A stretch of 33,835 nt of DNA from Candidatus Eiseniibacteriota bacterium. Lineage in GTDB: Bacteria > Eisenbacteria > RBG-16-71-46 > JACRLI01. Below are positions 1-33,835 of the stretch, in pieces. The notes below the pieces were generated by a model. The model worked only from the letters and a program-made list of their open reading frames with translations, was not told the origin of the DNA and did not search any database. Each line of letters opens with the position of its first letter. The stretch's first letter is position 1. Where the stretch lies: contig JANXVU010000163.1 in assembly GCA_025351485.1 (NCBI GenBank), forward strand, positions 1-33,835, written 5' to 3'. The position numbers and the translations under genes are program-made.

Positions 1-633
1 GTGGTCGAGCACCTCGATCCCCATGATCCTTCCGGCCTGCACCAGCCGGCCCGTGAGCTGCACGTCCTCTTCGCTGGCGCTGGGATCGCCCGACGGATGA
101 TTGTGCACCAGGATGACCGCCGCCGCGGACTCTCCCACCGCGGGCTGGAACACTTCCCGCGGGTGCACCAGGCTGGCGTTGAGGGTCCCGATGGAAATCG
201 TTTCCTGCTTGATCACCTGGTGGCGCGCATTCAGGAACAACGCCAGAAAATGCTCCTTGCGCGCCCGGCGGATGGAACGCACCAGGCGCACCACGTCCTC
301 CGGCCCGCGGACGCTGGGCGGCGCCTCGGGATCCTCGCGGGCGAACAGCCTGCGGCCCAGTTCCACCGCCGCGGCCAGCCGCGCGGCCTTGGCGGCCTTC
401 ACGCCGGGCACCCGGGCCAGTTCGGCCGGCCCCCGGCTGGCCAGCGAGGCCAGCCCTTCGGCCAGCAGCAGCCGGGCAGTTTCTCCCGAACCCATGCCTC
501 GCACGCCGCTCCCCAGCACCAGGCTGAGCAGGTCCTGCTCCGAGAGCGCCGCGGCGCCCCGCTCCAGCAGCCTTTCCCGGGGCCGCTCCACCCGGGGCAT
601 TTCGCTCACCTTCATGGGCCAAGCACGCGTCAT
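1..633 (-). CDS. radC: DNA repair protein RadC (JAB/MPN domain), partial, C-terminus beyond left edge
   Basis: Minus-strand translation gives (MTRAWP)MKVSEMPRVERPRERLLERGAAALSEQDLLSLVLGSGVRGMG... and ends at the edge with ...AAAVILVHNHPSGDPSASEEDVQLTGRLVQAGRIMGIEVLDH, the RadC JAB motif HNHPSGDPSxSxxD. Absent from the ORF track because it has no stop inside the window. Start could be 633 or 615. Confidence 0.93.
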   Translation of the reverse strand, partial: MTRAWPMKVSEMPRVERPRERLLERGAAALSEQDLLSLVLGSGVRGMGSGETARLLLAEGLASLASRGPAELARVPGVKAAKAARLAAAVELGRRLFAREDPEAPPSVRGPEDVVRLVRSIRRARKEHFLALFLNARHQVIKQETISIGTLNASLVHPREVFQPAVGESAAAVILVHNHPSGDPSASEEDVQLTGRLVQAGRIMGIEVLDH

Positions 634-658
634 TGGATGACTTTCCTGGGGGGTCGGA

Positions 659-687
659 TTGACAGGGGCCGGGAGGTGCCTTAGAAT
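659..687 (+). promoter_or_regulatory. sigma-70-type promoter TTGACA-N17-TAGAAT
   Basis: TTGACA at 659-664, 17-nt spacer, TAGAAT at 682-687; the downstream ATG is at 700. Confidence 0.75.
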
Positions 688-699
688 TCCGACTATCTT

Positions 700-1596
700 A
701 TGCGTCCACTTCCCCGCTGGATCCTTGCCTTGGCCCTGCTTCCGGCTCTTACCCCCGGAGTCCTGAAAGCCCAAGGCAGCCCCACGCCCGGCCCGCCCAT
801 CGTCAGTGGCGCCGGACTGGTCGACTTTTCCAATCCGGCCAGGCTCAAACCCGGCCAGTGGGTCACTTACAAGGTCAGCGCCTACGAAGCCGGCCAGGTC
901 CGCGAAAGCACCCAGAAGATTTCCGTCGCGGGATTCGTGACCTACAACGGCGAGAAGTGCGTGTGGATCGAAACCGAATTCGCGCCCAAGGGCTCCGACC
1001 CGACCTGGTGCCAGACCCTCATCTCCCTGGCGATTTCCAAGGCTCCGGGCCACGACTACGTCAAGGCCATGCCCGCGAACCAGCGCAAGGTCCACACCTA
1101 CAAGGGAGGGGGCGAGGTTTCCGAGCTCGACTTTCCAAGGGTGGAGACCATGAAATCCCAACCGAACCCCGACGTTTCCCAGAACCTGAAGGATTCGCGG
1201 GACACGCTGCCGGCCACCGACGTGATCACCGACGCCGGAAAGTTCCATGCGCTGCCCGCCCGCTACAGCCGGGACGCGCACTTCGTGGTGAAGGACAAGG
1301 CCGGCGGCCGGATGTACCGCCGGCAGGTCGAGGAACAGGTCAGTTACCTGGCGAAACAGATTCCGGTCACCGGCATGGCCAAGCAGACCTACTCTCTGAG
1401 CCTGGTGATTGCTCCGATCCCCACGGACAAGACCGACGACTACGTGCCGCCGGCCGCCCCGCAGGGGCTCCGGCGCGAGGCCGTCGCGATCGCGTTCGGC
1501 ACAGGCGCCAAGTCGGCGTTCCCGAAAAATGCCAGAATCGTGCCGATGAATGTCCCCACCCAGAGCATCAGCCCACCCTCGGGCGGCGGCCGCTAG
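700..1596 (+). CDS. Hypothetical secreted protein (N-terminal signal peptide)
   Basis: 298-aa ORF with N-terminal signal sequence MRPLPRWILALALLPALTPGVLKAQ; strong promoter directly upstream; no family recognised. Confidence 0.8.
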   Translation: MRPLPRWILALALLPALTPGVLKAQGSPTPGPPIVSGAGLVDFSNPARLKPGQWVTYKVSAYEAGQVRESTQKISVAGFVTYNGEKCVWIETEFAPKGSDPTWCQTLISLAISKAPGHDYVKAMPANQRKVHTYKGGGEVSELDFPRVETMKSQPNPDVSQNLKDSRDTLPATDVITDAGKFHALPARYSRDAHFVVKDKAGGRMYRRQVEEQVSYLAKQIPVTGMAKQTYSLSLVIAPIPTDKTDDYVPPAAPQGLRREAVAIAFGTGAKSAFPKNARIVPMNVPTQSISPPSGGGR

Positions 1597-2537
1597 GCCC
1601 GCCCGGCGCCCGCCGCTTCCAGCCCGAACAGCCCCCGGGCAAAAGCGTCCGGATCGAAGTCCACCAGGTCATCGATACCTTCTCCCACCCCGATCATCTT
1701 GACCGGAAGCTTCAGTTCGGCGGCGATGGCCACCACGATGCCTCCGCGGGCCGTGCCGTCCAGCTTGGTCACCACCAGTCCCGAGACTTCCACGTCCTTG
1801 TAGAACTGGTGCGCCTGCGCGAGGCCGTTCTGGCCGGTCACCGCGTCCAGCACCAGCCAGGTCTCGTGCGGCGAGCCGGGGTATTCGCGGGCCAGGATGC
1901 GGCGGATTTTTCGCACCTCTTCCATCAGGTTGACCTTGTTGTGCAGGCGGCCGGCGGTGTCGAACAGGGCCACGTCGTAGTGGCGGGCCTGGGCGGCCTT
2001 GATGCCGTCGAAGGCCACCGCGGCCGGATCGGCGCCCTCCTTCTGGCGCAGGATCTCGCACCCCGCGCGCTCCGCCCAGATCTCCAGCTGCTCGGCGGCG
2101 GCGGCGCGAAAGGTGTCGCAGGCCACCATCAACACCCGCTTGTTTTCCAGCCGCAAGCGGCGCGCCACCTTGCCGATGGTGGTGGTCTTGCCCACGCCGT
2201 TGACCCCCACGACCAGGACCACCGCGGGCCGGGCTTCTACCGCGAGCAAGGGGCCGCCCGAGCCGGCTTCGCGCAGGACCGCGGCCACTTCGTCGGCCAG
2301 CCACTGGCGCACCTCTTCCGCCGAAGCTTCGTCCTGGCCGCGGGCTCTCTGGCGCAGGCTCTTCATCAGCCGCTCGGCGGTGCCGAGCCCCACGTCCGAC
2401 ATGAGAAGGCGCTCCTCGAGATCCTCGAGAAGCGCCTCGTCCAGCTTGACCCGGCCGGGAAGAATGCTGCTGAGCCCGGTTTCCAGCGTCTCGCGCGTCT
2501 TGCGGAGCCCGGCCTTGATCTTGTCAAAAAGTCCCAT
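1593..2537 (-). CDS. ftsY: Signal recognition particle receptor FtsY
   Basis: SRP GTPase NG domain: [69 protein letters not shown]. Confidence 0.97.
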
Positions 2538-2540
2538 GCG

Positions 2541-5500
2541 CTAACCGAGTACCGGTTCCTCCGGGGCCGCGGATTCGGCCTGCGCTGAGGCCCCGGCCGG
2601 CTCCCCGCCGTTGCCGCCGCCCGGCTCCTCCACCCGGTCGAACTTGACCGAGACCAGCCTGGAGCAGCCCGGTTCGCCCATGGTCACGCCGTAGAGCACG
2701 TCGCAGGCTTCCATGGTGCGCTTATTGTGGGTGATCACCACGAACTGGGTATTGGCCGCAAAGTGCTTGAGCAAGGTCACGAACCGGTCGATGTTGGCGT
2801 CGTCCAGCGGCGCGTCCACTTCGTCCAGGATGCAGAACGGGCTGGGCTTGACCAGGTACACGCCGAACAGCAACGAGATGGCCGTGAGCGCGCGCTCGCC
2901 CGAGCTCAGGAGCGAGATGTTCTGCAGCCGCTTGCCGCGCGGGCGAGCCACGATCTCGATCTTGGCCTCGAGCGGGTCGTCGCCTTCCATCAGCAGATCC
3001 GCCTCGCCGCCCTCGAACACCGTGGTGAACACCTGGCGGAACTTTTCCCGCACTTCCTTGAACGTGGTCTGGACCATCTCGCGGGCCGAGGTGTTGATCT
3101 TTTCGATCACCTCCAGCAGCTGCGTGCGGGCCTGCACCAGGTCGTCGCGCTGGGTGGAAAGGAAGTCGTAGCGCTCCTTGCGCTTGATGTACTCGTCCAT
3201 GGCCAGCGGGTTCACCGGGCCCAGACCGCGGATGCGGGTCTTGAGCTGCGCGAGCTTCTCGGGCGTTTCGTCCTCCCGCGGTTCTTCCTGCTCGGCGAGC
3301 ACGTCCAGGTTCTCGAGCTCGTACTCCACCTTGAGACGGGCCAGCTCCTGCTCCAGAAGCCCTCGCACCTCGGAGTGCTCCAGCTCCATGGCGTGCACGG
3401 TCTCGCGTCCCGATTCAGCGGCGCGGCGCAGATCCTTGACCTGCACGTCCGCGAGCGCCTCGTCGGAGCGGCCATTCAGATGGGCGTTCTCAAGAGCCTG
3501 CAACTCCACGTGGCGGGCTTCGGTGAGCTTTTCCAGCTCGCCGGCGCGCAGGGACAGCGCGGTGTTTTCCTCCAGCAGCGCGGTGCGCTCGCCGAGACGC
3601 GCGGCTGCGTCGGTCGAGCGGGCGGAGAGCAGACTCTGCGTTCCCTCGAGGTTCGAGTCCACCTCGCTGCGGCGCGTGCCCAGCTCGCCCCGGCGCGTGT
3701 GCACCCGGGCCCATTCCACGCGCATTTCGGAGGCTTCGCGCTGGCATCGCTCGCGGCGCTCCTCGAGCTGCGAGAGCTGCTCCTCCAGCGAAGCGGCGAG
3801 CCCGCGGGCCTCCTCGGCCAGCAGGCTGCGGCTCACCAGCTGCAGCTCGCCGGAGTCCAGATCGGTCTTGAGCGCGTCGCGCTCGCGGGTGAGCTGCCCG
3901 GCTTCGGCGACCCGCGCCTCCAGGTCGCCTTCGCCGATCTTGCGGTCGGTCAGGACCCGGTTGAGCTGGCGCTCGGCCTCCAGCGCGGTTTCCTCGGTGG
4001 CGCTGCGGCGGGACTTGATCTGGGTCAGCTCGGTGCGGCAGCGGGCGAGCTCGCCTTCCACGTCTTCACGGGTCTTCATGATCCGCGCGAGCTCAGCGCG
4101 GGCAGCCTCGCCTTCGCGGACCAGATCGCGAATCTCGTGCTCCCGGTGCAGGATCTGGGTTCCCGAAGGGCCCGATCCCAGGTGCAGGCGGTGCGGTCCC
4201 CAGAATTCTCCCTGCGGAGTCAGAAAGCCCCACGGAGTGGAGGCGTAGCGCTCCGTCAGGCGGCGGGCAACGACGTCGCTCTCCACCAGCACCACGTGGC
4301 CCAGGAACATCTCGGACAGCGCCTCGAAACCCGCCTTGGCCCGGACCAGTCCGGCGGCGTGCCCCAGGACGCCCTCTTCGGCGGCGATCTCCTGCGGCAG
4401 GGCCACCGGCGCGTGGCGCGCCAGGCGCTCGAGCGGCACGAAGCTCGCGCGGCCCCTTTCTCCGTCCATCAGGAAGCCGCGCCCCTTGTAGGCGTCGTCG
4501 TCCCGGTCCACCACCACGGCCTGCAGGGCCGGGCCCATGAACACTTCCAGCGCATCCACCCACTCGCGCGGCACTTCCAGCAGGTCGGCCACCACGCCCC
4601 GGGCGCCGTGCCCGGAGCCGTCCTGGAACAGGGCCCGCACGCCGGCTTCGAATCCCTCGAAGCTCGACTTGAGCTCCTGCAGCGTGCGCAGGCGAGAGTC
4701 CACGGCGGCGGCGCGATCGCGCGCCACGCGCTCTTCTTCGAGCAGTCCCTCGGCCAGCACCCGCTGCGCGTGGGCGTGGGTCTCCAGTGCCGTCTCCTGC
4801 CCCTTCAGGTGCTCCAGCGCCTCGCGCTCCACCATCAGCGCCTCGGTGGCTTCCCCGGCGCGGGCTTCCACTTCGACCATCCGCGCGCGGATCGACTGCT
4901 CCTGCTCGGTCACTCGGCCCAGCTGCTCTTCGCAACGGGTGAGATAGTTGCGGATGCGTTCCAGCTCGCTCTTGCGCTGGATCTCTTCCTGCATCAGGTC
5001 GAGCGAGAGCTGCCGCTGCGAATTCAGGCCGTCGCGCTTTTCGCGCAGCGCTTCCTCGGCCTCCCGGAGCAGCGCCTCGTGCTGCTCGAGCAGCGCCTGC
5101 CGGTCGCTGAGCGTCTGGCTGAGTTCCACTTCTTCGGCCATCAGGCGACCGCGCTCGGATTCCAGCGCGGTGAGCTGCGCGACCATGCGGGCCTGGTCGG
5201 CCTCCCCCTGCTCCAGCTGGGCCAGCAGGCCCCGGGCGCGCTCTTCTCCCACCGCCAGGCGGTTCCGGGACTCGGAGAGCTCGGCCACCATGCGGTTGAA
5301 CTCGGCCTGCGCGGCGGACAGGGCTTTTTCGCCCTCCAGGACCTTCAGGCGGGCCTGCTCCAGTCCGGCTTCGGCGGTGGCCAGCGCGGTGGACTCGGCC
5401 TCCAGGCGCATCCGCATGGAAGCAAGCGTCCCTTCCAGTTCGGCCACCCGGAGCACCCGGGTCTTCTGCGCGTGGGCGGCCAGCCGCAGGTCCATGCCCT

Positions 5501-6167
5501 TGATCTCGATGTGCAATTTTTCCCAGCGGCGGGCCTTGCCGGCCTGGTAGCGCAGCGAGGTCAGTTCCTTTTCGATCTCCACCACCAGGTCGTTCACCCG
5601 GAGCAGGTCGCCCTCGGTGGCCTCGAGCTTGTTCAGGCTCTCGCGCTTGCGGGCCTTGTACTTGGTGATGCCGGCGGCCTCTTCGAACAGGAAGCGGCGC
5701 TGGTTGCTGCCGTCGGCCAGGATGTTGTCGACCATCTGGCGCTCGATCACCGAGTAGGCGTTGCTGCCCATGCCGGTGTCGAAGAACAGGTTCCGCACGT
5801 CCTTCAGGCGCACCGACTGCTTGTTGAGCAGGTACTGGCTCTCGCCGGAGCGGTAAATGCGGCGGCCCACCTGGAGTTCGGTGTATTCGGTGGGCAGGAT
5901 GTTCTTGGAATTGGAGATGGTGAGGATCGCTTCGGCCATGCCGAGCGGCTTGCGAGTGGAGGAGCCGCCGAAGATCACGTCCTCGGCCACGTCGCCTCGA
6001 AGGTGGCGCATGTTCTGCTCGCCCAGCACCCAGCGCAGGGCGTCGGAGATGTTCGTCTTGCCGCAACCGTTCGGCCCGATCACCCCGGTGATGCCGGGGC
6101 TCAGGCGCACTTCGATCTTTTCGGCGAACGATTTGAAGCCGAAGATCTCGAGCTTTTCAAGGAACAC
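2541..6167 (-). CDS. smc: Chromosome segregation protein SMC
   Basis: 1208 aa; N-terminal FKSFAEKIEVRLSPGITGVIGPNGCGKTNISDALRWVLGEQ, long coiled coils and hinge, C-terminal LLSSGERALTAISLLFGVYLVKPSPFCILDEVDAPLDDANIDRF. Confidence 0.97.
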   Translation of the reverse strand: MFLEKLEIFGFKSFAEKIEVRLSPGITGVIGPNGCGKTNISDALRWVLGEQNMRHLRGDVAEDVIFGGSSTRKPLGMAEAILTISNSKNILPTEYTELQVGRRIYRSGESQYLLNKQSVRLKDVRNLFFDTGMGSNAYSVIERQMVDNILADGSNQRRFLFEEAAGITKYKARKRESLNKLEATEGDLLRVNDLVVEIEKELTSLRYQAGKARRWEKLHIEIKGMDLRLAAHAQKTRVLRVAELEGTLASMRMRLEAESTALATAEAGLEQARLKVLEGEKALSAAQAEFNRMVAELSESRNRLAVGEERARGLLAQLEQGEADQARMVAQLTALESERGRLMAEEVELSQTLSDRQALLEQHEALLREAEEALREKRDGLNSQRQLSLDLMQEEIQRKSELERIRNYLTRCEEQLGRVTEQEQSIRARMVEVEARAGEATEALMVEREALEHLKGQETALETHAHAQRVLAEGLLEEERVARDRAAAVDSRLRTLQELKSSFEGFEAGVRALFQDGSGHGARGVVADLLEVPREWVDALEVFMGPALQAVVVDRDDDAYKGRGFLMDGERGRASFVPLERLARHAPVALPQEIAAEEGVLGHAAGLVRAKAGFEALSEMFLGHVVLVESDVVARRLTERYASTPWGFLTPQGEFWGPHRLHLGSGPSGTQILHREHEIRDLVREGEAARAELARIMKTREDVEGELARCRTELTQIKSRRSATEETALEAERQLNRVLTDRKIGEGDLEARVAEAGQLTRERDALKTDLDSGELQLVSRSLLAEEARGLAASLEEQLSQLEERRERCQREASEMRVEWARVHTRRGELGTRRSEVDSNLEGTQSLLSARSTDAAARLGERTALLEENTALSLRAGELEKLTEARHVELQALENAHLNGRSDEALADVQVKDLRRAAESGRETVHAMELEHSEVRGLLEQELARLKVEYELENLDVLAEQEEPREDETPEKLAQLKTRIRGLGPVNPLAMDEYIKRKERYDFLSTQRDDLVQARTQLLEVIEKINTSAREMVQTTFKEVREKFRQVFTTVFEGGEADLLMEGDDPLEAKIEIVARPRGKRLQNISLLSSGERALTAISLLFGVYLVKPSPFCILDEVDAPLDDANIDRFVTLLKHFAANTQFVVITHNKRTMEACDVLYGVTMGEPGCSRLVSVKFDRVEEPGGGNGGEPAGASAQAESAAPEEPVLG

Positions 6168-6240
6168 GTGCGTCCCCTTGCGGCGGATACGGCATCCCCA
6201 GCCGTTCCGCGGATGATGGTCCCATGCGCGCCATGGACGG

Positions 6241-7647
6241 CTAATGCCGTTCCAGGGCTCGGCGCAGGGCTTCGATGAGCTGCGGATCCTCGTTCGGGGA
6301 GATAGTCCGAAGATCCATCTTCAGCGCTCCGTCCTGGATTCGCGCCACGACCGGTGGGCGGCCGGCGCGAAGTGACTTCTCGATGCGGGCGAGCACTCTG
6401 CCGGGCCCCACGATGGCCACGATCCGGCTCTCGAGGAGCTTCACGGGCATGGCGCCGCCGCCGACCTGGGACTGGTCCGTCCGGACCTCGACCGTGAGGC
6501 CTTCCGGGACCACCGGGCGAAGGGCTTCGACCACCATGCCGGCCCGCCGCTCCAGTTCCTCCACCGGGGCCAGGAGCGCGCGAAAGAGTGGCAATTCGGC
6601 GCGCGCCCTGTCCGGGTCAAGATACAAGCGCAGCGTGGCTTCCAGGGCCGCCAGGGTCAGCTTGTCCAGGCGTACGGCCCGGGCCAGAGGATGGCGGCGC
6701 AAAGCCTCCACCCAAGGGCGGCGCCCCAGGACGAGACCCGACTGGGGCCCTCCCAGGAGCTTATCCCCGCTGCATAGAATAAGGTCGAAACCAATGCGGA
6801 GACATTGCCGTAACGTGGGCTCGGGCGCAAGCCCAAATTGGGCCGAATCCAGCATCAGGCCGCTCCCCAGGTCGAAAACCACCGGGATCTTCCGGCGGCG
6901 CCCCAGGGCCACCAGCTCGGCCGAATCCACCTCTTCCGTGAAGCCCCGGACCTCGAAGTTGGAGCGGTGCACCTTGAGCAGCATCCGGGTGTTCTTGTTG
7001 ATCGCCCTGGCATAGTCCGAGATCCGCGTGCGGTTGGTGGTTCCCACCTCCTTGAGGTGCGCCCCGCCGGCCTCCATGATGTCGGGCATCCGGAACGAGC
7101 CGCCGATCTCCACCAGCTCCCCGCGGGAGACGATCACCTCGCCGTCCTTCGCGAGCGCCGCCAGGGCCAGCAGCGTGGCGGCCGCGCAGTTGTTCACCGC
7201 GATCGCCGCGGGCGCCCCGGTGAGCTCGCGCAAGAGCGATTCCACGTGGGCCTGCCGGGAGCCGCGCGTTCCCTTGGCGAGGTCGAACTCAAGGTTGTTG
7301 TAGCCGGAGGCGGTGGCCTGGATCGCCTGGAGCGCGGCGGGGGCCAACGGCACGCGGCCGAGATTGGTGTGGACGATGATGCCGGTGGCATTGAGGACGG
7401 GGCGAAGACTGGGCTCGAGCGCGGCAAGGGCGCGCTCGCGAGCCGAGGCCAGGAGCGCTTCGTCCCCTGGATAGGCCGATCCGGATTTGAGCGCGGCGCG
7501 TGCGGCGGCCAGCGAGGCGCGGACCGCCCCGGCCAGCACCGAACGGGGCGCTCCGGCGAGCTCATCCTCCAGCGGCCGGAGCAGCCGGTCCACCGGGGGA
7601 AGCTGGGAATAGTCGGGTTTGGGGACCCGGGAAGCGGCGCGGCTCAT
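6241..7647 (-). CDS. selA: L-seryl-tRNA(Sec) selenium transferase SelA
   Basis: 468 aa; LPPVDRLLRPLEDELAG, NATGIIVHTNLGRVPLAPAALQAI, AVNNCAAATLLALAALAKDGEVIVSRGELVEIGGSFRMPDIMEAGGAHLKEVGTTNRTRISDYARAI, FDLILCSGDKLLGGPQSGLVLGRR; typical SelA PLP-enzyme motifs. Confidence 0.96.
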   Translation of the reverse strand: MSRAASRVPKPDYSQLPPVDRLLRPLEDELAGAPRSVLAGAVRASLAAARAALKSGSAYPGDEALLASARERALAALEPSLRPVLNATGIIVHTNLGRVPLAPAALQAIQATASGYNNLEFDLAKGTRGSRQAHVESLLRELTGAPAAIAVNNCAAATLLALAALAKDGEVIVSRGELVEIGGSFRMPDIMEAGGAHLKEVGTTNRTRISDYARAINKNTRMLLKVHRSNFEVRGFTEEVDSAELVALGRRRKIPVVFDLGSGLMLDSAQFGLAPEPTLRQCLRIGFDLILCSGDKLLGGPQSGLVLGRRPWVEALRRHPLARAVRLDKLTLAALEATLRLYLDPDRARAELPLFRALLAPVEELERRAGMVVEALRPVVPEGLTVEVRTDQSQVGGGAMPVKLLESRIVAIVGPGRVLARIEKSLRAGRPPVVARIQDGALKMDLRTISPNEDPQLIEALRRALERH

Positions 7648-7699
7648 GAGGGGGAATGATACACCACGGCAGCGCCTGCCGCCGCACCAACCCGTTGAA

Positions 7700-9454
7700 T
7701 CAGGGATTTTCCAGCGTCATCTGGCGCACCCAGATCCCGCGGACCCCGGTCTCGCGGGCGGCCAGCGCCTTGAAGCGCTCCAGGGCGCCGGCCCGGCTCG
7801 GCGTCACCGGCCCATCCACCACGGACACACCGCCGACTCCGCGCAGATGCTCCATCGTCGAGGAGCCGACCGGCGCGTACTGAATGGGATGCCCGGGAGT
7901 GGGCGAAGGCAGCTTGCCCAGTTCGGCCTCCAGCTCCGGCACCGGCGCGGGGCTCGCCACCACCAGGAAGTGCTCGCGGCCGCCGCGGCTGGTGACAGTC
8001 CAGCCGGTCTCTTTTCCGCCGATCTTTCCTGGCAGCGCCACCGGGGAATCCGCCGGAATGGGATTGGACTGGTCGAACATCGGCTGCGGAAAGAGCAGGT
8101 AGGATTCGCCGCGCTCGTCCTCATCCAGCACGTACACCCACGCCGGCTTCGTGGCGTGGAACTGCAGCGAAAGCTGGTCCTTCGGCCGCACCCGGTCGCC
8201 ATTCGCCAGCCGCTCGGCCGCGCCACCGTTCCGGCGGACCAGGCTCGCTTCCACGTCATAGGTGGCGGCGGCCGGGTTTGGCGCCGAGGTGGCCGCCCGC
8301 GCGGGGATCGCCACCGCGGAGTTTCGGTCGGGAGAACGGTGCGTTGCCAGCCATGTGATCCCGGCCACCAGGGCGACCACCGCGGCCACCTGCAGCATCC
8401 GAACGGTGCTCCTGGAGCTCTTGGTGGAGCCGGTGCCCGCAGGACCCGAGGCGAGCGCTGCGCCCATCTCCGCCGCACCCGGGAAGCGGGCGGCGGGATC
8501 GGGGCTCATGGCCCGTTCGATTGCACTTACGAGCGCGGTGGGCGCGCCGGCGCATTGGATGCGCAGATCCGCGCGCGGGCCGGTCCCAGCTTCGGCCTTG
8601 AGCTCGTCCAGGGTGCGGGCGGAGAAAGGCGAGTGACCGGTGAGGGAAAATCGAAGTGTCGTGCCCAGCGCGTAGAGGTCCGCGCGCGGCGTGGGCGGCC
8701 CGCCGGCGAGGCGCTCGGGGGACAGGAACACCGGAGTGCCCGACACGCGCCCGGAATCGCCGCCCGCGCCCACCCGCCGGCCCAGCCCGAAGTCGGCCAG
8801 CACCACGCGGCCGTCCTGCTCCAGCACGATGTTCGCGGGCTTGATGTCGCCGTGCACCAGGCCGGCGGCGTGCACCGCCTCGAGCGCCCGGCACAACTCG
8901 GCTCCGATGCGTGCCACCTCTACCGGCGGCAGCGCGCCGCGCCGCTCGATCTCGGCCTCCAGCGTGGGCCCATGGAGAAATTCCATCCACATCCCCGCGC
9001 GGCCTTCGAATTCGTCGATTCCATGCACCGCCACCACGTTCGGATGACGGACTTTGGCCAGCGCGCGAGCCTCCTCCAGCAGCGATCCGGATACGCTGGC
9101 GGACTCCGGCGACTGCAGAAACTTCAAGGCCACTTCGCGCTGCAGCCGCGGATCCCAGGCGCGCCACACTTCCCCGCCGGATCCGGAACCCGCGGGCTCG
9201 AGGAGCAGCAGCTCACCCCAGCGCCCGGCCTCGGCGGCCCCGGCCAGGTCTTGCTTCGTGGTCCCGGGAAAGGGCAGCGGGCTGCGCTGGAGCCCCCGGT
9301 TGAACTCGGCGATGCGCGAAAGATCGCGCAGGGCCAGGATGCTGGCCTGCTCACCTGGTCCCTTCGCGCCCGACTCTTCCTTGTCCCAATCCACGGCCTG
9401 GCCATCCAGCACCGAGCTCGCCAGCGCGTCCAGTCGCTCCTCGTTAACGTCCAT
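7700..9454 (-). CDS. Membrane-anchored Ser/Thr protein kinase (PknB-like) with C-terminal DUF4384-like domain
   Basis: Kinase motifs GSGGEVWRAWDPRLQREVALKFL, VHGDIKPANIVLEQDGRVVLADFGLG; TM segment VAAVVALVAGITWLATH; C-terminal region resembles DUF4384 (AWVYVLDEDERGESYLLFPQP). The ORF is open to 9511, but MDVNEERLDAL at 9454 is the likelier start. Confidence 0.9.
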   Translation of the reverse strand: MDVNEERLDALASSVLDGQAVDWDKEESGAKGPGEQASILALRDLSRIAEFNRGLQRSPLPFPGTTKQDLAGAAEAGRWGELLLLEPAGSGSGGEVWRAWDPRLQREVALKFLQSPESASVSGSLLEEARALAKVRHPNVVAVHGIDEFEGRAGMWMEFLHGPTLEAEIERRGALPPVEVARIGAELCRALEAVHAAGLVHGDIKPANIVLEQDGRVVLADFGLGRRVGAGGDSGRVSGTPVFLSPERLAGGPPTPRADLYALGTTLRFSLTGHSPFSARTLDELKAEAGTGPRADLRIQCAGAPTALVSAIERAMSPDPAARFPGAAEMGAALASGPAGTGSTKSSRSTVRMLQVAAVVALVAGITWLATHRSPDRNSAVAIPARAATSAPNPAAATYDVEASLVRRNGGAAERLANGDRVRPKDQLSLQFHATKPAWVYVLDEDERGESYLLFPQPMFDQSNPIPADSPVALPGKIGGKETGWTVTSRGGREHFLVVASPAPVPELEAELGKLPSPTPGHPIQYAPVGSSTMEHLRGVGGVSVVDGPVTPSRAGALERFKALAARETGVRGIWVRQMTLENP

Positions 9455-10034
9455 GCCCCATCTCCTCCGCCAGTTTTTTGAGCGCCCGCTGGATTGCCAT
9501 GCGGACGGCATCTCGGCTCGGCCTTCCGGTCATCGCCGCGATCTCCTCGTAATCGAAGTCCAGTTCGATGCGCAGGTGCAGCAATTGGCGCTCCTCCTCG
9601 GACAAATGCTCCAGCGCCCGCTCATAGCGTTCCAGCACGTCCGTGCCGATCGCATTTTCAAGCGGGGATGGCATCCGGTCCGGCAGGCTCTCCGGCACCC
9701 CTTCGGGGCCGGGGCGCCTGCGCGCCCATCGCACCTGGTCTGTTATACGGTTGAGGATGGCCTGGCGAACATAGGCCTGGAACCCCCCGGGCCCCCGGAC
9801 CTCGATCCGGTCCAGGCCCTGGACGGCATGGAGCAGGGTCTCCTGGACCAGGTCGGCGGTGTCCAGCAGGGACCGGGCGTAGGAGGGAAGCCGCCCGCTG
9901 GCCCAGCGTTCCAGCCGCGGCAAGTAGCGCTCCAGCAGGGCCGACAGGGCGCGCTCGTCCCCCTGCTTGGCGCGCTCCAGCAACTCCCGGGTCAGGAGCA
10001 GGTCGGAAGGCTTGGGATCGAAGGGTGGGGTCAT
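9444..10034 (-). CDS. ECF-type RNA polymerase sigma factor
   Basis: 196 aa with sigma region 2 (YLPRLERWASGRLPSYARSLLDTADLVQETLLHAVQGLDRI) and region 4 (LSEEERQLLHLRIELDFDYEEIAAMTGRPSRDAVRMAIQRALKKL); overlaps the kinase start. Confidence 0.92.
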   Translation of the reverse strand: MTPPFDPKPSDLLLTRELLERAKQGDERALSALLERYLPRLERWASGRLPSYARSLLDTADLVQETLLHAVQGLDRIEVRGPGGFQAYVRQAILNRITDQVRWARRRPGPEGVPESLPDRMPSPLENAIGTDVLERYERALEHLSEEERQLLHLRIELDFDYEEIAAMTGRPSRDAVRMAIQRALKKLAEEMGHGR

Positions 10035-10058
10035 GGCCAGGCCAGGAGAGGGCAGCGC

Positions 10059-10652
10059 CTAGGGGCGGATCTGTCCGTGGCGGAAACAGTCCACGGTGTG
10101 GTCGTTCACCATTCCCACCGCCTGCATGAACGCATAGCAGATGGTGGGGCCCACGAACCGGAAACCCCGGCCCATGAGCGCCTTGCTCATGACCTCCGCC
10201 TCGGGGGTGCGCGCGGGGATCTGCTTCAGGCCGGTCCAGCGGTTCACGATCGGCTTCCCGCCCACGAAGCTCCACAGATACTCATCGAAGGAACCCAGCT
10301 CCTTGCGCAGCGCCAGGTAGGCGCGGGCGTTGGTGACGGTGGATTCGATCTTCTGGCGGTTGCGCACGATGCCGGCGTCGGTCATGAGCTTTTCAAGCTT
10401 GGCCGCACGGTAGCGCGCGATCTTCTCGGGCTCGAAGCCGTCGAACGCGCTCCGGAAGTTGTCGCGCTTCTTCAGAATCGTGATCCACGACAGGCCGGCC
10501 TGGAAGCCGTCCAGGATGATCTTTTCAAAGAGCGCCCGGTCGTCGTGCTCGGGCACGCCCCACTCCCGGTCGTGGTAGGCCTCGTAGACCGGATCCTTGC
10601 CCACCCAGCCGCAGCGGACGATGGGCCCTCCCCCGGGGTCCTTGCGCGTCAT
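10059..10652 (-). CDS. tag: DNA-3-methyladenine glycosylase I
   Basis: CGWVGKDPVYEAYHDREWGVPEHDDRALFEKIILDGFQAGLSWITILKKR...; ends with NDHTVDCFRHGQI. Start at MTRKDPGG (10652); the upstream part of the listed 486-aa ORF is out-of-frame reading of the next gene. Confidence 0.95.
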   Translation of the reverse strand: MTRKDPGGGPIVRCGWVGKDPVYEAYHDREWGVPEHDDRALFEKIILDGFQAGLSWITILKKRDNFRSAFDGFEPEKIARYRAAKLEKLMTDAGIVRNRQKIESTVTNARAYLALRKELGSFDEYLWSFVGGKPIVNRWTGLKQIPARTPEAEVMSKALMGRGFRFVGPTICYAFMQAVGMVNDHTVDCFRHGQIRP

Positions 10653-11968
10653 GGCTCTCCCGCCTTGCGGTCCAGGTCGATCTTCAGCACGCGAGATGGA
10701 TGGAAGCGGCCCGCCACCAGCGAATGTCGGTCCTCCGAAAATGCCTCCCAGGCGCTGTTGGCGATGAAATAGTAGGAGCGTCCCACCAGCGTTCCCAGGG
10801 TGGGGCCGGCCATGCGGGGATCGCCAAGCTCCAGGACGCGGGCCTCCACCACTCTTGAACACGCGGCGTCGAGCCGCAGTGCCAGGACCTTGTTGGGATC
10901 GACTCCGTTCTGCTCCGCGACCAGGAGCTCGCCGGACCGCGCCAGGCCGTCGATGCCATGAAGGACAAAGTCCGCCGGCCCCTCGATTTCGCGAACCTCC
11001 CCGCTCGCCAGGTTTACCGAGTAGAGCTCGCGCGGATAGTCCGCCACGACCAGCTTGCTCCCGTCGGAACTCACCACCACGCCGTTGGGCGAAATCAGCT
11101 TGCCCGGAGGCACCAGCACTTCCAGCGAATCCATGGAAGCCCCCAGCCGGTACACCGCCCCTTCGCGCGAGTCGGTGACGTACACCGAGCCGTCGGTGCC
11201 GACGGCCAGGTCGTTGAAGCTGTGCGGTCTCCCGTTCACCGGAGCGGGCCAGCTGCGCACCAGGCGGCCGGTGTCGAGGTCGAACAGGAACAGGCCGGCG
11301 CGGCCATCGATCGAATCGGGGCAGCCCTCCACCTCGGGGGACGCGCTGCTCCCGGCCCACAGCCGGCGGCGCGTGGTGTCGGCGGACATGCCGTACACGC
11401 CCCACAGCCCGCCCGCTCCCGGGGGCACGAAGTCGGTCTGCGCGCCGTCCCGGCCGATCCGGACGATCTTGCGTTTTCGGATGCTGGACACGAAGAACGT
11501 TCCCGTCCGCGGATCGCATGCGATCCCCTCGGGCGCAAGCTCCGAGTCGGCCAGGGTGAACGCCAGAACAGCGGAGCCCGCGGGCCTGCGAACATCATCC
11601 ATGGCGCGCCGGGCCCGCTCGATGGGCGGATTTCCCGACAGCGTGGCGAGCTCGTGCACCGAATCCACATCCACGAACACGTGGAAGGCGGCCAGCCGTT
11701 CCAGCACCGCGCCGGCGGAATCGGGGACCCCGCTCACCGCATAGGCCCGGGCCAGCTCCACCGCTGCGGTGGGGTTTCGGGGGCGCATCGCCACCAGCTC
11801 GCGGGCCAGGCCCAGGTATTTTGGGAAGTCCTTGAGCGCGTGGGCCACCCGGGCCTCCTGGTAGACCTGCGCGGCCGTCCTAGGGGCGGCCACGTCCGCC
11901 GAGGCTTGCCTGTAAGGGGCCAGGAGCAACACGAACGCCACGGCGGCTTGCATCCGCGATCCACGCAT
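10649..11968 (-). CDS. Secreted protein with N-terminal TPR-like region and SMP-30/NHL-like beta-propeller
   Basis: 439 aa; signal peptide MRGSRMQAAVAFVLLLAPYRQASA; VELARAYAVSGVPDSAGAVLERLA; propeller-like repeats (PEGIACDPRTGTFFVSSIRKRKIVRI, FNDLAVGTDGSVYVTDSREGAVYRL, SPNGVVVSSDGSKLVVADYPRELYSV). ATGA overlap with tag. Confidence 0.82.
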   Translation of the reverse strand: MRGSRMQAAVAFVLLLAPYRQASADVAAPRTAAQVYQEARVAHALKDFPKYLGLARELVAMRPRNPTAAVELARAYAVSGVPDSAGAVLERLAAFHVFVDVDSVHELATLSGNPPIERARRAMDDVRRPAGSAVLAFTLADSELAPEGIACDPRTGTFFVSSIRKRKIVRIGRDGAQTDFVPPGAGGLWGVYGMSADTTRRRLWAGSSASPEVEGCPDSIDGRAGLFLFDLDTGRLVRSWPAPVNGRPHSFNDLAVGTDGSVYVTDSREGAVYRLGASMDSLEVLVPPGKLISPNGVVVSSDGSKLVVADYPRELYSVNLASGEVREIEGPADFVLHGIDGLARSGELLVAEQNGVDPNKVLALRLDAACSRVVEARVLELGDPRMAGPTLGTLVGRSYYFIANSAWEAFSEDRHSLVAGRFHPSRVLKIDLDRKAGEP

Positions 11969-11970
11969 GG

Positions 11971-13098
11971 CTATTCGTCCTCCGACTTCACGGTCAGCAT
12001 GGTGATGTCGTCGTCATGCGGCCGCCCGCCGGCGAAGCGGCGAACCGAGTGGAGCATGCCGTCCAGAAGATGCGAACCCCCGACGCGGTGCAGGCGCACG
12101 CACTCGAGCACCCGGTGCATGCCGAACATTTCCTGCTCGCACTGCGCCTCCTCCACCCCGTCGGTGTAGATCAGCAGATGGTTTTCCGGGCCGAAGGGCA
12201 CGCGCTGGGTCTCCCATGCATCGGCGCCAAAGATCGGGGAAACCATGGGCCCATTGGAATCAAGCGCCGTGGGCTCTCCCGAGGGGCCCCACCGGACTCC
12301 CGGGGGATGCCCGGCGTTCACGAACTCGAGCCAGCCCTCTTCCTGGTGGATCCGCCCGCTGAACAGCGTGATGAACCGCCCGGTCCCGAACGCCTGCATG
12401 GCCTCGGCCACCCGCCGCACCACCGCCGTGGGCTCGTAGCCCTCGGCCTGGGAGGCCTGGAACGAGGACTTGAGCACGCCGGTCAGCATGGCCGCGGAGA
12501 CCCCGTGCCCGCTCACGTCACCCAGGACGAAGGCGGCGTGGCCGTCCCGGGATCCGGCGTAGTCGTAAAAGTCGCCCGCCAGCCCGTCGCACGGAATACA
12601 GCGCGCCGCGAAGGACACCGTTCCCACCCGGCTGGTCTCCGGGGGCAGCAGGCTCTTCTGGAACGCGCGAGCCTCGGACAGCGAAGATTCCAGTCGGCGG
12701 GTGTGGGCGCGGTTCTCCTCCTCCAGCCGCCGAAGGTCCAGGCAGCGCGACACCAGGGTCAGGAACACTTCCCGGTCGAACGGCTTCTGGATGAAATAGA
12801 AGGCTTTTTCTCGCAGCGCCCGGGTCAATTGCTGGTCCACTTCCTGGATGCTGCCGGTCATCAGGATCACGTCCATCCCCGGCTGCAGCGCCTTGAGCCG
12901 CCGGGTGAGCTCGAAGCCGTCCATGCCCGGCATGCGGATGTCCAGCACGGCGAGGTCGGGCATGAAACTGGCCGCGGTCTCCAGCGCCTCCAGCGGCGTG
13001 GCCACCCCGACCACCCGGTAGTCGCTCTTCAGCAGCCGCTCCACGGAACGCAGCATTCCGGGCTCGTCGTCGACCACCATGATCCGGGAGCGGTTCAA
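11971..13098 (-). CDS. Response regulator fused to SpoIIE/RsbU-like PP2C phosphatase
   Basis: REC domain (RIMVVDDEPGMLRSVERLL, PDLAVLDIRMPGMDGFEL, FYFIQKPF) plus PP2C (CDGLAGDFYDYAGSRDGHAAFVLGDVSGHGVSAAMLTGVLKSSF, LLIYTDGVEEAQ). Confidence 0.93.
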   Translation of the reverse strand: MNRSRIMVVDDEPGMLRSVERLLKSDYRVVGVATPLEALETAASFMPDLAVLDIRMPGMDGFELTRRLKALQPGMDVILMTGSIQEVDQQLTRALREKAFYFIQKPFDREVFLTLVSRCLDLRRLEEENRAHTRRLESSLSEARAFQKSLLPPETSRVGTVSFAARCIPCDGLAGDFYDYAGSRDGHAAFVLGDVSGHGVSAAMLTGVLKSSFQASQAEGYEPTAVVRRVAEAMQAFGTGRFITLFSGRIHQEEGWLEFVNAGHPPGVRWGPSGEPTALDSNGPMVSPIFGADAWETQRVPFGPENHLLIYTDGVEEAQCEQEMFGMHRVLECVRLHRVGGSHLLDGMLHSVRRFAGGRPHDDDITMLTVKSEDE

Positions 13099-14792
13099 GC
13101 GCGCTCCACGGCTTCGGCGCGCTCCGAGAGCGGCAGGCGGATCCTGACCTCGGTCCCCTGTCCCTCGGCGCTCCAGATTTCCATGTCACCGCCGAACTCG
13201 GTCAGGATGGAGCGGCAGATCGGAAGCCCCAGCCCGTTGCCGTGGGGCTTGGTGGTGAAGAAAGATTCCTCGATGCGCTCGCGATGCTCGACCGGGATAC
13301 CCACGCCGGTGTCGCGGATGCGCACCTCGATCCCCTCCGGCACGGCGCGCGCGACCAGGGTGAGCCTGCCGCCGCCGGGCATGGCGTCCCGCGCGTTGGT
13401 GAGGAGATTCAGGAACAGCTGCTCCAGGTCGCCCTGGCGGCCGCGGGCGAGCGGCAGGCGAGGATCCAGCTGCAGCTCGACGTGGACCGAATCCCGCTCC
13501 ATGCCGTCGCGCAGGATCGCCAGCGTGCCCTCCAGGGCGCGCCGCACATCACCCTCCCCGATGTCCCGCGCGTTGCCGCGCGCAAAGGAAAGCATGCCCC
13601 CGAAGATCCTCCGGCACACCTGGAGCGAGTGCTCGATCTGGGCCAGGTCCGCGGCGAGCACGGCGGCCTCGAGGCGGCCCGATCCCACGTCCGCGCGCAT
13701 CTGCTGGACCAGCGGAAGCACCGTGCCCAGCGCGTTGTTCACGTCGTGCGAAACCCCGCGGGTGAGGTTGGCCACGGCGTGCTTCTTTTCCACTTCCAGG
13801 AGCCGCGAAAACAAGTGCTCGGCGTGCTGGGAATTGCGCACTGCCACTGCGGCCTGGGGCAGGAACCGCTCCACCAGCAGGGCCTCGTGGGGGCCCAGGA
13901 CGCCGGGGCTCCGGGCGGCCACCTTGAGCAGTCCCATCATGCCGTCCCGGCCATGGAGTGGCGCGCAAAGGATGGTAGACTCGCGCGGGCCGTCGTCCCC
14001 GACGGCCCTGCCGCGGTTGTAGTCCAGGAGCTCGGCCAGCTCGGCCGTTCCCGAGTCCGGCCATGGCGTCCAGCGCTCGCCCTGCCGTTCGAAGCCGAAT
14101 ACCCTGCCGGTCGCGAGGGCAGCCCTTACCTCCTCCACCAGCGGAATCCCGTGCCCGATGCGGCGGCTCTTGCCCTTGGACCAGGCGATCTGCTCGGCCA
14201 CCACCTCCAGGTTTTCGCCGCGTCCCATGAGCAACGCGGAGGAGTGGTCGTAGGCGGTGAGAGAGCGCAGGCCGTGCAGGATCTGGTAGGCGAGGTCGAT
14301 CGGGTCGAGTTGCTCCAGGATCTTGCGGTCGATGCGCGAGCGCACTTCCAGGATGCGGTCGCGGTCGATGCGCTCGATCATGGCCGATACGGCCGAGGCC
14401 GCCCTCGCCAGCGCACGGCCGAGGCCGCGCTCGAAGTCCGACCCGGAGCGCCGCAGCGCCAGCACGGCCCACGGGCGGCCGCGCCGGCGCAGTCCGGCCA
14501 TCAGAACGTTCCCGGGCAGGCGCGGATTGCGCCGGGCCAGGAAGTCGGTCAGAGCCTCTTCGTCCCAGGATCCGCCCTTGGGAATGGAAAAGCTCACGCC
14601 GGCCCGGGCGCGGCCCGCGGGCAGGATCGCCAGCGCGCCCTCGTGCGCCTGGAAGTGGTGCATCGAAGCGCGCAGGGCGAACCGCGCGGCCCCTTCGGCG
14701 TCGCCCGCCTTTTCCAGGTGAGCGTTGATTTCCGCGAGGAAGCGGTACATGCCCAACTCATGGTCCGCTCGGACTTCTGGCACGAGTCTCAA
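13095..14792 (-). CDS. GAF-domain sensor histidine kinase
   Basis: GAF-like N-terminal regions; H-box LTRGVSHDVNNALGTVLPLVQQM; ATPase motifs LFLNLLTNARDAMPGGG, IRDTGVGIPVEHRERIEESFFTTKPHGNGLGLPICRSILTEFGG; 4-bp overlap with the downstream response regulator gene. Confidence 0.93.
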   Translation of the reverse strand: MRLVPEVRADHELGMYRFLAEINAHLEKAGDAEGAARFALRASMHHFQAHEGALAILPAGRARAGVSFSIPKGGSWDEEALTDFLARRNPRLPGNVLMAGLRRRGRPWAVLALRRSGSDFERGLGRALARAASAVSAMIERIDRDRILEVRSRIDRKILEQLDPIDLAYQILHGLRSLTAYDHSSALLMGRGENLEVVAEQIAWSKGKSRRIGHGIPLVEEVRAALATGRVFGFERQGERWTPWPDSGTAELAELLDYNRGRAVGDDGPRESTILCAPLHGRDGMMGLLKVAARSPGVLGPHEALLVERFLPQAAVAVRNSQHAEHLFSRLLEVEKKHAVANLTRGVSHDVNNALGTVLPLVQQMRADVGSGRLEAAVLAADLAQIEHSLQVCRRIFGGMLSFARGNARDIGEGDVRRALEGTLAILRDGMERDSVHVELQLDPRLPLARGRQGDLEQLFLNLLTNARDAMPGGGRLTLVARAVPEGIEVRIRDTGVGIPVEHRERIEESFFTTKPHGNGLGLPICRSILTEFGGDMEIWSAEGQGTEVRIRLPLSERAEAVERA

Positions 14793-14845
14793 CCTCCATG
14801 GAGTCGATGGCCGGAGCGGGCCACCTGTGTTTCGCCTCTTCGAAT

Positions 14846-14892
14846 CCCGGGAGCTTACATGAAATCGGCCCTTCCGAAAAACCGCTCCCGGG
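14846..14892. repeat. Inverted repeat CCCGGGAGC-N29-GCTCCCGGG in divergent intergenic region
   Basis: Perfect 9-bp arms at 14846-14854 and 14884-14892 between the histidine-kinase (-) and VOC (+) genes. Confidence 0.55.
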
Positions 14893-14950
14893 TTGTAGCT
14901 TCAGCATCACACCTTTCAGGCGATGAGGCGGAACCTACCCCGGAGGAGCC

Positions 14951-15814
14951 ATGGAAGCCGAACCCAAGCTGGACCCGCGCACCACCCCCGGACCGGTGAC
15001 CCTGGCCACCGGGAGCCTGTCGAGCCTGGCTGCCTTCTACCACGAGCAGTTGGGGCTTTCCAGCATTGGCCGCGAGGGCGACACGCTCTCCCTGGGAGTG
15101 GGCAAGCTGGAGTTGCTGCGGCTGGTCGAGAAACCCGGGGCGAATCCGGCACGAGGAGCGCCGGGCCTGTACCACTTCGCGCTGCTGCTGCCATCCCGGG
15201 CTGCCCTGGCGCGAGCCCTGCGCCACCTGGCGGAGGGTCGTACCCCGCTGGAGGGGGCGGCTGACCACGCCGTGAGCGAGGCCATCTACCTGGACGACCC
15301 CGAGGGCAACGGCGTCGAGATCTACCGCGACCGGCCCCGAGAGGAGTGGCCCTATCCCAACGGGCAGCTCCGGATGACCACCGATCCGCTGGACCTGGAG
15401 GCGCTGTGGGACGAGGGCTCCGCCGACCCCGCCCCGTGGAAGGGCCTGCCGGCGGGAACGCGGATGGGGCACGTGCACCTGCGGGTCGCGGAAGTGGAAC
15501 CGGCCGTCGCGTTCTACCGGGACGTGGTCGGGCTGGATGTGACCGCCCGGATGGGCTCGCAGGCGGCGTTTCTTTCGGCGGGCGGATACCACCATCACCT
15601 GGCGGTCAACAGCTGGGGCAGCGCGGGAAGCCCGTCCGCGCCGGAAGGCGCGGCAGGATTGGTGGAGTTCCGCCTGGTGCTGGCGGACCAGGCGGAAATC
15701 GAGTCCGTGGTGGCGCGGGCGCGGGAAGCCGGCATCGAGTGCACGCGGACCAAAGTGGACGCGGTCCTGCACGATCCTTCGGGGAACGCGCTTCGGCTGG
15801 TGGCCCCGGACTAG
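14951..15814 (+). CDS. VOC family protein (glyoxalase/extradiol dioxygenase, CatE-like)
   Basis: 287 aa with two VOC modules: LATGSLSSLAAFYHEQLGL...YLDDPEGNGVEIYRDRPREEWPYPNGQLRMTTDPLDL; MGHVHLRVAEVEPAVAFYRDVVGLDVTARMGSQAAFLSAGGYHHHLAVNSW; GGAGG upstream of ATG. Confidence 0.9.
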   Translation: MEAEPKLDPRTTPGPVTLATGSLSSLAAFYHEQLGLSSIGREGDTLSLGVGKLELLRLVEKPGANPARGAPGLYHFALLLPSRAALARALRHLAEGRTPLEGAADHAVSEAIYLDDPEGNGVEIYRDRPREEWPYPNGQLRMTTDPLDLEALWDEGSADPAPWKGLPAGTRMGHVHLRVAEVEPAVAFYRDVVGLDVTARMGSQAAFLSAGGYHHHLAVNSWGSAGSPSAPEGAAGLVEFRLVLADQAEIESVVARAREAGIECTRTKVDAVLHDPSGNALRLVAPD

Positions 15815-16515
15815 CCGCCCAGGTACGCCTTGCGGACTTCCTCGTTGCTCGCTAGCCGGGAGGCCTCGTCCTCGAACTTCACCGTGCCGGTCTCCAGCAC
15901 ATAGCCGCGGTTGGCGGCCTTGAGCGCCAGGTGCGCGTTCTGCTCCACCAGCAACACGGTCATGCCGTCCTGGTTGATCTCGCGGATGGTCTTGAAGATC
16001 TCCCGCACCAGGATCGGCGCGAGCCCCAGCGAGGGCTCGTCCAGCAGCAGCAGCCGCGGGCGTGACATCAGCGCGCGCCCGATGGCCAGCATCTGCTGCT
16101 CGCCCCCCGAAAGCGTGCCGGCGCCCTGCTTCTCGCGCTCCCGCAGCCGCGGGAACAGGGTGAAGATGCGTTCCTGGTCGTCGTGCACCCCCCGGGAATC
16201 CTTCCGGAGATACGCCCCCAGTTCCAGGTTTTCGTGCACCGACATGTTGGCGAAGATCTGCCGGCCCTCGGGCGCGTGCGAGAGCCCCAGCTTGACGATG
16301 TCGTGCGGCTCCATTCCGCCGAGTTCCCGGCCCTCGAACTTCAGCGAACCGGCGCGCGGCTTGACCAGCCCGGAAATGGCGCGCAGCAGGGACGTCTTGC
16401 CGGCCCCGTTGGCGCCGATCAAGGTCACCACCTCGCCCTGCTCGACCCGCACCGAAACGCCTTTCAGCGCGTGCACCGCGCCGTAGTAGACGTCCAGCCC
16501 CCGGATCTCAAGCAC
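15811..16515 (-). CDS. livF: Branched-chain amino acid ABC transporter ATP-binding protein LivF
   Basis: [85 protein letters not shown]. Confidence 0.95.
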   Translation of the reverse strand: MLEIRGLDVYYGAVHALKGVSVRVEQGEVVTLIGANGAGKTSLLRAISGLVKPRAGSLKFEGRELGGMEPHDIVKLGLSHAPEGRQIFANMSVHENLELGAYLRKDSRGVHDDQERIFTLFPRLREREKQGAGTLSGGEQQMLAIGRALMSRPRLLLLDEPSLGLAPILVREIFKTIREINQDGMTVLLVEQNAHLALKAANRGYVLETGTVKFEDEASRLASNEEVRKAYLGG

Positions 16516-17269
16516 TCTCGGCCCCCAGGTAGGCTTCGATCACCTTGGGATTGCTCCGGATCTCGGCGGGCAGCCCTTCGGCGATCTTCACGCCGTAGTC
16601 CAGCACCGCGATCCGCTCGCACACCCCCATCACCACCCGCATGTCGTGCTCGATCAGCAGAATGGTCAGCTTGAACTCGGTGCGGATGCGCCGGATCAGC
16701 GCCATCAGGTCCAGGCTCTCCTGGGGATTCATGCCCGCGGCCGGCTCGTCCAGGAGCAGAAGCCGCGGCCGGGTGGCCAGGGCGCGCGCGATCTCCAGGC
16801 GCCGCTGGTCGCCGTAGGGCAGCATGCGCGCCGGGGAATCCGCCAGGCGCGTCAGGTCGAGCAGCTCCAGCAGTTCGGCGGTGCGCCGGTGGATGGCATC
16901 CTCGTCGGCCCGCCACGCCGGCGTGCGCAGCACGGCGGACACCAGACCCGAACGGGTGTGCAGGAGCTGGCCGGTGTGGACGTTTTCCGCCACGCTGAGC
17001 GCGCCAAAGAGCCGGATGTTCTGAAAGGTGCGGGCTGCGCCACAGGCGGCGATCCGCGATGGTTTGAGCCCGTTCACCGCCTTGCCGGCCACCCGGATCA
17101 CGCCCGAGGTGGGGCGGTAGACGCCGGTGATCAGGTTGAACACGGTGGTCTTGCCCGCGCCGTTGGGGCCGATCAGGCCCGCCAGGTCGCCCTCTTCCAG
17201 CGAGAAGTTGAGCCCGTCCACCGCCTTCAGGCCGCCGAAGCGGATCCCGACATTCTCCAGCTCGAGCAT
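16508..17269 (-). CDS. livG: Branched-chain amino acid ABC transporter ATP-binding protein LivG
   Basis: [91 protein letters not shown]. The listed ORF extends further upstream; 17269 (ATG) or 17275 (GTG) are the plausible starts. Confidence 0.94.
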
Positions 17270-17271
17270 CT

Positions 17272-18261
17272 TCACGGCTTGCCCGGGCCTTTCCGGGCCC
17301 ACGGCAGCCGCAATTCGGTAGAGCCGAACATGCCCTGCGGACGGGCCAGCATGAGCACGATCAGGAGCGCCGAGTAGAGCACCATGCGGTATCCCTGCGC
17401 GGCGCGGAGCGCCTCGGGCAGCACGGTCAGGAGCACCGCGGCCAGCACGCTTCCGGTAAGGCTGCCCATGCCGCCCAAGACCACCATCACCATGATCTCG
17501 ATGGACTTCATGAACTGGAAGCTGGACGGGTTGAGGTAGCCGGTGGTGTGCGCGAACAGCCCTCCCGCCAGCCCGGCGAAAAAGGCGCCCACCACGAAGG
17601 CGGTGACCTTGGTGCGGGTGGTGTCGATCCCCAGCGCCTCGGCCGCGACCTCGTCTTCCCGAACGGCCACGAACGCGCGTCCGCGCGGGGAATGGATCAT
17701 CCGGTAGATGATCAGCACCGACAGGAACGCGGTGCACGAGACGATGCTCAGCGAAGGCGTGGGCTCGGACGCGCCGGAGAGGAGCAGGCGCAGGATGGGA
17801 ATGTCGGTGAAGCCGCGCGCGCCGCCCACGGCGTCCACGTTCAGGATCAAGGTGCGGATGATCTCGCCGAACCCCAGCGTGACGATGGCCAGGTAGTCGC
17901 CCCGCAGCCGCAGCGATGGCAGGCCGACCAGGAGCCCCGCCAGCGCCGCCACCAGTCCGCCCGAGAGCAGCGACACCAGGAAGAGCCACGCCGGCACCCC
18001 GCCCAGCGCGTGCCCCGCGAACACCGCGATGGCCGCCGAGACGTAGCCCCCGAGGGCCATGAAGCCCGCGTGCCCGATGGAAAACTGGCCGGTGAAGCCG
18101 TTGACCAGGTTCAGGCTCGAAGCCAGGATCACGTTGATCCCGCAAAGCCACAGGATCTGGTAGACGTAGGGGTTGATCAGTCTGGGAGCGTAGAAGTCGG
18201 CGCCGAGGAGCGCCGCGAAGGCCAGTGCGGCCAGGATCGTGCCGGGAGTAAGTCGCTTCAT
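17272..18261 (-). CDS. livM: Branched-chain amino acid ABC transporter permease LivM
   Basis: Polytopic membrane protein; [55 protein letters not shown]. Confidence 0.94.
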
Positions 18262-18286
18262 CGCCGCCCTCCGCCTTCCCGTGCGC

Positions 18287-19369
18287 CTAGACCTTCTCGG
18301 CGACGTGCGTCCCGAGAAGCCCGGCCGGACGCACCAGCAGGATCAGGATGAGGAGCGCGAAGGCGATGGCGTCGCGGTACGTGGAGGACACGTAGGCCAC
18401 CACGAGCGTCTCGGAAATCCCCATGATCAGACCGCCCAGCACGGCGCCGGGAATGTTCCCGATCCCGCCCAGCACCGCGGCTACGAAGGCCTTGAGCCCC
18501 GGCATGATTCCCATGAGCGGGTCGATCTTGGGATTGGCCAGTCCCACCAGGATACCCGCCGCGGCGGCCAGCATGGAGCCGCCCACGAAGGTCAGGCTGA
18601 TGATGTGGTCGGTGGGGATGCCCATCAGGCTGGCCGCGTCCCGGTTGAACGAGACGGCGCGCATGGCCTTGCCGGCCCGGGTGTGCATGACCAGGAAGCG
18701 CAGCGCGAACATCAGGAACAGCGCCACGCCCAGGACGATCAGGAGCGAAGAGTTCACCATGATCCCGCCCAGGTTGAGCTCGCGCGAAGGCAGGATCTGC
18801 GGAAAGAACTTGGGATCGGCGCCAAACACCAGCAGGCCGCCGTTTTCCATCAGCAGGGAAACCCCGATGGCGGTGATGAGCGCGGTCAGCCGGGAGGTGG
18901 AAGGCGCATGGCGCTTATTCCGCTCCAGGAACACCCCGCCGATTCCTCCGGCCACGAAGCCCGCGGCGCCAAAGAGCACCGCCGCGCCCCCGGCAAGATG
19001 CAGCGCCGCGCCGTTGAAGGCGGCGAAGATCGCCGTGCCGATGATCATGTACGCCACCGTCCGCGAGCCCTTGCGGAGCTCGCGGTAGGCCCCGCGCTCG
19101 ATCAGGAAGCCCAGCAGGCCGGCCGCCGCCATGCTGCAGGCGAAGACCAGGATGGTGCCCATCACGCCCGGCCGCTGGTCCACGTGGAAGAGCCGGGCGG
19201 CGTAATAGCCCATGAAGGCGCCGAACATGTACACGTCGCCGTGCGCGAAGTTGATCAGGCGCAGGATGCCGTAGACCATGGTGTAGCCCAGCGCGATCAG
19301 GGCGTAGATGGAACCCCAGACCACTCCGTTGAGGAGCTGCTGGATGAAGGTCTGGAGATGGGCGTCCAT
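18287..19369 (-). CDS. livH: Branched-chain amino acid ABC transporter permease LivH
   Basis: LLNGVVWGSIYALIALGYTMVYGILRLINFAHGDVYMFGAFMGYY; KAFVAAVLGGIGNIPGAVLGGLIMG. Confidence 0.94.
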   Translation of the reverse strand: MDAHLQTFIQQLLNGVVWGSIYALIALGYTMVYGILRLINFAHGDVYMFGAFMGYYAARLFHVDQRPGVMGTILVFACSMAAAGLLGFLIERGAYRELRKGSRTVAYMIIGTAIFAAFNGAALHLAGGAAVLFGAAGFVAGGIGGVFLERNKRHAPSTSRLTALITAIGVSLLMENGGLLVFGADPKFFPQILPSRELNLGGIMVNSSLLIVLGVALFLMFALRFLVMHTRAGKAMRAVSFNRDAASLMGIPTDHIISLTFVGGSMLAAAAGILVGLANPKIDPLMGIMPGLKAFVAAVLGGIGNIPGAVLGGLIMGISETLVVAYVSSTYRDAIAFALLILILLVRPAGLLGTHVAEKV

Positions 19370-19387
19370 GCCGGGCGGCCCCCGCCC

Positions 19388-20611
19388 CTAGGGCTGGATG
19401 GAGGTGGCGAAGGAGAAGGCGCTGTCCTTGATCTTGAGCACCACCGCCGACTTCACCGCGTTGCGGTCGGCGTCCAGGCTGATCTTGCCGGTCACACCGG
19501 CGAAGTCCTTCGTGGCGGCGATCAGGTCGCGCAGCTTCTTCTGGGCGGCCTTGCGGGCGTCGCGGTTCACGGGCGTGGCGTTGCCCTGGAGCGCCTTGAA
19601 GCCCTCCGGGTCCTGCTTCGCGAGCTCGGTGAGGCAGCTCATGAGGAGCTTGGCCGAGTCGTAACCCAGCGCGGCCAGCGCGTCCGGCTTCTTGCCCCAC
19701 TTGGCCTCGTAGCCCTTCACGAAGTTCTGCACCAGCGGGTCGGGGTTGTCCATGGACTGGTGGGTGCTGAAGTAGCAGCCGTCCAGGGCCTTGCCGCCGA
19801 TCTCGGTGAGCTTGGAGCTTTCCCACCCGTCGGTGCCGAAGAGCGGCGCGGTGATCCCCTGCTCGCGCGCCTGCCGGGCGATCAGGCCCACTTCGGTGTA
19901 GTAGGCGGGGATGAAGATGCCGTCGGGGTTGGTGGCCTTGATCGAGGTGAGCTGGGCGCGGAAGTCCTGGTCGTCCTTGCTGAAGGTCTGGATCACGGCG
20001 ATCTTCCCGCCGGCGGCCGCGAACGACTTTGCGAACACGTCGGTCAGGCCCACGCTGTAGTCGCTCTTGAGGTCCTTGAGGATGGCCACGTTCGAAAGCT
20101 TCAGGTTCTCGCGGGCGAACTTGGCCATCACGTTGCCCTGGAACGGATCGATGAAGCACACCCGGAAAATGAAGTCCCCGACCTTGGTGACCCGCTCGTT
20201 GGTGGAGCTGGGGCTGATCATGGGAACGCCCGCCCGCTGGCACACCGGACCGCCGGCCAAGCTGTTGGAGCTCGCCACCTCGCCCAGCACCGAGATCACG
20301 CCGTCCTGGTTCACCAGCTTCTGGACCGCGGTCTGGGCCTCCTCGGCCTTGCTCTGGTCGTCGTACTTGGTGACTTCCACGGGGATCCCCGCGATGCCGC
20401 CGGCGGCGTTCTGCTCGTCCACCGCCTGCTGGATGCCCTCGTGGGTCGAGATGCCGAAATTGGCCTGGCCGCCGGTCATGGATCCGTACTCGCCGACCTT
20501 CAATACGGCCTTGCCGCCCCCCTGGCAACCGGCGAGGGCCATCACTCCAAGGGTCGCCACCAGGATCGATGCGGCGACCGTCCTGACGCGGAATTCACGC
20601 GAAAAGATCAT
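19388..20611 (-). CDS. livK: Branched-chain amino acid ABC transporter substrate-binding lipoprotein (LivK-type)
   Basis: Lipobox LGVMALAGC; periplasmic binding fold type I (MTGGQANFGISTHEGIQQAVDEQNAAGGIAGIPVEVTKYDDQSK). Start at 20611 with GGAGG upstream; the listed ORF starts earlier. Confidence 0.92.
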   Translation of the reverse strand: MIFSREFRVRTVAASILVATLGVMALAGCQGGGKAVLKVGEYGSMTGGQANFGISTHEGIQQAVDEQNAAGGIAGIPVEVTKYDDQSKAEEAQTAVQKLVNQDGVISVLGEVASSNSLAGGPVCQRAGVPMISPSSTNERVTKVGDFIFRVCFIDPFQGNVMAKFARENLKLSNVAILKDLKSDYSVGLTDVFAKSFAAAGGKIAVIQTFSKDDQDFRAQLTSIKATNPDGIFIPAYYTEVGLIARQAREQGITAPLFGTDGWESSKLTEIGGKALDGCYFSTHQSMDNPDPLVQNFVKGYEAKWGKKPDALAALGYDSAKLLMSCLTELAKQDPEGFKALQGNATPVNRDARKAAQKKLRDLIAATKDFAGVTGKISLDADRNAVKSAVVLKIKDSAFSFATSIQP

Positions 20612-20643
20612 GGATTTCCTCCGTTTGTGAGAGCGTTCGAGGC

Positions 20644-20672
20644 AGATTACCAACGCCCTCCGGGAGCGTCAA
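20644..20672 (-). promoter_or_regulatory. sigma-70-type promoter TTGACG-N17-TAATCT for livKHMGF
   Basis: Minus-strand TTGACG (20672-20667), 17-nt spacer, TAATCT (20649-20644), about 33 nt upstream of the livK ATG. Confidence 0.7.
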
Positions 20673-20685
20673 GGCATTGTTTGGC

Positions 20686-20719
20686 AAAGAAATGCGGCGT
20701 CCCCACCGGGAACGCCGCA
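20686..20719 (-). terminator. Rho-independent terminator downstream of SelW-like gene
   Basis: Minus strand: TGCGGCGT-TCCCGGTGGGG-ACGCCGCA followed by TTTCTTT; 8-bp stem and T-rich tail. Confidence 0.75.
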
Positions 20720-20749
20720 GGTATCGATGTCGGGCTCGAAGGGCAGACC

Positions 20750-20977
20750 CTAGGCCCTGGATCGAAGCGCCGCCAGGATCTCTTCTTCGGTCGGAAACCG
20801 CTTTTCCCTGGTCTTGGAAAAGAGGAGCTGGTCATCGGCGAAGACATCGAAGATTCCGTTGTGGCCACCGGAGAGGGTGACCTGGGAACCGGGGAATTCC
20901 TGCTTCAGGGCGGCCTCCAAACTGGAAGCCCGGGGCAGGTAGTTTCACATCGTGCAGTAGTTGATCAGCACCTTCAC
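20750..20977 (-). CDS. SelW-like (Rdx/SelT-SelW-SelH family) selenoprotein; in-frame UGA at 20945-20947 read as Sec
   Basis: Minus-strand readthrough translation: VKVLINYCTM-U-NYLPRASSLEAALKQEFPGSQVTLSGGHNGIFDVFADDQLLFSKTREKRFPTEEEILAALRSRA* (75 aa; initiator GTG). CxxU redox motif and Rdx-type features downstream (NYLPRA, FPG, G-FDV, LLFSK, RFPTEEEI). GGGAGG SD before the GTG; selA present in the same window. The ORF track truncates it at the TGA (20945..21283). Confidence 0.9.
20899..20939 (-). promoter_or_regulatory. Putative bacterial SECIS element
   Basis: Starting 14 nt after the UGA: GGCUUCC-AGUUU-GGAGGCC, a 7-bp stem (one G-U) with 5-nt apical loop carrying G at position 2 (20912-20930), plus a lower helix CCUG/CAGG (20936-20939 with 20899-20902). 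Confidence 0.7.
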
Positions 20978-21034
20978 GGGGTCCTCCCGGCTCGGCGCGG
21001 GCCCCATGCCCACGCTTGAAAGCATCATTCCAGA

Positions 21035-21063
21035 CCGGGACGCCGCCCGCAAGTGCGTCCCGG
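21035..21063. repeat. Inverted repeat/hairpin CCGGGACGC-N11-GCGTCCCGG
   Basis: Perfect 9-bp arms at 21035-21043 and 21055-21063, in the gap between the LolA-like gene stop and the selenoprotein start; no T-tract. Confidence 0.5.
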
Positions 21064-21075
21064 GACCTATCCGGC

Positions 21076-22068
21076 CTAGCGGCCCCGCTGTGCGGGCGGA
21101 TGGAAGATTTCCTCCGGAAGCGAGGCCTCCAGGGCGGGATCCAGCTTCCGATACACGCGCACCACCCCGCTGCGGTCCTCGCTGAAGTCGGGCATGTTGT
21201 CGGTCGCGAGCCGGTAGAACGTCTGGGTCCGCGCCACCTCGAGTCCCCCGACCTTCACGAAGTCGTCCAGCCAGCTGCACCACTGGAAGCTCTTCATGCC
21301 CGCCTCCTTGATGGTGAAGTTGCAGCCGCGGAAGCGCCCGGTCTTGCGCTCGAAGAATGCGAAGAACTCGTCCCCGGGATGGGCGCTGTCGCCCTCGCTG
21401 ATATAGACCACGTCGAAGAAGACCGTGCCCCGGGAAGGGTTCACCTTTTTGTCGGGCTCACGATTGATTTTGATCCTCATGCCCGTGGGCATCTCGCGGT
21501 CGAGCCCTACCGAACCGGCGTAGCGCGGGTGCATGCGGGGATCGAGGAAACGGAAAGGCAGCTCGATCCAGAACGGGACCCACCTGGACTGGAAACGCCC
21601 GACCGCCGAATCCTGCGGGGTGAGCGAGAGCCCCCCCCCCCTCCATCCCCAGCCGCGGTTTCCATCGTACCCCACCATGGTGCCGCCCGGGGCCTCTTCC
21701 ACGTAGCGATCGGCTCCGTGCAGCCGGAACCGCACGCGGGTGGTGTCGGAGCGGAAGGGCTCGCCGGCCTTGTAGTCGGAAGTGATCATCCGGAACGAGA
21801 CCCCCCGCGCCGCCTCGTAGGCCTGGGCCCCTCCGGCAGCGCGCACCGCGCGCAGCAGCACGCGCCTGGCTTCTCCCGCCGGATCGCCGACTGAACCGGC
21901 CTGGGACTCGATGCTGTCCTGCCCGGCGGGGCGAATCACGCCCCGGGCGGCAGCGGACGGTTTGCGGGCCGTCCTGGCCCGGGCGGCATGTCCGGAGGCC
22001 GGCACGGCGGCGATGACAAAGAATTGGAACGCCGCCGCCAGGACCGCGACTCGCATGGGGGTTCTCAT
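21076..22068 (-). CDS. Secreted hypothetical protein, possibly LolA-like fold
   Basis: 330 aa, signal sequence MRTPMRVAVLAAAFQFFVIAAVPASGHA; ARRVLLRAVRAAGGAQAYEAARGVSFRM and GYDGNRGW patterns resemble LolA-like/outer-membrane lipoprotein-sorting proteins; ATGA overlap with the upstream hydrolase. Confidence 0.75.
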   Translation of the reverse strand: MRTPMRVAVLAAAFQFFVIAAVPASGHAARARTARKPSAAARGVIRPAGQDSIESQAGSVGDPAGEARRVLLRAVRAAGGAQAYEAARGVSFRMITSDYKAGEPFRSDTTRVRFRLHGADRYVEEAPGGTMVGYDGNRGWGWRGGGLSLTPQDSAVGRFQSRWVPFWIELPFRFLDPRMHPRYAGSVGLDREMPTGMRIKINREPDKKVNPSRGTVFFDVVYISEGDSAHPGDEFFAFFERKTGRFRGCNFTIKEAGMKSFQWCSWLDDFVKVGGLEVARTQTFYRLATDNMPDFSEDRSGVVRVYRKLDPALEASLPEEIFHPPAQRGR

Positions 22069-22718
22069 TCCTTCCTTTCACGGGCCATGGCCCATTCGGC
22101 GGCCTCGCGCACCGCGGCTTTAAGCTCGGGCAATTGGCGGTCAAAAAAATGGGCGGCGCCCGGCACATCGATCCGAAGCTTGGGCGCTGCCCAGCGCGGG
22201 AACTCGGCGGCCAGCCGCTCCGCGGGACAGGTGATGTCGGCCGTGCCCTGCACCACCGCCTTGGGCTTGGCGCACGCGGGCAGATCCGGGTAATCGTAGC
22301 CGCTGATCGGCGGAGCGACCACCACCATGGCCTCGACCCGCCCGTCCAGCGGGCCCACCTTCAGGGTCATCGCGGCCCCGAAGGAAAATCCGCACAGCAG
22401 AATGGGCAGCGGGCCGAAGCGGCCGGCCAGGAACTCCATCGCCGCCCCCGCGTCCTGCTGCTCCCCGCGCCCCTCGTCATGCGTCCCGTGGCTGTGGTTG
22501 ACCCCGCGGAAATTGAACCGCAAGACCGGCAGCCCGAGTTCCGCCAGCGCCTCGCTGCTCCGGTACACCACCTTGTTGTGCATGGTGCCGCCGTAGAGCG
22601 GGTGCGGGTGGCAGAACACCGCCATCCGCGCGGGCGACAGGTCGGGGTCATGGTGCAACATGCCCTCAAGGACTCCCGCGGGACCTGGCATTTCCACGGG
22701 CGTCAGTCGCGCCGGCAA
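22065..22718 (-). CDS. Alpha/beta hydrolase (dienelactone hydrolase-like)
   Basis: MAVFCHPHPLYGGTMHNKVVYRSSEALAELGLPVLRFNFRGVNHSHGTHDEGRGEQQDAGAAMEFL, ILLCGFSFGA nucleophile elbow, C-terminal GAAHFF histidine. Confidence 0.92.
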   Translation of the reverse strand: MPARLTPVEMPGPAGVLEGMLHHDPDLSPARMAVFCHPHPLYGGTMHNKVVYRSSEALAELGLPVLRFNFRGVNHSHGTHDEGRGEQQDAGAAMEFLAGRFGPLPILLCGFSFGAAMTLKVGPLDGRVEAMVVVAPPISGYDYPDLPACAKPKAVVQGTADITCPAERLAAEFPRWAAPKLRIDVPGAAHFFDRQLPELKAAVREAAEWAMARERKE

Positions 22719-22719
22719 G

Positions 22720-23790
22720 TCATTCCTTCCAGTCGGCGATGAAGATGTTGGTCTCGTGCGGCCTGGAACCGCGACGGTTGCTGGCCCACGCCAATTTCTT
22801 GCCGTCCGGCGAGAACATCGGGAACGCGTCGAAGTCGGGGCAATAGGTCAGGCGCTCCTGCGCGGTGCCGTCGTCGTGGATCAGGTACAGGTCGAAGTCC
22901 CGGCCCTTGGGATCGGCCATGTTGGACGAGAACACGATGCGCTTTCCGTCCGGATGAAAGAACGGGGCGAAGTTCGCGGCGCCGTTGTGGGTGACCTGGC
23001 GCATGTTCCCGCCGTCGGCGTCGCACACGAAGATCTCCATCTGCGAGGGGCGCACCAGGCCCTGGGCCAGCAGGCCCTTGTATTCCAGAGCCTCTCCCGA
23101 AGTGGTGTCGGCGTAGTGGTGGGCCCGAAACACGATGCGGCGCCCGTCCGGGGAGAAGAACCCGCCCCCGTCGTAGCCCAGCTGCCGGGTGATCCTTTTC
23201 ACGTTCGAGCCATCGGGGGCCATGGTGTAGAGGTCCAGGTCGCCGTCGCAGTCGCTGGTGAACAGGATGGTCTTGCCGTCCGGGGAATAGACGCACTCGG
23301 CGTTGTAGCCCGGGGGTCCGAAGATCATTTTCAGGTCCGATCCGTCGGGCCGGGCAGAGTAGATCTTGAAGGTGTTGTGCACGGCCCACACGTACCCGTG
23401 CGAATAGTCCGGCCGCGGCGGGCAGGTATCGGCGCCTTCGAACGTGGAGGCGTAAATCAGCCGCCGGCCGTCCGGCGAAAGGAACGAGCAGGTGCAGCGG
23501 CCGCGGCCGTTGCTGACCCGGGTCACCGCGGAGCCGTCCGCGTTCATGGTGTAGATCTGGTCGCAGTCCCAACCTTCGCGGGTGCTCTGGAACGAGAACC
23601 GGCTTCCATCCGCCGAGTAATAGGCCTCGGCGTTCTGTCCACCAAAGGTGATCTGGCGCACGTGGGCGAAGTGCTTTTCGCCCGGGAAGAGCAGCGCCGT
23701 GTCGGGCGCCGCCGGTTCGGCGGCCCGCGATGCCCCGGAGGTCAACAGAATCAGGGCCGGCAGCAAGGAAAGGATCGGGTAGCGTCGCAT
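22720..23790 (-). CDS. TolB-like PD40/WD40 beta-propeller secreted protein
   Basis: Repeated YSADGSRF, LSPDGRRLIYAS, YSPDGKTILFTSDCDGDLDLYTMAPDGSNVKRIT, FSPDGRRIVF, HPDGKRIVFSSN, FSPDGKKLAWASNR; signal peptide. Confidence 0.9.
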   Translation of the reverse strand: MRRYPILSLLPALILLTSGASRAAEPAAPDTALLFPGEKHFAHVRQITFGGQNAEAYYSADGSRFSFQSTREGWDCDQIYTMNADGSAVTRVSNGRGRCTCSFLSPDGRRLIYASTFEGADTCPPRPDYSHGYVWAVHNTFKIYSARPDGSDLKMIFGPPGYNAECVYSPDGKTILFTSDCDGDLDLYTMAPDGSNVKRITRQLGYDGGGFFSPDGRRIVFRAHHYADTTSGEALEYKGLLAQGLVRPSQMEIFVCDADGGNMRQVTHNGAANFAPFFHPDGKRIVFSSNMADPKGRDFDLYLIHDDGTAQERLTYCPDFDAFPMFSPDGKKLAWASNRRGSRPHETNIFIADWKE

Positions 23791-23838
23791 GTTCCTCCGT
23801 CGTGGTGGCCGGGCCGCTCCAGGCGGTGCGGCGGGGAA

Positions 23839-24744
23839 TCAGGCCCTCGCGGGCCACATTTGAAGTCCAAGGGCGACCATGGACGCGTGCATCCTGACCG
23901 TGTCCTCCAGGTCGCGCGCGTAGCCGCCCGCGAACGTCGCGAAGACCGGGATGCCCCGCTTGCGGGCTTCCTCCAGCACCAGCCGGTCGCGCTCCAGGAT
24001 ATCCTCCATGGTCAGCCTCAGCCCACCGAGCTGGTCGCGCTCGCAGGGGTCCGTGCCCGCCACGTAGGCCAGCAGGTCCGGCCGATGGGTGTCCAGGATT
24101 CGCGGGACATGCGAGCGCAACTCTGCCAGGTACTCCTGTCCGCCCGCGCCGTCCGCCAGCCCCACGTCCAGGTCGCTCACGGCCTTGGGGATGGGGTAGC
24201 TGTTCTCCTGGTGGATCGAAAATGTGAACACGGATTCATCGCCCTGGAACACCACCGCGGTGCCGTTGCCCTGGTGGACGTCCACGTCCACCACCGCCAC
24301 CCGCGAGATTCCCCCCTCCGCCTGCACCGCCCGGATGGCGATGGCCACGTCGTGCAGCATGCAAAACCCCTCGCCGTGATCCGGGCAGGCGTGGTGAAAG
24401 CCGCCCCCGATGTTGGCGGCGAAGCCGTGCCCGAGCGCCGCCCGGGCGGCCAGGACCGACCCCTGGGCCATGGACCGGAAGGAGCGCGCCAGGCCAGGCG
24501 TCCAGGGCATTTCCAGCAGCGCCTCGTCGCGGGGCGCGAAGCCCCTCACCACCTTGTTCCAGTAGGCCGGCGTGTGCACCCGCAGGACGTCTTCCGGGTC
24601 CACGTCACCGGGGTCCAGGAAGTCCTGTTCGCGCGCCAGGCCGCCCTGGAGAAGCGCGTCGCGGACCCGGCGGAACTTGGTCATTGGGAATACGTGCGGG
24701 CCGATGTCGGCGTGGTAGCGATCCGCGTAGGCCAGTCTGGACAT
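23839..24744 (-). CDS. Histone deacetylase family protein (acetoin utilization protein AcuC/HDAC-like)
   Basis: MSRLAYADRYHADIGPHVFPMTKFRRVRDALL; GGGFHHACPDHGEGFCMLHDVAIAIRAVQ; VAVVDVDVHQGNGTAVVFQGDESVFTFSIHQENSYP; YVAGTDPCERDQLGGLRLT. Start at 24744 rather than 24885. Confidence 0.94.
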   Translation of the reverse strand: MSRLAYADRYHADIGPHVFPMTKFRRVRDALLQGGLAREQDFLDPGDVDPEDVLRVHTPAYWNKVVRGFAPRDEALLEMPWTPGLARSFRSMAQGSVLAARAALGHGFAANIGGGFHHACPDHGEGFCMLHDVAIAIRAVQAEGGISRVAVVDVDVHQGNGTAVVFQGDESVFTFSIHQENSYPIPKAVSDLDVGLADGAGGQEYLAELRSHVPRILDTHRPDLLAYVAGTDPCERDQLGGLRLTMEDILERDRLVLEEARKRGIPVFATFAGGYARDLEDTVRMHASMVALGLQMWPARA

Positions 24745-24966
24745 GGACCGCCAGCATAGCCTTCCCCGCCGCCCGCCAGCAAGCCGGGCCCGTCTTCCTT
24801 CGCCGTTATCTTTCCCCCACCCCCTGCCGATAACCCCCGATGGGTTCGATGGCCGCGGTGCAAAGTGCCGCGCCCGAGCGGGCATTTGCAGCTGCCGGGA
24901 AGGATCCCGGACGGCATGGCCGCGCTAAACCCCGGCTGCGCTGTCCTACGTTGAAGAGCCTGGCCT

Positions 24967-24982
24967 GGGCACACAGCTTGCA
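24967..24982 (+). promoter_or_regulatory. sigma-54-type (-24/-12) promoter GGGCAC-N5-TTGCA
   Basis: GGGCACACAGCTTGCA versus consensus TGGCAC-N5-TTGCA; GG and GC dinucleotides separated by exactly 10 nt; 44 nt upstream of the pseudopilin operon GTG. Confidence 0.65.
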
Positions 24983-25025
24983 TAACCCGCAAGGGGATTT
25001 GCCGACTCTCGAAGGAGCCACCACT

Positions 25026-26282
25026 GTGCATTTGAAATCGAGCCGCGAAAAGAACCGTTCGAACGCCGCCCAGGCGGGTTTCGTGCTGATGTATGTCATG
25101 TACGTGGTGCTCGCCGTTGGCCTGTTCATCGCCGGCGCGACCGTGTTCATGAGCAATTCCATCCACCGCTCCAGAGTCGAACTCCGGCGCAACGGGCAGG
25201 TCATGAACGTGGCCCGCGCCGGGCTCGCCGACGCCGTGAACTGGTTCAAGTCGCGGGCCACCCAGCCGGTCCGCAGCAACGGGACCAGCTACAGCTTTCC
25301 GGACCAGGCCTTCGAGCCGCTCAGCGACGTCGATCCCAAGAAGAATTACACCATCGACGAAAGCATCGGGATCGTGAAGGAATACGCCATCACCGATGAC
25401 AATCTTCTGTGGGCGCGCTACGAAGTGAAGAAGCAGGTGGACGACAACTCGTCTGATCCTTCCCAGACCGACACCTCCGCCGTGCACGACATTTCCCACG
25501 AGCTGGCCCGCGGCAGCGCCGGCGAGGGCCTGGCCTGGTACGTCCAGAGCCAGGCTTACGTGTACGTGAGGCGCGACGAGAACGCCGCCTACAACGTCGC
25601 GCCCAACCAGGTCATCGAAAGCCTGGCCATGGCCGAGGAAATTCTGGCCATCAGCATCAAGCGCCCGGCGGAGTCCGCCATCATCTGCGGGAAGGCGTCC
25701 GCGATTAGCATCGGCAGTAACGCCCGGATCACCGGCATGCCCAACGGGTTCGCCGTTACCTATCTCGCAGGCACCGGCACGCCGAGCCCGTCCGCGGCGC
25801 CCGCTTCGGTGACCGGATCGCCCTCGGCCTACCTGAGCCTGCCGGACACGATGTACTTCGACGACTGCCACAGCGTCTTCGGAGTGACCCAGGCGGAGCT
25901 CAAGTCGCTGGCCAGCATCAGCGTGAGCAGCGTGGCGGGACTCCCCTCGGCCATGCCCAGCATGGCGGTCATCTACATCAACGGAAACGCGACCTTCACC
26001 CCGAGCCGGCCGCTTGCCGGGGGCGGGATCCTGTTCGTGAACGGCGACCTGACCATCCAGGCCAACTCGAACGCCCTGTTCTCGGGATTCGTCTATGTCA
26101 CCGGCCGGGTGTACCAGTACGCCCCTTCGCTGATTTCAGGGATGGTGTTCGCCCACAACGGCTACACCATCAGCGGAGCGAACGACGTGTCCCAGGTGGA
26201 GTACAGCCCCAGCGTACTGAACACCGTCCGCAACCAGCTCTGCCAGTACCAGGAGGCAAAGGCCCCTTATGTCGTCCACTAA
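25026..26282 (+). CDS. PilX-like minor pseudopilin/pilus-assembly protein with N-terminal TM helix
   Basis: GTG start preceded by AAGGAG; AAQAGFVLMYVMYVVLAVGLFIAGATVFMSNSIHRSRVELRRNGQVMNVARAGLADAVNWF resembles PilX N-termini; C-terminal INGNATFTPSRPLAGGGILFVNGDLTIQANSNALFSGFVYVTGRVYQ looks like a beta-helical region. Confidence 0.75.
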   Translation: MHLKSSREKNRSNAAQAGFVLMYVMYVVLAVGLFIAGATVFMSNSIHRSRVELRRNGQVMNVARAGLADAVNWFKSRATQPVRSNGTSYSFPDQAFEPLSDVDPKKNYTIDESIGIVKEYAITDDNLLWARYEVKKQVDDNSSDPSQTDTSAVHDISHELARGSAGEGLAWYVQSQAYVYVRRDENAAYNVAPNQVIESLAMAEEILAISIKRPAESAIICGKASAISIGSNARITGMPNGFAVTYLAGTGTPSPSAAPASVTGSPSAYLSLPDTMYFDDCHSVFGVTQAELKSLASISVSSVAGLPSAMPSMAVIYINGNATFTPSRPLAGGGILFVNGDLTIQANSNALFSGFVYVTGRVYQYAPSLISGMVFAHNGYTISGANDVSQVEYSPSVLNTVRNQLCQYQEAKAPYVVH

Positions 26283-29200
26283 ACGTTTCCAGGCGCGTGA
26301 GCGCGGGTTCACCTTTGTCGAAGTCCTGATCAGCTCGGTGGTGCTGTCCATCGTCGTGCTGGCGGCCGTCACCTACCAGACGTCGTCGCACCGCGCCAAC
26401 AACAAGTTGAAAGACCGGGCTTTCGCGACCCAGCGGGCCATCCAGATGATGGAGGAGCTGCGCGGCTACGTGAACGGTGGCCTTGAAACCAACATCGACG
26501 TGCTGGACGGCTACGACGACGGCGCGGTGTTCACCGACGTGCTCACCACCGACAAGAAAGTCTCCAACCCGGCCGACGCCCTGAGCGGAAACGTCACCTT
26601 CAACGGTGGCTGGAAGTTCATCCGCCGCGTCAGCGTGCGCCGCCTGCCCGAGGCACCCAACGCGCGCTGGGTGCAGGTGCGGGTCTACTACGCCAACGGC
26701 GGGGACGTCACCAAGCAGGGTGAATCCCTGGCCGAAGTCACGTCGATCTTGAAAACCGTGGGAAACGTGAGCGTGCCCACCCAGTCCCTCGACGTCTACA
26801 TCCTGGCGCTGGAAAACGTGCCGGGGTGGTGGTCGAACCTGGCCACGCTCCGCCCGATGTTCGACAACAGCATCACCGACCTGGAAAGCCGCAACCCGGG
26901 CCTGGAGATCCGCCGTCACTGGATCACCCGCGTGGCCTACGGACGCGACCCGTTCTACACGCCCCACGTGAACGTGGCCGCCAACGCCAACGCCAGCTCG
27001 ATCGGCCAGGTGTACTTCTACCCGGGCATGCTGGACCTGGCCAACAACAAGAAGTACTACGAGCCGGCCAACATGACCGGCCGCATCAACCTGGACGGGA
27101 CCGTCACCAACGCGAACTCGACCACGGATCCCAGCACCGGCTACACCACCACCCCGTACTCGCTGGCGGACAACTGGAACCACGGCATGCGCTACCCGGA
27201 AGAAGTGGCCAAGTACAACGCGGCCCTGGCGCTGGACCCGAACCTGGAGCCCAGCCTGCGGATGCTGCTGGAAGAGATGAACACCAATCCAAGCAAGTAC
27301 ACCAACGCGCTGGTGGTGAACCTGCACGGAGAGCTGCTGCCGCTGCCCCCGATGAGGAACTTCTCCGACCCGGCCAAGGATCCGCGTCCGTCGGTCTCGG
27401 GCGGGCTCCCTTACGTGCGGGCCGTCACGCACCCCGAGCGTCTCTATTACGCCGGCGGCGACTCGGTCGCGCTGCGCGTGTACACGTTCCTTAGTAACCC
27501 GGGCGCGGTGGGCGTGCCGAGCACGGCGCACGCGTTCGTGGTCCTGAAAAACGTGTCGAGCAACGTGACCATCGATTCCGTGCTGCAGCTGGATGCCGCC
27601 GACAGCGTGTGGGTCAACCATCCGACCTTCTCCAGCACCAGCGGCTCCGACATCGTGATCGATCTGCCGAGCAGCAAGCTGAGCCGCACCCAGCTGCCGA
27701 CCAAGCGCGGCCTGCCCACCACCAAGCGCCTTTACGGCATGGACTACATTCCCTGCCCGATCGGCGGCAACTTCCTCAAGGACCTTCGGGACAACGGAGC
27801 CACCGCGCGCCCCAAGAACACCGCCGAATGGCGCATCAAGATGCACTACACCGGCAATGGCATGCTGACCGTCGAGACCCGCCTTGGGGATCCGGTGCTC
27901 AACACGCCGTGGAGCGACTACCCGAACCTCTCCCGCACCTACACCTGGATCGGGACGGCGACCCCGCCGCTCACCGAGCGCTACCAGTTCATGGGCGATC
28001 CGAGGCACTCTCCGTACGCCGATGTGTTCCAGTACTTTGGCTACAACTGGTACTTCGCATCGGTGGACACCAACGACTACAAGAAGATGTACAAGACCGT
28101 CAACGGCTGGGGCTCCTCCGGGAGCCAGCCGGACATCGACATTCCGCGCTACTTCTCGATGTGGCGTAAGGCCATGCTCAGCAGCACGTCGCTGTGGACC
28201 AACATGACCGGCTTCTCCTTCTACTACATCGGCCTGGGCGGCGAGTTCGGGGCGGATGCCTCCAACGGCTACGGCAGCGGCCTGCCCATTTCGGGCGACC
28301 CGTGGAACCTGAACGGCTCCCAGAACGTGGACGAAATCACCAACGGCGCCTCGGTCACCAACTGCCGCATCCCGGCCAAGATCGACCTGACCTGGTATTC
28401 CAAGCCGTGGCTGGGCGAACTCTACCCGGACGACTACTACACCGTGGGCTCCGGCGCGGGCTGGGACACCAAGGGCAACCTGCCCACCGGCGCGGGCAAC
28501 TACTACCGGGCTCCGTACAACTTCGCCGGGACTCCGTTCGCCTACCAGCGCCAGCACCGGACCGCTGCCCCGGGATGCGCTTCGCTGTTCAACGGCAAGG
28601 GCTCGGGCAGCACCGGGCCGTTCCGCCACGAGTACCGCGACAATGACATGGCCAGCATCACCAGCAACGGGCTCAACCTGTCCGGGCGGTTCAACCTGGG
28701 TCTCCCGTCGTCCATGTCCGCGTCCCGTCCGTTTACGTTGAATTACAACAGCACCTGGCCAGTGGAGTGGAACGACACGGCCTACGTCAACACGCGCACC
28801 ACCACCGCCTTCTTCCAGGGCTACTACGACGCGCCGTACTCGGCCAGCTACCGCTCCAGCGCCAGCGTCAGGCTGACCCAGGGCGGGAAGACCGCGTACT
28901 TCATGATGAACGGCCTTTCGCCGCAGACCTCGAGCGGTTCGGCCTGGATGGCCCGCTACGCCCTGGTGAGCATGGTGCAGTCGTTCATGGACGCGGGCGA
29001 TCCCTCCTATGCCGGCTGGCTGCCGCAGCTGCCGCGGGTGCAGGTGGTGACCCCCGACCCGAACGACGACATCACCGACCCGACCAGCCTGAGCGTCACA
29101 TGGAACACCGACTGGAAGCGCTGGGACCTGCAGAATTACAACATCCCGGGATACACCCCGACCGCGGTGGCGATGCACTATGTGATGAAGTTCTCGAACG

Positions 29201-29433
29201 ACGGCGGCCGGACCTGGAAGTACGTGGATGACAACTCCACGGCCGAGGCCGGGGTGCGCCCGGTGGACAGCAACGGCAACGACCTGCACACGGTCTCCCA
29301 GCCGTTCGCGTGGGATGTTTCAGCGCTGGCCCGCGGCACGTACATCATCCGCCTGGAGGCCTATCGCCAGAGCACGCACCTGCACTACTCGTATCACCAG
29401 GTGCAGATCTACATCAAACGGACGGTGTCGTGA
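26269..29433 (+). CDS. Giant type IV prepilin-like protein (1054 aa; PilV-like N-terminus)
   Basis: Class III signal/N-methylation motif RERG|FTFVEVLISSVVLSIVVLAAVTYQTSSHR, then about 1000 aa of aromatic- and Asn/Gly/Ser-rich sequence; C-terminal beta-sandwich-like segment (YVMKFSNDGGRTWKYVDDNS...GTYIIRLEAYRQSTHLHYSYHQVQIYI). Confidence 0.85.
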   Translation: MSSTKRFQARERGFTFVEVLISSVVLSIVVLAAVTYQTSSHRANNKLKDRAFATQRAIQMMEELRGYVNGGLETNIDVLDGYDDGAVFTDVLTTDKKVSNPADALSGNVTFNGGWKFIRRVSVRRLPEAPNARWVQVRVYYANGGDVTKQGESLAEVTSILKTVGNVSVPTQSLDVYILALENVPGWWSNLATLRPMFDNSITDLESRNPGLEIRRHWITRVAYGRDPFYTPHVNVAANANASSIGQVYFYPGMLDLANNKKYYEPANMTGRINLDGTVTNANSTTDPSTGYTTTPYSLADNWNHGMRYPEEVAKYNAALALDPNLEPSLRMLLEEMNTNPSKYTNALVVNLHGELLPLPPMRNFSDPAKDPRPSVSGGLPYVRAVTHPERLYYAGGDSVALRVYTFLSNPGAVGVPSTAHAFVVLKNVSSNVTIDSVLQLDAADSVWVNHPTFSSTSGSDIVIDLPSSKLSRTQLPTKRGLPTTKRLYGMDYIPCPIGGNFLKDLRDNGATARPKNTAEWRIKMHYTGNGMLTVETRLGDPVLNTPWSDYPNLSRTYTWIGTATPPLTERYQFMGDPRHSPYADVFQYFGYNWYFASVDTNDYKKMYKTVNGWGSSGSQPDIDIPRYFSMWRKAMLSSTSLWTNMTGFSFYYIGLGGEFGADASNGYGSGLPISGDPWNLNGSQNVDEITNGASVTNCRIPAKIDLTWYSKPWLGELYPDDYYTVGSGAGWDTKGNLPTGAGNYYRAPYNFAGTPFAYQRQHRTAAPGCASLFNGKGSGSTGPFRHEYRDNDMASITSNGLNLSGRFNLGLPSSMSASRPFTLNYNSTWPVEWNDTAYVNTRTTTAFFQGYYDAPYSASYRSSASVRLTQGGKTAYFMMNGLSPQTSSGSAWMARYALVSMVQSFMDAGDPSYAGWLPQLPRVQVVTPDPNDDITDPTSLSVTWNTDWKRWDLQNYNIPGYTPTAVAMHYVMKFSNDGGRTWKYVDDNSTAEAGVRPVDSNGNDLHTVSQPFAWDVSALARGTYIIRLEAYRQSTHLHYSYHQVQIYIKRTVS

Positions 29434-30440
29434 TGAAAGCACTTCGAGCGGAAGCGCGCGCGGCCTTCCCCGGCGGGAACCGGGGATTCAGCCTGATCGA
29501 ACTCATGGCGGTGTGCATCGCGATGTCGGTGATCATGGGCACGAGCATCGCCGTGTTCACCCACAGCGTGAAGGTGGGCGTGCAGCTGGAGTCCAGCGAC
29601 AACTTGAAGAACTACGGGCAGTTCGCCGTGAACGCCGCGAAGCTGCCGCTGCAGCAGTCGCGCGCGCTGTTCCAGGACGACGCCTACGGCCAGGCGCTGT
29701 GGGGACAAATGACCTGGTCGGGACACACCCCGATCAGCGGCACCAAGCTGCCGATCATCCGGGAAACCGGATCGCTCTCCCCCAGCGAGATCGGGGATGC
29801 CACGTCCCCGTTCGACTCCACCGCCGTGGGCAACGCGCTTCTCTTTACCGAATCCCTGGGTCACATCAGCGCGGGCGGCTACTGGATCGACCTGTACCGC
29901 CTGCGCGGCTACTACCTGTCCAGGTCCGACTCGGTGAAGATGATGGGCAAGAGCTATGCGTACGACCTGATCGAGTGGGTCGGGCCCACCTACCTGGACT
30001 ACACGGAAATGGCCGCCGCGCCCGTGGGGGTATTCTCGTCCGCGGTGGCCCAGGGTTTCACCCGGGCCTGGAATTCCGTGGCGACCACCAAGGACAGCAC
30101 CGTGTGGGATGTGGACGCGAGCGGAGGCCTCACGCGCGAGGCCAGCCCGGTCCTGGCCCCGGTCAACAGCCATAGCGCCACCCACGTCTTCGGGAACGGT
30201 GGCGACACCCGCTACGCGGTGGCCTTCAATGCCGTGGCCCACTATCCGATCCAGGACGTGGTCCCGGCGTACGGCAGCGCCCGCTCCTCCGGGGCCGGGT
30301 TCCCGAACGGGTTCGAGGCCATGGTGGTAGGCCCCACAGGCGGCCGCAAAATCCTGATACGCCTGGTCATGGTGGCCGAGGGCTATGGTGGGAGGTACTC
30401 CATGGCCAATACCGTGATCGCCTCCTCAAGAAACTTCTAG
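29433..30440 (+). CDS. Type IV prepilin-like protein (PilW-like)
   Basis: GGNRG|FSLIELMAVCIAMSVIMGTSIAVFTHSVKVGVQLESSDN; ATG at 29433 overlaps the preceding stop (TGATG). Confidence 0.88.
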   Translation: MKALRAEARAAFPGGNRGFSLIELMAVCIAMSVIMGTSIAVFTHSVKVGVQLESSDNLKNYGQFAVNAAKLPLQQSRALFQDDAYGQALWGQMTWSGHTPISGTKLPIIRETGSLSPSEIGDATSPFDSTAVGNALLFTESLGHISAGGYWIDLYRLRGYYLSRSDSVKMMGKSYAYDLIEWVGPTYLDYTEMAAAPVGVFSSAVAQGFTRAWNSVATTKDSTVWDVDASGGLTREASPVLAPVNSHSATHVFGNGGDTRYAVAFNAVAHYPIQDVVPAYGSARSSGAGFPNGFEAMVVGPTGGRKILIRLVMVAEGYGGRYSMANTVIASSRNF

Positions 30441-30481
30441 AATCTTAAATCTTTATCTACCAACGTTTTATAATGTACACT

Positions 30482-30518
30482 CCCGAACGGGCGCGGAACT
30501 GATCCGCGCCCGTTCGGG
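30482..30518 (+). terminator. Long perfect hairpin at end of pseudopilin operon (probable terminator)
   Basis: CCCGAACGGGCGCGGA-ACTGA-TCCGCGCCCGTTCGGG, 16-bp perfect stem, followed by TATTTGAGTTTG (weak T-tract). Confidence 0.65.
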
Positions 30519-30527
30519 TATTTGAGT

Positions 30528-30557
30528 TTGAACACTGGGCCTCCTCCCGTCTATCCT
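30528..30557 (+). promoter_or_regulatory. Possible sigma-70 promoter TTGAAC-N18-TATCCT for the OmpA-like gene
   Basis: TTGAAC 30528-30533, TATCCT 30552-30557; would give a leader of about 140 nt before the ATG at 30706. Confidence 0.4.
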
Positions 30558-30705
30558 GTCGGGCGGGCATGGAAGCCCTCTTCAATCCGAAGACCTGCGG
30601 CCGATTGTATCCAGCCACCGGGCATGCCAACTCAGGAGCCCCTCGAACCGCCCGGTGGGGGCCGACTGCAACCAAGCCGTCTTGAAACCAAAAGGAGTGA
30701 CCAGG

Positions 30706-31401
30706 ATGATCACCCGCTTCGGGCTCGCCAAGAGCCGCATCGTCATCATGGGAAGCGCCCTTGCGCTTCTCACCTCCGGCTGCGCCACCAAAGGGTTCGT
30801 CCGTAACTTCGTGGAAAGCCAGGTCGCTCCCCAGCGTGACGCCACCGCGCGCCTGCAGGGCGAACTGGCCACGGTCAAGACCACGGCGGACTCCGCCGAT
30901 GCGCACGCGACAGCCGCCCAACTCATGGCGCGCAACGCGTTCGAGGAAGCCGCGGCCTCCCGCCGGCTCGCCTCCAAGATCGCCAGCGGCGACCTGACCT
31001 ACAAGGTGGTCCAGACCAACGAGATCAACTTTGGCTACGACCAGTTTAACCTGAACACCAAGGGCCGCAAGGCACTCGACCAGGTGGCCGGCGTGCTGGA
31101 GCAGCACCCGCGCTGGATCCTGGAGATCATGGGCGCCACCGACCGCTCCGGGAGCCCTCGCTACAACCTGCGCCTGGGCCAGGAACGCGCCGAGACCGTC
31201 CGACGCTACCTTAACGACGAGCACAAGGTTCCGCTCTCCAAGATGGCCACCATCTCCTTCGGAGCCGGCCGTCCGGTGGCCCGAGGCGAGGGCAAGGCCG
31301 CCGAAGCGAAGAACCGCCGCGCGGTGATCAGGGTGCTCGAAGTGCAGGACGTGGACCTAGTGTCCATGTCCGGCTCCCCGGAAGGCGCCAACATCCACTA
31401 G
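30706..31401 (+). CDS. OmpA/Pal-like peptidoglycan-associated lipoprotein
   Basis: Lipobox ALLTSGCATKG; OmpA C-terminal domain NEINFGYDQFNLNTKGRKALDQVAGVLEQHPRWILEIMGATDRSGSPRYNLRLGQERAETVRRYL...EAKNRRAVIRVLE; AAAGGAGTGACCAGG before ATG 30706. Confidence 0.92.
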   Translation: MITRFGLAKSRIVIMGSALALLTSGCATKGFVRNFVESQVAPQRDATARLQGELATVKTTADSADAHATAAQLMARNAFEEAAASRRLASKIASGDLTYKVVQTNEINFGYDQFNLNTKGRKALDQVAGVLEQHPRWILEIMGATDRSGSPRYNLRLGQERAETVRRYLNDEHKVPLSKMATISFGAGRPVARGEGKAAEAKNRRAVIRVLEVQDVDLVSMSGSPEGANIH

Positions 31402-32242
31402 GCTCTGTCTGAAAACAGAATTCGAAGGTATCGCTCGATGAAGGCGAGATGAATCATCGCCAGGAAGTTCACCGCCAGTTTCTCGAACCGCGTGCCCAGT
31501 CGGCGGCATTCCTTGAGCCAGCCGTTGCATTGCTCGATTGTGCAACGCTTGCGGTAGGTCTTCTTGTCGAACCGGTGCCGGCCGTCTTCGGGATGCTGGT
31601 CCGCTCGGTACGGAATTACGGCCTGAATGGCATGCCGACGAAGCCAACTGCGAATGCGCGCGTAGCTGAAGCCCTTGTCTCCGGCCACCGAACCCGGCCG
31701 CGTGCGCGGCGCCCCCACCGACTGGCGGATCTTCACTCGGTTGATGACCGTTTCGAACTGCGTCGACTCGTGGACCTGGCCCGCCGTGACGTGGGCGGCG
31801 AGGGGAATTCCGTGACCTTCAGCAACCAGGTGGAGCTTGCTCCCGAATCCGCCGCGCGAGCGACCCAGTGCGTGGTCTCGGGGCTCTTTGGGCCCCCCTT
31901 TTTCCCAGCCCCTGCGGCCGCCCGGGAGGCGCGGATGTTCGAGCCATCCACGCAAAACAGATCCCAGTCGATATGGCCCTCGGCATCGAGGCGGATCTGG
32001 AGCGCCTCCAATACCTTGTCGAAGACGCCTTCTCGGCGCCAGGAGTTGAAGTGTTCGTAAACCGTCTGCCACGGACCGTAGCGCTCCGGCAAATCGCGCC
32101 ATGGGGAGCCGCTTCGCAGCAGCCAGAAGATCGCATTCCACATCTGGCGCGGTGGGCGACGGGGTCGGCCGGTCAAGGCCGGGGGGGGGATCTGGGGCGT
32201 GATCAACGCCCATTCCTGATCCGAGAGTTCGTAGCGACGCAT
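31398..32242 (-). CDS. IS5-family transposase, two overlapping frames joined by predicted -1 frameshift near 31892-31903
   Basis: Frame A: MRRYELSDQEWALITPQIPPP...NAIFWLLRSGSPWRDLPERYGPWQTVYEHFNSWRREGVFDKVLEALQ...FCVDGSNIRASRAAAGAGKKGG; frame B: GWEKGGPKEPRDHALGRSRGGFGSKLHLVAEGHGIPLAAHVTAGQVHESTQFE...VAGDKGFSYARIRSWLRR...CTIEQCNGWLKECRRLGTRFEKLAVNFLAMIHLAFIERYLR. Slippery run GGGAAAAAGGGGGGC at the junction. Confidence 0.9.
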
Positions 32243-32320
32243 CCTTGCTGCCCTCCAGTTCCGCACTTCCTTGGCGGACTGGCAGGAGCTTATACCTTCA
32301 ACCCGTTTTCAGACAGAGCC
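31401..32320. mobile_element. IS5-family insertion sequence (IS427-like), 920 bp, 16-bp perfect terminal inverted repeats, TA (CTAG) flanks
   Basis: Left end GGCTCTGTCTGAAAAC (31401-31416), right end GTTTTCAGACAGAGCC (32305-32320); flanked by TA on both sides (cTA|GG...CC|TAg); encloses a two-frame transposase. Confidence 0.92.
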
Positions 32321-32354
32321 TAGTCGCTCGCAGCTTCGAATCGTCCGTTGCAAG

Positions 32355-32386
32355 GCGCCGGTCCCTCCAGGGACCGGCGCTTTTTC
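32355..32386 (+). terminator. Rho-independent terminator (originally of the OmpA-like gene)
   Basis: GCGCCGGTCCC-TCCA-GGGACCGGCGC followed by TTTTTC. Confidence 0.85.
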
Positions 32387-32432
32387 ATGAGCCCTTGATG
32401 GTGTCGGCTCCGGGTGCTAGGCTGGTTGCGTG

Positions 32433-33835
32433 ATGAAAGCTGGCTTGCACGCCCTCCCGGGTCCCAGTCTTTCCAGGTCCCCGCACATGGCGCCCATCGC
32501 CCGAACGCCCCTGCGCGTCCGGGCCGCGATTTCGTTCCTGCTCATTGTGGTCGGCTGCGCCCACGCGCCGGCGCCCGCACCGCCCGCCCCCATCGTCCTG
32601 GTGCCATCGAGTCTTCCCGCCCCGCCACCCAGCGACCGCGCCGTGCTGCAGGGGCACCGCATCGCCCTGGATCCGGGGCACGGCGGCGTCTTCCTGGGGG
32701 CCGTTGGTTCCGCGGGACTACGGGAAGGGGCCGTCAACCTGGACGTGGCCCGGCTCCTCGCCGGGCGGCTCGCCGGAAGCGGGGCCGAGGTGCTGCTCAC
32801 CCGCGAGAACGACACCGACTTTGTCGGGCGCGATTCCACCCGGCTTCGGGACGACCTGGAGGCGCGCTCGGTCAAGGCCAACCGGTTTGCCCCCGAAGTG
32901 TTCCTGTCCATCCATCACAACGCCGACGCCCGCCGCGACAGTTCCCGGAACAGCCTGGAGACGTATTACCGCATGACCGACCCGGGCTCCAGCTTCGATG
33001 CGGCCATGGAGATGCACCGGCAGCTGCGCGAGCGCCAGGGCCTGCCGGGCGCCGAGTTGATTCCGGGAAACTACTACGTGCTCCGCCGCTCCACCGCCGG
33101 CGCGGCCGTGCTCGGCGAAGCCAGTTACCTGAGCAACCCCGCCAACGAGCAGGCGCTGGTGACTCCCGAGCGCCGGGCGCTGGAGGCCTCCTCCTACTAC
33201 GACGCGCTGGTGAATTACTTTCGTGGAGGCGTCCCCGCCCTAGCGGCCCTGGCGCCGGATTCGACCCGGCTGGACGCCCCCCCGGCCTCCCTCACGGCGG
33301 AGATCGAGGACGGGCCATTGGGCCAGGAACTGGATCCCAACTCGGTGCAGGCCTTCCTGGACGACCGCACCCTGAAGGGCACGCTGGTGGAACGCCTCCA
33401 GCACGCCACGCGTGGAACCGGCGCCGATTCGGCCACCTGGCGCCCCGGCCGGATCCGCGTGAGCGCGGCCCCGCCGGCCGATCTGGGGTGCGGCCCGCAC
33501 ACCTGGTGCGTGGGGGCCCGCAACCTCAACGGACATTCGCTCCCCCAGCGCAACGGGCACTTCGTGCTGGACGCGCCCGCCTCGGCGCTCTCGGTGCGAA
33601 CCGTCCCGCCCGACCTGGGCCAGCTGGCGCGCTCCGGCGGCGACATGTTTGAAATCGTGGTGGAGGCTTCCGACGCCCGCGGCCTGCCAGTGGAAGGCCG
33701 GGCCGGCATGGTCCGGATCGGCGCGGGCTGGTTTGCCCTGCCCGACGGCGATTTCGCGCGCGACTCGATCGCCTTCAACCTGCGCGGCGGCGCGTTCCGC
33801 GCCACGGTCCGGGTCACCCCCGCCAACCTGCGCAA
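32433..33835 (+). CDS. N-acetylmuramoyl-L-alanine amidase (AmiC-type), lipoprotein-like, partial at right edge
   Basis: Open frame from ATG 32433 (alternative 32487) to the edge: RAAISFLLIVVGCAHA lipobox-like signal; Amidase_3 motifs HRIALDPGHGGVFLGAVGSAGLREGAVNLDVARLLAGRL, GAEVLLTRENDTDFVGRDST, RFAPEVFLSIHHNADARRDSSRNSLETYYR, AAVLGEASYLSNPANE. Absent from the ORF track because it has no stop in the window. Confidence 0.92.
   Translation, partial: MKAGLHALPGPSLSRSPHMAPIARTPLRVRAAISFLLIVVGCAHAPAPAPPAPIVLVPSSLPAPPPSDRAVLQGHRIALDPGHGGVFLGAVGSAGLREGAVNLDVARLLAGRLAGSGAEVLLTRENDTDFVGRDSTRLRDDLEARSVKANRFAPEVFLSIHHNADARRDSSRNSLETYYRMTDPGSSFDAAMEMHRQLRERQGLPGAELIPGNYYVLRRSTAGAAVLGEASYLSNPANEQALVTPERRALEASSYYDALVNYFRGGVPALAALAPDSTRLDAPPASLTAEIEDGPLGQELDPNSVQAFLDDRTLKGTLVERLQHATRGTGADSATWRPGRIRVSAAPPADLGCGPHTWCVGARNLNGHSLPQRNGHFVLDAPASALSVRTVPPDLGQLARSGGDMFEIVVEASDARGLPVEGRAGMVRIGAGWFALPDGDFARDSIAFNLRGGAFRATVRVTPANLR

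What the first reader, a model, noticed from the sequence alone, without database searches (positions are those of the whole stretch)
25026..30440. Three-gene pseudopilin operon with a giant 1054-aa prepilin
Seen: three tightly overlapping plus-strand genes. One has a PilX-like N-terminal helix, the next a class III prepilin motif (RERGFTFVEVL) followed by about 1000 residues, the last a PilW-like motif (GFSLIELMAVC). Established: minor pilins are usually about 150-400 aa; PilV/W/X-type proteins with PilY1 form pilus tips. Inference: the giant protein may be a fused tip adhesin substituting for PilY1, or a surface appendage subunit of a type II/IV-like system. The PilX-like protein also carries a C-terminal beta-helix-like segment. 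No assembly ATPase, platform protein or prepilin peptidase is in the window.
Basis: partly seen in the sequence, partly recalled or inferred. Interest (0 to 1): 0.68.

Follow-up and report, generated by a model that had tools for sequence, protein, structure and literature searches.

The report
Giant pilus-tip protein in three-gene cassette
Three adjacent bacterial genes, kept together in the same order in several distantly related bacterial groups, encode pilus-building proteins, one of which carries a very large, previously unclassified attachment that is most likely displayed at the tip of hair-like surface fibres to grip or act on something outside the cell.

Summary
Three overlapping plus-strand genes (25026-26282, 26269-29433, 29433-30440) end at a strong terminator-like hairpin and encode type IV minor pilins: PilX/GspK-like, PilV/GspI-like (1054 aa) and PilW/GspJ-like. 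They form a conserved cassette: all three genes, same order, recur in Elusimicrobiota (giant gene in 18 of 341 genomes), UBP14 and further families outside the host phylum, but in only 1 of 47 genomes of the host's own phylum. The cassettes follow the tip-complex rule: X lacks Glu5, V and W keep it. The ~890-residue part of the giant protein beyond its pilin matches no Pfam, NCBIfam or PDB family, yet is better conserved than its pilin helix. It also occurs alone behind an apparent signal peptide, and relatives carry PA14 or CBM35-like domains inserted in it. The host encodes PilB/T/C, prepilin peptidase and secretin elsewhere but no detectable PilY1. Best reading: a modular minor pilin in an X-V-W tip complex displaying a large effector module, probably an adhesin. 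Whether the module binds or cuts its target is undetermined; its structure prediction failed. New variant of a known kind (modular pilins).

The parts
25011..25017 (+). Ribosome-binding site GAAGGAG before P1
   Evidence: read directly
25026..26282 (+). P1, PilX/GspK-like minor pilin, 418 aa; leader 18 aa, no Glu at mature position 5 (Tyr), C-terminal beta-helix
26269..29433 (+). P2, giant PilV/GspI-like modular minor pilin, 1054 aa
26269..26307 (+). P2 prepilin leader (13 aa, ends in Gly; then FTFVE with Glu5)
   Evidence: sequence; N_methyl E=4.9e-6
26308..26763 (+). P2 pilin moiety, residues 14 to about 165
   Evidence: pilin-less homologue in L070 aligns from profile position about 157
26764..27393 (+). 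P2 module core, residues 166-375, most conserved region (51% mean pairwise identity)
27394..27708 (+). P2 variable region, residues 376-480, predicted beta-rich at low confidence; relatives carry PA14 (after residue 412) or a CBM35-like insert (after residue 477) here
27709..29013 (+). P2 module, residues 481-915, conserved, fold unknown
29014..29430 (+). P2 C-terminal domain, residues 916-1054, predicted beta-rich (pLDDT to 78), Asp-box-like motif at residues 976-983
29433..30440 (+). P3, PilW/GspJ-like minor pilin, 335 aa, Glu5 present
30482..30518 (+). Terminator-like hairpin (16 pairs, 13 GC) ending the operon
   Evidence: number of such sites in the region is no higher than in shuffles, but this is by far the strongest stem

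Best explanation
The three genes encode a set of minor pilins that caps a type IV filament. P1 (K/PilX type, no Glu5, with its own beta-helix) is inferred to be the outermost subunit; P3 (J/PilW type) and P2 (I/PilV type) sit with it, and the set starts filament assembly. P2 carries a ~99-kDa module after its pilin moiety. When the filament is extended by the PilB/PilC/secretin machinery encoded elsewhere, the module is displayed at the tip and works as a built-in effector, most likely an adhesin for a glycan or other polymer, doing the job that the separately secreted PilY1 does in other diderms. Shown: the genes, their conserved order, the Glu5 pattern, the separable module, the inserts, the machinery, and the missing PilY1 hit. 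Inferred: tip position, assembly by this machinery, and ligand binding.
For: Same three genes in the same order in Elusimicrobiota, UBP14 and other families. Glu5 absent in 22/22 P1 homologues and present in 23/23 P2 and 20/20 P3 homologues, as reported for PilX/GspK against the other minor pilins (PMC7541494). Profiles of P1, P2 and P3 hit PilX-, PilV- and PilW-like genes beside PilY1 in relatives of the host. Module is separable. PA14 inserted in three relatives (best E 3e-24) and a CBM35-like insert in UBP14 (E 0.0037). Host encodes PilB, PilT, PilC, PilA-like pilins, prepilin peptidase and secretin. No PilY1 in the host, although the same search rings in 6 of 47 genomes of the class. Precedent: S. 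sanguinis PilB and PilC modular pilins in a PilY1-less tip complex.
Against: No confident structure of the module (pLDDT 38). The module is highly conserved, whereas adhesins often diverge. P2 itself has neither the PA14 nor the CBM35 insert. The H/FimU subunit is not in the cassette. No experiment or co-localisation evidence. Lack of PilY1 is common in the sampled phyla, so it is weak support.
Confidence: 0.6

Rival explanations
1. The module is an enzyme (for example one that cuts a glycan or peptide) carried at the filament tip, not primarily an adhesin.
For: 74 invariant residues in 20 proteins, many polar (R, D, N, E, K); core residues 166-375 are 51% identical on average against 31% for the pilin helix. 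A free, apparently secreted form exists. Carbohydrate-binding modules are common on glycan-active enzymes.
Against: No match to any enzyme family in Pfam, NCBIfam or the PDB; no catalytic motif recognised.
Confidence: 0.22
2. The set belongs to a secretion pseudopilus (type II secretion-like), where P2 pushes or selects exported substrates and never leaves the envelope.
For: GspI/GspJ/GspK-like resemblance; a second PilB/PilC/pilin/secretin set exists on contig C46.
Against: PilT retraction ATPase and a PilB scoring over its T4aP cut-off are present; a ~99-kDa module is much larger than the extra domain described for GspK; GspC/L/M were not searched.
Confidence: 0.1
3. The cassette serves DNA uptake, like the beta-solenoid pilin ComZ at the tip of Thermus competence pili.
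For: P1 has a beta-helix and ComZ is a tip pilin with a beta-solenoid (PMC6561018).
Against: No sequence or fold match of P1 to a ComZ structure among the matches shown; the P2 module is near neutral (net charge about -3), not obviously basic.
Confidence: 0.05
4. The cassette is a degenerate or recently arrived passenger without function in this host.
For: Only 1 of 47 genomes of the phylum has it; an IS element with perfect 20-nt ends lies about 1 kb downstream.
Against: All three genes intact; codon GC matches the host; invariant residues, overlaps and terminator are intact.
Confidence: 0.03

Closest known systems
[quoted passage not shown]
   Same: Pilin moiety followed by a bulky effector module; several minor pilins thought to form a tip complex; no PilY1
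   Different: Different, much larger module (~890 aa) of unknown family, on a PilV/GspI-like pilin, in a fixed X-V-W cassette of diderm lineages
FimU/PilV/PilW/PilX + PilY1 priming and tip complex of type IVa pili (PMC7541494)
   Same: PilX-like without Glu5, PilV- and PilW-like with Glu5, operon arrangement; the module is about the size of an adhesin
   Different: No PilY1 and no FimU in the cassette; the large effector is fused to the PilV-like subunit
GspH/I/J/K minor pseudopilins of type II secretion
   Same: I, J and K types, K without Glu5 and with an extra domain
   Different: The extra module sits on I, is far larger, and the H subunit is absent from the cassette
ComZ of Thermus thermophilus (PMC6561018)
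   Same: Tip-associated pilin with a beta-solenoid, as in P1
   Different: No detectable sequence or fold match; the giant partner P2 has no counterpart there
PilV tip adhesins of IncI plasmid pili (for example PMC9045228)
   Same: Minor pilin that acts as a tip adhesin by its C-terminal part
   Different: Plasmid-borne type IVb pili with DNA shuffling of the C-terminus; not tested here for homology

Membership tests
Modular type IV pilins | N-terminal class III prepilin signal and hydrophobic helix | tested here: met
   N_methyl E=4.9e-6 in P2, and matched in 19 of 21 family members, of which one is the pilin-less form
Modular type IV pilins | Extra C-terminal module separable from the pilin moiety | tested here: met
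   Pilin-less homologues in L070 and L066
Modular type IV pilins | Module acts directly in a pilus function | not testable with these tools
   needs experiment
I-J-K (PilV-PilW-PilX) tip complex | K/X subunit lacks Glu5, I/V and J/W have it | tested here: met
   22/22, 23/23, 20/20, and the window's own proteins
I-J-K (PilV-PilW-PilX) tip complex | Sequence kinship to PilX, PilV and PilW | tested here: met
   Profiles hit the corresponding genes beside PilY1 in L087 (and similar pilins in L088) with E 1e-6 to 3e-7, N-terminal parts only; PilV TIGR02523 E=6.6e-8
I-J-K (PilV-PilW-PilX) tip complex | H/FimU subunit in the same set | tested here: not met
   Not in the cassette; a GspH-like pilin lies on contig C102
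I-J-K (PilV-PilW-PilX) tip complex | Location at the filament tip | not testable with these tools
   inferred only
PilY1 adhesins | C-terminal PilY1 beta-propeller domain (PF05567) | tested here: not met
   No PF05567 match in P1, P2 or P3 nor in the genome
Type II secretion pseudopilins | GspC/L/M inner-membrane partners in the genome | not tested
ComZ-like beta-solenoid pilins | Fold match of P1 to ComZ | tested here: not met
   Top matches are ice-binding-protein beta-helices, E>=0.05; no ComZ in the 50 rows shown
Verru_Chthon cassette (TIGR02596, TIGR02599) | Match above cut-off | tested here: not met
   12-16 bits for the window proteins against cut-offs of 70-256

The most novel reading that the evidence does not exclude
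The ~890-residue module is a new fold with one strongly conserved task (possibly catalytic) on a polymer met by unrelated bacteria, spread as a portable three-gene tip cassette that different type IV pilus machines can load, alongside a free secreted form of the same module.
Probability: 0.2. Interest if true: 0.75.

Novelty: new variant of a known kind. Interest (0 to 1): 0.5.

Why it matters
It would add a large, uncharacterised effector family to type IV pilus tips in diderm bacteria without PilY1, and a conserved three-gene unit with which to test whether tip complexes are interchangeable cassettes. It also gives a concrete target for structural work: one module conserved across several phyla, found in nature both fused to a pilin and free.

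Tried and rejected
AlphaFold2 of P2 with a 6-sequence alignment gave pLDDT 38, so no fold search was run on it. PDB and Pfam searches with single proteins and with a 21-member profile found only the pilin helix and weak Asp-box hits. A ComZ-like DNA receptor is not supported. Verru_Chthon cassette membership is not met. A viral origin: no relative in viral contigs. Recent transfer into the host: GC and codon pattern match the host; the tree pairs the host with UBP14 (SH-aLRT 97, long branches, no root), so direction and age of any transfer are undetermined. General replacement of PilY1 in Elusimicrobiota: rejected, since the cassette is in about 5% of genomes and PilY1 is missing almost everywhere. 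A caspase/C25-like reading of the conserved NLHGE motif was considered and dropped because no conserved Cys follows.

Full report
Observation. The window holds three overlapping plus-strand genes at the stated coordinates: P1 25026-26282, P2 26269-29433 and P3 29433-30440. P1 follows a GAAGGAG ribosome-binding site, and a 16-pair terminator-like hairpin lies at 30482-30518, before an OmpA-like gene, so the three look like one transcription unit. Codon-position GC is typical of real genes here (P2 0.54/0.48/0.91). The 1039-aa minus-strand ORF opposite P2 is a shadow.

What the proteins are. P2 carries Pfam N_methyl (E=4.9e-6) and PilV/GspI-like N-terminal matches; nothing in Pfam, NCBIfam or the PDB matches its remaining ~890 residues. 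A 21-member profile adds only weak Asp-box hits. P1 and P3 have little in the libraries, but profiles built from their homologues hit the PilX-like and PilW-like genes beside PilY1 in a genome of the host's own order (L087), and the P2 profile hits the PilV-like gene there (N-terminal parts only, E 1e-6 to 3e-7 over L087 and L088). AlphaFold2 of P1 (pLDDT 68) gives a long helix, a pilin-like sheet and a well-predicted C-terminal beta-helix; its nearest solved folds are ice-binding-protein beta-helices, but not significantly (E 0.05 at best, TM under 0.45).

Conservation of the cassette. The first scans found homologues of P2 in UBP14 and in four Elusimicrobiota genomes, each flanked by full-length homologues of P1 and P3 in the same order. 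Whole-genome searches found P2 in 18 of 341 Elusimicrobiota, in 3 of 17 genomes of the UBP14 group, and in 8 of a sample of 385 genomes around the host (the host included), which fall in six families by the tool's labels. In two of the larger searches only two first-look candidates per genome were scored, so those counts are lower bounds. In the host phylum it is 1 of 47. Where contigs are long enough the order is X-V-W, sometimes in tandem (G394, G068, G502).

Tip-complex signature. At mature position 5, 22/22 P1 homologues lack glutamate (I, L, M, T or V) and the window's own P1 has Tyr; 23/23 P2 and 20/20 P3 homologues have Glu. This is the pattern reported for PilX and GspK, proposed top subunits of the T4aP priming complex and of the T2SS pseudopilus (PMC7541494). 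H/FimU is missing from the cassette; the host has a GspH-like pilin on contig C102.

The module. It is separable: in two Elusimicrobiota genomes a fourth gene after W encodes the module alone, beginning at about profile position 155, preceded by what reads as a signal peptide (by eye). It is unusually conserved: mean pairwise identity 42%, core residues 166-375 51%, against 31% for the pilin helix, with 74 invariant residues in 20 proteins. Relatives carry carbohydrate-binding domains within it: PA14 at the same point (after P2 residue 412) in three proteins, best E 3e-24, and a CBM35-like insert (E=0.0037, below the curated cut-off) after residue 477 in UBP14. P2 itself has neither. The C-terminal segment has a weak Asp-box-like motif. 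AlphaFold2 of P2 failed (pLDDT 38).

Host machinery. The genome (98.6% complete, 186 contigs) encodes PilB, PilT, PilC and three PilA-like pilins on C27, a second PilB/PilC/pilin/secretin set on C46, a minor pilin trio on C102, and prepilin peptidase and a secretin on C6, with a PilM-like ORF and further ORFs between them read by eye. PilY1 (PF05567) is not found in the host, although the same search finds it in 6 of 47 genomes of the class, nor in five cassette genomes, nor above cut-off in any of 341 Elusimicrobiota.

Mechanism. Most likely P1, P3 and P2 form a tip/priming complex and P2 displays its module on extended pili, as S. sanguinis does with modular PilB and PilC in the absence of PilY1 (PMC8179133, PMC9934059). 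Genes, order, Glu5 pattern, module boundary, inserts and machinery are shown; tip location, assembly and ligand are inferred. Adhesion is favoured by the carbohydrate-binding inserts of relatives and by precedent; enzymatic action is the main rival because of the conservation. The cassette is not the general stand-in for PilY1, since most PilY1-less genomes lack it.

Novelty. Modular pilins are known: more than 1,200 proteins in 264 architectures, and the authors expect more with undefined modules (PMC8179133). New here are the module family, its size (P2 1054 aa; relatives up to 1536), its seat on a V/I-type pilin, and the X-V-W cassette in distant phyla. No paper in the held library was found that describes it, but that library is partial. 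Hence new variant of a known kind, interest 0.5.

Noticed in passing
window 31397-32324: An insertion sequence with perfect 20-nt inverted ends; its transposase-like reading frame is split over two overlapping minus-strand frames (31398-32213 and 31733-32266).
   Followed up: partly
window 26170-29289 (minus): A 1039-aa antisense ORF opposite P2, a GC-rich shadow that an automatic annotation could take for a gene.
   Followed up: yes
L070 4221-7136 (minus), L066 8443-9903: A fourth gene after the cassette encodes the giant module without a pilin, behind an apparent signal peptide (L066 copy is cut by the contig end).
   Followed up: yes
L059 10071-12671 (minus): A second large prepilin-like protein (866 aa, GFTLIEVMVM) in another minor pilin cluster next to the cassette, so other giant modular pilins exist in these genomes.
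   Followed up: no
L024 13154-13750, L026 10898-11527: In two Elusimicrobia the gene after the cassette encodes a small membrane protein that looks like a HAMP-domain protein (by eye).
   Followed up: no
G000 contig C46 (L020 5457-15136): A second PilB/PilC/pilin/secretin set in the host genome, apart from the PilB/PilT/PilC set on C27.
   Followed up: partly
window 25677-26205 (P1 C-terminal part): The predicted beta-helix of P1 has ice-binding-protein (DUF3494-type) folds as nearest but non-significant matches (E 0.05).
   Followed up: partly
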